Assembly: GCA_934899185.1 (NCBI GenBank)
Contig: CAKXYI010000001.1
Span: 1-64,000 of the forward strand
Direction: 5' to 3'
Length of the DNA: 64,000 bases
Source: an uncultured Lachnospiraceae bacterium
GTDB taxonomy: Bacteria > Bacillota > Clostridia > Lachnospirales > Lachnospiraceae
Shown one piece after another: positions 1 through 64,000 of this stretch (positions within the stretch are counted from its first letter, which is position 1; every line of letters begins with the position of its first letter). The position numbers and the translations under genes were made by a program. The notes beneath the pieces are model-generated. The model made no database searches and had not been told where the DNA came from. It worked only from the letters and a program-made list of their open reading frames with translations.

Positions 1-106
1 GGTTTGGCGATTAAAATTCTATAGGACTCAACCGTTTTTGTATAGGGGTAGGTGTCACATCAATTGTAACCCTACAAAAAGGAAAATCATTATTGTCAAA
101 AGTCTC

Positions 107-135
107 TTGACAGGCTCATGCCTTTATAGTATATT
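107..135 (+). promoter_or_regulatory. Sigma-A promoter of tRNA-Thr
   Basis: A perfect -35 TTGACA (107-112) and a -10 TATATT (130-135) are separated by 17 bases. The expected start near 142 lies about 15 bases before the tRNA. The first 100 bases of the window show no gene I can support. Confidence 0.85.
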
Positions 136-156
136 ATACAAGTCGGTAAACGACAA

Positions 157-229
157 GCTGGCGTGGCACAGGTGGTAGCGCACCTCATTGGTAGTGAGGA
201 GGTCACGAGTTCAACTCTCGTCGCTAGCT
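157..229 (+). tRNA. tRNA-Thr (anticodon GGT)
   Basis: A 73-base cloverleaf folds with acceptor arms GCTGGCG/CGCTAGC (one G-U pair), anticodon stem CCTCA/TGAGG around a seven-base loop TTGGTAG, and T-arm ACGAG/CTCGT around TTCAACT. The anticodon GGT reads ACC (Thr). No CCA is encoded; the discriminator is T. The D-stem has one A-C mismatch. It is flanked by its own promoter and terminator, so it is a single-gene unit. Confidence 0.93.
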
Positions 230-230
230 T

Positions 231-264
231 AAAAAAGACATCAGATTGATCTGATGTCTTTTTT
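231..264. terminator. Bidirectional intrinsic terminator
   Basis: A 15-base stem with a four-base loop (TTGA) starts with a run of A and ends with a run of T, so it works on both strands. It ends the tRNA-Thr transcript and, on the minus strand, the transglycosylase transcript. Confidence 0.85.
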
Positions 265-281
265 CTTTCTATATGCTAATT

Positions 282-968
282 TTATGATTCTAGTTGATCC
301 AAGATCAGTTGATTGGTAAGACTGAGCATTTGCCGATAAATATTCTGCCGTTCATCTTCTGATAAACCTTTCGAGTCAGTAGCGGTGGTCTGTGAAGTGC
401 TTGTCTGTGATGGCATGTCGACGCCATTCTGATAATAACCAAGAACCTTAGAAACATAATTCTGTGTCTCGGCAAAAGGTGGAATACCGCCATATTTGGC
501 TACATTTCCACTGCCGGCATTGTAGGCGGCAAGTGCAAGCGATACATCTCCGTCATAGCGGGAGAGCAACTGGCTGATATATTTTGCGCCACCCATGATA
601 TTTTCATAAGGATCATAGGCATCGGATACGCCAAGTCCCTGTGCAGTGGCAGGCATGAGTTGCATAATGCCCATGGCACCACTGGAACTCGTAGCGTCTG
701 CTGTAAAGTTGGATTCCTGTTTAGCAATGGCAGTCAAAAGGTTGACATCCACACCATAGGTATTCGCGGCTTCTTCAAAAATGCTCCTCAGATCTGTCGG
801 TACGGTAAGACTTGTTCCGGCAGAAGTCGCATTCGTCTCTGCCTGACTATCATTTAAGGCTTGGGTTGCACTGGTCAGGGAATCGGAAAATTCCGCGATA
901 CTGGTGACCGGAGTCATATTTTCTACATAGGTGGTCGTGCCATCCCCGTTTATGATAGATATCTTCAT
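282..968 (-). CDS. Lytic transglycosylase (SLT domain)
   Basis: A peptidoglycan lytic transglycosylase of the soluble Slt70 catalytic fold, which cleaves the MurNAc-GlcNAc bond. Of 228 residues, about 60-178 form the SLT domain: the catalytic Glu is in KQES (about residue 85), followed by GIMQLMP and AYNAG. The start at 968 is chosen because AAGGAG lies just upstream; the frame stays open 11 codons further but without a site. There is no signal peptide or lipobox. The 55-residue N-terminus is polar and unassigned, as in enzymes exported by another route, such as flagellar export; that route is inference. It is the last gene before the bidirectional terminator. Confidence 0.88.
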   Translation of the reverse strand: MKISIINGDGTTTYVENMTPVTSIAEFSDSLTSATQALNDSQAETNATSAGTSLTVPTDLRSIFEEAANTYGVDVNLLTAIAKQESNFTADATSSSGAMGIMQLMPATAQGLGVSDAYDPYENIMGGAKYISQLLSRYDGDVSLALAAYNAGSGNVAKYGGIPPFAETQNYVSKVLGYYQNGVDMPSQTSTSQTTATDSKGLSEDERQNIYRQMLSLTNQLILDQLES

Positions 969-1001
969 TGGTAACTCCTTTGGGTCTATAATGTATATCA
1001 A

Positions 1002-1029
1002 ACAGGATGTATCTCTCGATACATCCTGT
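1002..1029 (-). terminator. Hairpin after the efp pair
   Basis: An 11-bp perfect stem (ACAGGATGTAT / ATACATCCTGT) with loop CTCTCG lies between the small gene at 1051 and the transglycosylase. On the minus strand it is followed by only a weak T tract (TTTGATAT), so termination may be partial. Confidence 0.5.
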
Positions 1030-1050
1030 CTTAGTCCTGTAATATGATGT

Positions 1051-1260
1051 CTACGCCTGCAAATCTTCCAAACGCTCCACGATCTGATCTAAGGTCTCAC
1101 TTGGAATCGTGCCATCTGCGTAAGCATCCTCAATACATGATTCACTGGCTAAAAGTGCTGAAACATCCAGCCAGGTCCCCTGTTGAAATACATCATCAAA
1201 AATGCCAAACACCCTGCGGTCCTGTAACATTTGTGAAAAAGGTAATTTCTTGAAATCCAT
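1051..1260 (-). CDS. Small acidic protein of unknown function downstream of efp
   Basis: A 69-residue acidic protein I do not recognise. It begins MDFKKLPFSQ, has a middle predicted to be helical, and ends with LDQIVERLEDLQA, an amphipathic helix. It has no signal peptide, membrane segment or metal motif. It starts 15 bases after the efp stop on the same strand, so it is probably co-transcribed with efp and ends at the hairpin just downstream. The ribosome binding site is weak. A role tied to EF-P is only suggested by position. Confidence 0.65.
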   Translation of the reverse strand: MDFKKLPFSQMLQDRRVFGIFDDVFQQGTWLDVSALLASESCIEDAYADGTIPSETLDQIVERLEDLQA

Positions 1261-1275
1261 ATGTCTAGTCTCTAC

Positions 1276-1833
1276 TTATACTCTTGATAAGTATTCCCCT
1301 GTTCTGGTGTCGATCTTGATTACATCGTTCTGCTCTACGAACAAAGGTACATAAACAGTTGCTCCTGTCTCAACGATAGCAGGCTTGGTAGCACCTGTTG
1401 CTGTATCTCCCTTGAATCCCGGTTCTGTCTCTGTGATCTCAAGTTCTACGAAAAGTGGTGGCTCTACTGCAAATACGCTACCCTTGTGAGAGCATACCTT
1501 AACCATTTCATTTTCCTTAACGAACTTTAATGCATCACCGATATCATCTGTGCTAAGTGCGATCTGCTCATAGTTCTCTACGTCCATGAAGTAGTAGAGA
1601 TCGCCATCATTGTAAAGATACTGCATATCCTTGCGGTCGATGTGTGCCTGTGGACACTTCTCTGTCGGACGGAATGTCTTTTCTACAACACCACCGTTTT
1701 TGATATTCTTTAACTTTGTACGAACAAATGCCGCACCCTTACCAGGCTTAACATGTTGAAATTCGATGATCTGGTAAACGTTGCCTTCCAACTCGATGGT
1801 AACGCCATTTCTAAAATCGCCAGCTGAAATCAT
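1276..1833 (-). CDS. efp: Translation elongation factor P
   Basis: EF-P binds between the P and E sites of stalled ribosomes and promotes peptide bond formation at polyproline stretches. The 185-residue length is normal, with three domains in order: an N-terminal KOW-like barrel and two OB folds. The loop residue that is modified in other species is Lys32 here (PGKGAAF), so a lysine-type modification would be expected; no modification gene is next to it. AAGGAGG sits upstream of the ATG. The promoter at 1884-1912 fits this gene directly. Confidence 0.97.
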
Positions 1834-1883
1834 TCTTTCTTCCTCCTTAATACTCTATGGACCTGAGCCCACTTATGCTCTAT

Positions 1884-1912
1884 ATTTTAATATATCTTGC
1901 CACATATTTCAA
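1884..1912 (-). promoter_or_regulatory. Sigma-A promoter of efp
   Basis: On the minus strand, TTGAAA (1907-1912), 17 bases, then TAAAAT (1884-1889). It lies in the 91-base gap between the chemotaxis receptor and efp and gives a leader of about 45 bases. Confidence 0.65.
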
Positions 1913-1924
1913 GTATTAGTGCGA

Positions 1925-3694
1925 TCAGACGTTGATAAAACGATTTGTCTGGGTCGAAAGTTCCGAAATGATCTGGTTGCTATCGTCGATTTCATTCATG
2001 ATCGTATCCATCTCGCCAACTAACTGTGAGGTATTCTCTGCCGCATTGGTCACACCTTCTGCGCCCTGTTCTACCGCAGTTGAAACATCATTTACATTTT
2101 GTACGACCTCATCCATAGCCTGGCGCAATTGGTCGACTGACTCGGTAAAGGATGTCATGACCTCATTGATATAGTCCGCATCTGCGCGGTACTTGTGACC
2201 GGAATCCACGAAGCCATCATAATCTTTTAATATATTTTCATTGATATAGGTAACAATATTTTCAGAATTTTTGGCCAGATCTCCTACTGCTGCAACCACC
2301 TTTGCATTGATCTGCTGGATATTGCCTGCCGTTTCTCTACTGCTGTCTGCTAACACACGGATCTCATCCGCAACAACGGCAAATCCCTTGCCTGCCTCTC
2401 CGGCTCTGGCTGCCTCGATGGAAGCATTAAGTGCTAAGAGGTTGGTCTGGGAAGAAATATTTAAGATCTCGTCCGTCAATGCATTGACTTCTTCCACGCT
2501 CTTACTGTTCTCAATTGCCTGCTGCAAGGTACCAAGGATCTCTTGGATCATGGCAGAAGTCGTATCCTTGTTGGTAACTGCCGTATCCTCCAACTGGGTT
2601 GCACGATCCTGCATCTCGGTCGCATAGGTCAGTATATGTTCGCTCTGCTCCGAGATACGATCCACGCCCACGCCTGCCTTTTCCACTCGTTCATTGACAT
2701 TGGCAAGTGTGGCAGAAACTTCTTCCATAGTTGCAGAAAGTTCTTCCATCACGGCAGAAATATCTGTTGCATTTCCATTGACGGAAGTCACACTGTCAGT
2801 CACCGCCGCAAATGCAGAATTCAGTTGTACGGAAGATTCACGGATCCGGGCGATCACATTCTGTAATGCCTCGATAAAGGTATTGACACCTTCGACCAGA
2901 CTGCCGATCTCATCCTTCTGGTTGACCGAAATTCGCTTGGTCAGATCGGCTGCTGCATTGTTGACCTCATCCACCATATCACCAAGTTCCTTGGAAGATT
3001 TCTTGACCGGTGTCACGATCAGGTGCACGCTGATCAAGACAACAATAATAAAGATCAGCACTGTAAAGACAATGGAACCGGCGATTGCTATATTAGACAG
3101 GATCTTTGCCTGCTTCAACGCTGCCTTCGCCTCTTTTTCGTCTGTCTGTATCATCTTGTCCAATTCTGAAATATCAGTAAGGATCTGTGTATTATATCCA
3201 TTTTCTGCCACCTTAAGTTCTTCCGGAATCTCTGTTCCATAGACGGCATTCTGCATCTGTGCCTGCTGATATGCATACATGGTTTTTAAAGTATCATTTA
3301 AGTCTGTAAGTGTTTCTTTTTCACTTTTTGAATTGGCATATTTCTTAAAGACTTCAATGCTTTTTACCATGCGTCCATATGCCTGATCCAATGCCTCACT
3401 GTAACCGCTCAATTTTTCTGCATCCGGGTCATTCACTACATTTGATGTATGGGATTGCATCTTTGTATAGTCGGTATCCAAAGCACCCGCTGCCTCCACG
3501 CAGGAAACGATCTGGTTCGAGATCATCATACCCTGATCGTATAGATTCTGCACTGTCATGCGAAGTCCTGCAACCGTGATCACCGTCACCAATGCCATTG
3601 CCACAACCGGTGTGACGATCTTAGCCATCATTCCCGACATTTTTTTCTTGCTATTCTTCGTCGTATTTTTCGTAGCCTTCGGCTTCTTTTTCAT
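1925..3694 (-). CDS. Methyl-accepting chemotaxis protein
   Basis: A transmembrane chemoreceptor passing ligand signals to CheA/CheW. It has 589 residues. A very basic N-terminal tail ([17 protein letters not shown]) precedes a first membrane segment at about 23-45. A mainly helical extracellular sensor domain of about 155 residues follows, then a second segment near 205-227, a HAMP region to about 280, and the cytoplasmic coiled-coil signalling domain. The receptor tip is conserved ([20 protein letters not shown]). Start supported by GGAGG upstream. No che genes are adjacent, so it is an orphan receptor of unknown ligand. Confidence 0.93.
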
Positions 3695-3772
3695 CTCTCA
3701 CGCCTCCATAAGTATCCTAATCTTAATAAACTACCATGATAAGTTTACCACACCCCCTTTTCTAACATATAC

Positions 3773-3812
3773 AAAAAATAGCGAAAGTTATCAAATTTTC
3801 GATAACTTTCGC
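3773..3812 (-). terminator. Intrinsic terminator of the EAL-protein gene
   Basis: A perfect 12-bp stem GCGAAAGTTATC / GATAACTTTCGC with an 8-base loop, followed on the minus strand by TATTTTTTG. Confidence 0.85.
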
Positions 3813-3850
3813 CAAATCGTCCACATACGATTTTTTTCTTTTTAAAACTC

Positions 3851-6148
3851 TCAGATACGATATTTTTCCTCGAACTGGTCTACCGGCATCGGACGGCAGA
3901 AATAATATCCCTGGAAATGCTGACATCCCATTTGCGCCAATGCTTCTACCTGTTCCTCCGTCTCGACCCCCTCTGTGATCACATCCATATGTAACTGACC
4001 AATCAACTGAATCAATGCCGACAGGATATACCAGCTCCGGTCGACATTGACCGTTTCCTGTAAAAAATCCATGTCGATCTTGATCACATCCGCCTTGATA
4101 TCCTTTAGGATATTCAAAGAAGAATAGCCGCTTCCGAAGTCATCGATCTCAACCTCAAATCCATATGCCTGCAATTTTTCCAACATCTGCTTATGATTTT
4201 CCATTTCTTCCACGAAAAGTGTTTCTGTGATCTCTAATTTTAATTTGTGTGGATCAAGATGATATTTTTCAACCAAGCGAGTTAAGACATCATAGACATC
4301 CAGATAGTATTGATCCTGCACAGAGATATTGACCGAAAGATACAGATCATCCCGTCCCTGATCCCGCCATGTCACCAACTGTCTTGCTGCCAGATCCCAT
4401 ACATAAAGATCTAACTTGTGTACCAGACCTGCCGACTCCAAGACCGGTATAAATTCGTCTGGTGCGATCGGTCCTTTGATCGGATGAATCCATCTGGCAA
4501 GTGCCTCTGCCCCAAGCAGACTGCCGTCTTTGGTGGTCTGTGCCTGTAGATAGATCTGGATCTGTCCCATTGCCAGTGCCTGCTCAAACTCATTGATGAT
4601 CAGATTTTTCTCCAGTTCTTTTTGCAAAAGAGCATCGTCAAAATAAGCAACACGCCTTGCATAATCCCCTTTGATCGTATTGATCGCCAGATTACATTTA
4701 TCCACCATGACAAAAACAGGTTCTGTCACATCCGTGATCTCATAAACGCCCATATAGATCTGTAAGCGGAAATATTCGTTTGCAAAGGTATCAGCCAGAC
4801 GATCCATAACATCTAAGAAAAGATCTTCCGTGAAACGCTCTTTTGGCATACAAAAAGCAAACTGGTCTTCATTCAGGCGGCAATAAAGATCATCGTCCTT
4901 TGCCCGCTCCCGAAAGAAATGCGCATGCATCTTTAGAATCTCATCACCGCGCTGGGTTCCCAACATATCATTGACCAGTTTAAAATCCTTGATATCGGAC
5001 GTGATCATGACGTAAGGCTTGCCCGCCGTGCGTAGGGTCTCTGTCACCCTTTCCTCAAAGTATTGCTCGTTATAGATACCTGTCAAAAGGTCATGCGTTG
5101 CACGGAAATGTTCTTCTCGGTACTTTTCCGTCTCTTCCGTTCTGTCAATACATGTAATAAAATAGCCCAGGAATTCATCTTCTTCGTCCGTCAGACGCTG
5201 TACAGTAAACTCATAATTGAAGGTCTTATCATCCGTCTCAAAGTACTCCATATAGATCTGCTCACTACATTCTTCTTTCCAGTGCCGTTTGAGCCATCCC
5301 TCAAAATACCGCTCTGCAACACTGAGATCCTCATCCAGATTAAGATGCTTGTAGTGAAAAAACATATCTCTACCACGTCGGTTGACATAAATGCACTTGC
5401 CACTGATATCAAAACAACCCACGCCCATCTCTGCAATCTGCACAGCATTGGCAAGAATCCTGTCACGCATAGCCTGTGGCACATAGAACTCCGTAAAAAA
5501 GCAGATAATCAGTGCCGCCGCTCCATAAAAAATCAGGGAAATATCGATTGGCAGGTTGAGTGCCAATCCGATCGCATCACATATAATGATCGCCATAAAA
5601 GACAAGAGTATGGATGTATATTTCTTGCGATACAAACGCGCCGTTTGACGGATCTTTACCAGCAGCAGGAGCACAATCCAGGCAACCAGTCCATAACAAT
5701 AGGCCAAATGCACATAAAAAATACCGGAATAACCTGTCGGATACAGGTATGAACCATAAGACTTTGAAAAAGCTTCCTTTAAGATAAAGATATGATGCAG
5801 CCATGGATTGAGCAACATACTGCCCGTCTCCAATGTAGCCACCACGTAGCACGGCAACATCCATTTTGCCTGCTTTTTCTCATTGTCCGTGTAAAAATAG
5901 ACATAACGGAGCATGAACAGGAGCAGCCAGTCAATGCACGCCAAAAAGATACTGTGAAAAGCAGTGGCGATCATTTTCTCGTCCGTCATGATAAAAATGC
6001 CATTGGCAACAACGGCAGCAACGACCGCGACAAAAAGTGTAAATATACTTTTACTGACCCGATCCTGTTTTTCCCGAATCATCCCAGCGAATGCCACAAC
6101 CAGAAGTGTCAGCACAAACAGGATTCCCAGATAAATCATCTTTAGCAT
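3851..6148 (-). CDS. Membrane c-di-GMP phosphodiesterase (7TM-PAS-degenerate GGDEF-EAL)
   Basis: 765 residues. About 1-225 hold seven hydrophobic segments resembling the 7TM sensor of signalling proteins. A PAS-like domain (about 235-345), a GGDEF domain (about 350-505) and an EAL domain (about 515-760) follow. The GGDEF signature is replaced by LNEDQF, so cyclase activity is not expected. The EAL domain keeps its key acidic residues: AEALARW, the Asn in SVNIS, EITET, DDFGSGYSSL, and the Glu in ITEGVE. It should hydrolyse c-di-GMP to pGpG, which favours motility over attachment; a degenerate GGDEF often serves as a GTP-sensing domain. It sits just upstream of rpiB with a 13-base gap. Confidence 0.9.
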   Translation of the reverse strand: MLKMIYLGILFVLTLLVVAFAGMIREKQDRVSKSIFTLFVAVVAAVVANGIFIMTDEKMIATAFHSIFLACIDWLLLFMLRYVYFYTDNEKKQAKWMLPCYVVATLETGSMLLNPWLHHIFILKEAFSKSYGSYLYPTGYSGIFYVHLAYCYGLVAWIVLLLLVKIRQTARLYRKKYTSILLSFMAIIICDAIGLALNLPIDISLIFYGAAALIICFFTEFYVPQAMRDRILANAVQIAEMGVGCFDISGKCIYVNRRGRDMFFHYKHLNLDEDLSVAERYFEGWLKRHWKEECSEQIYMEYFETDDKTFNYEFTVQRLTDEEDEFLGYFITCIDRTEETEKYREEHFRATHDLLTGIYNEQYFEERVTETLRTAGKPYVMITSDIKDFKLVNDMLGTQRGDEILKMHAHFFRERAKDDDLYCRLNEDQFAFCMPKERFTEDLFLDVMDRLADTFANEYFRLQIYMGVYEITDVTEPVFVMVDKCNLAINTIKGDYARRVAYFDDALLQKELEKNLIINEFEQALAMGQIQIYLQAQTTKDGSLLGAEALARWIHPIKGPIAPDEFIPVLESAGLVHKLDLYVWDLAARQLVTWRDQGRDDLYLSVNISVQDQYYLDVYDVLTRLVEKYHLDPHKLKLEITETLFVEEMENHKQMLEKLQAYGFEVEIDDFGSGYSSLNILKDIKADVIKIDMDFLQETVNVDRSWYILSALIQLIGQLHMDVITEGVETEEQVEALAQMGCQHFQGYYFCRPMPVDQFEEKYRI

Positions 6149-6161
6149 AGGCTACATTTCC

Positions 6162-6605
6162 TTATCTTTTATTCTCAATCTCGTGGATCATAGCGATACG
6201 CTTTTCATGGCGTCCACCCTGAAACTCTGCATCTAAATATGCTTTAACAATATCTTTTGCCACTTCGATACCAACGATGCGAGCACCAAAAGCGATGATA
6301 TTGGCATTGTTGTGTTCTTTTACCAGACGGGCTGTTGTCGTATCGGAACATACTGCCGCACGCACACCCGGCACCTTATTGGCTGCAATGGAGATGCCAA
6401 CACCGGTACCGCATATGAGTACGCCGCATTCCACCTGACCGGATACAACGGCTCTGCCAACGGCTTCTCCATATACCGGATAATCGCAACTCTCTTCCTT
6501 GGAGATTCCAAAGTCCACAACCTCGTGTCCCAATTCCTCCAAATATGCCTTGATCTCATTTTTCATGGCAACTGCTGCATGATCGTTTCCAATTCCTATT
6601 TTCAT
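6162..6605 (-). CDS. rpiB: Ribose-5-phosphate isomerase B
   Basis: Interconverts ribose 5-phosphate and ribulose 5-phosphate in the pentose phosphate pathway. 147 residues, the usual RpiB length. It has the N-terminal GNDHAA phosphate-binding stretch, the GVLICGTGVGISIAANK catalytic Cys/Gly loop, and C-terminal GGRHEKRI. The family also contains allose-6-phosphate and galactose-6-phosphate isomerases; no allose or tagatose genes are nearby, so the ribose role is preferred. GGAG precedes the start. Confidence 0.95.
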   Translation of the reverse strand: MKIGIGNDHAAVAMKNEIKAYLEELGHEVVDFGISKEESCDYPVYGEAVGRAVVSGQVECGVLICGTGVGISIAANKVPGVRAAVCSDTTTARLVKEHNNANIIAFGARIVGIEVAKDIVKAYLDAEFQGGRHEKRIAMIHEIENKR

Positions 6606-6630
6606 TTCTTTTCTCCATTCATCATTTCTT

Positions 6631-7170
6631 TTATTTTACTAAGGCAGAGATCGTCTTAAATGCAGGATGCTTGGAAGACCCTGCCAGTTCGTAAAGAATG
6701 GCTTCTGCGCTCGTGATGATCGCACCTTCCTGCTTCGCTCTCTCATAGGCAAATGCCAAGTCTCTGTCACTTCTGCTGGCTACACAATCTGCCACCAGAA
6801 TGGTCTGATAACCGGCTGACTGCAGATCCATCAAAGACTGCAAGACACAGATATGCGCCTCGATACCGCAAAGGATGACATTCTTTTTGCCATGTGGAAT
6901 TGCCTGTCGTACGCTCTCATTGTCATATACGCTGAAAGTATTCTTGTCGATTGCCTCTGTCACACCCATGGCATCTGTGATTGCCGGGATATTATTGCCC
7001 AATCCCTTAGCATACTGTGTGGTTAGGATCATTGGTACTTCCAATGCCTTCAAGCCACCCAGCAAGATCTGGCTCTTGCGAAGCAATTCCTCCTGTCCGC
7101 TCATTGCCGGCAATATCTTTTCCTGATAATCAATAACGATTGCAAATGTATCTTCTGCATTTATTCTCAT
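6631..7170 (-). CDS. Isochorismatase-family cysteine hydrolase
   Basis: A 179-residue cysteine hydrolase of the isochorismatase/nicotinamidase superfamily. The catalytic triad is visible: Asp in VIDYQEK, Lys in DKNTFS, and Cys in GIEAHICV, the latter preceded by the usual cis-peptide region. The substrate cannot be named; small single-domain members like this (YcaC-like) often have unknown substrates. It lies 25 bases upstream of rpiB on the same strand and may be co-transcribed with rpiB and the EAL gene. Confidence 0.88.
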   Translation of the reverse strand: MRINAEDTFAIVIDYQEKILPAMSGQEELLRKSQILLGGLKALEVPMILTTQYAKGLGNNIPAITDAMGVTEAIDKNTFSVYDNESVRQAIPHGKKNVILCGIEAHICVLQSLMDLQSAGYQTILVADCVASRSDRDLAFAYERAKQEGAIITSAEAILYELAGSSKHPAFKTISALVK

Positions 7171-7280
7171 CCTTTATACCTCTTTCTGTTGTTGAACATT
7201 ATAACAATTTAATTATAGGCAAATTGCCTGTAAAAGACAATGCTTTCCCACATGAAAAAAATAAGCAAAAGGGGATTTCC

Positions 7281-7322
7281 CATAAAATAAAAAAGAGATC
7301 CTCATCCACAAATGAGAATCTC
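7281..7322 (-). terminator. Intrinsic terminator of the SigD-type small gene
   Basis: Stem GAGAT-CTCAT (7295-7305) pairs with ATGAG-ATCTC (7312-7322) with one internal mismatch; the minus-strand transcript then reads TTTTTTATTTTATG. Confidence 0.85.
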
Positions 7323-7343
7323 TATGTAATCTATATTTCTCTC

Positions 7344-7739
7344 CTAGAGTGAGAAGTCTTCCGCGCCACGCATAGATGGTGTCTGGGATGCTCCCACTGC
7401 CAAATCCTGACCTACAAAGTACTGATACTGATGAATCAATTCATCCTTTTGCATATCAGAGACTGCCTTTGTCACATCTAAAGACCGGATATCGCTGTCA
7501 ACGCCCTTGAGGTCATAGGTTGCCTTCGACTCGTATTGGCTGGCATAGTCATATGCTCCAAAGGTCTGTCTGCTTCTGGCTGATGTATCCTGCAGTGTAC
7601 CTGCCTCAGCGACATTGCCGGATACCTTGGTCGTATCACCTGTACCAATCGACTGGGATGCAACCGGTACGCTCTCAACTTGCTTTATGCTGTTATAATC
7701 ATAAAATCCAACGGCTGGTCGGATACCTGATATATTCAT
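7344..7739 (-). CDS. Unknown protein, probably flagella- or motility-associated
   Basis: 131 residues, not assigned to a named family. It has no signal peptide. The N-terminus is low-complexity and polar, and a C-terminal helix carries VTKAVSDMQKDELIHQYQYF before a short tail ending in AEDFSL. The helical C-terminus vaguely recalls axial flagellar or export-apparatus-secreted proteins, but I would not name it. The strongest clue is its promoter, which matches the flagellar sigma factor SigD. Start supported by AGGAG seven bases upstream; it has its own terminator, so it is a single-gene transcript. Confidence 0.75.
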   Translation of the reverse strand: MNISGIRPAVGFYDYNSIKQVESVPVASQSIGTGDTTKVSGNVAEAGTLQDTSARSRQTFGAYDYASQYESKATYDLKGVDSDIRSLDVTKAVSDMQKDELIHQYQYFVGQDLAVGASQTPSMRGAEDFSL

Positions 7740-7791
7740 CTTATACTCCTACTTTCGCTCTCACGAAAACTCCTTGTTCCTTACATAAAAT

Positions 7792-7817
7792 ATATCGGAT
7801 CATGTAAAAAAATCTTA
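7792..7817 (-). promoter_or_regulatory. SigD (sigma-28) type promoter
   Basis: On the minus strand, TAAG (7814-7817), 15 bases, then CCGATAT (7792-7798). This compares with the SigD consensus TAAA-N15-GCCGATAT. It sits about 50 bases upstream of the 131-residue protein's start. No good sigma-A promoter is visible in the same gap. Confidence 0.65.
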
Positions 7818-7823
7818 ACCCTT

Positions 7824-8276
7824 TTATTTGTCTAACATTTTCTTCAATTCACTCATAAATGTATTGACATCTTTAAATTCACGGTAAACAGAGGCAAATC
7901 TGACGTAAGCAACATCATCCAGATCCTTGATCTTATCCATGACGATTTCACCGATTTCGTCACTCGGTATTTCTTTTTCTTCACGGGCAAAAATCTCTGT
8001 CTCTACTTCATCAATCAACTTGTTGATGTCATTGGCAGAAATCGGACGCTTATGACAGGCTCTGAGCACCCCTGCCTCAATCTTGGCACGGTCATATTGC
8101 TCACGGTTGTTGTCTTTCTTGATCACGATCAAAGGGATCGTCTCTACCTTTTCATAGGTTGTAAAACGCTTACCACATTCATCACACATACGACGACGGC
8201 GGATAGAATTGTTGTCATCTGCCGGTCTGGAATCAATCACTCTGGTATTCTCACTGCTGCAAAAAGGACACTTCAT
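7824..8276 (-). CDS. nrdR: Transcriptional repressor NrdR
   Basis: NrdR represses ribonucleotide reductase genes in response to ATP/dATP. 150 residues from the start at MKCPFC: a zinc ribbon with CPFC...CDECG pairs, then the ATP-cone domain (about 46-136). GGAGGGAAGGC precedes this ATG; the frame stays open 15 codons further upstream, but that extension overlaps the promoter and lacks a site. No nrd genes are nearby. Confidence 0.96.
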   Translation of the reverse strand: MKCPFCSSENTRVIDSRPADDNNSIRRRRMCDECGKRFTTYEKVETIPLIVIKKDNNREQYDRAKIEAGVLRACHKRPISANDINKLIDEVETEIFAREEKEIPSDEIGEIVMDKIKDLDDVAYVRFASVYREFKDVNTFMSELKKMLDK

Positions 8277-8315
8277 GCCTTCCCTCCATTTCTTAGCGAA
8301 TCCGCTTCGCCTAAA

Positions 8316-8328
8316 CCACAATATATAG
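8316..8328. promoter_or_regulatory. Candidate NrdR box in the nrdR leader
   Basis: CCACAATATATAG resembles the NrdR box consensus ACACWATATVTWGTGT in its left half and core. It lies immediately downstream of the nrdR -10 element, where a bound repressor would block transcription. Only one clear box is seen, whereas NrdR usually binds pairs. Confidence 0.35.
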
Positions 8329-8332
8329 ATTT

Positions 8333-8362
8333 ATATTACACGGATTTTGTATGAATTGTCAA
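8333..8362 (-). promoter_or_regulatory. Sigma-A promoter of nrdR
   Basis: On the minus strand, TTGACA (8357-8362), 18 bases, then TAATAT (8333-8338). The -35 overlaps a GAATTG-N5-CAATTC palindrome (8353-8369). Confidence 0.7.
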
Positions 8363-8388
8363 GCAATTCGCACTATTTTCGACATGTC

Positions 8389-8655
8389 TTACGGTTTGTG
8401 CATGACTTCTTTTTCATTGACATCCACTAGGATCATATCAGAACCGATACGGCAGACCTGACACCAGGGGATCCAATATTCACACTCATGTAAAAAGAAG
8501 CCGCAGATCTTTCCTTTGGATGGCACGATCAAGGTACAGATACAGCCTCTTTTTTCATCAATCTCCAGATCCATCACACGTCCCAAACATTTTGCTGTTT
8601 TGACATTAATGACATCTTTTGTCTGCAATTCACACAGAAGCATATCTTTTCCCAT
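8389..8655 (-). CDS. YlmC/YmxH-family sporulation protein (PRC-barrel)
   Basis: 88 residues of the YlmC/YmxH family, small PRC-barrel-like proteins of endospore formers whose molecular role is poorly known. Recognisable features are LCELQTKDVINV, GRVMDLEIDE and IPWCQVCRIGSDMILVD. Two starts are possible: the first ATG, which directly abuts the T tract of the ychF terminator and has no good Shine-Dalgarno, or Met5 (codon 8641-8643) preceded by GGGAAAAG. It lies just downstream of ychF on the same strand. Confidence 0.85.
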   Translation of the reverse strand: MGKDMLLCELQTKDVINVKTAKCLGRVMDLEIDEKRGCICTLIVPSKGKICGFFLHECEYWIPWCQVCRIGSDMILVDVNEKEVMHKP

Positions 8656-8693
8656 AAAAAAGACTCTTTACATTATATGTAAAAAGTCTTTTT
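8656..8693 (-). terminator. Intrinsic terminator of ychF abutting the next start codon
   Basis: An inverted repeat (AAAAAGACT...AGTCTTTTT, extended by CTTTACAT/ATGTAAA) forms a long hairpin. Read on the minus strand its T run ends exactly at the first ATG of the YmxH gene. Confidence 0.75.
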
Positions 8694-8719
8694 CTGTCAC
8701 AGTTCACTTCTACTATAAA

Positions 8720-9817
8720 TTAAACATTAAAGCGGAATAAAATCACATCGCCATCCTGTACGACATATTCTTTTCCTTCTACACGAACCAATCCTTTTTC
8801 TTTTGCCGCAGCCGTGCTTCCACAATCCAAAAGATCCTGATAATTCACAACTTCTGCTTTGATAAATCCACGTTCAAAATCTGTATGGATCTTTCCTGCT
8901 GCCTGCGGAGCTTTTGTTCCCTTAGTAATCGTCCATGCACGTGTCTCATCCTCCCCGGAGGTCAGATAAGAGATCAATCCCAATAAGGAATAACTAGCCT
9001 TGATCAGTTTGTCCAGACCGGATTCCTTCATTCCAAGTTCCTCTAAGAACATTGCTTTTTCGTCATCATCCAGTTCTGCGATCTCCTGCTCGATCTCTGC
9101 ACAGATCACAAAGACCTCACTGCCTTCTTTTGCCGCGAACTCACGAACGGCTACAACGCCTGCATTGTCTGCGCCGTCATTTGCCACCTCATCCTCAGAT
9201 ACATTGGCAGCATAGATGACCGGCTTGGCGGTAAGAAGACCATACTCCTTGAAATAGGCTTCTTCATCCTCATCCAAAAGTTCAAAGGTGCGGGCAGAAT
9301 TACCTGCTTCCATATGCTCTTTCAAACGTTCCTGCATTGCTGCTTCCTTTTGTAAGGACTTGTCCATACGGGCAGCCTTGGAAGTCTTGGCATATCTTCT
9401 CTCCAAAATCTCCAGATCGGAGAAAAGAAGTTCCAGATTAATGGTCTCAATATCCCGGAGCGGATCAATGCTTCCATCCACGTGTACGATATTAGTATCT
9501 TCAAAGCAACGTACTACATGTACGATGGCATCACATTCGCGGATGTTGGCAAGGAACTGGTTACCAAGTCCTTCGCCCTTGCTCGCGCCTTTTACAAGTC
9601 CGGCAATATCAACGAATTCTATCACTGCAGGTGTTACCTTCTTTGATTGGTATAACTCTGCCAGTTTCTTCAATCTCTCATCCGGCACACTGACCACACC
9701 CACATTTGGATCGATTGTCGCAAATGGATAGTTTGCAGCAAGTGCTCCTGCCTTTGTCAGTGAATTAAATAAAGTAGACTTTCCTACGTTTGGGAGTCCA
9801 ACGATTCCTAGTTTCAT
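8720..9817 (-). CDS. ychF: Ribosome-binding ATPase YchF
   Basis: A universally conserved Obg-family P-loop NTPase that prefers ATP and binds 70S ribosomes. 365 residues, normal length. It has G1 GLPNVGKSTLFN, G3 DIAGLVKGASKGEG, the ATP-type substitute for G4 (AANVSE), and a C-terminal TGS domain ending in DGDVILFRFNV. It is the best-conserved gene of this end of the window and marks the edge of the accessory pocket upstream. Confidence 0.97.
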   Translation of the reverse strand: MKLGIVGLPNVGKSTLFNSLTKAGALAANYPFATIDPNVGVVSVPDERLKKLAELYQSKKVTPAVIEFVDIAGLVKGASKGEGLGNQFLANIRECDAIVHVVRCFEDTNIVHVDGSIDPLRDIETINLELLFSDLEILERRYAKTSKAARMDKSLQKEAAMQERLKEHMEAGNSARTFELLDEDEEAYFKEYGLLTAKPVIYAANVSEDEVANDGADNAGVVAVREFAAKEGSEVFVICAEIEQEIAELDDDEKAMFLEELGMKESGLDKLIKASYSLLGLISYLTSGEDETRAWTITKGTKAPQAAGKIHTDFERGFIKAEVVNYQDLLDCGSTAAAKEKGLVRVEGKEYVVQDGDVILFRFNV

Positions 9818-9996
9818 ATTATCTTTTACCTGTCCGAAAACCCTTGATTTATCGGGATTTTCACCTTTCTATGTTATTTTACTACACAATTTACCACACA
9901 ATTTTTAAGGCTTTTTCTATCTTTTCAACTACCTTTTAAATCATTGTCCGTAAAATCAACTTCTTTCTGCTGTGTAAGCATAAAGCGTTCGATACA

Positions 9997-10009
9997 GCCT
10001 GTTATTATA
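9997..10009 (-). promoter_or_regulatory. Possible extended -10 promoter upstream of ychF
   Basis: On the minus strand, TGGTATAAT (TATAAT at 10004-10009) is an extended -10 without a strong -35. It could start the ychF transcript with a leader of about 180 bases. In between lie two near-tandem 12-mers (ACTACACAATTT, ACCACACAATTT) and an IR of GAAAACCC with GGGATTTTC, neither explained. Confidence 0.4.
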
Positions 10010-10096
10010 CCACAAGTCCTGCGATTTTGAAACAATCAAAATATTTATAATGTACACATAATATTTATAATTTAATATCCTTTGATATCCTGTGCT

Positions 10097-10145
10097 GAAT
10101 AAAAATGAGCACCAACGGAAAGAGATAGCGCTTTCTGTCGGTGCT
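10097..10145 (-). terminator. Terminator of the decayed PIN gene
   Basis: Stem AGCACCaACgGAAAG (10108-10122) pairs with CTTTCtGTcGGTGCT (10131-10145). On the minus strand it is followed by CATTTTTATT. It stands eight bases after the stop of the PIN remnant, which shows that a minus-strand gene once ended here. Confidence 0.7.
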
Positions 10146-10152
10146 TTGTTGA

Positions 10153-10310
10153 TTATTCCAGTTCATCAACTGTAACACACTTTATTTCCTTGAATTGCCT
10201 TAACTGCTTATCATTTGTCAAAAACAAGTCACATCTTTTAAGGCACGCAACACCCCTTTGTTTTTTCAACAAAGCCATGGGTACACATATGGCTATAAGA
10301 AACAGCGTAT
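10153..10310 (-). pseudogene. Remnant of a PIN-domain (VapC-like) toxin
   Basis: The last 41 codons are open and contain CDLFLTNDKQLRQF and a C-terminal VTVDELE, the typical end of a PIN-domain ribonuclease. The Asp of TND is one of the acidic catalytic residues. Upstream in the same frame, PDTLFLIA (the usual PDAIHIATA region) follows a stop codon, and about 15 foreign codons separate it from the rest. The N-terminal half with the first catalytic Asp is not found, and no antitoxin gene is recognisable. It is a fossil toxin-antitoxin gene, not a functional one. Confidence 0.7.
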
Positions 10311-10453
10311 CCGGTTAATCTAACCTTTTCTTCGGAAGATTACCTGTCTGTTAACCATCTTACTTATCTCCGCACTTCTTATAAATAGTTGCTTGATGTT
10401 CCTTGCTTATTAATCGAACCCTATTCCGAGTTCAAACAAATAATTGTATATGC

Positions 10454-10482
10454 TTTACGCATATGTTTTTATTGTTTATAAT
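10454..10482 (+). promoter_or_regulatory. Candidate promoter of the XRE/ankyrin-like gene
   Basis: TTTACG (10454-10459), 17 bases, then a perfect TATAAT (10477-10482), in very AT-rich DNA. The leader would be about 85 bases. The rest of 10310-10572 shows no gene I can support. Confidence 0.5.
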
Positions 10483-10572
10483 TTATATATGCAAAATACA
10501 TATTCTAATTAGTTATATCTTTTTAGTTTATTTATTCTTATGCTTATTTCAAAAGAGAAAAGGAGATGACTT

Positions 10573-11823
10573 ATGTTTAAGACCAATAATGTAAAAATAG
10601 GAAAACACCTTGGTGAGTTAATTAAAAACAGTGAATACAAGAATGACCGCCAGTTTTGTATCGCATATCTCACACTACGTGACGGTGAAGCAAATCCTGA
10701 CGATATACAGAAAATGCAAAATCGTATCTGTCAAATAAAAAATGGCAAAAAGGGGGTTCAAATCGAGGATCTTCCAATCTTCTCTGATTTGTTGGGAGTT
10801 TCATTTGAAGATATATTAAGCTCCGGAACTGCCCTCACGCCTGTACTAAGTAGAAAGACCAATTACTCAATTGCTTTTTCAAAAGATCCGGCAGAATGGG
10901 AAGCGTATATTCAAAGGGACGACAAACTTATTCTTAATCCTGATGAATACAACAAAACGGCAATTGATTACGCTCTTGAAGCAGGCAATTACCCTTTCCT
11001 TAAATACCTCATAGAAAAAGGCTACATTTGGTTTGTAGGGGATGATAAAAAGGAATACTATCTTGGATTTGGTGCGGGAACATCTATTAAGAGGCGTGAA
11101 ATTGGATTTCTTGACACTTTAGATTATCGTATGAAAAGCCAAGATGATCTCCGCTTTAGGATGATAGTTTTGGCTATCAGAGACAATGATTTAGAGATGC
11201 TGAGCGTTCTTCACGCAAGAGAAATTCCTTTACTGTATACCATTAACCCGATACAGCATTGGACATTGAAAGATAAGAAACTGTCATCATCTTCAAACGT
11301 CGAGCAAATGATTGACAGCATTGCTGCAAGTGAAAGCACCGCTATTTCATACTTCTTTGAAGAATTTGAGACGGAAGCAGAACTCAACTCATTACGAAGC
11401 ACATTTGTCTTTCCATACGCCGGACAAGTATTAGATGCTTTAATCAGTGGTAAAAGGACATTCGAAAGTAAGCTCTTTTTAGAAAGGGCCATAGAGCATA
11501 ATAAAAAGGTGCAGAGAAAACTACAGAAATTGGTAGATAAAAGTAAAACCAGCTGCAAAGAACTCTGTAGTGCGACTCCAAATAACAATTATTATGATGA
11601 GGCATATTTCCACAGAGAGGCATGGAGAGAATACTATTTTTACCCCGAAACAGGTTTCATAGCGTACCATATGCCATTCTATTCCAAGAACACTACAGGC
11701 TTTATTACCAATGTCATCAATGTAACTGTATCTTCTGCAAATACTGAAATACAGTTTCTTATTGATGAATTAAAGAAAACCTACAACACCTTTATCAAAC
11801 AGTTTGAGAAAAAGGAGGCTTAA
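10573..11823 (+). CDS. Unknown protein with XRE-like N-terminus and ankyrin-like middle
   Basis: 416 residues, not assigned to a named family. Residues about 5-80 look like a divergent helix-turn-helix (QNRICQIKNGKKGVQIEDL, then FSDLLGVSFEDILSSG, the usual end of an XRE domain). Around 135-165, TAIDYALEAGNYPFLKYLIEKG is ankyrin-like and a second less clear copy follows near 210. The C-terminal half is charged and helical. AAAGGAG precedes the ATG. It is followed two bases later by a small acidic protein with its own strong ribosome site, so the two form a unit. Base composition is more AT-rich than the neighbours, in keeping with transfer. Confidence 0.7.
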   Translation: MFKTNNVKIGKHLGELIKNSEYKNDRQFCIAYLTLRDGEANPDDIQKMQNRICQIKNGKKGVQIEDLPIFSDLLGVSFEDILSSGTALTPVLSRKTNYSIAFSKDPAEWEAYIQRDDKLILNPDEYNKTAIDYALEAGNYPFLKYLIEKGYIWFVGDDKKEYYLGFGAGTSIKRREIGFLDTLDYRMKSQDDLRFRMIVLAIRDNDLEMLSVLHAREIPLLYTINPIQHWTLKDKKLSSSSNVEQMIDSIAASESTAISYFFEEFETEAELNSLRSTFVFPYAGQVLDALISGKRTFESKLFLERAIEHNKKVQRKLQKLVDKSKTSCKELCSATPNNNYYDEAYFHREAWREYYFYPETGFIAYHMPFYSKNTTGFITNVINVTVSSANTEIQFLIDELKKTYNTFIKQFEKKEA

Positions 11824-11824
11824 C

Positions 11825-12007
11825 ATGCGTAATCCAATCTTTGATTATAATGACGGAGATTTCATTTACCAGACTTCCGGTAATATGGGAATCGATTCTG
11901 ACGGCGATCTGCAGATGCGAATGGGTGATAATATGTCGATGGACATGAACACCGGGGAACTACACTTCAACTCTGGTTGGAAAAATGATGATGACGATGA
12001 TTTCTAA
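11825..12007 (+). CDS. Small acidic partner protein of unknown function
   Basis: 60 residues, strongly acidic and methionine-rich, ending in a run of aspartates. The chain has a repeated glycine/aspartate pattern (GNMGIDSDGDLQMRMGDN) that suggests short beta strands. The start is set by AAGGAGG ending nine bases upstream; the longer open frame overlapping the previous gene lacks a site. Cotranscribed with the XRE/ankyrin-like gene. An acidic small protein after a DNA-binding protein could be an inhibitor or DNA mimic, but nothing in the sequence proves it. Confidence 0.65.
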   Translation: MRNPIFDYNDGDFIYQTSGNMGIDSDGDLQMRMGDNMSMDMNTGELHFNSGWKNDDDDDF

Positions 12008-12025
12008 TACAGATTGAGCCAGGGC

Positions 12026-12053
12026 AAAAAGGGTCTGGCATCACGCCAGACCC
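12026..12053 (-). terminator. Intrinsic terminator (minus strand)
   Basis: Stem GGGTCTGGC / GCCAGACCC with a five-base loop, followed on the minus strand by TTTTT. It serves the truncated gene and AbiE transcript reading leftward; on the plus strand the T tract is poor. Confidence 0.75.
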
Positions 12054-12074
12054 TCATCAATAATATATCTTACA

Positions 12075-12455
12075 TCATTTGCCATATTTTTCTAGTACTT
12101 CTTTTTGGATTCCGTCCAAAAGCCCTTCTTCTTCATAATTTGCGCGCGTTGTCTTCTCTTGAAAGAGCAACATTTCATTCGCATCCAATGGATATTTCCC
12201 CCATATTGCACTGCACGGAACATACCAACTATCATCTTCGGAATAATCCAAAAACAACATATATTCTTTGTCCTGTTCCATTTTTCTATAACCTGCTACA
12301 TGGTAAACTACATTTTCTGCCTTGTTATATGCTTCGTTTTCCAAAATTGGAATTTCATCGGAGATTTTTAAATCCTTTCCGCTCGTGTTTTTATAAATCT
12401 CTAAAATCTCCACATTACCAATCGTGCCGGTAAATCGTATGTTTGTCCCCTTGAT
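12075..12455 (-). pseudogene. 3' remnant of a secreted-protein gene
   Basis: About 125 residues from IKGTNIRFTGTIG to the C-terminus look like the end of a secreted Clostridia protein with a beta-rich domain (GYRKMEQDKEYMLFLDYSED, then WGKYPLDANEMLL). It has no signal peptide or start of its own: the only ATG upstream (12476) lies within the end of the AbiEii gene in another frame. The missing 5' part and the fusion point with AbiEii suggest that insertion of the AbiE module removed the front of this gene. Its terminator survives. It may still be translated as a fragment. Confidence 0.6.
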
Positions 12456-13347
12456 CCCATGTGTTTTTGTTCGCAATCCAATGCTCGCAGAAAAATTCTT
12501 CGTTGATTGCTGCTATAAATGGTTTAATCAAAAATTTTTGAATGGTTCTTAATACAATACTATAATTATCTGTCTTTACATCAATTTTGCGACAGAACGC
12601 TTTCCATTTTTTCTGCATACCTTCGTCACCATCAAATGACATAACTGCTTCAAATTGTTCAGTAGTAAAAGTATGACCACGATTTTCAAAGGTTTTTCGT
12701 AGTGCATTACTCAAGATATTCCCATCAAAATCAAATTTATTCGCAAGATAATAAATGTCATAATAATCCTTCATGCGACTGGAAAATTCCATAAGACTGA
12801 GAATCGCATCAATTTTTTCAGCAATAGTAGTTTCAAGAGAATATGTATTCACCAAAGGTGCTTCAAAATCTTCCAATTGGGTTGGAATTCTGCGCTTTTC
12901 TTGATTTGGTATAATAACATCTCCCACACCGAAATCTATACTGAATGGTGTCTTCGTATTCTTGATTCTTGCTACTAAAGAGGCTCCGATACCAGCGTAT
13001 TTTTTGGCAACAGCAATAGGTGCAATATCCTTTATTTCAAATGTCACAAAATCATTTCCTGTAGATGTAGCAATAATTTCTTCCAGCACTTTTTTCATTT
13101 GTTCCGGGTTACTCGGCACCCTCCTAAGCAAGAAATCCACATCCATGGTCACCCGACTATCAAAGTCAGTAACAGAGTATATGAATAACCCACCTTTCAG
13201 AACAAGATTTTCCGCATACTTAGATTTCTCCAATCGGCGTAAAAATTCTTCCTGACAAAACAGTTGCAGGCAAAGCTGATAACTTCTTCCGCTTTGTTTT
13301 CCTTTGTTTTTTAGCCGTGCAAGCACGGATGCAGCAGTATCAGCCAT
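12415..13347 (-). CDS. abiEii: AbiEii-type toxin (nucleotidyltransferase)
   Basis: Toxin of the AbiE type IV toxin-antitoxin/abortive infection family, a DUF1814 nucleotidyltransferase. 310 residues. The catalytic motifs are visible: LKGGLFIYS followed by TMDVDFLLRR (GG...DxD), then the lysine of TIAEKIDAIL and the conserved RMKDYYDIYYL. Family members of this fold transfer nucleotides to RNA; AbiEii/MenT relatives modify tRNA. The last 13 residues (after IANKNTW) are probably read from the neighbouring truncated gene in another frame. It overlaps the antitoxin gene by eight bases, so translation is coupled. Confidence 0.9.
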   Translation of the reverse strand: MADTAASVLARLKNKGKQSGRSYQLCLQLFCQEEFLRRLEKSKYAENLVLKGGLFIYSVTDFDSRVTMDVDFLLRRVPSNPEQMKKVLEEIIATSTGNDFVTFEIKDIAPIAVAKKYAGIGASLVARIKNTKTPFSIDFGVGDVIIPNQEKRRIPTQLEDFEAPLVNTYSLETTIAEKIDAILSLMEFSSRMKDYYDIYYLANKFDFDGNILSNALRKTFENRGHTFTTEQFEAVMSFDGDEGMQKKWKAFCRKIDVKTDNYSIVLRTIQKFLIKPFIAAINEEFFCEHWIANKNTWDQGDKHTIYRHDW

Positions 13348-13981
13348 TTAACAACACCTCCATCAATTCAGTAACCTTCTTATGCACTCTTAACTTTTTT
13401 GCATATGCAGACAAATTTTGTAAATTTTTTTCCGTATCATTTGCATAAGCATTCAACGCTTTATTAAATATCTCATTATCAAGCCTTGAACGGTATTTGA
13501 AGCAATCACAAATTGTACGTTCCCGATCATATACTGAAAGCATAACCCCTGAGAAATCATCCATTACTTTACCCAATTCATATATTTCTGGTTGAACATA
13601 ATAAGTTTGCAAAACCAATGCATCTACCTTCAATTTTGTACGAGACATGGATCTCGGTACGGCAATAGACCATTTTCGAGGAGCAAAATCGCTATATCCA
13701 TAATGAAAAAGGGCAGATTCTACACAAACAATTCCCTTTGGAATTAGCACCGCAAGAAGTTGCTCCTCAGAAGATACATCTGCCTCAGCAAGTTGATAAT
13801 ATCCATGCCGAATGCGTTCAAGATATCCAGCATTGCACATATTTACCACATCGGCAGCACGGACTCCTGCCTGCACAAAGTCTGCTGATTTGGCAATGCC
13901 ACCCTTTTCCATAATGACTTGTTTTGCAATCGTTCTAATATCCACATCTTCACCAACTTTCATTATTAAAATCACGCACAT
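13340..13981 (-). CDS. abiEi: AbiEi-type antitoxin/transcriptional regulator
   Basis: Antitoxin of the AbiE family: an N-terminal winged helix (about 10-65, TIAKQVIMEKGGIAKSADFV then GYLERIRHGYYQL) and a C-terminal antitoxin domain with SALFHYGYSDFAPRKWSIAV and DRERTICDCFKYR. AbiEi proteins repress their own operon and counteract AbiEii without stable complex formation. The start is uncertain: Met1 has only AGAAAG upstream and Met7 has nothing better. Together with abiEii it forms a two-gene operon with a good promoter at 14007-14034. Confidence 0.88.
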   Translation of the reverse strand: MCVILIMKVGEDVDIRTIAKQVIMEKGGIAKSADFVQAGVRAADVVNMCNAGYLERIRHGYYQLAEADVSSEEQLLAVLIPKGIVCVESALFHYGYSDFAPRKWSIAVPRSMSRTKLKVDALVLQTYYVQPEIYELGKVMDDFSGVMLSVYDRERTICDCFKYRSRLDNEIFNKALNAYANDTEKNLQNLSAYAKKLRVHKKVTELMEVLLNG

Positions 13982-14006
13982 TTATTTTCTTTCTGTGTAT
14001 GTATTT

Positions 14007-14034
14007 ATTATAACAGCTAAATTTTAATAATCAA
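14007..14034 (-). promoter_or_regulatory. Promoter of the abiE operon
   Basis: On the minus strand, TTGATT (14029-14034), 16 bases, then a perfect TATAAT (14007-14012). Just upstream an imperfect inverted repeat (TTTTTACGCACA ... TGTGTGTGTAAAA, 14036-14072) could bind AbiEi, which is known to act on inverted repeats at its promoter. Confidence 0.6.
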
Positions 14035-14174
14035 TATTTTTACGCACAATTATCCAAAATGTGTGTGTAAAATTTCTTAAGATCACACCCATTCATCAAT
14101 TTCTAATTTTCAAGACATATCTTTTTCAGTTCTCTACATTTTATTTTTCAATAACTTACATGAATTTATATAGA

Positions 14175-14230
14175 GTTTTATCCGCCTTAAAAGCCTTGAT
14201 TTTACGGAGTTCTTCGGAACCGGATAAAAC
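14175..14230. repeat. Nested inverted repeat after the araC gene
   Basis: GTTTTATCCG (14175-14184) pairs perfectly with CGGATAAAAC (14221-14230); inside, GTTC-TTCG-GAAC (14209-14220) forms a small tetraloop hairpin. It lies directly behind the araC stop. There is no T tract, so it is not a clear terminator. It could mark the boundary of the AbiE insertion. Confidence 0.4.
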
Positions 14231-14235
14231 GCTTA

Positions 14236-15390
14236 TTAAGAACCTTGCATGCTCCGGTATTCCCCCGGTGTCATATCACATTCTTTCTTAAAAAGGCGCG
14301 AAAAACTGCTGGGATTGTCGTAGCCACATTCCTGTGTAATCTTTTCTACGGAAAATGTAGTCTCACGCAACAGGAGTTTTGCCTGTTGCAACTTCATTTC
14401 CCGGATCACGGCAGCAAAATTCCTGCCAGTCAGATTTTGTATGATACGGATCAACTGCCGTTTGCTATAATGAAACTTTTCTTCCAGTTCCTCTAAAGAC
14501 ACCGTCCTGTAATTCTTGGAGATAAAAGTCAGAATCTCGCCATATTCCTGCTTCCAGAGTGCCCGGTTTTCCGGTGGCAGGACAAGGCTTGTCTCATAAT
14601 GGCGGAGTGTATGAACAAAGACCTCCTGTATAAGTGCCTGACACATTTCATTGTGATAAGCACTCAGTTTTCTCTGCTCTTCCACCAGACAATCAAAACG
14701 GCTTGATATAAAATCGTCCTCCCCTGTCCGAAAAAGCATATAGCGAATGGACTCATCCCCATTTAGGATGCGTGAGAAAAAGGAATGCAAGAGTTGATTA
14801 CCGGAAAAAACTCGTAGGAAAAGTTCCAAAAAATCCTGTCTGCGAATGGCAGTCGTCAGGGTCTTGCCGCCGGTTTCAAAGATCCCCTCCCCATGCTCGA
14901 TCTCCGGTGGCACAATCAGCAAGTCTCCCGGGATCATTTCTACCTTTTCATTTCGAAAATGGCATTGACAAGTCCCCTCATAGACATAGATCAGATCAAA
15001 ATAGGCGTTGGTATGCCAATGTGGCAAAAATCCGTCATTCAAAAAGGCCGAGGACACCCTGCAGTTATCCTGCAAAAACATCATTTCCTCCTGTCGGGCA
15101 AAGATCTCTTTTAAGCGATCATGCAGTTCCTGCGATGCCCCAACTTCCTTTTCATAACCGGTAAAAACCTCAAACACCGGCGATACATATTCCGACCTTG
15201 CATTTTTTACAGCCAAAAGACGTTCCTTGGCATCCATAAGTCCCACGGCACTTTGCGTATCATAAGAGGTCTTTAACATAAGGTCAATATATTCGTCCAG
15301 TTCTAATATTTCCTTATCTTTTGGCATATTTTTTCTGGCATGAGAAAAATATTCTTCCGTACCTTTCCTAACCATATCCTGCATAAGCAC
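14236..15390 (-). CDS. AraC-family transcriptional regulator
   Basis: 384 residues. An N-terminal helical region (about 1-95) precedes a cupin sensor domain (about 110-200, with HWHTNAYFDLIYVYEG and PPEIEHGEG), and the last 100 residues hold two helix-turn-helix motifs (VSLEELEEKFHYSKRQLIRI; VEKITQECGYDNPSSFSRLF). Divergent from the GH3 glucosidase gene across a 127-base gap, the usual layout for a sugar-responsive activator and its target. The ligand is probably a sugar released from beta-glucosides, an inference from position. Confidence 0.92.
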   Translation of the reverse strand: MLMQDMVRKGTEEYFSHARKNMPKDKEILELDEYIDLMLKTSYDTQSAVGLMDAKERLLAVKNARSEYVSPVFEVFTGYEKEVGASQELHDRLKEIFARQEEMMFLQDNCRVSSAFLNDGFLPHWHTNAYFDLIYVYEGTCQCHFRNEKVEMIPGDLLIVPPEIEHGEGIFETGGKTLTTAIRRQDFLELFLRVFSGNQLLHSFFSRILNGDESIRYMLFRTGEDDFISSRFDCLVEEQRKLSAYHNEMCQALIQEVFVHTLRHYETSLVLPPENRALWKQEYGEILTFISKNYRTVSLEELEEKFHYSKRQLIRIIQNLTGRNFAAVIREMKLQQAKLLLRETTFSVEKITQECGYDNPSSFSRLFKKECDMTPGEYRSMQGS

Positions 15391-15420
15391 ATTCCCCTTC
15401 TGCTTTTATCATGTCACTTT

Positions 15421-15449
15421 TTGCACACTTCCTTGTCATTTTATACTAT
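15421..15449 (+). promoter_or_regulatory. Promoter of the GH3 glucosidase gene
   Basis: TTGCAC (15421-15426), 17 bases, then TACTAT (15444-15449), within the araC/GH3 divergent gap. The -35 is imperfect, as expected for an activator-dependent promoter. Confidence 0.55.
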
Positions 15450-15517
15450 TCCAAATTTATCCAAAAGGCAATATGCTTAGAATATCGAATAAAAATTTCC
15501 GCAAAGGAGGAAACACT

Positions 15518-18217
15518 ATGTTTACTATGGACACCACAATGGGGGAGATTTTAGACATCCCGGCTGTCAAAGCCTTCTTAGAAAAGGCTGCGCCACAAAT
15601 GATCAGTGGACCTGCCGCTGGCTATATCACCCCGATGACTTTATCTGCATTAAAAGGTATGAGCCCGGAATCTGCACCTATGGTCGATGCTCTGCTCGCT
15701 ATCGCAAACGGCAAAAACATCGACGCTTCTGCCTTTGATCCATCCAAGCAGAAGGCGGTTGTAAAATGTGGGCCGACCGTAGCCCAATATGACCTGGATG
15801 ACGTTGACGGCAAGATGTATATGCTCGACCACCGCTTTTCCGGGGCTTTCATCGTGCAGTTTTCCAAGAAAATGGACGAGAACATTCCGGGACAGATCAC
15901 ATATGAAGGAACTCCTGTAGATTATGTCCTTACCACAGCACAGGTTGCCGGAGGGGTGCAACTGCTGGGGATTTATGTCAGAAATATCTGCACAGAATAT
16001 GGCACAGACTACACCTTCCACTTTGAAGGCTTTACCGATACCGATGGCAACGTCATCGATCCGCAGGATTTTACCGTGCGTACCATAGACAAAGCCATCC
16101 CGGATCCGGCTTATGCCGCACATGAGGCAGTCGCACAAAGAGCTGCAGAGGAAGGCATGGTTCTTTTGAAAAATGAAAACCATCTGCTTCCACTTAAAAA
16201 GGATGCCCATGTACATCTGATCGGTGCCGAGGAATTTCGCACCGGTGCTGTCGGTGCCGGAAAGATCAATCCGCGCTATCAGATTCGTTTCTTAGAAGCC
16301 GTAAAAGATTCTGCCTTTGTGATCGACGACAACAGCGATACCTCTATTATCGTGATTTCCAGAGCCTCCGGCGAGAACTTCGATAATACCCCCTACAAGG
16401 GACAATATTATCTGACGGATGCCGAAGAAAAAATGATTACAGAAGCAAAGGAAAAGTCCAAACATATCATTGCTATCATCAATTCCGGTTATCCTATGGA
16501 TGTCCGTTGGACTCTGGATACATCAATCGAAGCCGTCATCTGGACCGGTTTTTCCGGCATGCTGGGTGGTCCTGCTCTGGTAAATATCTTAAATGGCAGC
16601 ATAAACCCATCCGGTAAACTGCCAGATACCTGGGCGCTGGATTATAAGGATATCCCTGCCTCTGCAAACTTTTATGTCCCTCCATCAGTCGAAGATGCCA
16701 TTGGCGCAGACGAAGATATCTGGATCGATACCGTCTATGAAGAAGATATCTATGTCGGCTATCGCTATTTTGAGACCTTTGACAAGCCGGTAGCCTATCC
16801 TTTTGGACACGGCTTATCCTACACGACATTTTCCACGGAAGGGAAATTGACAGATTCGGACATCAAAAATGTGCAGATGGAAGTCAGTGTGACCAATACT
16901 GGAAACTCTGCCGGAAAAGAAGTCTTACAGGTCTATGTCGCCATCCCGGATGGTAATTTAGAACAGCCAAGCAAACGACTTATTGCATTTCATAAGACAG
17001 ACCTCTTAGAAGCCGGAAAGACAGAGACTACAACCCTTTCCATCCCGATTGATAATCTGACTTCCTATGATGAAAAAGCACATGCCTTCATCCTTGAAAA
17101 AGGAACTTACATCTTTTTCCTCGGCGATTCCATCAAGCAGGTAGAGCCGATTGGAAGCATTGAAGTAGGGGAAAACAGGACTGTAAAAATCGTTGGCAAC
17201 TATATGAAGCCTCCGATCGACTTTACCAGATTATCCAAGTTTGATGAGACCACTTACCCACAGGGCAAATTAAGTGGTATCATCCCGGATCAGCACAGCC
17301 TCCATCACAAGACCGACAGATCTCATATTGACGAGGTAGAACTGCTGGAAGATCCACTGATCGATACCTTTTCTACCGAAGAACTGGCGCGCCTGAGTAT
17401 CTGTGCAAGTTCCGGCTGGGGCATGCAGGATATCGGTGTGGCAGGACGTATCAATCGTTTAGGCGAACGAAATCTTCCATACTTTGCTGTTTCGGACGGT
17501 AACAACGGCGTCAATATCAACAAGCCAAATATCGGTATGCCGACTTCCAACCTTATCTGTGCAAGTTGGAACCCATCCCTCGCCTATGAGGTTGCCAAAG
17601 TCATTGCCGAGGAGGCAAGAGAAAACAATGTCCAGATGATCTTGGCACCTGCCATGAACTTACACCGCAATCCTCTGTGTGGCAGACAGCCGGAATACTT
17701 CTCCGAAGATCCGCTTCTTGGCGGTATCATGGCTGGTTTCCATTCGCTTGGTCTGGAAGAAAACGGTATGGCTTCTTCCATCAAGCATGTGTGCTGTAAC
17801 GGTTCCGAATCCTCCCGCAAAAGAAACCACTCTATCGTATCGCAGCGTGCCCTGCGCGAGTTGTATTTGCGAACCTTTGAAGTAGCATTTTCCGTTTGTA
17901 AACCAGACTCCATCATGACCGCCTACAACGCCGTCAACGGTGTGCAGGCATCTGAGGACGAAGAACTCCTGATGGGAATTTTCCGCCATGAATTTGGACT
18001 GGAAGGCTACATCATGACCGACTGGGGCTGTTACGACACCGCGGATGTCGCCAAGATGGTACAGGCAGGTGTCTGCTGGATCACACCGGGCTCTACGGAT
18101 GACACCTATGTGACTCCGATCCTTGATGGCATCAAAAATGGTACTGTGGACGAAAAACGCCTGCGGAACAACGTCAAATACATGTATCATGTCATCAGAA
18201 AAAGAACAGAAAAATAA
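15518..18217 (+). CDS. Circularly permuted GH3 beta-glucosidase-type enzyme
   Basis: 899 residues, no signal peptide, so intracellular. The order of GH3 parts is reversed. After a unique N-terminal region of about 190 residues comes the (alpha/beta)6 GH3 C-domain (about 200-440, EGMVLLKNENHLLPL to PFGHGLSYTTF). A fibronectin III-like domain follows (about 445-545). The catalytic TIM-barrel N-domain is last (about 610-895), with GRQPEYFSEDPLL, SSIKHV and the nucleophile Asp of MTDWG near residue 835. The same order is known for Ruminococcus albus and Butyrivibrio enzymes. It probably hydrolyses beta-glucosides or cello-oligosaccharides. AAAGGAGG fixes the start; the longer frame has no site. 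Confidence 0.93.
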   Translation: MFTMDTTMGEILDIPAVKAFLEKAAPQMISGPAAGYITPMTLSALKGMSPESAPMVDALLAIANGKNIDASAFDPSKQKAVVKCGPTVAQYDLDDVDGKMYMLDHRFSGAFIVQFSKKMDENIPGQITYEGTPVDYVLTTAQVAGGVQLLGIYVRNICTEYGTDYTFHFEGFTDTDGNVIDPQDFTVRTIDKAIPDPAYAAHEAVAQRAAEEGMVLLKNENHLLPLKKDAHVHLIGAEEFRTGAVGAGKINPRYQIRFLEAVKDSAFVIDDNSDTSIIVISRASGENFDNTPYKGQYYLTDAEEKMITEAKEKSKHIIAIINSGYPMDVRWTLDTSIEAVIWTGFSGMLGGPALVNILNGSINPSGKLPDTWALDYKDIPASANFYVPPSVEDAIGADEDIWIDTVYEEDIYVGYRYFETFDKPVAYPFGHGLSYTTFSTEGKLTDSDIKNVQMEVSVTNTGNSAGKEVLQVYVAIPDGNLEQPSKRLIAFHKTDLLEAGKTETTTLSIPIDNLTSYDEKAHAFILEKGTYIFFLGDSIKQVEPIGSIEVGENRTVKIVGNYMKPPIDFTRLSKFDETTYPQGKLSGIIPDQHSLHHKTDRSHIDEVELLEDPLIDTFSTEELARLSICASSGWGMQDIGVAGRINRLGERNLPYFAVSDGNNGVNINKPNIGMPTSNLICASWNPSLAYEVAKVIAEEARENNVQMILAPAMNLHRNPLCGRQPEYFSEDPLLGGIMAGFHSLGLEENGMASSIKHVCCNGSESSRKRNHSIVSQRALRELYLRTFEVAFSVCKPDSIMTAYNAVNGVQASEDEELLMGIFRHEFGLEGYIMTDWGCYDTADVAKMVQAGVCWITPGSTDDTYVTPILDGIKNGTVDEKRLRNNVKYMYHVIRKRTEK

Positions 18218-18230
18218 GAAAACATGACAA

Positions 18231-18265
18231 AAGGGACGCTCCTTGTGGCAAAAGGAACGTCCCTT
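18231..18265. repeat. Dispersed palindromic hairpin element, copy 1
   Basis: Arms AAGGGACGCTCCTT and AAGGAACGTCCCTT around GTGGCAA, one mismatch. It lies between the convergent GH3 and chemoreceptor genes, where a hairpin can also end both transcripts. The same element recurs at six other sites in the window. Confidence 0.85.
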
Positions 18266-18270
18266 AAATT

Positions 18271-19761
18271 TTATAAATATTTATCCAACTGGTGGGATAC
18301 GTCAAGCACACCGCTCAGACGGCTCTTGGCATTTTCTACATTTTCCATATTGGCATTGGAAAGTTCCGCTGCCTGGTTGGAAGATGCGGTCACTTCCTCG
18401 GTCGTTGCTGATAAGTTGGTAATGTTATCTACGATCTGGTTGTTGGCATCGGAAAGTTTACTCAGACGATCATCGATATTTTCGATATGGGTGATCAGTT
18501 CTGTCACGTTCTCATTCATCGCCTCAAAACTCTCAGATGCTTCTGTGATCATGACATCCTGTGCATCCGTTGCACTGACAGACTGGGAAACCGCATTGGC
18601 TGCCCTAGTCGCATTCTCTGTCAGGTCATCGGAGATCTTGCTGATCTCTTCTGTCTCCTGCTTGGTACGCTCTGCCAACTGACGAATCTCATCCGCAACA
18701 ACAGCAAAGCCTCTTCCTGCTTCTCCCGCACGCGCACTCTCGATAGATGCATTCAACGCTAATAAGTTGGTCTGTCCGGAAATGGCAAGGATTGTATCTG
18801 CGATATTACGCACTTCCTCTGTCTTTTTCTGCAATGCTTCCATTGCCTCTGCCACATCTTTGTTTGTATGAGAAATGAGCTGTGACTGTTCTTTCAAACG
18901 GCTCATAACTTCCATAGACTGCTTGTTAATCTCACTAGACTGTTTTGCGATATCTACCATTGTTTCAGAATTCTGTAATGTCTGTTCAATGGACTCCTGA
19001 ATATTTGCCGTCATGGTTGTCTGTGTCTGAATGTTTTCTGCTGTAGATAATGTACTCTCAGAGATATTCTTCATGGCACCATTTACAACCTCAGAAGAAC
19101 CATTCAAATCATTTACGATATCCATAGCACTCTCTGTTCCCTTACGTACTTCTGCTGCAACGCCAATCACATCATCCAACATCGTCTTCATCTTGGCATT
19201 TCTAGCCTGTACTTCGCCAAGTGTATCCTTGTTAAACTGCTCAGCGATATTCGTCATAGTGACAAGTAAGAATAGCAGTACCAACACAATAACCACTACA
19301 AACAGCTGGTTAATTGCCGCGTCACCTTCCAGATTCTGATGCTGTGTAATCTTACCGATTGTCACAAGCACTTCCATCAAAAGGTATGCCAATCCACTAA
19401 AGAACGAGAACTTTCGATCAAAGAAAATCACACATCCCACCAATGGGAACATACCAAATACCTGGATAAATCCCTGGCTAAATGCAAATCCTGTCACATA
19501 ACATGTCAAAAGAAGCAATGGTACAGCAACGATTTTGAGTTTTGCTGATGCCGGATTCTTTTTATATACAATAAACAGAATCACAAATGATACAATTTCA
19601 ATTGCGGATACCATACAGGTCAGTCCCATAGAACGAACCCCCATAGCACAACATGTCCACATAATCGCAAGCAACACAGCATAAAACACTGCGTATCCTA
19701 TAATCAGAAAGCGATTTGCCCTTTTTAACTGTTCTTCCTGATCTGCATATCTAAATTCCAT
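18271..19761 (-). CDS. Methyl-accepting chemotaxis protein with six-helix membrane domain
   Basis: 496 residues. About 20-180 hold six closely packed hydrophobic segments with almost no extracellular loop and no HAMP domain. The signalling coiled coil follows, with the tip sequence [20 protein letters not shown]. Receptors of this build may sense membrane state or small internal ligands; the signal here is unknown. It is a second orphan receptor in the window, and its promoter looks like sigma-A, not SigD. Confidence 0.92.
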
Positions 19762-19816
19762 AATCCATTCCTTTCACTAGAAACACATTTGTTTCAGTTA
19801 TCATACTCTACTGTCC

Positions 19817-19846
19817 ATTATATGACATTTTTTTCCATTTTTCTAA
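19817..19846 (-). promoter_or_regulatory. Promoter of the second chemoreceptor gene
   Basis: On the minus strand, TTAGAA (19841-19846), 18 bases, then TATAAT (19817-19822). The -10 is perfect and the -35 weak. Confidence 0.5.
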
Positions 19847-19888
19847 CATTTTGTCATATTTTTATAAAAAAGTACTTTGAACACAAAA

Positions 19889-20704
19889 TCACAACGTTTT
19901 TCCCAATTCCCAAAATGCCACAGCACTCGCTGCCGCCACGTTCAACGAATCTACGCCGTGCTGCATTGGAATACAGACCGTATAATCACAATCTGCAATC
20001 GTCGTCTGTGCAAGCCCATCGCCTTCTGTTCCAAGCACTACCGCCAGTTTGTTTTCCGCCAGAAGTTTGGCATCATCAATCGCGTATGAATCTTCTTTTA
20101 AAGCCATGGCAACCGTCTTGTATCCCAATTTCTTTAACGTCTCTCCTGTCTTATCATACCATGCATCTTTTGGAAGATACGTCCACGGAATCTGAAAAAC
20201 ACATCCCATACTGACCCGACAGGCTCTACGATACAAAGGGTCTGCGCAGCCATGTGTCAGAAGAATGCCATCCATACCAAGTGCCGCTGCCGAGCGGAAG
20301 ATAGCACCCACATTTGTTGGATTTACCACTTCTTCTAAAATAGCAATACGTCTTTTCCCTTCACAAATGGCTGCCACCCCCGGCATTTCTTTTCTTCGCA
20401 TTGCGCAAAGCATGCCTCTCGCCAACTGGAATCCTGTAATCTGTGTCAGCACTGAAAGATCTGCCACATAGACCGGGATATCGCCCACTTTTTTCAAGAC
20501 TTCCCCTGCTTTTTTCTCCGTCTGTCCTTTCTCCATCAAAATAGAAAGCGGCTCATAGCCCGCTTCCAAAGCACGCAGGATCACATTTGGACTCTCCGCG
20601 ATAAAAACGCCCAACTCCGGCTCAAAATAATGTAATAATTGTGCTTCCTTCTTATCTATATACATATCCAACTGTGGGATATGCAGGTCTGTAATCTCGA
20701 TCAT
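19889..20704 (-). CDS. SpoU/TrmH-family RNA 2'-O-methyltransferase
   Basis: 271 residues. The SPOUT knot motifs are present in order: NPTNVGAIFRSAAALG, LGTEGDGL, and IPMQHGVDSLNVAAASAVAFW. Such enzymes use S-adenosylmethionine to methylate ribose in tRNA or rRNA; the target here cannot be told. The N-terminal 100 residues form a substrate-binding domain as in TsnR/YsgA-type members. It stands alone between the chemoreceptor and the YesL gene. Confidence 0.9.
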   Translation of the reverse strand: MIEITDLHIPQLDMYIDKKEAQLLHYFEPELGVFIAESPNVILRALEAGYEPLSILMEKGQTEKKAGEVLKKVGDIPVYVADLSVLTQITGFQLARGMLCAMRRKEMPGVAAICEGKRRIAILEEVVNPTNVGAIFRSAAALGMDGILLTHGCADPLYRRACRVSMGCVFQIPWTYLPKDAWYDKTGETLKKLGYKTVAMALKEDSYAIDDAKLLAENKLAVVLGTEGDGLAQTTIADCDYTVCIPMQHGVDSLNVAAASAVAFWELGKTL

Positions 20705-20720
20705 GCTCTCTCCTTGCCAT

Positions 20721-20755
20721 AAGGGACGTTCCTTTCGCCACGAGGAGTGTCCCTT
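20721..20755. repeat. Dispersed palindromic hairpin element, copy 2
   Basis: AAGGGACGTTCCT and AGGAGTGTCCCTT around TTCGCCACG, two mismatches. It lies in the leader of the SpoU methyltransferase gene, 16 bases from its start codon. Confidence 0.75.
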
Positions 20756-20805
20756 TGGTTCTGTTTTTTTCTTCCTCTAAGATAAACGAAAAGATGAACT
20801 TTGTA

Positions 20806-20848
20806 AAACAGAAAAACTCCTGCGCATTTCTATGCGCAGGAGTTTTTC
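20806..20848 (-). terminator. Terminator of the sugar ABC operon
   Basis: A perfect 17-bp stem (20811-20827 with 20832-20848) and a TTCT loop. The stop codon of the YesL gene lies inside the loop, so the last codons of that gene form one arm. Confidence 0.85.
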
Positions 20849-21480
20849 GCTGAGCCGGAAGAAGTCTCTTCCCGGCAAAGTGAATGATCCCAAATCAGGT
20901 GAGAAAGCCAGAGCTGCAGTGCCACGCCAAAGAAAACAATGACATAGCCGACCAGACTGGTAAAGACCGGTCTGAAATAACATAAAAGTGCCGGTCCGCC
21001 CCAGATGACCCAGAGCAAAAGGGTCGCCGGCAGTTTACCAAATGCAAACAAAAAAGCATTGGCCAGATGGTCTTTAACCCGATTGTCATAGTTCGCCACC
21101 AGCGGAAAGACCCAAAAGAGCATACTGACCGCCACAAAGAATAGCACGCCGCCAAAGAATAAAAAGAACATATTGACAGGCTCTGCGATCTTAATAGCAT
21201 AATACATATCCCCTGCACCCAGAACCATGACGATGGCAAGGATCAGCCACGCGCCGGTCGCCTGCTTAAAGTCAGCGGCAAAGGCACGGAAAAACTCTAA
21301 AGTCAAGATTCCTCCCTCCGGTTCTTTCATTTTTTTCATACAACGTGCCCCAGCACTGAGCGATGCCCCTATCGTCACAATCGGGAGACAGCCCAAAAGC
21401 ACGAGAAAATTGAGCAGCACAAACTGCCCAATCTTTCCCAAAATCCATATAACTTTGTTCTCAGATGTAAAATTCATCAT
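20830..21480 (-). CDS. YesL (DUF624) family membrane protein
   Basis: 216 residues with about five hydrophobic segments and the DUF624/YesL pattern near the start (NFLVLLGCLPIVTIGASLSAG). Such proteins are regularly found in sugar ABC transporter operons of Firmicutes; their role is not established. It follows the second permease by five bases and is the last gene of the operon. The start at 21480 is chosen because AAAGGGG precedes it; the longer frame would overlap the permease without a site. Confidence 0.85.
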   Translation of the reverse strand: MMNFTSENKVIWILGKIGQFVLLNFLVLLGCLPIVTIGASLSAGARCMKKMKEPEGGILTLEFFRAFAADFKQATGAWLILAIVMVLGAGDMYYAIKIAEPVNMFFLFFGGVLFFVAVSMLFWVFPLVANYDNRVKDHLANAFLFAFGKLPATLLLWVIWGGPALLCYFRPVFTSLVGYVIVFFGVALQLWLSHLIWDHSLCREETSSGSAKNSCA

Positions 21481-21485
21481 TTCTT

Positions 21486-22358
21486 TTACCCCTTTACGCC
21501 ACCGAGTGATACTCCTTCCACGATAAATCTGGATAAAAGGAAGTACATCACAAGCATTGGCAAGATTGTAATGGAGAGTCCTAAGAATACAACGCCATAG
21601 TCGGTACGGAAGGATTCGCTTGTCAGCATCTGTACAAACATGGTCAATGTCTTTTTCTCGGAACTGCTGATGATCAGTGTCGGCATGAACAGATTGTTCC
21701 AACTAGCCACAAACTGGAAGATCGCCTGTGTTGCGATCGCCGGTTTCATCAATGGTACGACGATCGTGTTAAAGATACGGATTTCCCCACAGCCATCAAT
21801 GCGGGCCGCTTCTACCAGTTCCGGGGAAAGTGCTCCCTCCATGTACTGCTTCATAAAGAATACGACCGCCGGAGTAGTAATACCCGGGATGATCAGCGGC
21901 CAATAAGTATCCAGTAAATTCAGTTTCATCATGAACTGGTAGAAACCAATGGCAAATACCTGCGTCGGCACCATCATGACACCCATGATAAATGCCCATG
22001 CTGCTTTGCGACCTTTAAAGGAGTAGTTGTGGATGCCGTATGCTGTCATAGAAGAAAAATATACGGACAATATGGTAAATGGAACAGCCACCTTAAAGGA
22101 ATTGAACATGCTTTGTAAGACCGTAACACCAAGACCCTGTTGGGATTTGTCGAAATTTGCGATATTGTTCTTTAAATTTGATCCAAAGAGAAGTGAAATA
22201 CCACTCTGTACCTGTGTCGACGTGCGCGTAGCATTGACGAACATCAGATAAAATGGGATCAGACTGATCAGACAAAGCAGGATCATAATGATGTTCCGAA
22301 AGATCTTCTGCCTGCGTACGGCTTTTGTCTTATTTTGCAACGGCTGATTACTTTCCAT
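21486..22358 (-). CDS. Carbohydrate ABC transporter permease (MalG/AraQ type)
   Basis: 290 residues and six membrane segments. The cytoplasmic EAA loop that docks the ATPase is present (EAARIDGCGEIRIFNTIVVP). It pairs with the preceding MalF-type permease, which it overlaps by 11 bases. The start at MESNQP is supported by AGGGGG upstream. It lacks an ATPase gene in the operon, as is common where a shared MsmK-type ATPase serves several importers. Confidence 0.93.
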   Translation of the reverse strand: MESNQPLQNKTKAVRRQKIFRNIIMILLCLISLIPFYLMFVNATRTSTQVQSGISLLFGSNLKNNIANFDKSQQGLGVTVLQSMFNSFKVAVPFTILSVYFSSMTAYGIHNYSFKGRKAAWAFIMGVMMVPTQVFAIGFYQFMMKLNLLDTYWPLIIPGITTPAVVFFMKQYMEGALSPELVEAARIDGCGEIRIFNTIVVPLMKPAIATQAIFQFVASWNNLFMPTLIISSSEKKTLTMFVQMLTSESFRTDYGVVFLGLSITILPMLVMYFLLSRFIVEGVSLGGVKG

Positions 22359-23340
22359 GACGCTTGCCCCCTTTCTTCTTTTTTCCGCCTCCACCATATG
22401 CATCGGATGTCTGCATGACGCGGAAGAAGATCAAACTAATGATCAGGGTACAGATAAAGAGAAGTACGGATACTGATGCCGCCCTTCCGGTATCTGTATT
22501 GTGCAGTCTCATAATGTACATGGTCACAGTTGTTGAAGTATCATTTGGTCCTCCCACATAACCTGTGCCCTGTCCTACATTAAAGAGTGCCGGAATATCG
22601 AACAACTGAAGCCCACCGATGGCTGATGTCACAAGTACATACAACATGACCGGCTTTAACAGCGGAAGGGTAATCGAAAAGAATTGCTGTCTGCCTGTCG
22701 CCCCATCCAACTCGGCGGCTTCGTAAATATCAGGACTGATTCCTATGATACCTGCGATCAGAAGTAACATAGTATTGCCATACCACATCCAGACCTGGAT
22801 CATGGAAATGGATATGCCGGTTCCCCACTTGCTCATCATAATATCTGCATTTTGTGAGATCCAACCAAGACTGCGCAGTGTCGACATGATCGGACCATAC
22901 TTGCTTAAGAGAGCACAAAAGAGAAGGGAAATAGATGCCGCTGTAATGATATTCGGCATGTAGAGAACAACCTTGTAAAAGCCTCTTGCCTTTAATTTGG
23001 CACGATTATTTGTCAGCCATGCGGCTGCCAAAAGGCTCAGTAAGATCTGGGGTACAAAGTTTAACAACCACAGGCGAAGCGTATTGCCCAGGTATTTTAG
23101 GAAATATCCCTGCTCACCATCTGCAATACCCAGCACATTCAGATAATTCTGAAAGCCCGTAAAAGTAATCGTTGTGCGCAGATTTCTGGTAGTGTACTCG
23201 AACATGCTGTAATAGAAGGTATTAATCAGCGGCCACAGGGAGAAAACCAGATATACGATAAAGAACGGTGCAATAAAGAGATAGCCATATTTTCCATAAC
23301 TGACCGTCTTTGGTTTTGTTTCTTTTTTTCTTGCTTTCAT
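22348..23340 (-). CDS. Carbohydrate ABC transporter permease (MalF/UgpA type)
   Basis: 330 residues with a basic N-terminus, six membrane segments and the EAA loop EAAELDGATGRQQFFSITLP. It ends in a very lysine- and glycine-rich tail (GGGGKKKKGGKRHGK). It forms the membrane heterodimer with the next gene and is fed by the lipoprotein encoded just upstream. Context points to cellobiose or longer beta-glucans as cargo; this is inference. Confidence 0.93.
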   Translation of the reverse strand: MKARKKETKPKTVSYGKYGYLFIAPFFIVYLVFSLWPLINTFYYSMFEYTTRNLRTTITFTGFQNYLNVLGIADGEQGYFLKYLGNTLRLWLLNFVPQILLSLLAAAWLTNNRAKLKARGFYKVVLYMPNIITAASISLLFCALLSKYGPIMSTLRSLGWISQNADIMMSKWGTGISISMIQVWMWYGNTMLLLIAGIIGISPDIYEAAELDGATGRQQFFSITLPLLKPVMLYVLVTSAIGGLQLFDIPALFNVGQGTGYVGGPNDTSTTVTMYIMRLHNTDTGRAASVSVLLFICTLIISLIFFRVMQTSDAYGGGGKKKKGGKRHGK

Positions 23341-23406
23341 ATGGTTTTCACCTCATTTAAAATGATTGCCCGGAGCCCAAATCCTGCTCCGGGCAAAAGA
23401 TTTTTA

Positions 23407-24801
23407 TTACTCTACTTTCAAATAAGAATATGTGTCATGTACGGCTGCCTTGAAGTCCTTGATGGCAGTATCCATATCAGATTCGCCCGTTGCATATGCT
23501 GTAACTGCTGCTGGGAACAAGGTCTCATTGATGGTCATATCCTCTGCTGTAACTAAAGATACATCTACATCCTGTCCTCTTGTTGAGAAGAATTCCGGAA
23601 TGTTCTGATCTCCGTAAAGGCTAAAGGTAGATGCGCCCTTTATGTTGTTTGCTACGATATCAGAGATAGCCTTCTGGTTGTTTACAAAGTCACCGTTTGC
23701 TTCATAAATGCTTGTCATGAAGTCTTTGTCACAAGTGCAGGACTTGATGATCTCTGCTGCTACGTCTGTATCAGCACATTTTGCAGTTGCTGCAAGTCCG
23801 GTACCGCCCCAATAGAACTGAACCGGTGCATCTACAAGGATGGTATTCTTATCCCATGTATCCGTCAGACTCCAGTAGGTGTACCATGGGCATCCGGCAA
23901 ATGCGATACATGCTTCTGACTTCTCGCCGTCGCCATCCTTCAATGCTGCCCAGTCAGTACCCCACATTGTGGTATTAAAGGTAAGATCCTCATCATATAA
24001 GGTCTTTGAGTATTCCATGTACTCTTCCATGGCAGGATCCATCTGGATCACGTCATTGTCATCATACCAGCCGACCGTACGTGCACCATTTAAGAAGATA
24101 TACTTCAGGTCATCATAACCGGAGAAGAGTTTTACTTTTCCGCCAGAAGCATCGTTGACTTTTCTTGCTGCTTCTAAGATAGAATCCCAACTAGAGAACA
24201 TTTTCTCAAGTTCAGCCTGATCGGTCGTTCCCAGATATTTTTCTGCCAAATCTGCACGGATCTGGATACATCCAGGTGTTGCCTGCCAGAAAGAAGCCTT
24301 CTGTACGCCGTCCTTGTCAGAACCAAGTTCGATATTGTAAGAGAACTGGTCTGCTGTATCTGCATCTGTAATGCCAAGATCCTTGAGGCTCATCAGATAA
24401 TCAGACTGCACATATTTCTGCACATAACCAACTTCCAAAAGCATCATGTCAGGATAAAGTTCGTTGCTCGGATCGTCTAACAAAGCATCGATCTTGTCCT
24501 GATAGTAACTAGAGCCACCGCAGTTTACAAATACCAATCTGTCCTTGAGATCCGGGTATTTTTTCACTAACAAATCTTGTAAGGTTGTGAAATCCGTATT
24601 CCACGCCCATATAACAAAAGCATCTTTTGCACTAGGATCACCAGTAATTTCATTTTCCGGAATGGCATCTTCATCAGTTCCACTCTCCTCTGTTGCATCA
24701 CTGTTTGCCTGATCGTCGTTCCCCCCAGAACTTCCGCAGGCTGCCAACGAGAACGTCATGGCAAATGCCAACAACATCGCTAACACTTTTCTCTTTTTCA
24801 T
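23407..24801 (-). CDS. Sugar-binding lipoprotein of ABC importer
   Basis: 464 residues of the family 1 extracellular solute-binding proteins. A signal peptide with lipobox (LAAC, then GSSGGNDD) anchors it to the membrane. The linker is rich in Asp and Glu, and the mature part has typical binding-protein sequence with many aromatic residues (GCPWYTYWSLTDTWD). The start at MKKRKV is set by AAAAGGAGGAAAACGAA; upstream codons are not credible. It is the first transporter gene after lacI, followed by the two permeases and yesL. Confidence 0.93.
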   Translation of the reverse strand: MKKRKVLAMLLAFAMTFSLAACGSSGGNDDQANSDATEESGTDEDAIPENEITGDPSAKDAFVIWAWNTDFTTLQDLLVKKYPDLKDRLVFVNCGGSSYYQDKIDALLDDPSNELYPDMMLLEVGYVQKYVQSDYLMSLKDLGITDADTADQFSYNIELGSDKDGVQKASFWQATPGCIQIRADLAEKYLGTTDQAELEKMFSSWDSILEAARKVNDASGGKVKLFSGYDDLKYIFLNGARTVGWYDDNDVIQMDPAMEEYMEYSKTLYDEDLTFNTTMWGTDWAALKDGDGEKSEACIAFAGCPWYTYWSLTDTWDKNTILVDAPVQFYWGGTGLAATAKCADTDVAAEIIKSCTCDKDFMTSIYEANGDFVNNQKAISDIVANNIKGASTFSLYGDQNIPEFFSTRGQDVDVSLVTAEDMTINETLFPAAVTAYATGESDMDTAIKDFKAAVHDTYSYLKVE

Positions 24802-24879
24802 TTCGTTTTCCTCCTTTTTATACATTACATATAAATATTTATTGCTAACCACAGTAGTCATCGCCACTGTAATTGTGCA

Positions 24880-25899
24880 CTAGGTATGATTGATGTCCCT
24901 TACGGACTGTCCTTTTTCCACATAGCCCTCAACAATATATGGACGGATCAGCGTTGTTTTTGGTTCCTCGATCAGACTGATCAACTGCTCTGCTGCCAAT
25001 CGTCCGATGCTTTCCGTATCCTGCTTTAATGTCGTCAACTGCGGTTCCAACTGATAAGCGATCCGGATGCCATCATAGCCGGCTACAGAAATATCCTGCG
25101 GGATCCTGAGCCCTGCCTGTCGGATTGCCTTGATGCCGCCAAAACTGGCGAAGTCATCCTGATATAAAATGCAGGTCGGTCGATCTTCCAATTCAAGAAG
25201 TTCTCTGGTCCTTTCATATGCCTCATCCGCATTGCGGTATGCCGCTTCCTTGATGTAAGCATCCGGGATGGATAAGCCCTTTTGCTCCGCCATCCGGTAA
25301 AAGGTGGACAGGCGGCTCTGGGTAACGGCGGAATCTGCGCCGTGGATATAGGCGATCTTCCGATGTCCTCTTTCATATACATAGGAAAAGAGGTCTTCCA
25401 TGCCCTTTGCATTGTCCGACATGATGGCGATGCGATTGTGGAAAAGATGATCGATCGTCACTACCGGAATGTTGCTTTTTACAAGTTCTATCACTTCCGG
25501 GTCGTTAAAATCGATACAGGCGATCACCACGCCATCAAACCCACGATATCTGGCATGTTCCAGATAAGTCATGCGGTTGGGACGAGTCTTGCAACAGTTG
25601 ATAAAAGTCATATCGTAGCCCTGCTGCTCCGCTGTCTGCTTGAAACTGTCAAGCACATGTGAAAAATAATTGTGTGTCAAACCGCTGCGTGCTTCATCGA
25701 CAAACAATACACCGATATTATAAGTACGATTTGTCTTTAGTGCCTTTGCCGCAGAGTTTGGAAAATATCCCATTTCTTTTGCCACCTGCCGGATCCGTTC
25801 TTTCGTCTCAGCACTGATATCATTATGATCATTCAGTGCCTTGCTGACAGTTGCTACGGAAACCTGACAAGCCTTTGCAATATCTTTGAGTGATACCAT
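24880..25899 (-). CDS. LacI-family transcriptional repressor
   Basis: 339 residues. The N-terminal helix-turn-helix is SLKDIAKACQVSVATVSKAL, followed by the hinge helix (SAAKALKTNRT) and a periplasmic-binding-protein-like sugar domain. It heads the ABC importer operon and is divergent from cellobiose phosphorylase. Two shared candidate operators (25943-25960 and 26215-26226) place it as repressor of itself, the importer and the phosphorylase, with cellobiose or a derivative as likely inducer. Confidence 0.93.
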   Translation of the reverse strand: MVSLKDIAKACQVSVATVSKALNDHNDISAETKERIRQVAKEMGYFPNSAAKALKTNRTYNIGVLFVDEARSGLTHNYFSHVLDSFKQTAEQQGYDMTFINCCKTRPNRMTYLEHARYRGFDGVVIACIDFNDPEVIELVKSNIPVVTIDHLFHNRIAIMSDNAKGMEDLFSYVYERGHRKIAYIHGADSAVTQSRLSTFYRMAEQKGLSIPDAYIKEAAYRNADEAYERTRELLELEDRPTCILYQDDFASFGGIKAIRQAGLRIPQDISVAGYDGIRIAYQLEPQLTTLKQDTESIGRLAAEQLISLIEEPKTTLIRPYIVEGYVEKGQSVRDINHT

Positions 25900-25942
25900 C
25901 CTTTCTCCTCTCGACTTTATAATTTGTTTTGAAGAAAAATTT

Positions 25943-25960
25943 CTTAATCGTTTTCGTAAG
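25943..25960. promoter_or_regulatory. Candidate LacI operator at the lacI promoter
   Basis: CTTAATCGTTTTCGTAAG is a partial palindrome with CTTA/TAAG ends. It begins directly downstream of the lacI -10 (25964-25969) and covers the expected start point. Its core TTAATCGTTTTC recurs in the phosphorylase leader. Confidence 0.6.
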
Positions 25961-25963
25961 TTG

Positions 25964-25992
25964 AATGTACATCAATTTGATATGGTCTGCAA
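25964..25992 (-). promoter_or_regulatory. Promoter of lacI and the ABC operon
   Basis: On the minus strand, TTGCAG (25987-25992), 17 bases, then TACATT (25964-25969). The candidate operator lies at the transcription start. Confidence 0.55.
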
Positions 25993-26148
25993 GCCTTTTT
26001 TGATGTTTTTACCTAATTTTGGCAAGGTTTCACAGTTTGAGGACTTTTGTTTTGCTCATTTTTACGAAACTGCACTTTCGTAATTATTTTATATAAGGAA
26101 AGCCCATCAAAAACCGGTAATTTTCGTAGCATTTTCGTTGATTTCCTG

Positions 26149-26177
26149 TTGATTTTCCAAGTTTTATACATTATAAT
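26149..26177 (+). promoter_or_regulatory. Promoter of cellobiose phosphorylase
   Basis: TTGATT (26149-26154), 17 bases, then a perfect TATAAT (26172-26177). The leader is about 125 bases and contains the candidate operator. Confidence 0.7.
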
Positions 26178-26214
26178 CTGACTCAAGAATAAATATTCCA
26201 TTATTTTCAGTCTC

Positions 26215-26226
26215 TTAATCGTTTTC
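26215..26226. promoter_or_regulatory. Candidate LacI operator in the phosphorylase leader
   Basis: TTAATCGTTTTC, identical over 12 bases to the lacI operator core, about 30 bases downstream of the expected start, where binding would act as a roadblock. Confidence 0.55.
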
Positions 26227-26310
26227 AATATGGTGCAGCACTTACCAGGTATTTCTTAAATTCTTTGCACCACCTTCATTCAATTTTATAGTTAAAAATC
26301 GGAGGTTATT

Positions 26311-28746
26311 ATGAAATTTGGTTACTTTGATGATCAGCATAAGGAATATGTGATCACAACACCGAAAACACCACTTCCTTGGATCAATTATCTGGGAAAC
26401 CGGGAATTTTTCTCCCTCATATCCAATACCTGCGGTGGCTATACCTTTTATCGGGATGCCAGACTCCTGCGTCTGACCCGCTACCGCTATAACGATGTAC
26501 CTTGCGATACCAACGGCAAATACTTTTATATCAAAGATGGGGACTGCATCTGGAATCCGGGCTGGCAGCCGACTAAGACGGATCTGGATTTTTACGAATG
26601 TTGCCACGGCTTGGGCTATAGTCGTTTTACCGGAAGAAAGAAGGACCTGCAGGTATCGGTTCTCTTCTTTGTTCCTTTGAATGATAACTGTGAGATCCAG
26701 TGGCTGCATCTGAAAAATGACAGTGATACGCCTAAGACTTTTTCCCTCTTTTCTTATGTGGAATGGTGCCTTTGGAATGCGGATGACGATATGAAGAACT
26801 TCCAGAGAAATTTGAGCATCGGCGAAGTCGAGATTGAAGATTCCGTCATATACCATAAGACCGAATACCGCGAGCGCCGCAATCACTTTGCTTTTTACGG
26901 CGTCAATGCGCCGATCGACGGATTTGATACCAGCCGGGATGCCTTTCTCGGTGCCTACCGGGGCAATGACCGCCCACAGGTCGTAGAAAAAGGAGCCTGC
27001 TCCAATTCCGTAGCAAGCGGCTGGTCACCGATCGCCTGCCACCAGATCAATCTGACCCTTGCTCCGGGGCAGGAAAAATCGCTGATCTTTGTACTGGGCT
27101 ATGCCGAAAATCCCCTTGCGGAAAAATGGTCTGCGCCCGGCATCATCAATAAGAAACCTGCAAAGGAGATCCTTGCCAAATACCGGACCGATGCACAGGT
27201 AGCGCAGGCTCTATCCGACCTGGCTGCCTATTGGGAGGACCTGCTATCCAAATATCATGTCACATCTTCCAATGAAAGAGTCGATCGCATGGTCAATATA
27301 TGGAACCAGTATCAATGTATGGTCACCTTCAATATGTCACGCTCTGCCTCCTACTACGAATCCGGCATCGGACGCGGTATGGGCTTCCGCGATTCCTGTC
27401 AAGACCTGCTTGGTTTTGTCCATCTCATACCGGAGCGCGCCAGAGAACGTATCTTAGACATTGCCGCAACACAATTTATCGATGGCAGTGCCTACCACCA
27501 GTATCAGCCGCTGACCAAAAAAGGAAATTCTGATATTGGCAGTGGTTTTAATGATGATCCCCTCTGGCTGATTGCGGGAACAGATGCCTATATCCGCGAG
27601 ACAGGCGATTTTTCCATCTTAGATGAAGCCGTGCCGTTTGACAATGATGTCAGTCTTGCCGCGCCACTCATGGAACATCTGCACCGGTCTTTTGACTATA
27701 TCGTAAATCACAAGGGTCCTCACGGACTGCCTCTGATCGGGCGTGCCGACTGGAACGATTGCCTGAATTTAAACTGCTTTTCCGCACATCCGGGCGAATC
27801 CTTCCAGACCTTTGGTCCAAGTGAGGGACCGGTAGCCGAGTCTGTCTTTATTGCAGCCATGTTTGTCAAATACGGAAATGCCTATGCCAAGTTATGCCGG
27901 CTGACAGGAAACGAATCAGAAGCCGCCCGGGCAGAAGAAGAAGTTTCCAAGGTCTATGATGCTATTCTAAAGGATGGCTGGGATGGCAAATGGTTCCTGC
28001 GTGCCTATGATGCCCACGGGCAGAAGGTCGGTTCCCATGAATGTGAGGAAGGGCAGATCTATATCGAGACACAGGGCTTCTGTCCGCTCGCCGGTGTCGG
28101 CGTCAAGGAAGGTCTTGCCAAAGAAGCGCTGGATTCTGTCAAGGAACGACTGGACACCAAATACGGTATTGTCCTGCTCCAGCCTGCCTACACCAGATAT
28201 CATCTGGAACTGGGCGAGATCACTTCTTACCCACCGGGCTATAAGGAAAATGCAGGTATCTTTTGTCATAACAACCCATGGGTATCCATTTCCGAGACCG
28301 TGATCGGCAGAGGCGACCGTGCTTTTGAGATCTATCAAAAGACTTGTCCTGCCTATGTGGAGGAATTCAGTGAAATACACCGGACAGAGCCTTATGTTTA
28401 CTCACAGATGATTGCCGGGCGCGATGCTGTCTTCTTTGGAGAAGCTAAAAACAGTTGGCTGACTGGAACGGCTGCCTGGACCTTTGTAAACATATCCCAG
28501 CATATCTTAGGGCTTCTACCAACCCACGAGGGCTTGTCGGTAGATCCGTGTATTCCGCATGATTTCGGGGATTTTGAACTAACGAGAAAGTACCGTGAAG
28601 GGATCTACCATATTCAGGTGAGAAATCCGAAACAGATAGAAAAGGGAGTGGTCAGTCTGCGTGTCGATGGACAGGAAATTGCCGGCAATGTCATTCCTTA
28701 TGTAAAAGATAAAACAGAATATCAGGTCGAAGTCACACTCGGCTGA
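26311..28746 (+). CDS. Cellobiose phosphorylase (GH94)
   Basis: Splits cellobiose with phosphate into alpha-glucose 1-phosphate and glucose in the cytoplasm. 811 residues, the length of true cellobiose phosphorylases (cellodextrin phosphorylases are longer). Domains in order: N-terminal beta-sandwich (about 1-280), linker helices, (alpha/alpha)6 barrel (about 320-740), C-terminal beta domain. Signatures are [18 protein letters not shown], the catalytic Asp in [11 protein letters not shown] (near residue 480-483) and the phosphate-site end TGTAAWTF. Divergent from its likely repressor and the sugar importer. Confidence 0.94.
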
Positions 28747-28750
28747 CACT

Positions 28751-28782
28751 AGGGACGCTCCTTTTGCCACAAGGAGCGTCCC
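28751..28782. repeat. Dispersed palindromic hairpin element, copy 3
   Basis: GGGACGCTCCTT and AAGGAGCGTCCC pair perfectly around TTGCCAC. It starts five bases after the phosphorylase stop codon. Confidence 0.85.
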
Positions 28783-28798
28783 CTTTGGATTGCGGAAA

Positions 28799-28868
28799 CA
28801 GGCGCAGATAAGGACAAACGGGCAGGCACCGGGATAGGTGCCTGCCCGTTTGTCCTTATCTGTGCCTG
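28799..28868. repeat. 32-bp near-perfect inverted repeat
   Basis: Two 32-base arms (28799-28830 and 28837-28868) pair with only one G-U pair around the loop GGGATA. The stem is GC-rich and has no T tract. It lies between the convergent phosphorylase and thiamine pyrophosphokinase genes, 16 bases after the element copy at 28751. Confidence 0.85.
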
Positions 28869-28877
28869 TCTTCGTGC

Positions 28878-29534
28878 TCAATCCTTGGACTCAATGACAA
28901 TGAGCGTTCCGTCCTCCACCGTGATCACGGCTTCCTCCTCCACGATCTCATTGCTGATGCCTAAGGATGTAAACGGCTGCAGATCTACCTGATCCAGCGG
29001 GTAGAATACGCCGCTCTCGCTCACGCCTCTCGCAATACCACAAAAAGAAACAACGGATACATACTTTCCATACTGTTCTTCCTTTTTTATCCGACACTCC
29101 TTTTGGATCAGACGAATCCGGTTGTGTGCGTCTAGGAGAAAAATATGACGTTTCTGTGCAAATCCCTGTCCCAGAATGGCAATATTGCCCAGCACATGAT
29201 CCAGTCTCGTTCCGGTTCCTCCCAAAAGAAAGATATCCCCCTTTGTCTTTTCAAATGCCAGGTGCAATGCCGCTTCCGAATCTGTATCATCCTTGATTGG
29301 GTTGAGTTTGGTTACATTTCGCCGGTCTGCCAGAAAGGCATCCTGGATCTGCTCATCCAGTGAATCAAAATCTCCTATGACATAATCCGGCTCAATCCGC
29401 AATTTCATGCAGGCTTCCAGCCCCCTGTCCGCTGCGATGATCGTTGCCCTCGCATATTCTTTTATGATCTTTTCCAAAAAAGGCAGGGATAAATTGCCCC
29501 CTGCCAAAATCAGTGTTACCTCTTCGTTTTTCAT
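28878..29534 (-). CDS. thiN: Thiamine pyrophosphokinase
   Basis: Transfers pyrophosphate from ATP to thiamine, giving the cofactor thiamine diphosphate. 218 residues. Key motifs are the AADRG substrate site, GDFDSLDE, the DDTDSEAAL metal site and GGTGTRLDHVLGNI. A C-terminal beta-sandwich thiamine-binding domain follows. The start at 29534 is chosen because AGAGG precedes it; the longer frame runs through a palindromic repeat. It is the last gene of the rsgA-rpe-thiN string that is conserved in Clostridia. No TPP riboswitch is seen. Confidence 0.95.
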   Translation of the reverse strand: MKNEEVTLILAGGNLSLPFLEKIIKEYARATIIAADRGLEACMKLRIEPDYVIGDFDSLDEQIQDAFLADRRNVTKLNPIKDDTDSEAALHLAFEKTKGDIFLLGGTGTRLDHVLGNIAILGQGFAQKRHIFLLDAHNRIRLIQKECRIKKEEQYGKYVSVVSFCGIARGVSESGVFYPLDQVDLQPFTSLGISNEIVEEEAVITVEDGTLIVIESKD

Positions 29535-29563
29535 GCTGTAACCTCTATCTATCCAAGCCATCC

Positions 29564-29594
29564 GGGACACTCCATAAGCCAAAAGGAACGTCCC
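29564..29594. repeat. Dispersed palindromic hairpin element, decayed copy 4
   Basis: GGGACACTCC and GGAACGTCCC around ATAAGCCAAAA; the arms carry two mismatches. It sits between rpe and thiN. Confidence 0.65.
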
Positions 29595-29600
29595 TGTGGT

Positions 29601-30248
29601 CTACATGTGTGCCAAAAATGCTTCCACATTGGCTGCTGCATCCCCGGAAAATACGGCACTGCCAGCCACAATGATGTTGGCACCGGCAATGAGTGCCTGA
29701 TCGACATTATCAAGGGTGATGCCACCGTCTACCTCAATATCGAGTTTGATGCCGCGCTCTCCTAAGATGCGCCGCAGTTCCGTCACTTTTTCCAAGGTAT
29801 ATGGGATCAGTTTCTGTCCACCATAACCCGGATTTACCGTCATGATCAGGACCATATCTACCTGGTCTATGACATAGCGCAAAACCTCGATCGGTGTTGC
29901 CGGATTGATCGCAACACCTGCCATCACACCCAGTTCCTTGATATGCGCTACAGTACGATCCAGATGGCGGCATGCCTCTGCATGCACCGTAATGATATCT
30001 GCACCTGCCTTGGCAAAATCCTCCACATAGCGATCCGGTTCTTCGATCATCAGATGCACATCTAAAATGCGGTCTGTGTATTTACGCAAAGACTTGATCA
30101 CCGGTGCTCCCAGCGTGATATTGGGTACAAACATCCCATCCATAACATCAATATGGATATACTGGGCTCCCGCTTCATCAATTCTCTCTATCTCCTCTGC
30201 CAATTTACCATAATCCGCAGATAAAATCGAAGGTGACAAACAATTCAT
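29601..30248 (-). CDS. rpe: Ribulose-phosphate 3-epimerase
   Basis: Interconverts ribulose 5-phosphate and xylulose 5-phosphate. 215 residues, a complete TIM barrel. Metal and catalytic residues are in HIDVMDGMFVPN, the His of DVHLMIEEP, VHAEAC, and the Asp of EVDGGI. It overlaps no neighbour and follows rsgA by 15 bases, as in the common prkC-rsgA-rpe order. Confidence 0.97.
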   Translation of the reverse strand: MNCLSPSILSADYGKLAEEIERIDEAGAQYIHIDVMDGMFVPNITLGAPVIKSLRKYTDRILDVHLMIEEPDRYVEDFAKAGADIITVHAEACRHLDRTVAHIKELGVMAGVAINPATPIEVLRYVIDQVDMVLIMTVNPGYGGQKLIPYTLEKVTELRRILGERGIKLDIEVDGGITLDNVDQALIAGANIIVAGSAVFSGDAAANVEAFLAHM

Positions 30249-30263
30249 CTTTTTTCTCCTAGT

Positions 30264-31142
30264 CTAATATTTCTTTGCCTGGGCTAATTCTTCATACAAT
30301 AACTTGTAATTGTCATAACGGCTCTGCGCGATCTGCCCGCGTGCTACCGCCTCTTTGATCCCGCAATCCGGCTCTCCTATATGGGCACAGCCCTGAAAAC
30401 GACAGTCCGGTTCATGTGGCACAAATTCGGGGAAACATTCCCATAGATCCCCTGCCTCGATCTCCGGTACATACATGGAACTAAAGCCCGGTGTATCCAT
30501 GATAAAGGAATCCCCGCCAATGGGGATCAGTTCACTGTGTCTGGTCGTGTGTTTTCCACGCCCGATCTTCTGGCTGATCGCACCGGTCTCCATCAGAGTA
30601 TGATCCTGCAATCCATTGATCAGCGATGACTTGCCAACACCGGAAGGACCTGCCACCGTGGTCGTCTTGCCCTGCAAAAGTGTCCGGATCTCATCTCTTC
30701 CCTCCCCGGTGATCGCCTGAGTAAAATGTACCGGATAGCCTGCCAGTTCATAAGCCTCCTTTAAGACCTGCTTGTCCGCCTGGTTCCCCAGATCTTCTTT
30801 GTTAAAGCAGATCTGCACCGGCACATCCTGATAAGCCATCATGACCAAAAAGCGGTCCAGAAGGTTGAGATTGGGTTTGGGAGAATCGGTCGCAAAAATG
30901 ACAAGTGCCTGATCGACATTAGCAACTGCCGGACGGATCAGGGCATTTTTGCGCGGTAAGATCCTGACTACATTTCCCAGATGTTCTGCCTCATCCAGCA
31001 CATCGATTTCTACCTGATCGCCAACCAGAGGCTTTAACCCTTGTTTTCGGAAGGCACCTTTTGCCTTACATTCATAAATTCCGGATCCCGCTACGAAAAC
31101 GTAGTAGAATCCGGAAATTCCTTTTACTATCCTGCCTGTCAT
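30264..31142 (-). CDS. rsgA: Ribosome small-subunit GTPase A
   Basis: A circularly permuted GTPase in late 30S maturation. 292 residues: an OB-fold N-terminus (about 1-65), the GTPase domain in G4-G5-G1-G3 order (NKED, then GPSGVGKSSLI, DTPGFSS), and a C-terminal zinc knuckle (CRFQGCAHIGEPDCGIK). AAGGAAAG precedes the start seven bases after prkC. Confidence 0.96.
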   Translation of the reverse strand: MTGRIVKGISGFYYVFVAGSGIYECKAKGAFRKQGLKPLVGDQVEIDVLDEAEHLGNVVRILPRKNALIRPAVANVDQALVIFATDSPKPNLNLLDRFLVMMAYQDVPVQICFNKEDLGNQADKQVLKEAYELAGYPVHFTQAITGEGRDEIRTLLQGKTTTVAGPSGVGKSSLINGLQDHTLMETGAISQKIGRGKHTTRHSELIPIGGDSFIMDTPGFSSMYVPEIEAGDLWECFPEFVPHEPDCRFQGCAHIGEPDCGIKEAVARGQIAQSRYDNYKLLYEELAQAKKY

Positions 31143-31149
31143 ACTTTCC

Positions 31150-33108
31150 TTACTGCTTTGTAAATGTGACTGTCTTGGTCTCGTTCACACCATCCCCGGT
31201 AATCTCGATCGTACCGGAAGAAGTTGCGATATCCTTGGCACTGATATTGAGTGACTGATTTGCCTGCAGATCCCATGACGCAATAGCAACGCCTTCCGCA
31301 TCCTTTAAGACTACGGATACCGGTACATCATGTGTATTGCTGACACTGCCGGAATAACTGTAATACTCCGGCTTTTTGCCGTCACTGATAACAAGGTCAA
31401 CAGAGGTTCCGGCATCTACCGTCTTGCCCTGTGTGATACCCTGGCGGATAACTTTGCCTGCTGCATAATTATCACTGTATTCGGTTGTCACATTTCCGAC
31501 CTGTAAGCCAACACTTGCAAGTTCATTGGCTGCTTCCTGCTGTGTCTTATTGGTCAGGGACGGTACCTGTACGGATTGGATGCCTGCACTGACAACGATC
31601 GTCACGGTATCGCCTTTTTTGCCAACACCGGTCGGTGTCTGGCTGATAACCTGCCCCTCTGCTACATCAGAACTGTATTCAAAGGTACGGTTTGCCTTAA
31701 ATCCTTTATCCTTTAAGGTCTGAATGGCTGCATCGCTATCCATGCCCACCACGCTTGGTATCTCCAGATCTCCCTCTTTGCAAACGGTGATCTTGACCTT
31801 TTCTGTGGTAGAGACCTTGTCGCCCTCATCAGCACTCTGCTTGATGACATCGCCTTCCTCTGCATCATCGGAAGACTCATAAACGATCTCATAAGAAATG
31901 CCAGCCTTCTTTAAGGCTGCGACCGCCTCGTCCTCGGTCATGCCCACAACTTTGATCATTTCTACCTGTTCTGCCTGTGTCTTGCTGTCCTTATCGCTGT
32001 TGTTCTTCTTGGTTCCAAAATGAAAAAGTCCAAAGAAACTGCCCACAATATAGATCACAATAGCAATGATGATAACGGCTGCCGCAATTCCCATAATAGT
32101 AATTGCTTTGTCGAGTTTTGGATTGACCGGACCATCTTCATCCTCGGCTTCCTCATCCTCTAAAAGTTCATCCTCATCGGCTTCCTCACCCTCGGCGAGT
32201 CCTTCCCGAATCTGCTCCTGCTCCTCCGGTGAGATCACGCGGGTCTTTTCCACACCATCTGCGGAACCGATCGTCACGAAGTCCTCATTCGGGCTGACAA
32301 GTGCTTTTTTCAGATCCAAAAGGAGATCCTCGATCGTAGCATATCTGCGATCCGGGCTCTTCATGGTACATTTTAAAATGATCTTTTCTAAACTGATCGG
32401 CAGTTCCGGTGCATATGCACTCGGTGCTACCATTTCTTCCTGTAAATGCTGCAGGGCAACGGCAACGGTGGTATCTCCGTCAAACGGTACACGTCCGGTC
32501 ACCATTTCATACATAACGATACCCAGAGAATAGATGTCGCTCTTTCCATCCACATACCCATTTCGCGCCTGCTCCGGGGATGCATAATGCACCGATCCCA
32601 TCACATCCGCATGAATGGTATTGGAAGTGGTGGCTCTCGCGATACCAAAATCGGTAACCTTGACCTTGCCTTCCGTGGAGATAATGATATTCTGCGGCTT
32701 GATATCCCTGTGGATAATGCCCTTATTGTGGGCTGCCTCAATACCACGTCCTACCTGAATGGCGATGCTGATCGCCTCTTTAAAATTGAGTTGCCCCTTT
32801 TTCTCGATATAAGTCTTTAGGGTGATACCCTCGACATATTCCATAACGATATAGTACATGCCATTTTCACTGCCGACATCATAAATGTTGACAATATTGG
32901 CATGTTCCAATCCTGCCGCTGACTGTGCTTCGGAGCGGAACTTTGTCACAAAGGTAACATCCTCTGCGAACTCCTGCTTGAGTACTTTTACTGCTACTTC
33001 TCTACCTAATATATGATCCTTTGCCTTATAGACATCGGACATGCCGCCGGTACCGATTTTATCTAAGATCTCATAACGATCTGCTATATAATTTCCTTTT
33101 GTCAACAT
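31150..33108 (-). CDS. prkC: PASTA-domain Ser/Thr protein kinase
   Basis: A membrane kinase sensing muropeptides or lipid II. 652 residues: kinase domain (about 12-275, Lys41, HRDIKPQN 133-140, DFG 153-155), an acidic juxtamembrane stretch (about 304-326), one membrane segment (335-361), three PASTA domains (about 382-585), and a C-terminal beta-rich domain unlike PASTA. It follows its phosphatase by two bases, so the pair is translationally coupled. In related species it controls dormancy exit, growth and cell wall metabolism. Confidence 0.96.
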   Translation of the reverse strand: MLTKGNYIADRYEILDKIGTGGMSDVYKAKDHILGREVAVKVLKQEFAEDVTFVTKFRSEAQSAAGLEHANIVNIYDVGSENGMYYIVMEYVEGITLKTYIEKKGQLNFKEAISIAIQVGRGIEAAHNKGIIHRDIKPQNIIISTEGKVKVTDFGIARATTSNTIHADVMGSVHYASPEQARNGYVDGKSDIYSLGIVMYEMVTGRVPFDGDTTVAVALQHLQEEMVAPSAYAPELPISLEKIILKCTMKSPDRRYATIEDLLLDLKKALVSPNEDFVTIGSADGVEKTRVISPEEQEQIREGLAEGEEADEDELLEDEEAEDEDGPVNPKLDKAITIMGIAAAVIIIAIVIYIVGSFFGLFHFGTKKNNSDKDSKTQAEQVEMIKVVGMTEDEAVAALKKAGISYEIVYESSDDAEEGDVIKQSADEGDKVSTTEKVKITVCKEGDLEIPSVVGMDSDAAIQTLKDKGFKANRTFEYSSDVAEGQVISQTPTGVGKKGDTVTIVVSAGIQSVQVPSLTNKTQQEAANELASVGLQVGNVTTEYSDNYAAGKVIRQGITQGKTVDAGTSVDLVISDGKKPEYYSYSGSVSNTHDVPVSVVLKDAEGVAIASWDLQANQSLNISAKDIATSSGTIEITGDGVNETKTVTFTKQ

Positions 33109-33110
33109 CT

Positions 33111-33848
33111 TTACACCTCATCAGAAAATGGTTCTATTACAATTACCGTAATGTTGTCCTTGCCACCATGATCGTTCGCCAGATCGACCAATTTTGCTAC
33201 TTTATCTGCCACCTGACCGGATCCGGCCAAGACTTCTTTGATCTCGCTCTCCTCAACCATAGATGTCAGTCCATCCGTACACATAAGTACCAGATCTCCA
33301 GCCTGCAGGGTCTCATCAAAGAAATCAACGCGAACCTCTGTCTCCGCGCCAACTGCTCTTGTGATCAGATTACGCTTTGGATGGCTTCTAGCCTCTTCCT
33401 TTGGCATCTCGCCCTTGCGCACCATCTCTCCGACCACGGAATGATCCTGCGTGATCTGGCTCAACTGTCCATCCCTATATACATAAAGCCTGCTGTCACC
33501 AACATTTGCCACACAAAGATGGTTTTCCATAAAGGTTGCTACGACCATGGTCGTACCCATGCCATACTTTTCCTCATCCTGTGTCGCTTCTTCGTATATG
33601 CTCTTGTTTGCTGCTGTAATTCCCTGATTGATAATCTGAACCGGTTCAGATCCCGTATCGGACGCGATCTCACGTTTTACCAGTGCGATTGCCTGGCTGG
33701 ATGCGTATTCTCCTGCCTTGTGACCACCCATTCCATCGGCGACCACAAATAGATTCGGTAAAGAACCAATGGCCTCTTCCGTGGCAAACACTGCATCCTG
33801 ATTCTGCGAACGCGTACGTCCAATATCCGTCAAAACAGAATAGTTCAT
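33111..33848 (-). CDS. prpC: PP2C-family protein phosphatase (Stp1/PrpC)
   Basis: Mn-dependent phosphatase that reverses PrkC phosphorylation. 245 residues, with the PP2C motifs in order: RTRSQNQD, VADGMGGH, NVGDSRLYVY, ITQDHS, MCTDGLTSM and GGKDNITVIV. Encoded directly upstream of its kinase and 14 bases after rlmN. Confidence 0.96.
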   Translation of the reverse strand: MNYSVLTDIGRTRSQNQDAVFATEEAIGSLPNLFVVADGMGGHKAGEYASSQAIALVKREIASDTGSEPVQIINQGITAANKSIYEEATQDEEKYGMGTTMVVATFMENHLCVANVGDSRLYVYRDGQLSQITQDHSVVGEMVRKGEMPKEEARSHPKRNLITRAVGAETEVRVDFFDETLQAGDLVLMCTDGLTSMVEESEIKEVLAGSGQVADKVAKLVDLANDHGGKDNITVIVIEPFSDEV

Positions 33849-33862
33849 GTATTTTACCTTTC

Positions 33863-34903
33863 TTATGTCTCGGAAATATGTCTATGTCTTAATTGTCCAC
33901 AGGCTCCATCAATATCTCTGCCCATTTCCCTTCTAATAGTAACATTTTTCCCGTATTTTTCAAGTTTGTTTTTAAAGGCCTCGATTGCCCGCTTGCCCGA
34001 CTGTACATAGTCCCGCTCCTTGATCGGATTGACCGGGATCAGATTGATGTGACAGTTGAGCCCATCCGTCAGGGCACACAACTCTGCGGCATCTTCCTCG
34101 CTGTCATTGACACCACCCACCAGACTATACTCAAAGGTCACGCGCCGCCCGGTCTTTTCAAAATAGTAGCGGCAGGCATCCACCGCCTCATGGATATCGT
34201 ATTTATTGGCAACCGGCATGAGTTCCAGACGTTTTTTCTGGTTTGGTGCGTGTAAAGATAAAGCCAGTGTGATCTGCAGATCTTCCTCTGCAAGGCGGCG
34301 CATATTTGGTACGATGCCGCAGGTAGAGACCGTGATATTGCGCTGACTCAGATTTTTGCCATGTTCATCGGTCAGCAGATGGATAAAACGTATGAGGTTG
34401 TCATAATTATCCATAGGTTCTCCGGTCCCCATCACAACGATATTGGAAACCTTTTCCCCTGTATCCCGCTCGATGGCATAGATCTGATCTAAGATCTCCG
34501 ATGGCGTCAGGTTTCTGACCAGCCCATCCAGCGTCGATGCACAAAAACGGCAACCCATACGACAGCCCACCTGTGAGGAAACACAGACCGAATTGCCATG
34601 GTGATAGCGCATCAAAACGCTTTCTACCATATTTCCGTCCGCCAGAGCAAAGAGATACTTGCGTGTACCGTCTTCCTTTGATATCTGACAATCGATCTGT
34701 TCCAGTGCCGTATAGGTCGTCTGCTCTTTTAAGACTTCCCGGAATTTCTTTGGCAGATTTGTCATCTCGTCATAAGATGCCACATTATGTACATGCATCC
34801 ATTCATACAACTGCTTGCCGCGGAATGTCTTTTCTCCAAGCTGTTCTGCAAAGGTCAAGACCTCCTCATATGATAAAGACTTGATATCTCTTTTTTCTTC
34901 CAT
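33863..34903 (-). CDS. rlmN: Dual-specificity RNA methyltransferase RlmN
   Basis: A radical SAM enzyme that makes C2-methyladenosine at 23S A2503 and tRNA A37. 346 residues. The 4Fe-4S motif is CRMGCRFC. The C-terminal and central catalytic cysteines expected for the family are present (CGIV; DGACGQLR near the end). It follows rsmB closely in the common fmt-rsmB-rlmN-prpC-prkC order. Confidence 0.97.
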   Translation of the reverse strand: MEEKRDIKSLSYEEVLTFAEQLGEKTFRGKQLYEWMHVHNVASYDEMTNLPKKFREVLKEQTTYTALEQIDCQISKEDGTRKYLFALADGNMVESVLMRYHHGNSVCVSSQVGCRMGCRFCASTLDGLVRNLTPSEILDQIYAIERDTGEKVSNIVVMGTGEPMDNYDNLIRFIHLLTDEHGKNLSQRNITVSTCGIVPNMRRLAEEDLQITLALSLHAPNQKKRLELMPVANKYDIHEAVDACRYYFEKTGRRVTFEYSLVGGVNDSEEDAAELCALTDGLNCHINLIPVNPIKERDYVQSGKRAIEAFKNKLEKYGKNVTIRREMGRDIDGACGQLRHRHISET

Positions 34904-34911
34904 CTTTCTTC

Positions 34912-36192
34912 CTATCTCTTTTTCATCTTTGCCAAAAAGAAGCCGTCCTGCTTACCTGCTTTTGGCAAAAACTGCTTTTCTGTTTCCAAAGAAAAATCCG
35001 GGTGCTTCTCTAAAAACCATGCCACATTATCCTCGTTTTCCTGAGACGAGATCGTACAGGTCGAATACATGAGCGTCCCGCCTGCTTTGACATAAGCACA
35101 GACCACATCCAAGATCTGACGCTGCAATATAGCCAGTTCCTTTTGGGTTTCTTTTGTCATATGGTACTTGATATCCGGCTTTTTCGCCACAACACCAAGT
35201 CCGGAGCAAGGTGCATCGCAGATCACGACATCCGCCTGACCGATGGATTCTTCTTTTAAGATGGTCGCATCCCATTTTTCTGCCCGGATATTGTCAAGAC
35301 CCATACGTTTGATATTTTCTTCCAAAAGGGAAACCTTGTGATCCGAAAGATCCCTGGCTTCCACAAGTCCCGTGCCCGCCAAAAGTTCTGCCGCATGCAG
35401 ACTCTTGCCGCCGGGTGCTGCACAGACATCGATCACATGATCCCCTTGCCGGATACCGGCACTGTGTGCCACCATCATAGAGGAAAAATCCTGAATATAA
35501 AAATCTCCGGCAAGAAATTCCGGGATGCCGCGCAGATAGTCATAACCACTGATATAAAGGGCATATGGGATCTCCTCGCAAGGCTCTACCGCCATCCCCT
35601 GCGCCCGCAGATTTTTTGTCAGATCTTCCACAGAAATATTGCCGGTATTGACACGGATACAGGTTTTCTTTTCCTCTAACAATTCCTCTAAGATCTGCTT
35701 TGTGGTCTCCTCGCCAAACTGCTCTTCCCACTCATCAATGATCCACTGTGGCATAGAATAGGCTTCTGCAAGTCCCTTGTAAGTGATGCTATCCTTGTTT
35801 CTGGAAATATTGCGCAGTACACCATTGACAAAACCGGAAAGCCCGCCAAGTCCGTGATTTTTCACAATACGGACGGCTTCATTACAGACTGCCGCATCCG
35901 GCACACCATCCATAAAAACGATCTGGTAGACACTGCTGCGAAGGACTGTCCGGATCAAGGGTTTCATCTTTGGCACTTTAGGCTTTTTTACAAACTGTCC
36001 TAAAATGGCATCAATCTGTAAAAGCCGCTCGATGGTTCCCTGGGTCACTCGCGTAATAAAAGCACGCTGCTGTTTGGATAGGTATTGATATTTTTCCAAG
36101 GTCGCTCCCAGTACCAGATGAGAATATTTTCCCTCTTCTAATACTTCTTCTAAGATGGCGACAATGATTTCTCTTTGATTTGGATCAGTCAT
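34912..36192 (-). CDS. rsmB: 16S rRNA m5C967 methyltransferase
   Basis: 426 residues: an NusB-like N-terminal domain (about 1-130) and a Rossmann methyltransferase. SAM motifs are CAAPGGKSLHAAELL, DAPCSGLG and the catalytic Cys of STCTIS. The start at MTDPNQ has GGAGG upstream and overlaps the peptidase gene end by eight bases; the 24 extra codons upstream lie inside that gene. Confidence 0.95.
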   Translation of the reverse strand: MTDPNQREIIVAILEEVLEEGKYSHLVLGATLEKYQYLSKQQRAFITRVTQGTIERLLQIDAILGQFVKKPKVPKMKPLIRTVLRSSVYQIVFMDGVPDAAVCNEAVRIVKNHGLGGLSGFVNGVLRNISRNKDSITYKGLAEAYSMPQWIIDEWEEQFGEETTKQILEELLEEKKTCIRVNTGNISVEDLTKNLRAQGMAVEPCEEIPYALYISGYDYLRGIPEFLAGDFYIQDFSSMMVAHSAGIRQGDHVIDVCAAPGGKSLHAAELLAGTGLVEARDLSDHKVSLLEENIKRMGLDNIRAEKWDATILKEESIGQADVVICDAPCSGLGVVAKKPDIKYHMTKETQKELAILQRQILDVVCAYVKAGGTLMYSTCTISSQENEDNVAWFLEKHPDFSLETEKQFLPKAGKQDGFFLAKMKKR

Positions 36193-36898
36193 CGCGTCTA
36201 TTTCCTCCAAACAGGAGCAAGAGTCGTAAGAGTTGCAAAATTGCCGCCGCCGCACTTGCAACATAGGTCAGTGCTGCCGCTTTTAAGACCTTTTTCGTTC
36301 CTTTGAGTTCCTCATGGGATAACATGCCTGTATCGTTTAAAAAGCGAAGTGCTCTCGCAGACGCATTAAATTCGACCGGCAGTGTTACCAACTGGAACAA
36401 AACTGCCAGAGAAAATGCGATCACGCCTGCCATGATAAGGGTCTGACCCATACGGCTGTTAAAGAGCAGTCCGATGATGATGAGCGGCCATGACAGGGTC
36501 GATCCTAAATTTGCTACCGGGACAATAGCACTGCGCAAGGTCAATGGAAAATAGTTGCGCTGGTGCTGGATGGCATGCCCGCACTCATGCGCTGCCACGC
36601 CGATGGCTGCCACACTGGTAGAATTGTAGACCGGATCGGATAAGTTCAAGGTCTTGTTGCGTGGATCGTAATGATCCGTCAGATTGCCGGATACATGCTG
36701 CACCGTCACATCATAAATACCGGACCTGCGAAGCATATGCTCTGCCGCCTGTGCGCCTGTCATGCCGGAGGCACTTCGCACGCGGTTGTATCTGTTAAAG
36801 GTTCCTTTGACCCGCGCTGATGCGATCAGGCAGATGATGGCTCCGATGACGACCAGGTAGTAGGTCGGGTCCCAGTAAAATCCATAATATCCGTACAT
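36185..36898 (-). CDS. Zinc metallopeptidase, YugP family
   Basis: 237 residues, a membrane protease-like protein with the zinc site HECGH (AAHECGHAIQHQ), an N-terminal hydrophobic segment, two central and one C-terminal segment. The family (neutral zinc metallopeptidase YugP) has no proven substrate. The start at MYGYYG is set by AAGGAG. Between fmt and rsmB, a conserved position in Lachnospiraceae. Confidence 0.92.
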   Translation of the reverse strand: MYGYYGFYWDPTYYLVVIGAIICLIASARVKGTFNRYNRVRSASGMTGAQAAEHMLRRSGIYDVTVQHVSGNLTDHYDPRNKTLNLSDPVYNSTSVAAIGVAAHECGHAIQHQRNYFPLTLRSAIVPVANLGSTLSWPLIIIGLLFNSRMGQTLIMAGVIAFSLAVLFQLVTLPVEFNASARALRFLNDTGMLSHEELKGTKKVLKAAALTYVASAAAAILQLLRLLLLFGGNRRDD

Positions 36899-36958
36899 AA
36901 TTTTGCTCCTTATATAAATATTTACTACGTTGTCCACAGACAACTTACCAACACCTTA

Positions 36959-37906
36959 TTACCGACTATTCTGCTCCCCTAAAAGCGTTCCCGCCGGGAT
37001 GTCGCGGCCTCGCAGGAAATCTGCGACTGGCATACGTTTTTTGCCTTCCAACTGGATCTCTTCCATCACAAAGAGTCCGTCCCCAGTGGCGACCGCGATG
37101 CCATCTGCATCTGTAGCTACCACCTGCCCCGGCACAGCAGCCGGATCGATATTTTTCTCAACGCGTGCCTTCCAGATCTTCAATGTCTTATTGCCCAGAT
37201 GGGTATAAGCACTCGGCCAAGGGTTCAAGCCTCTCACCAGGCGTTCTAATTCGACAGCGCCTCTTGTAAAATCAAGATCTCCCATGCTCTTTTTTATCAT
37301 GCCGACATGGGTCGCTTCCGCTTCCTCCTGCGGAACCGGTGTGATCGTACCTGCTGCAAGCCCTTCCATGGTCTTAACGCAAAGTTCTCCACCAACGATC
37401 GCCAGTTTATCAAAAAGGCTGCCGCCAGTCTCATCAACTGCAAGCCGGACTTCCTCTTTTAAAAGCATGTCGCCATCATCCAAGCCGACACCCATCTGCA
37501 TGGTCGTCACACCACTGACTTCATCACCATTCATGACCGCCCATTGGATCGGGGCTGCGCCACGATATTTTGGCAAAAGCGAAGCATGCACATTGACGCA
37601 GCCAAGTGGCGGAATCTCTAAGACTTCCTTGGGAAGGATCTGTCCAAAGGCTGCTACGATAAAAATGTCCGCATCCTGTTTTTTCAGGACTTCCACTGCC
37701 TCCGGCTCGCGGATACGTTTTGGCTGGTAGACCGGAATATCATGTTCCACTGCCCAGATCTTGACTGCCGGGAACTGCATTTCCTTGCCTCTGCCCTTGG
37801 GCTTATCCGGCTGTGTCACCACCATGACGATCTCATGACCTGCCTTTGCAATGGCATCCACCGTCGCCACCGCGAAATCCGGTGTTCCCATAAAAACAAC
37901 TTTCAT
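36959..37906 (-). CDS. fmt: Methionyl-tRNA formyltransferase
   Basis: Formylates initiator Met-tRNA using 10-formyl-THF. 315 residues. The N-terminal GART-like domain has MGTPDFAV, the catalytic Asn/His region (CVNVHASLLPKYRGAAPI) and DDGDML; the C-terminal OB fold binds tRNA. It follows def by 12 bases, forming the usual def-fmt pair. Confidence 0.97.
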   Translation of the reverse strand: MKVVFMGTPDFAVATVDAIAKAGHEIVMVVTQPDKPKGRGKEMQFPAVKIWAVEHDIPVYQPKRIREPEAVEVLKKQDADIFIVAAFGQILPKEVLEIPPLGCVNVHASLLPKYRGAAPIQWAVMNGDEVSGVTTMQMGVGLDDGDMLLKEEVRLAVDETGGSLFDKLAIVGGELCVKTMEGLAAGTITPVPQEEAEATHVGMIKKSMGDLDFTRGAVELERLVRGLNPWPSAYTHLGNKTLKIWKARVEKNIDPAAVPGQVVATDADGIAVATGDGLFVMEEIQLEGKKRMPVADFLRGRDIPAGTLLGEQNSR

Positions 37907-37918
37907 TCCCCTTCTCCT

Positions 37919-38395
37919 CTATGCTTCCTCTTCTTCATAATTTACATCATGCAGATTGCCTTCCACCTTTTCGGTATACATATGTCCGTCCAGATGGTCG
38001 ATCTCGTGTAAAAGGGCTCTGGCTAAAAGTTCTTCGCCCTCAACCTCATATTCTTCCATATTTTCATTGAAAGCATGCACCTTGGCATAATTCGGACGAG
38101 TAACCTGACCGGATTTGCCCGGAAGAGATAAACAGCCTTCCTCTCCGGTCTGCGAACCGGATGTCTCAAGCACTTCCGGATTGACCAAAACGATCGGGCC
38201 GTCCCCTACATCGATCACTGCGATCCTGCGCAGAACGCCCACCTGCGGTGCCGCCAGACCTACACCATCGTATTCATACATAGTGTCGATCATATCCTCG
38301 ATCAAGGTTGCGATCCTTGGTGTGATCTCTTTTACCGGACGACATACCTTTGTCAAAACATCGTCTCCCTGTACTCTAATCTGTCTGATTGCCAT
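37919..38395 (-). CDS. def: Peptide deformylase
   Basis: Removes the formyl group from nascent proteins; a Fe/Zn hydrolase. 158 residues, type 1-like. The three motifs are GVGLAAPQVG, EEGCLSLPG and HEIDHLDG. Located directly upstream of fmt. Confidence 0.97.
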   Translation of the reverse strand: MAIRQIRVQGDDVLTKVCRPVKEITPRIATLIEDMIDTMYEYDGVGLAAPQVGVLRRIAVIDVGDGPIVLVNPEVLETSGSQTGEEGCLSLPGKSGQVTRPNYAKVHAFNENMEEYEVEGEELLARALLHEIDHLDGHMYTEKVEGNLHDVNYEEEEA

Positions 38396-38419
38396 AAAAT
38401 TATCCCTCTTTCTATAAAA

Positions 38420-40651
38420 TTACGTCTGATTCATTGGATCAAAATCAAACCATACCATTACTTTTGCAAATTCCGCATCCGTCTGTATGGTCTGCGCAAT
38501 GCGGTCTTTTATCTCGATCAACTGCTCATATTCCTTATGCTTGCAGTAGATCACCTTTTTGTATATATCCCTGACCTTTGCCACGACGGCATCGGATGGA
38601 CCCAAGCACCGGATCTGCGGTGCATTTTCTTCGATCAAGTCTGCCAGAACCTTGGCACAGCGGTTTGCCTCTTCTTCCTTTTCGGAAGTAATGAGGATCA
38701 AAAGCATATGCGCCGCCGGTGGATAATCCATCAACTCGCGGTAGGCGATCTCCTCCTCATAAAATGACTCGTAATCCTGATCTTTTGCAGCAAGGATGCT
38801 GTAATGGGTAGGCTGATAAGTCTGCATCACGACATTACCCGGAATGTCGCCCCTGCCCGCTCTGCCTGCTGCCTGTGTCAAAAGTTGAAAGGTACGCTCT
38901 CCACTGTGAAAATCGCTGGAATTGAGCGATAGGTCCGCTGCCAGTACACCGACTAAGGTCACATTTGGGAAATCATGTCCCTTGACGATCATCTGCGTCC
39001 CGATCAAAATATCCGCCTGCCCTCGGCGAAAAGCATCCAAGATCTCCTGATATCCGTTCTTTCCGCGCGTCGTATCCGTATCCATACGCAGAACGCGCGC
39101 CGTCGGAAAGGTCTGCCTGACGACCTCCTCAAACTTTTGCGTGCCCGCCTTAAAGCCACCGATATATTTGGAGCCACAGGACGGACAGACTACCGGTTTT
39201 CTCGTCTCATAGCCACAATAGTGACAGCGAAGGACATCCCCGCGGTGCAGACTCAGTGAAACATCGCAATGGGGACATTTTATCACATGCCCACAGGCTC
39301 TGCAAGAAACGAAGCCAGCCAGCCCTCTCCTGTTGACAAAAAGCATGATCTGCTCTTTTTTTTGCAGACGGTCTGCCATCAGTTCCTGTAATCTGCGCGA
39401 TAGGATCGAACGGTTGCCCTGCCGCAGTTCCGCACGCAGGTCAACGATCTCACAAGTCGGCAGCATCCGTCCCGATATGCGGTCCGGCAAAGTCAAAAGG
39501 GTATACTCTCCGCTTTTTGCCTTGGCAAAAGACTCCACCGATGGTGTCGCGGATCCCAAGATCACGCTCGCCCCCTGCATCTTTGCCCTGGCAATTGCCG
39601 TCTCCCTTGCATGATACCTGGGAACGATCTCACTCTTATAGGAAGGTTCGTGTTCCTCATCTATAATGATAAGCCCTAAATCGGAAAAAGGTGTGAACAA
39701 AGCACTCCGCGGGCCTATCATGATGCGGATATCTCCTTTTTTTGCCCGTTCATACTGGTCAAAACGCTCTCCCGGCGACATGCGGGAATTCATGATGGAT
39801 ACCTGATCGCCAAAGCGCTGGTAAAAACGCATCAGAGTCTGATAGGTCAGTGCGATCTCCGGTATCAGTACAATGGCACTTTTTCCACTCGCCAAAGTCT
39901 TTGCAATGAGTTCCATATAGACCTGGGTCTTTCCACTGCCGGTCACCCCATACAAAAGATAGGTCCCCAGCCTGCCTGCTTCCATATCCTGCGCAATGCG
40001 CGAAATGGCATTGCTTTGCGCCGGACTAAGGACAATAGGTCTTTCCTTTTCCGTAGTTGCCGGAAGGGGATTGCGATAGGCTCGCTCGGCGTCGATCCGC
40101 ACCCAGCCATTTTTTTCAAGATCACGGATCACAGTCGACGGGATCTGCATCCTGCCGGTGATATCCTCCCACTGCAGAGTACCTTTTTCCATCAGGCTGC
40201 GTAAAAGTTGCTCCTTTGCCTGACTATGCCGTTTCCTTGCCAACAGACTAGAGAGTTCATCCCGCGCCTGCTCTTTCGTCAAAAGAAAAGTGACTGTCTT
40301 TTTTTCCTTGCCTGCCTCTTTTTTCTTGATGGGAATGACCGTCTTGAGCGCCTGGTTCATGGTACATCCATAGTTGCGGCGGATCCAGGCTGCCAGCGCG
40401 ATCAACTGTGACTCCACGGCAATACTATCCTTCGACACGCCAAGGATTGGCTTGATCCGCCCGGCATCGATCTTTGGCTCCGTGGACATATCGACCACAT
40501 ATCCCGTAATGCGCCTTTTACCATTGCCAAAGGGGATCACAACACGGCTTCCAATCTGTACGGTTTCCCGCAAATGCTCCGGGATCTCATATTGAAAGGT
40601 CTTATCCAGTTTTTCCAGTGATATGTCGATTATCACGTCACCATACAACAT
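38420..40651 (-). CDS. priA: Primosomal replication helicase PriA
   Basis: Restarts stalled forks by loading the replicative helicase. 743 residues: a 3' DNA-binding domain (about 1-105), winged helix, DEEH helicase with Walker A GVTGSGKT, and the zinc-binding insert with four Cys pairs (CRACG, CPHC, CHYC, CPSC). The length matches other Firmicutes. It follows murE by 21 bases. Confidence 0.97.
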   Translation of the reverse strand: MLYGDVIIDISLEKLDKTFQYEIPEHLRETVQIGSRVVIPFGNGKRRITGYVVDMSTEPKIDAGRIKPILGVSKDSIAVESQLIALAAWIRRNYGCTMNQALKTVIPIKKKEAGKEKKTVTFLLTKEQARDELSSLLARKRHSQAKEQLLRSLMEKGTLQWEDITGRMQIPSTVIRDLEKNGWVRIDAERAYRNPLPATTEKERPIVLSPAQSNAISRIAQDMEAGRLGTYLLYGVTGSGKTQVYMELIAKTLASGKSAIVLIPEIALTYQTLMRFYQRFGDQVSIMNSRMSPGERFDQYERAKKGDIRIMIGPRSALFTPFSDLGLIIIDEEHEPSYKSEIVPRYHARETAIARAKMQGASVILGSATPSVESFAKAKSGEYTLLTLPDRISGRMLPTCEIVDLRAELRQGNRSILSRRLQELMADRLQKKEQIMLFVNRRGLAGFVSCRACGHVIKCPHCDVSLSLHRGDVLRCHYCGYETRKPVVCPSCGSKYIGGFKAGTQKFEEVVRQTFPTARVLRMDTDTTRGKNGYQEILDAFRRGQADILIGTQMIVKGHDFPNVTLVGVLAADLSLNSSDFHSGERTFQLLTQAAGRAGRGDIPGNVVMQTYQPTHYSILAAKDQDYESFYEEEIAYRELMDYPPAAHMLLILITSEKEEEANRCAKVLADLIEENAPQIRCLGPSDAVVAKVRDIYKKVIYCKHKEYEQLIEIKDRIAQTIQTDAEFAKVMVWFDFDPMNQT

Positions 40652-40672
40652 CTGTCTTTCCTTCTGTAAAAA

Positions 40673-42145
40673 TTATTTTGTCCAGCCTATTTCTTCTAAA
40701 ACTTCTGCGATCAGGACACGTTCATCCATCGGGTACTTTTTCCCTTTGATCTCCTGATAATCTTCATGGCCTTTTCCAGCCAAAACAATAATATCTCCCG
40801 GCTGTCCGTGTGAGATTGCATAACGGATGGCTTCTTTCCGGTCAATGATCTCGATATACTTGCCATCTGTTTTGCCGATACCGGTCTTAATGTCGTCGAT
40901 AATTGCCTGCGGTTCTTCAAAACGCGGATTGTCGGATGTAATGATGGTAAGATCTGCCAACTTGCCGGACACCTCGCCCATCTCATAACGACGCAACTTG
41001 GAACGGTTTCCACCACAGCCAAAGAGACATACCAATCTGCCCGGTTCGTATTCTTTTAGGGTCGTAAGCAGGCTTTCCAGACTCATGGCATTGTGGGCGT
41101 AGTCGATCATCAGCGTAAAATCATCGGATACATGCACCAGTTCGATACGTCCTTTGACAGAAGCATTTAAAAGTGCCTTTTTCATCACTTCCATATCCAC
41201 GCCATAATGAGTGCAGATCGCCACAGCTGTCAGAGAGTTATATACACTAAAACGTCCCGGTACACTGGTCTCGATATCGCCCTCCAAAAGACCGCTCACA
41301 TGATAAGCAACGCCCAAGTGGCCGCCCTTTCGCACCAATTTCATGTCAGTAGCACGTATATCTGCTTTTTCTGAAAATCCGTAGGTCTGCACCTGACAGG
41401 TGTGGTTCTTTAAAATAGCCTCCACATGAGCATCATCCGCATTGACAATACCCAGACGGCATTTCTGGAAAAGCAGAGCCTTGCACTGCAAATATTCCTC
41501 AAAAGAAGCATGCTCGTTTGGTCCGATATGATCCGGTTCGATATTGGTAAAGATGCCGACATCAAAGGTAAAGCCATCCACACGATGCATCATAAGTCCC
41601 TGGGAAGATACTTCCATGACCGCATAGTCACATCCGGCATCCAGCATTTTGCGGAAATACTCCTGCACCACATAGGATTCCGGGGTCGTATTATTGGCAG
41701 GGATCTTCTCATCACCAATGATGGCTTCGATCGTACCGATCAGACCTACTTTAAAACCTGCATTTTCCATAATGGACTTGACCATGTAGGTAGTCGTCGT
41801 CTTTCCCTTGGTTCCTGTGATACCGATGACTTTCAAGATATCTGCCGGATGATCAAAATATGCTGCTGCCAGATAAGCCAGTGCCTCTCTGGTATCTGCC
41901 ACTTTGACGATGGTCGCGTCATCCCCGACTTCTACTTCTTCTGAAACTACAAGGACACTTGCACCTTTTTCTACCACCTCTGCCGCGAACGTATGCCCAT
42001 CCACAGCGGCGCCTTTGACGCAGACAAACATAGCATCCTTCTCTACTTTTCTGGAATCATAAACAAGGCTTGAAATCTCCTGATCCAGATTTCCCTGCAG
42101 CAGTTCATAATCCAGTTTTTCCAGTAAATTTCTAACACACTTCAT
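40673..42145 (-). CDS. murE: UDP-MurNAc-tripeptide synthetase (meso-diaminopimelate type)
   Basis: Adds the third residue of the peptidoglycan stem peptide. 490 residues. The ATP site is GTKGKTTTTY, and the substrate motif DNPR (TSDNPRFEEP) predicts meso-diaminopimelate, not lysine. The start at MKCVRN has AAAGGA eight bases upstream. First gene of the leftward priA-def-fmt run, divergent from pyrB. Confidence 0.96.
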   Translation of the reverse strand: MKCVRNLLEKLDYELLQGNLDQEISSLVYDSRKVEKDAMFVCVKGAAVDGHTFAAEVVEKGASVLVVSEEVEVGDDATIVKVADTREALAYLAAAYFDHPADILKVIGITGTKGKTTTTYMVKSIMENAGFKVGLIGTIEAIIGDEKIPANNTTPESYVVQEYFRKMLDAGCDYAVMEVSSQGLMMHRVDGFTFDVGIFTNIEPDHIGPNEHASFEEYLQCKALLFQKCRLGIVNADDAHVEAILKNHTCQVQTYGFSEKADIRATDMKLVRKGGHLGVAYHVSGLLEGDIETSVPGRFSVYNSLTAVAICTHYGVDMEVMKKALLNASVKGRIELVHVSDDFTLMIDYAHNAMSLESLLTTLKEYEPGRLVCLFGCGGNRSKLRRYEMGEVSGKLADLTIITSDNPRFEEPQAIIDDIKTGIGKTDGKYIEIIDRKEAIRYAISHGQPGDIIVLAGKGHEDYQEIKGKKYPMDERVLIAEVLEEIGWTK

Positions 42146-42215
42146 ATCTATTTCCTTTCCGCTTTCCACTTATTTTTTTCATAAATTTTAGTATAGCAAA
42201 TTCAGACCAAATGTG

Positions 42216-42236
42216 CCAGAGGGACGTTCCTACGGC
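42216..42236. repeat. Half copy of the dispersed hairpin element
   Basis: GAGGGACGTTCC is the left arm of the element; the right arm is missing, and flanking GTGCC/GGCAC still pair around it. It lies in the murE/pyrB divergent gap. Confidence 0.5.
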
Positions 42237-42271
42237 ACTATCGTCTGAATAGTCTGAAAATCACTTATGAG

Positions 42272-42300
42272 TTGAATTTTGCAGTCCGCTATTATATGAT
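42272..42300 (+). promoter_or_regulatory. Promoter of pyrBI
   Basis: TTGAAT (42272-42277), 17 bases, then TATGAT (42295-42300). The leader is only about 20 bases, so there is no room for a PyrR or translational attenuator. Confidence 0.75.
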
Positions 42301-42327
42301 AGAAAAAAACAAAAACGGAGGTTTGTT

Positions 42328-43248
42328 ATGCGTCATCTTATGAACCCTCTGGATTTTTCAACAGAGGAAATCGAGCAACTAATGGATCTGGCCGATGACA
42401 TGAGACAGCATCCCGACAAATATGCGGATTCCTGTCATGGCAAAAAACTGGCCACTTGTTTCTACGAGCCAAGTACTCGTACTCGTTTAAGTTTTGAAGC
42501 AGCCATGCTCAACCTTGGTGGTTCCACTCTTGGTTTTGCCAGTGCTGATTCTTCTTCCGCTTCCAAGGGCGAAAGTGTTTCCGATACCATTCGTGTTATT
42601 TCCAGTTACGCAGATATTTGTGCAATGCGTCATCCCAAAGAAGGTGCTCCTTTAGTAGCCTCCTCTCATTCCAGTATTCCCGTTATCAACGCCGGTGATG
42701 GTGGTCACCAACATCCCACACAGACATTAGCAGATTTATATACTATTCGTTCTTTACATGGAAGATTGGATAATCTTACCATTGGCTTATGTGGCGACCT
42801 AAAATTTGGACGAACCGTACACTCTCTGATCAATGCATTGGTACGCTATCCAAATATTAAATTTGTATTGATCTCACCGGAGGAACTTCGTGTTCCAAGT
42901 TATATCCGTGAAGATGTCCTAGACAAAAATCACATTCCATATGTAGAGGTTGAAAAACTGGAAGATGCCATGCCCGAACTTGACATCCTCTATATGACCC
43001 GCGTGCAGAGAGAACGTTTCTTCAATGAGGAAGACTATCTGCGCATGAAAGATTTCTATATCTTAAACGCCGATAAGATGACTCTTGCAAAAGAGGATAT
43101 GATCATCTTACATCCACTGCCACGTGTCAATGAGATTTCTGTTGAAGTCGATGATGACCCAAGAGCAGCCTACTTTAAACAGGCACAATTCGCTGTCTAT
43201 ATCCGAATGGCACTTATCTATACATTATTGGAGGTGGGATCATGTTAA
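42328..43248 (+). CDS. pyrB: Aspartate carbamoyltransferase catalytic chain
   Basis: Joins carbamoyl phosphate and aspartate in the first committed step of pyrimidine synthesis. 306 residues. The carbamoyl-phosphate loop is STRTRLSFE; other signatures are [21 protein letters not shown] and [14 protein letters not shown] precedes the ATG. It overlaps pyrI by seven bases, so both chains are made together. Confidence 0.97.
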
Positions 43249-43670
43249 ATATCAGTGGAATTCACGAGGGATTTGTACTCGATCACATTCAGGCAGGCAT
43301 GAGCATGAAGATCTATCATGATCTGCACTTAGATCAATTTGATTGCACCGTTGCCATCATCATGAATGCCAAAAGCAATAAAATGGGGAAAAAGGACATC
43401 ATCAAAGTAGAATGTCCGATCGATGCCTTAGATCTTGATATCCTTGGTTATATCGATCACAATATCACGGTCAATGTCATTCAGGGTGACAAGATCGTAG
43501 ATAAAAAAGTTCTGACCCTTCCTCGTCAGATCAAGAACGTGATCGCCTGCAAGAACCCAAGATGCATTACTTCCATCGAGCAGGAATTAGATCAGATCTT
43601 TATCCTGACTGATGAAGAACACGAAGTATATCGTTGTAAATATTGTGAAGAGAAATATAACGGAAAATAA
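43242..43670 (+). CDS. pyrI: Aspartate carbamoyltransferase regulatory chain
   Basis: Binds CTP/ATP and gives the enzyme allosteric control. 142 residues: the N-terminal nucleotide-binding domain and a C-terminal zinc domain with two Cys pairs (CKNPRC and CKYC). Its presence predicts a class B, allosterically regulated holoenzyme instead of the unregulated trimer used by Bacillus. Confidence 0.96.
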
Positions 43671-43678
43671 GTAAAAAA

Positions 43679-43712
43679 GAAAAGCGAAGTCAGCACCTGA
43701 CTTCGCTTTTTT
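43679..43712. terminator. Bidirectional terminator between pyrI and the J-domain gene
   Basis: A 14-bp stem (AAAAGCGAAGTCAG/CTGACTTCGCTTTT), loop CAC, with A and T runs on both sides. It ends pyrBI and overlaps the end of the convergent J-domain gene. Confidence 0.9.
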
Positions 43713-44352
43713 ACATGCATCTCGGTCCAAAGCAACAGAGATTGCAAAAAATATTCAAAAGGAACATATTGAAGCACCACCGGGTGACACCGGCGTATGG
43801 TCTCTCATAAGCAGAACCGCGTGTCTCATACCAGTCACTGCCATACTCCAGATGCTGCTGATACTGGCGGTACTGGAAGTTGCCCGGTTCTAAGGCAACT
43901 GCGCGTCTTGCAAACTCCTTGGCATCCACCATATTGCCCAGCCCCTCGCTGGCGATCGCGGCATAATAATACCAACGTCCGCCCCTTGCAGAATCCGGCA
44001 TGGAATTCAGAACATGCATTGCCTCTGCAAAATGTCTGCTGTTGATATAATTGGCTGCAGCGCGCATCTCGTTGGACTCCTGCGTCTGCTCATATCCAGA
44101 TTGTGATGTCTGTCCGCCAAAACCGCCATAGCCATACTGGTAACCGCCAAAACTGGCTCCCTGCTGACGCTCTTTCATGATCTGATCGTAGGCCTGCTGT
44201 ACTTCTTTGAACATCTCCTCTGCCTGATCCTTATTCGGATTATTGACATTGGCATCCGGATGATATTTACGGCTCAATGTTCTATATGCTTTCTTGATCT
44301 CATCCTCGGATGCATCTCGCGATACGCCCAACACCCTATATGGATCCGACAT
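43711..44352 (-). CDS. J-domain protein with TPR-like region
   Basis: 213 residues. The J-domain is N-terminal (about 2-65, with the HPD motif in YHPDAN). A Gly/Tyr/Gln-rich linker and a TPR-like helical part (about 93-165) follow. The end is hydrophobic and rich in Cys ([16 protein letters not shown]). It lacks the DnaJ zinc fingers, so it is a specialised Hsp70 partner, perhaps membrane-bound through its tail. It directly follows the DUF5685-like gene, 18 bases away. Confidence 0.88.
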
Positions 44353-44370
44353 AAATATTTTCCTCCAACT

Positions 44371-45210
44371 CTATGATTTCGTCTTTTTCTCTTTTAATTT
44401 CAGGTATTCGTACTTTGTCCAAACACCGGAATATAAAATATTGCGCAGGATCTCTGCATGCTCCAGTATAGGCATACGTTCAAAAGATTTGGCGCACTCT
44501 GCCATCAGACAGGTAAGCGTGGAACGGCAAAAAGTCTCATATTCTTCCTTGGACTCCATCTGCACATAGGCAAGCGGATTATAATTGCCCTTTTTCTGAT
44601 CCTGTTTCAGATCCTCATAGGCATCCAAAAGATAGATAAACTTTCCCATATAAAAGCCCATGCTCTCCAGATCTTTGGACCACTCATCCTGTTTCCACTG
44701 AAAGATCTGTCCCAGCATCTCGCCGGTATAGCCCGCTACGATGTCAATATTGGACTCCCTCGCCTTCTCAGCCTCGGCAAGTTTTTTCATATACTCTTCT
44801 ACCGCCTGCACCTGCCTTGGATAACGGATGCTGATGCGTTTATAGTCCTTCAAAAGAGCCTTTGCCATAGCCTGCTTGATATGGCTGCCCTCATCTTCAT
44901 AATCATCCTGCAAACTGTGATAACTGAGCACGATATCCATGGCGGCTGCATATTCTGTCGCCGCATTGATATAAGCTGTCTTTTTGACCGCAGGATGCAC
45001 GGCACAGCGGTAGGATATCTCCTCATGCTCCAACTCATATAGACCGGTCAAAAGGATCAAAAGAAAAGTCATATCATAATTCAAAAGCATCTGTCCTTTG
45101 ATCCCAGCCTCATTCTTTAACTGACGGCAGAGTCCACAGTAATATGCCTGATATGTCTTTTCATCTTCTGCATTTAATTCTTTCCGATTAACATTGATAT
45201 ATCCAAACAT
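44371..45210 (-). CDS. DUF5685-like protein with isoprenoid-synthase-like Asp motifs
   Basis: 279 residues, nearly all helical. It resembles the uncharacterised DUF5685 family: MFGYINVNRKELNAED at the start, then a CGLC motif. Two Asp-rich stretches stand out, SLQDDYEDEGS (about 97-107) and YLLDAYEDLKQDQKKGNYNP (about 192-211). Their spacing and form recall the metal-binding Asp motifs of squalene/phytoene-synthase-type enzymes. That is my inference; no function is known. It lies between a zinc-ribbon membrane protein and a J-domain protein. Confidence 0.75.
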   Translation of the reverse strand: MFGYINVNRKELNAEDEKTYQAYYCGLCRQLKNEAGIKGQMLLNYDMTFLLILLTGLYELEHEEISYRCAVHPAVKKTAYINAATEYAAAMDIVLSYHSLQDDYEDEGSHIKQAMAKALLKDYKRISIRYPRQVQAVEEYMKKLAEAEKARESNIDIVAGYTGEMLGQIFQWKQDEWSKDLESMGFYMGKFIYLLDAYEDLKQDQKKGNYNPLAYVQMESKEEYETFCRSTLTCLMAECAKSFERMPILEHAEILRNILYSGVWTKYEYLKLKEKKTKS

Positions 45211-45222
45211 GAAACAACCTCA

Positions 45223-45651
45223 CTAGGTACGCTTGATAAATTCCATCTTACATTTTGGGCAGGTGATCATAATCTTGCCCTTGCCCTTTGGCACGCGGAT
45301 CTTCTGCTTGCAGGACGGGCAATAGTAGATCTTGTAGATCTTTTTCTGCTCCCTCTCATAGACAGACTTGCTCTTTTGGTACTTTGCCTTGGCAGACATA
45401 CCACGGAACTTATCCCTGATCTTATCCGTCATACGAAGATACTGTTGATTCTCATAGTATCTCTTGGATACATTGCGTGACATCATCCGAAAATAACTAT
45501 ACACTAAGGATGCGATCGCAAGCAGATAAATGATGGCATTGTGTGAGAACATCGTGATAATCACAAGTACCAGTGCTACATATAAAAAGAACTTTGAAAG
45601 CGCATCTGCGCCGTTTCTCCCCACCATAAAACGAGCCAATTTTTCTCTCAT
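45223..45651 (-). CDS. Membrane protein with C-terminal zinc ribbon
   Basis: 142 residues with two hydrophobic segments (about 20-55), a charged helix, and a C-terminal zinc ribbon of two CxxC pairs (CPSCKQKIRVP, CPKC) ending in KRT. GGAG precedes the start. The family is unnamed. It heads a three-gene run with the DUF5685-like and J-domain genes, which suggests a shared membrane-related task. Confidence 0.8.
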   Translation of the reverse strand: MREKLARFMVGRNGADALSKFFLYVALVLVIITMFSHNAIIYLLAIASLVYSYFRMMSRNVSKRYYENQQYLRMTDKIRDKFRGMSAKAKYQKSKSVYEREQKKIYKIYYCPSCKQKIRVPKGKGKIMITCPKCKMEFIKRT

Positions 45652-45829
45652 GACAACTCCGTTCCGAGCCAGAAACCCTATAAAATTTCTGCTCTATCAT
45701 TTCCTTCAAATTAACTCTATCATTTTGCAAGGCAAAGTCAATAAAAGGACAAATGATTTAATAAAGATTTTAGAATCTGTTTACAAATCACTTGTCCAGT
45801 TTATAATTGCATTAAAAAATCATCACAGA

Positions 45830-46705
45830 CTATGCAATATGGATCTTGTAGGATGCCTCAAAAGTCTCTCCCACGTCCAGACAGTTTCCGTATTCCCGGT
45901 CTTTCAATTCGCCCGAAAATCCAGCCCGGTCACACCTGCCATACCACGGCTCGATGCAGATAAATGGTGCTCCCTTTCCTACCGGTGTCCACAGTCCAAA
46001 CAGAGGCGCATCAAAGGATACCGTCAGATAAGGTGTCTGATCCGGCATACAAAGGCTGACTTCCGATGCCTGCTCATCCTCCACGATCAGCGCGTCCCTG
46101 TCAAACAGATGCTCACTGACCTTGGCATAGCCGTCCGTAAGCGGCAAGATGTCCTCGTCCTGTCCCAGCACACCACCATCCGTGATCAGTTTGTATGTAA
46201 TATCTTTTTTTGTATTAAATTTCAGATAATAATCTGTCTGCCTGCCCTCATCTGCCAGTGGACACATAAATGCCGGATGCCCGCCGATAGAAAAATAAAG
46301 TTCCTTGTCGGACGGATTTTCCACGCGCCACATGACCCGGATATCATGTCCTGCCAAATGGTACCCCACATGCAAGACATAGGCAAGCGGATATTTTTCC
46401 AACGTCTGCTCATTGGAACGGAGAACAAACCATACCTGATCTGCTGTCTGCGACTCCACTTCAAATTCCATGTCTCTGGCAAAGCCGTGCTGTCCCATCG
46501 GATAGGTCTTGCCCTCATAACGAAAAGTCTTATCCTGTAGGCTTCCCACAAATGGGAACAATACCGGTGCACTGCGTTTCCAATATGCCGCATCCGCACA
46601 CCAGAGGTACTCTGTCTCCTTTTTCTTATGATAAATACTCGCCATCTCAGCGCCAAAAGTATTGATGGTCAGGCGAATTTCTTCATTCTCTAATAAGATC
46701 TGCAT
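45830..46705 (-). CDS. Aldose 1-epimerase family protein
   Basis: 291 residues of the galactose mutarotase superfamily, LacX-like branch. Conserved parts are FPFVGSLQD, MGQHGFARD (His/Arg) and IGGHPAFMCPL, with a Glu-bearing end (ICIEPWYGRCDR). It probably converts sugar anomers for uptake or metabolism. The start at MQILLE has AAGGAG upstream. It stands alone. Confidence 0.88.
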   Translation of the reverse strand: MQILLENEEIRLTINTFGAEMASIYHKKKETEYLWCADAAYWKRSAPVLFPFVGSLQDKTFRYEGKTYPMGQHGFARDMEFEVESQTADQVWFVLRSNEQTLEKYPLAYVLHVGYHLAGHDIRVMWRVENPSDKELYFSIGGHPAFMCPLADEGRQTDYYLKFNTKKDITYKLITDGGVLGQDEDILPLTDGYAKVSEHLFDRDALIVEDEQASEVSLCMPDQTPYLTVSFDAPLFGLWTPVGKGAPFICIEPWYGRCDRAGFSGELKDREYGNCLDVGETFEASYKIHIA

Positions 46706-46776
46706 GCTTTCTCCTTCTCTCCCACTCCCATCTACTATACCCTTTCGTGCCTCTTTGCGCAATTATCAATCTTCCT

Positions 46777-48281
46777 TTAATACAGGTCAAACAAAGGCAT
46801 GAACGTAACGCCCTCAAGCACTAATTGTCTTGCATTGCTATGCAAAGTCACCATACCTTCCGCCACCGCAGTGTCGCGTAACTGATCTGCTGAGGCGTGA
46901 TCGTGGATCAGTTCCTTGATCCGTGGTGTCACACGCAGGATCTCATAAACACCAAAAATGGCATCCGCTAAAAGATAATTTTCCACGCCCATATCCATAA
47001 GACGGACAATACTTCCCGCCGAACTGTTGGTATGCAAGGTAGAGACTACCAGATGTCCTGTGATAGATGCCTGTACGGCGATCTTGGCAGTCTCTCCATC
47101 ACGGATCTCACCGATCATGATGATATCCGGATCCTGTCGCAGGATAGAACGCAGTGCATTAGCAAATGTCAGGTCTGCCTTTGGATTGACCTGTACCTGA
47201 TTGACCCCTGTCAGATTTGCCTCCACCGGATCTTCTACTGTGATGATATTCACTTCCTGCGTATTTAATTCATTTAATACGGTATAAAGCGTCGTTGTCT
47301 TACCACTTCCGGTCGGTCCGGTAACCAACAATATACCATTGGGATTTTTTAGAAGATTATTGAATGTTTCGATATCTCTGCCGCGAAGCCCAAGTTCGCT
47401 TTTGTCCTTTGTCAGAACATTGGTCTGCGCCAGACGCATAACACATTTTTCGCCATAGACAGTCGGCAAAATAGATACACGGACATCAAATTCATTGTGA
47501 TCCACAGTCATAGACACGCGTCCATCCTGAGGCTTACGCTTTTCTGAAATATCCATGCCACTGATGATCTTGATGCGGGCAACTATCGCCGGCAGCATCT
47601 CGATATCATAACGAAAACGCTCATATAAGACACCGTCAATACGGAATCTGACGCGTACCACGCGTTCCATTGCCTCGATATGGATATCACTGGCATGCTG
47701 TCTTGCCGCCTGCTGCATCAAAGAACGCACCAAAAGAACCACAGGAGAATTGTCTACCTGTGTCTCGTATTGGCCTCATCTGTTTTTTCTAACTCCTGAT
47801 GCTCCCGTTTGTATCGCTCCAGCACTTTTGCCGTCTCCGCATCTGCATAATAACGGTCAAGTGCTGTCTCTATCTCATAACGCGTCGCGATCACAGGATC
47901 CAACTGCAATCCGGTAATGATCTGAAACTCATCCATGGCTCTCATGTCCATAGGATCTGACATTGCCACCTGTACACGATTGACATTATCTTTTTCATAG
48001 CAAAGTGGGATCATAACGTAACGACGCAAAACATCCCCCGGAATCATCTTGACAAAACTATCGTCAACAAATTCTTCCGCGAGATGCACTCGTTCGATCT
48101 TTAATTGATTGGACAGCGCCTGCGCAATGGTATCCTCCGTCACATAGCCCAATCTGACCAGACTTTCCCCTAACTTGATCCCCTCACGCTTGGAAGCCTC
48201 TAAGGCTTCGTCGATCTGCTCTGCTGTCACTGCTCCCTCTGCAAGGAGCATATCCCCCATTCTCTTACGTTCAACTCTCAT
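46777..48281 (-). pseudogene. Broken GspE/PilB-type secretion ATPase
   Basis: Two open frames make up one type II secretion/type IV pilus ATPase. The first, ending at 47754, is the MshEN N-domain (MGDMLLAEGAVTAEQIDEAL). The second has the N2 domain, Walker A (GPTGSGKTTT), Asp box and Walker B (GEIRDGETA). A one-base loss between 47757 and 47775 separates them; the proper continuation QVDNSPVV lies in the other frame. In addition, LLADAI joins directly to FGVYEILRV near 46956, so about 55-60 residues with the zinc Cys motif are missing. No other pilus gene is near. I regard it as a pseudogene. Confidence 0.8.
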
Positions 48282-48396
48282 AGTACCCCTCAATCCTATA
48301 AGAATGCAAAACTATACAATAATATATTGAAATTATACACATGAATGGGAATTTTCTCAATCTCCAAATGTAATCTATTGTCAAATAGCAAAAAAA

Positions 48397-48741
48397 GAAG
48401 CAAGACGATGAGCCGGGTTATGTCTGGAGTAATCATCTATCTAGGACGACTGTCGCCAATCGCCTCGAGCGACCAACCTGAAACTAGCGGGCCACATACG
48501 TTTCCATTCGGTCTTGCTTCGGATGGGGTTTACAGGGACCCTTGCTGTTACCAGCAAAGCGGTGGTCTCTTACACCACCTTTCCACCCTTACTGACGGGA
48601 AATCCCGCAGCGGTATATTTCTGTTGCACTTTCCTTGGAGTCACCTCCACCGGACGTTATCCGGCATCCTGCCCTGTGAAGCCCGGACTTTCCTCACCTG
48701 CTGCCTTTCGGCATTGCAGCCGCGATTACTTATCTTACTTC
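48397..48741 (-). ncRNA. rnpB: RNase P RNA
   Basis: The catalytic RNA of tRNA 5' maturation, about 345 bases. Conserved pieces on the minus strand are GAGGAAAGTCCGGGCTTC, ACAGAAATATACCGC, GTAAGGGTGGAAAGGTG, AGATAGATGATT and, near the 3' end, ACATAACCCGGCT. Ends were set by pairing the outer helix GAAGTAAGAT/GTCTTGCTTC. A T run after the 3' end acts as terminator. Confidence 0.95.
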
Positions 48742-48755
48742 TTTTTTATGAAATT

Positions 48756-48784
48756 AGTATATCTTATTTTAGACGTTAAAACAA
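48756..48784 (-). promoter_or_regulatory. Promoter of rnpB
   Basis: On the minus strand, TTGTTT (48779-48784), 17 bases, then TATACT (48756-48761). The -35 lies within the last codons of the udk gene. Confidence 0.7.
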
Positions 48785-50424
48785 CTTCCACCGATAAATT
48801 CCCGCACCAAAGAATTGTTGCAGATATCATCGGATGGGATTCCCAGAAAATAATCCAGTAGTTTGATCAGACGCTTTGCCTCGGCATATTCCGGGCAGTC
48901 TTGGTCGATCGCCAGAAGTTGCGGCATAGCATAGATCTTTAAGACTGCCATCTCATAGATGAGTGCTGAGTTGAACATTTCGTCCGCCTGCTCCTGAAAT
49001 GGAAAAATGTTCTTTTCCTCGCCACGGCGGACAGAATCCCACATAGCGATGGTCTCCTTTGCACTGGTGCCTCTGGTTCTGGCATCCCTGACGATACGGC
49101 GGATCAATCTGCCGTCGGTCGTCGATAGCGGGTTGTGCTCGTCGATATTTAACTGGGTCAGCGCGCTTATGTAGATCTTGAACTTGCTCTCTTTCGGCAA
49201 AGACTCGGACATCTTCTCATTCAATCCATGAATGCCCTCGATCACAAGGATGTCACGCTTGCCCAACTGCATATAATGATCCTTATATTCACGCTTGCCG
49301 GTCTTAAAATTAAAGGTCGGCAGAAGCACACGCTCCCCATTTAACAGGCGCACCATGTCCTCATTGAACTGCTTTACATCCAAGCCTTCAATGCACTCAA
49401 AATCCTTTTGTCCGAACTCATCCAAAGGGATCTGATCCCGATCCAGATAGTAGTCATCCAGTGGAATCGGATGCGGTGTCACACCAAGGGCTCGCAACTG
49501 TGCCGACAGGCGGTGGGAAAAAGTCGTCTTACCGGAAGATGACGGTCCTGCGATCATGACAAACTTTTTGTCAGGATCTGCCACAATGCGCTCTGCCAAC
49601 GCACCGATGCGACGCTCCATGTAGGCTTCCTGCGACAGGATGATCTCTCGGGTCTTGCCTGCACAGACGGCATCATTTAAGGCACCAACCGTAGGAATCC
49701 CCATATCTGCGCCCCACTGCTCGGATGCCTGCATGACATGAAAGAGTTTGTTTGCCGGTGCAAAGGGTGCGACCTCTGTCGTCACCTTGTCCGGGAACTG
49801 CAAAATAAAGCCCTCCTCATAAGGATAAAGAGCAAAGTAGGATAACATGCCGGTACTCGGTGCCATGTAACCATAAAAATAATCCAGGCAGCCATCCAGT
49901 TCATAGACATTACAGTTGGAACTGGACCGATAATGCATGAGGCGTTCCTTATCCTGCATACCGCACTTGGCAAAAAGTTTTCTGGCATCCTCGGTCTTCA
50001 TGGTCTTTTTTTCGATCGTCAGGTTCTTTTCTACCAGAGAAAGCATTTCCTTTTTCAAGTCGTCCAGCCAAGCCGAGTCGATGACATCCCTGCCTTCCAT
50101 CCGGCAATAATAGCCTGCCCCCAGAGAATGCTCCACATGCAGGATTTCTGCCCCGTCCGGATACATCTGCTGCAAGGCACGCTGCATCAAAAAGACGACA
50201 CTTCTGCGATAAGCGCGTCTGCCGTTCTTGTCCTTTGTCGTAAGAAAAGCAATATCGCCATCCCCCGGTATGGCCTGTCCCAACTCGATCAACTTGTTAT
50301 TAAAGACCGCCAGAATGATGGCGTCCTCATACTTGTCCTGCCACTTTCGCGCCAACTGTAAAAAGGTCGTACCTTTTTCATATTGGTAAGTATTTCCCTG
50401 CACACAAACTTTCATTTTCTGCAT
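48769..50424 (-). CDS. Uridine kinase-family protein with TGS/ThrRS-like N-terminus
   Basis: 551 residues. The N-terminus (about 1-65) is a TGS-like domain, followed by a segment like the editing/linker part of threonyl-tRNA synthetase (about 70-260, MHYRSSSNCNVYELDG). The C-terminal half is a phosphoribulokinase/uridine kinase domain with Walker A GPSSSGKTTFS, PLDDYYLDRD and IEGIHGLNE. The joint architecture is common in Clostridia and Thermotoga, but its substrate is unproven. The start at MQKMKV is set by GAGGTGAGAG. Confidence 0.9.
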   Translation of the reverse strand: MQKMKVCVQGNTYQYEKGTTFLQLARKWQDKYEDAIILAVFNNKLIELGQAIPGDGDIAFLTTKDKNGRRAYRRSVVFLMQRALQQMYPDGAEILHVEHSLGAGYYCRMEGRDVIDSAWLDDLKKEMLSLVEKNLTIEKKTMKTEDARKLFAKCGMQDKERLMHYRSSSNCNVYELDGCLDYFYGYMAPSTGMLSYFALYPYEEGFILQFPDKVTTEVAPFAPANKLFHVMQASEQWGADMGIPTVGALNDAVCAGKTREIILSQEAYMERRIGALAERIVADPDKKFVMIAGPSSSGKTTFSHRLSAQLRALGVTPHPIPLDDYYLDRDQIPLDEFGQKDFECIEGLDVKQFNEDMVRLLNGERVLLPTFNFKTGKREYKDHYMQLGKRDILVIEGIHGLNEKMSESLPKESKFKIYISALTQLNIDEHNPLSTTDGRLIRRIVRDARTRGTSAKETIAMWDSVRRGEEKNIFPFQEQADEMFNSALIYEMAVLKIYAMPQLLAIDQDCPEYAEAKRLIKLLDYFLGIPSDDICNNSLVREFIGGSCFNV

Positions 50425-50429
50425 ATCTC

Positions 50430-51212
50430 TCACCTCGTAACGATCCAAAAGGGCTCTGCAAAAGGCTCTGTGACGACCTCTAATTCCGCCGCCTCCCTTG
50501 CAAGCCAGTTCTTCATATATTCCATGTAAATGTGCTCGATCCCATAATGTCCGGCATCAATGATAGAAAGCCCGTCTGCCACGGCATCGATCCCGGAATG
50601 ATGGTCGATATCCCCGGTAATGTAGGCATCTGCCCCTTTTTCTATTGCCAGACCGATCTCACTCTTGCCGGAACCCGGACACATGGCGATGCTCTGAGCC
50701 ATCCGATCCTTATCGCCAAAGACCTTGACATGGGAAAGCCCAAAAGCATCCCGCACACGCTCTGCCAAATCATAAAGACTGACCGCCTGTGTCAATTTGC
50801 CCAGACAACCAATGCCCCTGCCATCCTCCGGCGAGGTAACTTCCAAAGCCTCAATGTCCGTCAGTCCTAACTGCTCTGCCGCAATCTGACCCATGACACA
50901 GACATCAAAATTGGTATGCATGGCATAATAAGCAATGCCATGTTGTGCCAGTGCCAGGATCCGCCTGCCGATAACATCATCCGCATTCACGCGCTTGATA
51001 CCGCCAAAGATCAGCGGATGGTGGGTCAGGATCATATCCGCCCCATCATCTATCGCGTGTTCTAAAACTGCATCGGTCAGATCCAGTGCCACATAGACCT
51101 TGTGGATGACCTGTTCCTTATCTCCGACCAAAAGTCCTACATTATCCCAATCCAGCGCCTGCTCGCGCGGGATCTCTTTTTCGATCCGCTCTGTCAGATC
51201 CATCACTCTCAT
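50430..51212 (-). CDS. Nif3-like dinuclear metal centre protein
   Basis: 260 residues of the NIF3/YqfO family. The metal site residues are in THHPLIFGG, HTNFDV and the C-terminal DAGHYGIEH. Annotated elsewhere as GTP cyclohydrolase I type 2, but that is not secure. In this rpoD-trmK-nif3 order it is conserved in Firmicutes. Confidence 0.93.
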   Translation of the reverse strand: MRVMDLTERIEKEIPREQALDWDNVGLLVGDKEQVIHKVYVALDLTDAVLEHAIDDGADMILTHHPLIFGGIKRVNADDVIGRRILALAQHGIAYYAMHTNFDVCVMGQIAAEQLGLTDIEALEVTSPEDGRGIGCLGKLTQAVSLYDLAERVRDAFGLSHVKVFGDKDRMAQSIAMCPGSGKSEIGLAIEKGADAYITGDIDHHSGIDAVADGLSIIDAGHYGIEHIYMEYMKNWLAREAAELEVVTEPFAEPFWIVTR

Positions 51213-51239
51213 CGCAAGATCACCTCGTATTTCTTCTGT

Positions 51240-51947
51240 TTACCACAGACTTTTTTGTATCTCCTGCAAATATGCCTGCACTTCCTGCGTCCTCTTTTCG
51301 ATCGCCGGTGTCTGCTTTTGTCCTGCCAAACGCTCCAAAACCTCTTTTTGGATCCGCTCTTCCCGGAGCAGATAAGCGTGTAAGACCGGGTGTTTTTTTT
51401 GCAAGAGCATAGGACCAAAAAGGAAATCATTCCCTGCTGCGCTCTGCCTGCGGTCTTTTGTTTCCGGCGCATATCGGACTTTCATCATAGGATAATATTT
51501 GCCGTCTTCCAAGACCATATCCTCATCCACGATCTCATAGCCCTCGACACACAAAAAGCGCCGCACTTCTTCCAGTTCTGATTGGGGCTGCAAGATCAAG
51601 TCTTTGACAGTTTGCGCAACCTTTCTTCCCTCAGTCAAAATATGTATGACGATACCTCCGCCCATACCGGCGATCAGTACGGTATCGATCTCCTCTGCGC
51701 GAACGGCTGCCAGTCCATCCGAACGGCGTGTCTGGATCTTATCCTCCAAGCCCACTTCCGCTATGTGGGTCTTTGCTGCCAAAAGCGGTCCTTCCCCGAT
51801 ATCCATAGCAATGGCTGACGGAATGATCTGCTCCTGTACCAGATAGATAGGCAGATAGCCGTGATCGCATCCCACGTCGCAAAGCCGGTTGCCCGGTGTG
51901 ACCAGATGCGCCAATGCCTCCATGCGTTTTGATAAACGTACCGCCAT
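51240..51947 (-). CDS. trmK: tRNA (adenine22-N1)-methyltransferase
   Basis: 235 residues. Rossmann fold with the SAM motif CDVGCDHGYLPIYL and GMGGGIVIHIL, C-terminal coiled coil. It methylates A22 of tRNA in Bacillus. The start overlaps the rpoD stop by one base (TAATG), giving tight coupling. Confidence 0.94.
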   Translation of the reverse strand: MAVRLSKRMEALAHLVTPGNRLCDVGCDHGYLPIYLVQEQIIPSAIAMDIGEGPLLAAKTHIAEVGLEDKIQTRRSDGLAAVRAEEIDTVLIAGMGGGIVIHILTEGRKVAQTVKDLILQPQSELEEVRRFLCVEGYEIVDEDMVLEDGKYYPMMKVRYAPETKDRRQSAAGNDFLFGPMLLQKKHPVLHAYLLREERIQKEVLERLAGQKQTPAIEKRTQEVQAYLQEIQKSLW

Positions 51948-53212
51948 TACTCTAAGTAATCCTTTAACTTGCGGCTGCGGCTTGGATGACGCAGTTTACG
52001 CAATGCCTTTGCCTCGATCTGACGGATTCGCTCACGGGTAACATTAAATTCCTTACCAACTTCTTCCAGTGTTCTGGCTCTACCGTCCTCAAGACCGAAA
52101 CGAAGGATCAGAACCTTCTGCTCACGCTCGGTCAGTGTACCAAGCACTTCTTCCAACTGTTCTTTTAATAAGGTAAAGGTCGCTGCATCCGCAGGTACCG
52201 GCACATTGTCATCCTGAATGAAGTCTCCCAGATGAGAGTCTTCCTCCTCACCAATTGGGGTCTCCAAAGAAACCGGCTCCTGAGAGATCTTTAAGATCTC
52301 ACGCACACGCTCGACCGGCATATCCATCTCTGCCGCAATCTCTTCCGGGGTAGGTTCACGTCCCAACTCCTGCAAGAGTTGTCTGGAAACGCGGATAAGT
52401 TTGTTGATGGTCTCGACCATATGCACTGGGATACGGATGGTTCTTGCCTGATCGGCAATGGCTCTTGTGATCGCCTGACGGATCCACCATGTTGCATAGG
52501 TTGAAAACTTGTAACCCTTACGATAGTCAAACTTTTCTACGGCTTTGATCAGACCAAGGTTACCTTCCTGGATCAGATCAAGGAAAAGCATACCACGTCC
52601 TACATAACGCTTTGCGATGGAAACAACCAGACGAAGGTTTGCCTCTGCCAGACGCTTCTTTGCCTCCTGATCACCAAGTTCCATACGCTTTGCAAGTTCG
52701 ATCTCTTCCTCTGCGGTAAGCAGCGGTACTTTACCGATTTCCTTTAAGTACATACGCACCGGATCCTCTGTGCTGATGCCGTCCGGTACGGAAAGGTCGA
52801 TCTTTTCTACTTCCACATCATCGTCATCATCTAAGATGATGTCGTCGTCATTGTCCTGTAAACGCAAGACATCAATGTTGTTTTTCTCCAGGAAATCCAA
52901 AATCGCCTCGAACTGATCTGGCAATAACTGCATATCTTTGAAATAATCATTGATCTCCTGATACTCAAGGACATTCTTTCTGTCCTTGGCAAGTTCCAAT
53001 AACTCGCCCAACTTCTTCTGAAATTCTGCCTTTTTGGTTTCATCCTCTTTTGCATTTTCAGCATTTTCTGTCTTTTTACTGCTCTTTTTTGCAGTCGTTT
53101 TCTTGGCGGTAGTCTTCTTTGCGCCGGACTTTGTTTCTGCTTTTTCCTCTGTCTTTACGCTTTCTTCTACCACTTCTTGTGTTTCTACTGTGCTTTCGCT
53201 TTTTTTCGCCAT
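51947..53212 (-). CDS. rpoD: Primary sigma factor RpoD (SigA)
   Basis: Housekeeping sigma factor. About 421 residues: a Lys/Ala/Thr-rich tail (about 25-50, [16 protein letters not shown]), region 1.1, an acidic patch ([13 protein letters not shown]), region 1.2 to 2.4 ([20 protein letters not shown]), region 3, and region 4 with [20 protein letters not shown]. The start is either Met7 (used here, GAGAGG upstream) or Met1 at 53230. The dgt-dnaG-rpoD order is typical of Clostridia. Confidence 0.96.
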
Positions 53213-53241
53213 TTTTACATCCTCTCTCATGTATTTTGCCC

Positions 53242-55029
53242 TTATTTAAAGGAAATATGCAATTTCTCCATCTCCTGGAGTCTGCGTTTATCGTCTATGA
53301 TCTGTTTCAGACCATTCATATCGGTAGGGTCTAAGTTGCGTCGCCTCTGCTCCATGCTGTTCTGCTTGATCCGCACCAGAGTCTCGCGGATCGCCTTCTC
53401 CCAGTCAGCATCGGTTTCCATCCCCTGCACGTTCGTATTAAAGATCTCTGCCACCTGCCTCTGGCTCTCCTCATCGGAAAAAAGGCTGACGATCCGCGCC
53501 GGATTGAGTTCTCTCCCCTCAGCAAACTGGGTAAAGAGTTCCCGCGCCACCGTCTCGTAAATGCCCTCGGTAAAATCCGCCGGTTCGATATAGTCCCGGA
53601 TGGCTGCATAGATCTGCGGCCGTTCGACCAGCCATGTCAGAAGCAGACGCTGTGACTGCATCATGCCGTCCTCTCTGGTCTTTTTCTTTTGTACGCCGGA
53701 CTTGAGCCGCTGGGGCTCACGTTCACTGATGATACCGCCCTTGGTTCCCAGATGATTGACCATCTGGCGCATATTGTCAAAGCCGACCTGATAGCGGCTG
53801 GCGATCGCTTCGATATAATTGTTGCGTTCCAATTCCTCCGGGAATTCCAAGATCCGTTTTGCCACTTCATAATAGAAAGCCGATTTGCTCTCCGGATCGC
53901 TCATGTCGTAGTCGCGCTCCAAAATGCGGATGGTAAAGAGGAAACTGTTTTCCGCCTCATCGATCCTGCGCTGGTACTCCTCTGCCCCTAAGGCTTTGAT
54001 AAATTCGTCCGGGTCTTTGTGCGGCTTCATGTTGATGACCTTACAGGTGATCCCGGCTTCTTTTAAAATCGGGATGGCACGCAGGGCTGCCTTGGTTCCC
54101 GCGCCATCGGAGTCGTAACTTAGATAGACGTCCTTGCCGTATCGCTTGATCATATTGGCATGTCCACTGGTCAGTGCCGTTCCTAGGGAAGCGATCGCAT
54201 TATCAAAGCCTGCCTGATGCAGGGCGATCACGTCCATATAGCCTTCGCAGAGAATGAACTGGTCCTTTTTCGTCCGCCTTGCCAGTTGCAGACCGTAAAG
54301 GGTCCGGCTCTTATTAAAGATCATGGTCTCCGGGGAATTTAGGTATTTTGGTTCTCCATCGCCCATGACACGCCCACCGAACGCCACCACCTTGTTGTTG
54401 GCATCCATAATGGGGAACATAGCTCGGTTCCAGAACTTGTCATGTGCCCCCTTTGCCTCGTCTATGGTCACCAGTCCGCTGTCCTTTAGGACTTCATCTG
54501 TGTAGCCCTTTTTGCGCAGATACTGGTATAAGTCATTGCTGTATTTGTCGGAATATCCCAGGCCAAACTTTTGCATGGTCTCTGGGGACAATTCTCTTTT
54601 TGTAAAATATTGGTAGGCTGATTTTCCTTTTTCGCTGCGGAGCAGACTGTAAAAGTATTTGGCTGCCTCTTTGTTGATCTCAAAGAGAAGGTTTCGCTTA
54701 TCCGCTTCCCGCCTAGCCTCGGAAGTCATCTCCTGCTTGGGGAGTTCGATCCCGGCGCGGTCTGCCAGTGCCTCCATCGCCTCTGAGAAAGTGAAATTTT
54801 CATACTCCATCAAAAAGGTAAAAACATTGCCTCCCGCGCCACAGCCAAAGCAATAATACATCTGCTTAGATGGCGTGACGGAAAAAGAACCTGTTTTCTC
54901 GCTATGAAAAGGACAGAGTCCAAAGTAGGACGAGCCTTTTTTTTGTAAATGAACATATTGTGATATCACATCGACGATATCGTTGCGGGAACGCACTTCC
55001 TCGATGGTATCGTTATCATAATATGGCAT
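53242..55029 (-). CDS. dnaG: DNA primase
   Basis: Makes RNA primers at the fork. 595 residues: N-terminal CHC2 zinc finger ([21 protein letters not shown]), the TOPRIM core ([32 protein letters not shown]), and a C-terminal helicase-binding domain. Follows dgt by 18 bases. Confidence 0.97.
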
Positions 55030-55047
55030 AGTTTTGCCTCTTTTCCA

Positions 55048-56106
55048 TTAGTATCCATCTACTTGCCATGATAGCGGCATGAAAAATTCGTTGAACTTGG
55101 TAACGGCATACTGATCCGTCATACCGGCAATATAATCGCAGACCACACGGTCTTTTTCCTCATGTCCTTCCACGATCATGCGCGTATATTTCATTGGCAA
55201 CTGGTCTATATGATCCATATAATATTCAAACAACTGGCTCAGCATACGCTGGGCTTTGACTTCTTCTGCCTTTGCGACCGGATTCTGATATACATTGGAA
55301 AACATGAACTTGCGCAGATCATACATTGCCTGTTCCATTTCCGCAGACATGGCGATCGGCTCCAAGTCGTTGCGGCATTCCTTATCCATCACATCGATAT
55401 TGTGCAGACTGCTCATGATGACATCATGGATCAGATTGTCCAGACGCTCTCTGGTCGTATGTCCTAAAGTATTGCGCAGTTCCTTTGGAATATCATCCTC
55501 GGTCAGGATCAAGCCGCGGATGGCGTCGTCAATATCATGGTTGATATAGGCAATCTTATCAGATAAACGGACGATCTTGCCCTCCGGTGTTGCCGGGATG
55601 GTACTGGTCTGGTGATTGCGGATGCCATCGCGCACTTCCCATGTGAGGTTTAGTCCCTCGCCATCTTTTTCCAGATGCTCTACAATACGCACACTCTGTT
55701 CACTATGTACAAAACCGCCCTGACACAATTCGTTGAGCGTCCGCTCTCCCGCGTGTCCAAATGGTGTGTGTCCCAGATCGTGTCCCAGTGCGATTGCCTC
55801 CACCAGATCTTCGTTCAGGCGGAGTGCCTTGCCGATGGTCCTGGCATTCTGTGATACCTCAAGCGTATGCGACATACGCGTGCGGTAATGGTCGCCCTTT
55901 GGTGTCAGAAAAACCTGGGTCTTATTTTTCAAACGACGGAAAGACTTGCAATGTAAGATACGGTCGCGGTCTCTCTGGAAGACCGGACGGATGTCACACT
56001 GTGGTTCCTCCCGATCACGCCCTCTTGAATTTTCACTCAAAGTTGCATAAGGACTGAGTGTTTCACGCTCCATATCCTCAATGGTTTCTCTTATGGTCAT
56101 AGTCAT
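55048..56106 (-). CDS. dgt: dGTPase-like HD triphosphohydrolase
   Basis: 352 residues of the deoxyguanosinetriphosphate triphosphohydrolase-like family, which cleaves dNTPs to nucleoside and triphosphate. HD residues are in RMSHTLEVSQ and GHDLGHTPFGHAGE, with a third Asp in LSDKIAYINHDIDDA. Start is Met1 or, with better spacing from AAAGGA, Met3. The site and start lie in the arm of a 9-bp inverted repeat. First gene of the dnaG-rpoD run. Confidence 0.92.
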   Translation of the reverse strand: MTMTIRETIEDMERETLSPYATLSENSRGRDREEPQCDIRPVFQRDRDRILHCKSFRRLKNKTQVFLTPKGDHYRTRMSHTLEVSQNARTIGKALRLNEDLVEAIALGHDLGHTPFGHAGERTLNELCQGGFVHSEQSVRIVEHLEKDGEGLNLTWEVRDGIRNHQTSTIPATPEGKIVRLSDKIAYINHDIDDAIRGLILTEDDIPKELRNTLGHTTRERLDNLIHDVIMSSLHNIDVMDKECRNDLEPIAMSAEMEQAMYDLRKFMFSNVYQNPVAKAEEVKAQRMLSQLFEYYMDHIDQLPMKYTRMIVEGHEEKDRVVCDYIAGMTDQYAVTKFNEFFMPLSWQVDGY

Positions 56107-56157
56107 GTCCTTTCAAAAAAACACTCTCTTAATTCTTTCTTACGCATCAAAGGACAT
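56105..56157 (-). promoter_or_regulatory. Inverted repeat over the dgt ribosome binding site
   Basis: ATGTCCTTT (56105-56113) and AAAGGACAT (56149-56157) are a perfect 9-bp repeat 35 bases apart. In the mRNA one arm holds the Shine-Dalgarno and first ATG of dgt, so pairing would hide them. Confidence 0.5.
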
Positions 56158-56173
56158 TTTCCTTTATTTTTTT

Positions 56174-56206
56174 GAGGGACGTTCCTTTTGCCACATGGAG
56201 TGCCCC
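56174..56206. repeat. Dispersed palindromic hairpin element, copy 6
   Basis: GAGGGACGTTCC and GGAGTGCCCC around TTTTGCCACAT, decayed in the right arm. It stands 28 bases from the left end of the large inverted-repeat element. Confidence 0.7.
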
Positions 56207-56233
56207 TTTTGGCTGGGGCTGGGAACGATGGGA

Positions 56234-56697
56234 TGACCGGGCAGATACCGCGGACAGGGGAGGGCAAGAAACTGTCGCAGAACAGGGAGTCTCTGGTCGA
56301 GAAACTTTTTCTTTTCTTGATAAAAACTGTCTTTGCAAAGTTCGACAACCGTCTTGGATGATGTTCGTCTCTGGCAGATATGAATGCAAAACGCATTAGA
56401 GATGCTTTGGACTTGTTTGCAAGCAGGCAACTCGGGTACAGGGATGTACCCGAGAGGCGCAACCGCACACGGATGTTCGTTTGCGCCGGTTGCCACTGGC
56501 TGTTGCAAGAAAACGAACAAGTCCTTAGCATCTCTTATAAGTGACGCCCTGAATATCTGTCAGAGGCGGACACATCCTGACGGCAGTCGAAACTGTGCAA
56601 GAGACACTTTATTCAAAGAAAAAGATTTCTCGAAGAGACTCACCTAACCTGCTCCGAAGTTTCTTGCCCTCCCCTGTCTGCGGTATCTGCCCGGTCA
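56234..56697. repeat. Large inverted-repeat element (about 460 bases)
   Basis: The outer 40 bases (56234-56273) pair with 56658-56697 with a single G-U. Further inside the arms are clearly the same sequence inverted but diverged: GAGTCTC, TCGAGAAA, CTTTTTCTTT, GCAGATAT/ACAGATAT, GAGATGCT and GGACTTGTT match with small gaps. The centre carries two hairpins side by side, CTCGGGTAC/GTACCCGAG (56431-56454) and GGCGCAA/TTTGCGCC with an inner CCG/CGG (56456-56487). No frame through it resembles a protein. It fills the gap between dgt and the HD gene and has no transposase. Confidence 0.85.
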
Positions 56698-56730
56698 CTC
56701 TTTCCTACATCAGCCCAAGCCTAAGGAACA

Positions 56731-57273
56731 CTATAGCAGGGCGCTGATCTTGTGAAACATAAGGAGAAAGTCCTCCTCCACATCTTCAAACGGCTTGGTA
56801 CTAAATGCCGGTCTGGTCAAAATCTCGTGCTCCGGAATATCCAGTTCTTCATTCATAAAACATTTAAACTCATGAAATAGCATAGCATCATCAATCGCCT
56901 TGATCTGCGCCATTTCTTCCGCTGACGGACACTGTCCCAAAAACTTTTCAAAGATCATATTCTGCAACTTTTCTTCTGCTGCCAGATACTCCGGCATATG
57001 CTGCTTGAGCGGTCTGGTAATATCCGCCATGTAGGCTTCACTTGCATCGTGCAGCAGACAGCCCAGAACCACGCGGGCGCTATGGTCACGTTCCAACGCC
57101 TCATAGGCACATCCGACCGAATGCTGTGCCACCGAATAAAATTGTCCAAAATGTCCGTTTGCACGCGTCATCAAAGAAAGTGCATGGGCGATATCATTGA
57201 TATCAATATCCTCCATCTTGGGCTCCATAATGGTAAAATGTTTTTTCGTGTACGTTGTAATATAATCCTGCAT
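56731..57273 (-). CDS. HD-domain phosphohydrolase
   Basis: 180 residues, a YfbR/5'-nucleotidase-like HD protein. The metal residues are in SVAQHSVGC and LLHDASEAYMADITRPLK, with a distal Asp in AIDDAML. Similar single-domain proteins act on deoxynucleoside monophosphates; the substrate here is not proven. It lies between maf and the large repeat, followed directly by the repeat. Confidence 0.88.
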   Translation of the reverse strand: MQDYITTYTKKHFTIMEPKMEDIDINDIAHALSLMTRANGHFGQFYSVAQHSVGCAYEALERDHSARVVLGCLLHDASEAYMADITRPLKQHMPEYLAAEEKLQNMIFEKFLGQCPSAEEMAQIKAIDDAMLFHEFKCFMNEELDIPEHEILTRPAFSTKPFEDVEEDFLLMFHKISALL

Positions 57274-57326
57274 TGTTTTCCGTCCTTTTTGTGCCGCACA
57301 AATGTGTATCGTTTCCTCATCACCAT

Positions 57327-57366
57327 AAAAAAAGAAAAATCTTACCGCAATGCGTCAGATTTTTCT
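57327..57366 (-). terminator. Terminator downstream of maf
   Basis: GAAAAATCT (57334-57342) pairs with AGATTTTTC (57357-57365), and the minus-strand transcript ends in TTTTTTTATGG. Confidence 0.75.
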
Positions 57367-57443
57367 TCTTCGCGGCACTCTTCATTTTGAGATATATTCT
57401 ATCATATAGCCTATGTAAAAATGTGCCAAAATATCCTATAAAA

Positions 57444-58073
57444 CTAATATGATTTTCGTTCCATCAAAAAAGGCTTTAACTCACGATAAACCGATGCCAC
57501 CGGAAGTCCCACAACATTATTGTAATCACCCTCAATTCCTGTGATATACCTGGCAAATATGCCCTGTATGCCATAGGCTCCGGCCTTATCCATGGGGTCT
57601 TTTGTGGCAATATAATCTGCTATCTCTTGGTCGGAGAGTTTAGCGACATGCACATCTGTGCACTCGTAAAAAGTCCTTTTTCCTTCTTTGGATAAGATCG
57701 TCACTCCTGTAAAGACCTGATGGGCACGACCGGATAAGAGACGCAGCATACGCGCGGCATCTGCCTCGTCCTTGGGCTTGCCCAGAATAGAGAATTTTTC
57801 TTCCTGTACCTGTTCCGACTGATCGCTGCCAGCAGATTGTCGGACACACACGATGGTGTCTGCACCGATCACCACGGCATCCTCTTTTTCTGTATCTGTC
57901 AAAGTATCCCAAACCGCCTGCGCCTTGATCCCGGATAATTCCTGCCCGATCTGCCCCGGCTGAGTTGCCGTCGTGATCTCCTCAGCCCCACTGGTACAAA
58001 CTTCAAACTCCAGCCCGATCTGTTCCAATAATTCTTTTCTTCTCGGCGATGCCGATGCCAAAATCAGTCTCAT
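57444..58073 (-). CDS. maf: Maf-family nucleotide pyrophosphatase
   Basis: Hydrolyses modified or canonical nucleoside triphosphates; linked to septum control. 209 residues with LASASPRRKELL, GADTIV and the C-terminal KDPMDKAGAYGIQG. An insertion rich in Gln/Glu (SAGSDQSEQVQEEK, about 80-95) is unlike shorter members. Confidence 0.94.
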   Translation of the reverse strand: MRLILASASPRRKELLEQIGLEFEVCTSGAEEITTATQPGQIGQELSGIKAQAVWDTLTDTEKEDAVVIGADTIVCVRQSAGSDQSEQVQEEKFSILGKPKDEADAARMLRLLSGRAHQVFTGVTILSKEGKRTFYECTDVHVAKLSDQEIADYIATKDPMDKAGAYGIQGIFARYITGIEGDYNNVVGLPVASVYRELKPFLMERKSY

Positions 58074-58151
58074 GGTATCTTTCCTATCCCTATCTTATTT
58101 GCTTTCCTATTATTATAAAGACATCATAGCGAACCGGAAAGAATTTTGCAA

Positions 58152-58952
58152 TCACCCCATAGCCTCGACTTTCTCTGCCTTATCCATGATATCATTTTCC
58201 ACAATGGCGGAAAGTTTTTCTTTGATAATACGGGAGTTTTCTCCTGCCTGAATTGACAAAACGCCCTCGACTACCAGTTCCATGGAAAGTGCCTCTGCAG
58301 TTCCGCTCTTTTCCAGTTTGCGCGCGATAGGAATGCAAATCCAGTTGGCAATGATAGATCCATATAGGGTCGTGATCAGCGCCAGTGACATACCGGAACC
58401 GATTGCTGAAGAGTCCGCTCCCATGGTCTTCATCATATTTATCAATCCGATCAGCGTTCCCACCATGCCCCATGCCGGAGCATAGGCGCCAAAATCTTCC
58501 CAGAACTTCACACGTTTTTTGTTACATTCGTAGGTGTGGGTCAGTTCTGCTTCCATAATATCTCTGACCAATTCCGGGTCTGATCCATCCACAACCAGAC
58601 GAATACCTTTTTCCAGGTAGGGATTGCCCAGATTATGCGTCGTCTCCTCCAGTGCCAGCAGACCTTCTTTTCGCGCGGTATCGGACATTTGCAAGATCGT
58701 TTTTGTCAACTGTCCGGCATCTTCTTCCTTATTTTGAAAAGCGACCAAGATACCTTTTGCCCCATAGGCAAAATCCTCAAAGGAATCCGCAGTCGTAAGC
58801 ACCGCACACAGAGCGCCGCCCACCGTTAAAATAAAGGACGGCAAATGCAGATACTGCACGATCGTGGAAAGTCCACCGTTGGTTGCCACGCCAAAAATGA
58901 TTGCCATAAAGCATAAGAAAAATCCCGTCATTCCAGCCTTGTTCAGTTTCAT
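58152..58952 (-). CDS. motA: MotA-type flagellar stator protein without adjacent motB
   Basis: 266 residues, four membrane segments. Hallmarks of MotA are present: YLHLPSFILTVGGALCAVL, the cytoplasmic loop with Arg and Glu that contact the rotor (ARKEGLLALEE), the Pro-bearing APAWGMVGTLIGLINMM, and YGSIIANWICIPIARKLE. MotA normally needs MotB, usually the next gene, but here the next is maf, 78 bases away. GAGGAG precedes the start. MotB must be elsewhere, or this is a second copy. Confidence 0.92.
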   Translation of the reverse strand: MKLNKAGMTGFFLCFMAIIFGVATNGGLSTIVQYLHLPSFILTVGGALCAVLTTADSFEDFAYGAKGILVAFQNKEEDAGQLTKTILQMSDTARKEGLLALEETTHNLGNPYLEKGIRLVVDGSDPELVRDIMEAELTHTYECNKKRVKFWEDFGAYAPAWGMVGTLIGLINMMKTMGADSSAIGSGMSLALITTLYGSIIANWICIPIARKLEKSGTAEALSMELVVEGVLSIQAGENSRIIKEKLSAIVENDIMDKAEKVEAMG

Positions 58953-59048
58953 CTCTTATCACTCCTCGTTTTCTTCGTTTGATAAAAGCATACTGAATAA
59001 ATGCCGTAGATAAAACCTACAAACCGTAGAATAACTCTACTCCTAACT

Positions 59049-59699
59049 CTACCGCATACGTTGTTCCATCACAAACAGAACAAGATAGACGATCAGCGCA
59101 TATAAGACAGACAAGATACATACCGCCAGATTGGCTCCCAGTAAAGGAATGTCCCGCACGTTTCCGACCACGCAGACCACCGCCACCAGACTTTCACATA
59201 CGCCAACGGGAAGTACGATCTTGCGCAGAAACGATATGACTTCTCTTTTTGTCCTTCTCCCAGAAAAGAGCGTCAATGCCGTACAGATACAAGCCAGAAC
59301 TAAAAGCGACGGCAGATCCAGATACCATGTCATCTGAGAGCCAGATACCCCAAAGAGACCTGCCACCCCCAAGCCCAATAAAATAACGCCCAAAAGCAGG
59401 GACATTCTGTTTTGCTTTTTGGTCTCGTGATTTTCCTGCAAAAGATGAAGCATATTATCCTCTGCTTTTTGATGATATTCTTCCGGTGGAAGTTTTTGAC
59501 CGGAAAGCAGTTCGTTGATCGTGACATCCAAGGCTGTGCATATATTTTCCAGATACGATACATCCGGTATGCCCTTGCCTGTCTCCCACTTAGAGATTGT
59601 CTTGTCACTGATATGTAAGATATCTGCGAGTTCTTTTTGCGTCATGCCCTTTTCTCTGCGCATTTTCTGCATGAATGCGCCAACATTTTCCTGTGCCAT
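59049..59699 (-). CDS. XRE regulator fused to a MotA-like membrane domain
   Basis: 216 residues. Residues 1-60 form a canonical XRE helix-turn-helix (MTQKELADILHISDKTISKW). The C-terminal part has four hydrophobic segments. The first two, with WYLDLPSLLVLACICTALTL, closely resemble the first two helices of MotA, including the adjacent motA product (YLHLPSFILTVGGALCAVLT). The start at 59699 has AGGAGA upstream. It reads into motA after 96 bases, so it may regulate or contact it. Membrane XRE proteins are common, but this resemblance is my own observation. Confidence 0.85.
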   Translation of the reverse strand: MAQENVGAFMQKMRREKGMTQKELADILHISDKTISKWETGKGIPDVSYLENICTALDVTINELLSGQKLPPEEYHQKAEDNMLHLLQENHETKKQNRMSLLLGVILLGLGVAGLFGVSGSQMTWYLDLPSLLVLACICTALTLFSGRRTKREVISFLRKIVLPVGVCESLVAVVCVVGNVRDIPLLGANLAVCILSVLYALIVYLVLFVMEQRMR

Positions 59700-59793
59700 G
59701 CGTTCTCTCCTGTAAAATCTTTGTGCTCTCATTTTACCACGAAATCATTTTCTTGGGATGGAGTTTTTCCTCTAAATAAAATCGAAAAAGTTG

Positions 59794-59822
59794 TTGACAT
59801 CAGTCGTCCGATTTGATATTAT
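59794..59822 (+). promoter_or_regulatory. Promoter of tRNA-Leu
   Basis: Perfect TTGACA (59794-59799), 17 bases, then TATTAT (59817-59822); the tRNA starts 25 bases after. Confidence 0.85.
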
Positions 59823-59846
59823 AATCAAGTCGTCACGAGATGATAT

Positions 59847-59931
59847 GCGGAAGTGTCGGAACTGGCAGACGAGCAAGACTAAGGATCTTGTGTTCATTGC
59901 GAACGTGTGGGTTCAAGTCCCATCTTCCGCA
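59847..59931 (+). tRNA. tRNA-Leu (anticodon AAG)
   Basis: An 85-base class II tRNA with acceptor GCGGAAG/CTTCCGC, anticodon stem CAAGA/TCTTG around CTAAGGA (anticodon AAG, reads CUU), a long variable arm (GTTC...GAAC) and T-arm GTGGG/CCCAT with TTCAAGT. No CCA is encoded. Single-gene unit with promoter and terminator. Confidence 0.95.
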
Positions 59932-59940
59932 TTTTTGATA

Positions 59941-59971
59941 GGAAGCCTTTTAAAAATAGGTTTCCTTTTTT
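59941..59971 (+). terminator. Terminator of tRNA-Leu
   Basis: GGAAGCC / GGTTTCC stem, 11-base loop, then TTTTTT. Confidence 0.7.
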
Positions 59972-60024
59972 GTTATCATAATTACTATATTCTCACTGTA
60001 AATCCCAGCATATGGAGGTAGCAT

Positions 60025-60390
60025 ATGGAAACGATACTTAGAAAATATTTTGACTGTTGGCTGACGAAAAATCCTCAACCTCTGACAGATATTTTTTCAA
60101 ATGACATCACATATACGGAGTGCTATGGTCCTGAATATCAAGGAATAGATCAAATTCTAAAGTGGTTTCATGATTGGAATGCACAAGGGAGCGTTTTAAG
60201 ATGGGACATAAAACACATCTATGCCTGTGGCAATACACTGGTGGCAGAATGGTTTTTTCAATGTGACTACCGCCAGTCAGTAGGTGGCTTTGATGGTGTT
60301 ACCATCGCAGAATTTGATGCAGATAATAAAATCTGTAATCTAAAAGAATTTCAATCCAAATCGGAGCATGTGCATCCTTATGCTATTTAA
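60025..60390 (+). CDS. SnoaL-like (NTF2-fold) protein
   Basis: 121 residues with the cone-shaped NTF2/SnoaL pattern: an N-terminal helix (YFDCWLTKN), YTECYGPEYQGIDQILKWFHDW, and three beta strands with aromatic residues (LVAEWFFQCDY, VTIAEFDADNKICNLKEFQ). Such proteins can be isomerases or binding proteins; no substrate is evident. GGAGG precedes the ATG. Confidence 0.85.
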   Translation: METILRKYFDCWLTKNPQPLTDIFSNDITYTECYGPEYQGIDQILKWFHDWNAQGSVLRWDIKHIYACGNTLVAEWFFQCDYRQSVGGFDGVTIAEFDADNKICNLKEFQSKSEHVHPYAI

Positions 60391-60526
60391 AAATAGTCTT
60401 GTCGGGCTATGCATAACCTAACATGCGTCATAGTCGTCAATCGCCTTGCACATTTTACATATCTTGCTCTTTTTTCGGCAAATTTTCTATTTTCTTCAAC
60501 CTAACTTGTCATCCCCGCAAAATCCC

Positions 60527-60556
60527 TTGACACAGGCTTTGTTTCCCCGATACAAT
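60527..60556 (+). promoter_or_regulatory. Promoter of the MATE gene
   Basis: TTGACA (60527-60532), 18 bases, then TACAAT (60551-60556), followed by a leader of about 30 bases. Confidence 0.7.
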
Positions 60557-60591
60557 AGCATATGTTTCACAAAATACGGAGGAGTTTACCT

Positions 60592-61944
60592 ATGTTACCA
60601 GCCAAGATAAAAGACAACGAATTAGCGCAACAAATGTTGCATCTCGTTGTTCCGATCGCTATACAGCAATTTATGTTAGCACTCGTCAGTGCGACCGATG
60701 CCCTGATGCTGGGCTTTGTCGATCAGGCATCCCTGTCCGCAGTTTCCCTTGCCGGACAGATCCAGTTTGTCCTCAATCTCTTTATCGCGGGCATTGCCGC
60801 CGGATGCGGTATCATCATCGCGCAATATTGGGGCAAAAAGGATACCGCCTCCATTGAAAAGGTCATGCCGGTAGCACTCTATACCAACCTGATCTTCGGA
60901 GGAACTTTTACCGTACTGGCTTTGTGTATTCCAAGCCACCTCATGCAGATCTTTACCAACGACGCGACCTTGATCGCCAATGGTGCGTCCTACTTACGCG
61001 CTGTTGCACTTTCCTATGTTTTTTGTGGAATTTCACAGATTTATCTAATTCTTCTGAAAAACACAGGGCATGCCGCGCTGAGTTCTAAAATCAGTTCTTC
61101 CGCTGTCATTATTAATATTATTTTGAACGCCATTTTAATTTTTGGTCTGTTTGGGGCGCCACGTCTCGGCATTGTCGGTGCCGCTTACGCAACAGTTACA
61201 GCTCGATTGGTCGAACTTGTCTGGGCGTATTTTGCCGTACGCCACGCTCATGATGTTGCCATCCGATGGTCCGGCATTTTACACACCAGTAAAGTTTTAA
61301 CGAAAGATTTTTGGTACTACACAACACCGGCTCTTGGTGCAGCTCTTGTATGGGGCATTGCCTTTGTCCTTTACTCTGTCATTCTAGGGCACATGGGCAG
61401 TGATGCTGTCGCTGCAAATTCCATTGCCAGCATTGTAAAAAGTATGGTGCAATGCGTGATTCGTGGTGTCAGTGCCGGTGCTGGTATCCTGGTCGGAAAT
61501 CTGCTGGGTGCCAACCAACTGGAAAAAGCCAAAGATTACGGCGGGCGGATCACACATATTGCCATTGTCATCGGTATCGTGACCGGTACTATCCTCATGA
61601 TCCTGTCTCCATTTGTATCGCGCATTGCCCCAATGTCGGATACTGCCAGAGGCTATCTGCAATTTATGATGATCGTACTAGGCTTTAACCTCATGGGACA
61701 GTCCGTAAATACCACGGTACTGGACGGTATCTTTTGTGCCGGTGGAGATTCCAAATTCGATATGAAAGGTAACCTCGGTGCCATGTGGTGTTTTTCCGTT
61801 CCCCTCGGCTTTATTGCGGCTTTTGTCCTCCATGCTCCGGTATGGCTGGTCTATATCATCATCAGTCTGGACGAGATCGTTAAACTTCCGGCGGTCTATA
61901 TCCATTACAAAAAATATGTCTGGGTGCGAAATATCACACGATAA
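60592..61944 (+). CDS. MATE-family efflux transporter
   Basis: 450 residues and twelve membrane segments in two related halves, the multidrug and toxin extrusion fold (NorM/DinF relatives) that expels cationic compounds using Na+ or H+. The first half has VPIAIQQFMLALVSATDALM, the second FWYYTTPALGAALVWGIAFV. The start at MLPAKI has GGAGGAG upstream; the ATG ten codons before lacks a site. Drug substrate unknown. Confidence 0.92.
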   Translation: MLPAKIKDNELAQQMLHLVVPIAIQQFMLALVSATDALMLGFVDQASLSAVSLAGQIQFVLNLFIAGIAAGCGIIIAQYWGKKDTASIEKVMPVALYTNLIFGGTFTVLALCIPSHLMQIFTNDATLIANGASYLRAVALSYVFCGISQIYLILLKNTGHAALSSKISSSAVIINIILNAILIFGLFGAPRLGIVGAAYATVTARLVELVWAYFAVRHAHDVAIRWSGILHTSKVLTKDFWYYTTPALGAALVWGIAFVLYSVILGHMGSDAVAANSIASIVKSMVQCVIRGVSAGAGILVGNLLGANQLEKAKDYGGRITHIAIVIGIVTGTILMILSPFVSRIAPMSDTARGYLQFMMIVLGFNLMGQSVNTTVLDGIFCAGGDSKFDMKGNLGAMWCFSVPLGFIAAFVLHAPVWLVYIIISLDEIVKLPAVYIHYKKYVWVRNITR

Positions 61945-61970
61945 TTTGTAACTTTACGCAAATGCGCATG

Positions 61971-62008
61971 AAAAAGCGGACAGTAGGCGCCTACTGTCCG
62001 CTTTTTTC
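61971..62008. terminator. Bidirectional terminator between MATE and Rpn-type genes
   Basis: A perfect 18-bp palindrome (AAAAAGCGGACAGTAGGC and its complement) with A and T runs on either side, between two convergent genes. Confidence 0.9.
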
Positions 62009-62021
62009 ATATGTTTTGTTT

Positions 62022-63062
62022 CTAGATGAGTTTATATTCCTTCAGTAACTGCTCACGATAGTCAGCATCCTTTGTGCTGCGGGAAAGGTCAGCAATGCGA
62101 TTGTCATTCAAAAGCGACTGGGTCAAGCGATTTAAGATATCCATGCCACGCTTCTCTCCAATCTCAATACCGCGCTTCTCGCCATGTGCTTCTCCAATCT
62201 CTATTCCATCCTCTACACCTTCTTCATAGGTATCTTTCAGATGTTTTTCCTGATCATATTCAAATAAACACATACGCAGTACCTCCGCCTTGTTCTTTTT
62301 CAAGAAATCCGCTAGGACTCCCTTTTCGATACATTCACTGATCGCCAGTTCAACCGCTTCCATATGCTCGTAGTCTTTTTCATACTTTCGTACTGTATCT
62401 ACAAATATCGCATACTGAGCAAGTGTCGGGCTTTTCTCCATCAAAGATGCGTTCTTTCCATAGTTGATATTGATGACCTGAACCTTTAAATCCAGCGCAA
62501 TGTCTTCCGGATCATCCATATGCTCATAAGCGTCCGAAAGCCGCATGACTGACCGTTCCGGCAAATCTTCTATTCCATTATAAAATACCACAAACTGCGG
62601 CGAAGGTAAATGTATCTTTCTTGAACCATAAATATTTTTATCATACACCAATGCTGAATAAATACATGCTATATAAAACAAATCCCGCAACGGCATATTC
62701 GGGTTATAAGTTGACTGGTGTTCATAAAGTGCCAGCCTGCCGTCAATGATAAAAGACACATCATTTTTCATCCCGATATAGATGGCATTCTCCAAGGTCG
62801 TGATCTGCAAATCATTCGGATCGTCGTAGTCCGTATTATTGATGGCATTATAAACTTCCAGTGCTACCACTGGATCCTTTAAAAGCATACGGATCATATG
62901 ATCCTTAAATGCCCGATCCGGTCTGCCCAACAACTGCAATAATCGTTTGACATAGGTTTCCAGATCCTGTTCTGTAATACCTGTCACTTTGCTACTACTT
63001 GTAGCCTCCCGCGTCTTTATCTCTCCTGTGCCCCATTTTTCCTGTCGTTCTGTTTCTTTCAT
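62022..63062 (-). CDS. Rpn/PD-(D/E)XK nuclease-family protein
   Basis: 346 residues of the recombination-promoting nuclease (transposase-like PD-(D/E)XK) family common in gut Clostridia. The nuclease core runs from ALEVYNAINN to the motif DVSFIIDGRLALYEHQST (Asp and Glu-x-Gln). The rest is helical, with a C-terminal run of repeated IGE/GEKRG units (EIGEAHGEKRGIEIGEKRG). Such proteins are linked to horizontal recombination without element ends; none are seen here. Confidence 0.88.
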   Translation of the reverse strand: MKETERQEKWGTGEIKTREATSSSKVTGITEQDLETYVKRLLQLLGRPDRAFKDHMIRMLLKDPVVALEVYNAINNTDYDDPNDLQITTLENAIYIGMKNDVSFIIDGRLALYEHQSTYNPNMPLRDLFYIACIYSALVYDKNIYGSRKIHLPSPQFVVFYNGIEDLPERSVMRLSDAYEHMDDPEDIALDLKVQVININYGKNASLMEKSPTLAQYAIFVDTVRKYEKDYEHMEAVELAISECIEKGVLADFLKKNKAEVLRMCLFEYDQEKHLKDTYEEGVEDGIEIGEAHGEKRGIEIGEKRGMDILNRLTQSLLNDNRIADLSRSTKDADYREQLLKEYKLI

Positions 63063-63153
63063 ACCTCATCCTTTCCGCGATAAAAAGAGAATTCCCGCGT
63101 TTGTAAAAACTCCCCATTTTACATCGCTTTGCATAATTAAAAAGTGAATTCAT

Positions 63154-63168
63154 CCGGTGACTCACCGG
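63154..63168. promoter_or_regulatory. Palindrome upstream of the Rpn-type gene
   Basis: CCGGTGACTCACCGG, seven-base arms around one base, lies about 90 bases upstream of the start, in an otherwise empty 250-base gap. It could be an operator; no binding protein is suggested. Confidence 0.3.
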
Positions 63169-63270
63169 TTGTGATAATATCCAGATCGGGTATCCATGCA
63201 AGAAAGTATGACATAGATATAGAATGAAAGCAAGAAAAGAATTCTTAAATTTTTATAAACAAGCCAAAAA

Positions 63271-63301
63271 GGGACGCTCCTTGTGGCAAAAGGAACGTCC
63301 C
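63271..63301. repeat. Dispersed palindromic hairpin element, copy 7
   Basis: GGGACGCTCCTT and AAGGAACGTCCC around GTGGCAA, almost identical to copy 1. It begins eight bases after the stop of the uxaC remnant on the minus strand side. Confidence 0.85.
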
Positions 63302-63308
63302 GGATGTA

Positions 63309-63834
63309 CTAAATTTCGAAATAACGTTTTGCGTTGCGATATGAAATGCCTTCTACAATCTTCTGTAAAGACTTGTCGTCTGCCGGGTACTCTCCATTTT
63401 CTACCCAGTTTCCTATCAGTTCGCACATAATGCGGCGGAAATACTCGTGTCTTGTGTAAGACAGGAAACTTCTGGAATCTGTCAGCATACCGATAAAGTT
63501 GCCAAGGAGTCCTAAATTCGCCAGTGAAGTCATCTGCTCCATCATGCCGGTCTTATTGTCATTGAACCACCATGCAGAACCATGCTGGATCTTGCCGACT
63601 GCCTCAGAAGACTGGAAGCATCCGGTCCCAAGGCTTCAAAGATCTTGCGGTTGTTATCACGCTTCACGCCATAGTGCAACTGCATTACCCAGTTCAGACG
63701 ATGGTACTCTTTGCCAAGATGCATGAGCACGCCCATCTTGTATTTACCGATTTCTTCGTGGCTCAAAGCCTGTCCTGCCATCTTCTTTGCAAATACTGCT
63801 TCAACTTCGTCCTCGGTAACAAAAGAAAGTTTTT
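63309..63834 (-). pseudogene. uxaC: Remnant of glucuronate isomerase
   Basis: The C-terminal 40 percent of UxaC (D-glucuronate to D-fructuronate) in two frames. The first part runs from FVTEDEVEAVFAKKMAG through WVMQLHYGVKRDNNRK to GPD; a deletion of about 50-60 codons at GGATGC (near 63617) shifts the frame. The other frame resumes at [20 protein letters not shown] and ends with [19 protein letters not shown] and a stop. The N-terminal 270 residues are missing; the chemoreceptor gene ends right there. It cannot encode an active isomerase. Confidence 0.85.
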
Positions 63835-63840
63835 CTCTCT

Positions 63841-64000
63841 CTAATCTTCAGATTCTGCCACTTTGAATCTGCTGATCATTTCTTTTAGATTATCAGCCTC
63901 ACTGCTCATTTCCTGGCTCGCTGCTGCACATTGTTCCGATGTCGCAGAATTGGACTGTACGACATCATTAATCTGCTCTATGCCTTCATTAATCTGCAGG
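63841..64000 (-). CDS. C-terminus of a methyl-accepting chemotaxis protein (partial)
   Basis: The last 52 codons of a receptor signalling domain, continuing beyond the window edge: EGIEQINDVVQSNSATSEQC, then AAASQEMSSEADNLKEMISRF, ending KVAESED. The gene is the third chemoreceptor in the window. Its stop codon lies six bases before the uxaC remnant frame. Confidence 0.88.
   Translation of the reverse strand, partial: LQINEGIEQINDVVQSNSATSEQCAAASQEMSSEADNLKEMISRFKVAESED

Follow-up and report, generated by a model that had tools for sequence, protein, structure and literature searches.

What is the large near-palindrome that separates two genes on a contig of an uncultured Lachnospiraceae bacterium? 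The stretch of DNA analysed here (64,000 nucleotides, hereafter the window) carries the element between dgt and an HD-domain gene. The original prediction, made from the letters of the window, described 460 non-coding bases with two apical hairpins and considered a structured RNA, a transposon-like element without a transposase and a barrier between the genes. In the following, we describe the architecture of this copy, its copies in related genomes, the pairing of its arms and its possible link to the regulator CsrA.

Architecture of the giant hairpin and its tip

The near-palindrome is real. RNA folding of 56174-56720 yields -309 kcal/mol, compared to -171 +/- 7.5 kcal/mol for 100 shuffled sequences (18.5 SD lower, with 0/100 shuffles as good). 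Furthermore, the local inverted-repeat score at the element is 149, whereas 300 equally long random stretches of the window reach 24 at most. The locus comprises the following features:

55048..56106, minus strand: dgt, downstream of the element, with HD and HD_assoc domains (open reading frame and Pfam; gene name from the original prediction)
56172..56206, no strand assigned: small dispersed hairpin of a 35-nt family, 69% identical to the family reference, overlapping the left end of the element
56199..56732, plus strand (that of the tip RNA): whole giant hairpin, 534 bp (inverted repeat 56199-56273 / 56658-56732 and fold)
56199..56221, plus strand: left terminal inverted-repeat-like end (inverted repeat, arm pairing)
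56234..56273, plus strand: left arm of the GC-rich, near-perfect outer stem, GC 0.625 (arm pairing)
56274..56417, plus strand: left inner arm, diverged, overlapping RF01731 (arm pairing)
56384..56549, plus strand: TwoAYGGAY RNA core, RF01731 (90.4 bits, gathering threshold 43, E 2.4e-14 for the window)
56431..56454, plus strand: tip hairpin 1, loop AGGGAT (inverted repeat)
56436..56447, plus strand: site in hairpin 1 that fits the CsrA SELEX consensus exactly (sole match in the 64-kb window, 0.02 expected)
56456..56487, plus strand: tip hairpin 2, ACGGAT, with the CsrA consensus at two mismatches at 56465-56476 (inverted repeat)
56516..56657, plus strand: right inner arm, diverged, overlapping RF01731 (arm pairing)
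56658..56697, plus strand: right arm of the GC-rich, near-perfect outer stem, 39/40 Watson-Crick pairs and one G-U (arm pairing)
56711..56732, minus strand: right terminal inverted-repeat-like end, adjoining the stop codon of the HD gene (inverted repeat, arm pairing)
56731..57273, minus strand: HD-domain gene, upstream of the element, with its stop at 56731 (open reading frame and Pfam)

From the outside inwards, the element consists of modestly complementary ends, a poorly matched stretch, the 40-nt stem, diverged arms and the two-hairpin tip. The predicted 40-base arms with a single G-U pair are present, with the G-U at 56252, but they are not the outermost part: outside of them, 67-80% of positions are paired per 15-nt bin as far as 56199/56732, and the arms are 76% complementary over the 75 nt to the ends. 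The full element therefore measures 534 bp and not 460. The near-perfect outer stem around a diverged middle was recognised correctly, as the inner arms (56274-56417 with 56516-56657) are 53-93% paired per full 15-nt bin, and both apical hairpins are found at the tip. Nine open reading frames of at least 40 amino acids overlap this copy, the HD gene aside; the four that were scanned had no Pfam match at E <= 0.01.

The small hairpin beside the element does belong to a dispersed family, with six copies in the window (18229-18263, 20719-20753, 28748-28782, 29560-29594, 56172-56206 and 63267-63301). Near one small hairpin, the window also contains a 38-bp inverted repeat that is 92% complementary with a 6-nt loop (28793-28830 / 28837-28874), and elsewhere a 113-nt direct repeat of 75% identity (2346-2458 and 18671-18783).

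No known RNA class had been thought to explain the element, and here the prediction has to be revised. The alignment of RF01731 at the tip spans model positions 1-168, its full length, and there is little doubt that the core is a TwoAYGGAY RNA. Like the model, the core carries two GGA hairpins on a stem; unlike it, the window copy continues into a 534-bp palindrome of which the model covers only the tip. The loops also differ in their fit to the AYGGAY form: ACGGAT of hairpin 2 agrees, whereas AGGGAT of hairpin 1 has a G at the Y position.

RF01731 belongs to Rfam clan CL00106, which has CsrC among its members. The CsrA consensus is given as RUACARGGAUGU, with ACA and GGA 100% conserved, in an excerpt of PMC7652899. 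As in CsrB-like RNAs, the tip presents GGA loop sites that fit this consensus, one exactly and one with two mismatches, and such loops are found in the copies as well. The match in hairpin 2 is weak on its own, because 24 matches of this kind occur in the window compared to 15.6 expected. Elsewhere in the window, just past a tRNA gene, 231-264 resembles the 3' end of CsrC below threshold (26.9 bits, gathering threshold 61), which is probably only a terminator hairpin. A lead to the 'drum' RNA yielded nothing useful.

Copies in related genomes and signs of mobility

Relatives were collected by a protein scan with dgt, which resulted in 80 loci, nearly all from Lachnospiraceae or close kin, and the genomes of the best 30 were used. 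RF01731 is found in 17 of these 30 genomes, with 38 matches in genome G001, 39 in G005 and 49 in G007 (up to 64 candidates scored per genome). In larger samples, it is present in 46 of 298 genomes of G007's family, the Lachnospiraceae (44 over the cut-off), and in 37 of 391 genomes of its class (28 over the cut-off); copy counts per genome in these two samples are lower bounds, because 9 and 7 candidates per genome were scored, respectively. For comparison, we fetched 90 of the 156 copies of five genomes, mostly the best-scoring ones (23/38 from G001, 22/39 from G005, 22/49 from G007, 13/14 from G009 and 10/16 from G030).

The copies in G009 are near-identical among the 13 of 14 that were fetched. 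They are bounded by GGATTCGGGTGTCAAAAGG at one end and by its inverse at the other, and the span of about 306 bp is too short to hold a transposase; one open reading frame within a G009 copy has no Pfam match. Among the 19 copies of G009 and G005 with both ends, eight are flanked by exact 7-bp direct repeats (7/10 in G009, 1/9 in G005), compared to a mean of 1.07 and a maximum of 5 with shuffled partners. In G007, the ends are GTTACCATTCACAG, paired about 610 bp apart; they are unrelated to the ends in G009, and the core is common to both. At four places in G009, both ends lie only 41-125 bp apart and form small hairpins that lack the RNA core. In the window, the six 35-nt hairpins may be the local equivalent of these end-only derivatives.

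None of nine scanned open reading frames beside G009 ends encodes a transposase; they belong to other Pfam families or to none. At the window copy, no target duplication was found within 4 nt of the ends, either as a direct repeat of at least 7 bp with one mismatch or as an exact repeat of 5-6 bp. An empty site was likewise not found, as the HD gene and dgt occur together at none of the loci listed in the comparison with the 80 dgt loci. The earlier suggestion of a transposon-like element that lacks a transposase is supported in the relatives by the dispersal of the copies, their terminal inverted repeats and the target duplications. We thus consider it highly probable that the RF01731 element family is mobile-like, and the TwoAYGGAY core is very likely carried by a non-autonomous, MITE-like palindromic element with dispersed copies in the relatives.

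The resemblance to MITEs lies in the short length, the inverted ends, the target duplications and the end-only derivatives in relatives. The element differs from them by its conserved structured RNA core, by ends that vary with the host lineage, by the outer stems that are private to each copy in G007 (see below) and in that no parent transposase was identified beside the G009 ends. IS200/IS605-type hairpin elements and Y1/HUH transposition are not known to produce target duplications, whereas the G009 copies have 7-bp duplications. REP/BIME and RAYT elements are dispersed intergenic palindromes; the TwoAYGGAY element is much longer than these and has target duplications in G009.

Some related arrangements were also observed. 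Elements of 192-194 bp at loci L217 (G008) and L218 (G010) terminate in GTTACTATTCACAG, similar to the ends found in G007, and have different internal hairpins; no TwoAYGGAY core was recognised in them. At L135, L141 and L143 (all G001), G003:C78, G004:C68 and G030:C24, two oppositely oriented TwoAYGGAY copies lie a few hundred bases apart or less. At L135 and L143, the arms are common to both paired copies, which results in nested palindromes.

Pairing of the arms and conservation of the loops

The arms in G007 were compared across 20 of the 22 copies, the other two not having both ends. Up to 156 nt from the core, the identity of the left arm between copies is mostly 0.77-0.97, with one 12-nt bin at 0.49. 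Beyond 156 nt, it drops to 0.35-0.45 across 36 GC-rich nucleotides, while the copy's own arms pair there at 0.91-0.96. Copies in G007 have 476 bp in common and an outer GC-rich stem of about 40 bp that is private to each copy and 92% self-complementary. In pairwise comparisons of the 40-nt stems, the identity between a copy's own left and right arm is 0.918, compared to 0.459 between copies and 0.36 when shuffled. Among the 32 copy pairs that are at least 92% alike elsewhere, the stem identity is 60% on average and 85% at maximum; hence, the stem retains some kinship but changes fast. When the whole locus L190 was searched against G007 (40 of 81 candidates scored), the other listed copies matched within about 857-1339 of the query, except for two that reached 819 or 826 on the left; the inverted self-match covers 798-1392.

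Simple capture of target sequence does not explain the arms in G007, since the terminal repeats lie outside the private stems. An origin by nesting within a family of solo GC-rich hairpins was also rejected for G007, where no solo hairpin was recognised at 12 single-end places. In G001, the copies show no relationship to one another over the arm stretches 22-85 nt outside the core (14.1 compared to 13.4 shuffled), but these stretches are self-complementary (28.4); they may be derived from the target. Private stems are not universal, as the arms in G005 and G009 are common among copies. By its relative place, the 40-nt outer stem of the window copy may be the counterpart of the private stem in G007, as far as a single copy allows such a comparison.

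The near-perfect outer stem had been taken as a sign of selection. If arm pairing were selected in the plus-strand RNA, an excess of G-U over A-C mismatches would be expected. Instead, the two are about equal in G005 (52 G-U and 60 A-C), G007 (89/89), G009 (20/24), G030 (20/14) and the window copy (4/6), so that RNA-level selection on the long arms is not supported. The private stems of the 20 G007 copies are likewise strand-symmetric (16 G-U, 20 A-C), and it is this very stem that is most variable between copies. Only the arms in G001 are asymmetric (53/17; outer arms alone 21/11, p 0.11), which we count as weak because most of the excess sits at shared positions directly flanking the core. 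The strand-symmetric mismatches point to copying between the two arms in the DNA as the best explanation for the long arms, a process known from quasi-palindrome correction.

The tip differs from the arms, as a loop sequence is conserved there on one strand. GGA is found in the loop of hairpin 1 in 87 of 90 copies (G001 22/23, G005 22/22, G007 22/22, G009 13/13, G030 8/10), all of which were detected with a model that itself favours GGA-type loops. It is less constant in hairpin 2 (20/23, 17/22, 8/22, 13/13 and 7/10 in the same genomes). The outcome named beforehand as refuting the original prediction, a lack of homologues or of compensatory changes in them, did not occur: homologues are numerous, and paired positions vary on both sides. 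In 20 distinct rows of hairpin 1 from G001, seven of eight pairs vary on both sides, CAnGGAnG is invariant, and covariation is 0.889 compared to 0.274 when shuffled. These rows derive from 21 of the 23 copies, selected for a 6-nt loop and Watson-Crick pairing at no fewer than 5/6 inner positions (one duplicate was left out, as were two copies whose loops have 5 nt), so that the apparent pairing of 100% arises partly by construction. This covariation could also be produced by copying between arms in the DNA.

CsrA association and the possible role of the element

In the two larger samples, RF01731 and CsrA tend to occur together. Among the 298 Lachnospiraceae genomes, CsrA (PF02599, E <= 0.001) was detected in 44 of 46 positives compared to 107 of 252 negatives (p 1.2e-12; two of the 107 are under the Pfam cut-off). 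The class sample gives a similar picture, as CsrA occurs in 26 of 31 further positives compared to 11 of 49 negatives (p 6.4e-8); here, six of the 37 positives were already in the family sample, and the negatives comprise 20 that were named negative and 29 presumed so by their absence from the list of positives. As a control, Cas1 has no link with RF01731 (20/46 positives, 121/252 negatives, p 0.63). Flagellin occurs in 45 of the 46 positives, and CsrA and flagellin are found together in 149 genomes, nearly the same set. As the two are inseparable in this sample, the association with CsrA possibly reflects motility or kinship. The link is absent among the first 30, nearer genomes (13/17 positives, 9/13 negatives). 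Neither CsrA nor FliW was found in G004, G017, G027 (7 copies) and G030 (16 copies), which for G030 may be due to missing assembly. Several genomes have multiple CsrA-like matches (five in G005, four in G018, three in G025 and six in G320), some of them in longer reading frames.

In comparison to decoy RNAs of the CsrB/CsrC/RsmZ type, the element shares GGA in hairpin loops, with an exact consensus site at the window tip, and the association of its presence with CsrA in both larger samples. It differs in that two sites are predicted per RNA and would be spread over many copies, and no promoter was found. A further difference is the presence of FliW in 21 of the 30 relatives' genomes; FliW is an antagonist of CsrA in B. 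subtilis according to an excerpt of PMC7652899. The TwoAYGGAY RNA and its CsrA link are already published predictions: a passage of PMC4333381 proposed it as a CsrA-binding sRNA of Clostridia, a CsrA decoy. The passage on TwoAYGGAY in PMC11701678 concerns only a revised consensus structure.

We propose that a non-autonomous, MITE-like element carries the TwoAYGGAY RNA as cargo. The tip would be transcribed from the plus strand, by an unrecognised promoter or read-through, and its RNA would present two GGA sites 29 nt apart that could titrate a CsrA dimer. All copies jointly might then act as a distributed CsrB-like decoy. The long arms would serve as transposon ends whose complementarity is maintained by copying from arm to arm in the DNA (via a cruciform or template switching), and the outer GC-rich segment would be their fast-changing, copy-private part. 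For the whole statement of a MITE-like mobile hairpin whose TwoAYGGAY cargo acts as a two-site CsrA decoy, we see about an even chance. Titration of CsrA by the tip RNA, taken by itself, is the most likely role of the element, although we put it at somewhat less than even. More tentative, and rather unlikely as a whole, is a mobile CsrA sponge that spreads through motile Clostridia with two sites per copy and tens of copies. In each copy, copying between the arms would rebuild or diversify the outer stem, leaving it with a self-complementary stem of its own.

The main rival is a purely selfish palindromic MITE, in which the tip hairpins and GGA loops would serve DNA recognition (by a cruciform, a transposase or a host factor) and have no RNA function. 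We regard it as a serious candidate, albeit an unlikely one. The strand-symmetric mismatches in four genomes and the private stems in G007 agree with selfish DNA, as do the end-only derivatives without core; furthermore, no sigma-70-like promoter was found in 55900-57000. The placement of the copies points the same way: the open reading frames flanking 84 of the 90 copies (simple calling) are arranged as -- in 28 cases, ++ in 22, +- in 20 and -+ in 14, and with such mixed orientation, transcription from a neighbour does not yield the CsrA-sense strand for many copies. However, the loop is conserved on one strand, it fits the CsrA consensus exactly at the window copy, and the core is common to genomes with unrelated ends, all of which argue against DNA recognition only.

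Other readings concern the locus itself. As a cis-acting 3' hairpin between the HD gene and dgt, the element would be a terminator, an RNase block or a transcription barrier. Its right end indeed adjoins the HD stop codon at 56731, and none of the copies in G007 (0/22), G009 (0/11) and G030 (0/7) lie between divergent genes; yet 10 of 21 copies in G005 and 4 of 23 in G001 do, and the sole terminator-like site in 55900-57000 is located inside the HD gene (56763-56779, minus strand) and not at the element, which makes this role improbable. A cis-regulatory leader is suggested by the Rfam type label 'Cis-reg'. We consider it very improbable, because both window neighbours are on the minus strand, which puts the tip RNA in antisense to both and excludes that it is the leader of either, because of the mixed orientation in 84 copies, and because TwoAYGGAY figures in a table of PMC2864571 as a probable RNA whose role is probably not cis-regulatory. 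The window sequence alone would allow a single event of inversion-duplication confined to this locus, without a wider family, but the same core with palindromic arms recurs many times in other genomes; given this dispersed family, we have ruled out such an event for practical purposes.

So far, TwoAYGGAY has been a name and a guess about CsrA, without a known function. In the open-access literature, we found no report of its mobile, high-copy form with private stems and, among the titles and abstract openings listed, no relevant link of CsrA or Lachnospiraceae to miniature inverted-repeat elements. Seen as the conserved end of a MITE-like family with many copies, TwoAYGGAY would become mobile DNA with an RNA cargo, and this MITE-like nature offers a reason for its mixed placement. 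The CsrA link is now testable in culturable relatives, e.g. Pseudobutyrivibrio. Should the decoy prove functional, a transposable element would be titrating a global regulator. Furthermore, the private stems would document in nature how long palindromes change in a bacterial chromosome.
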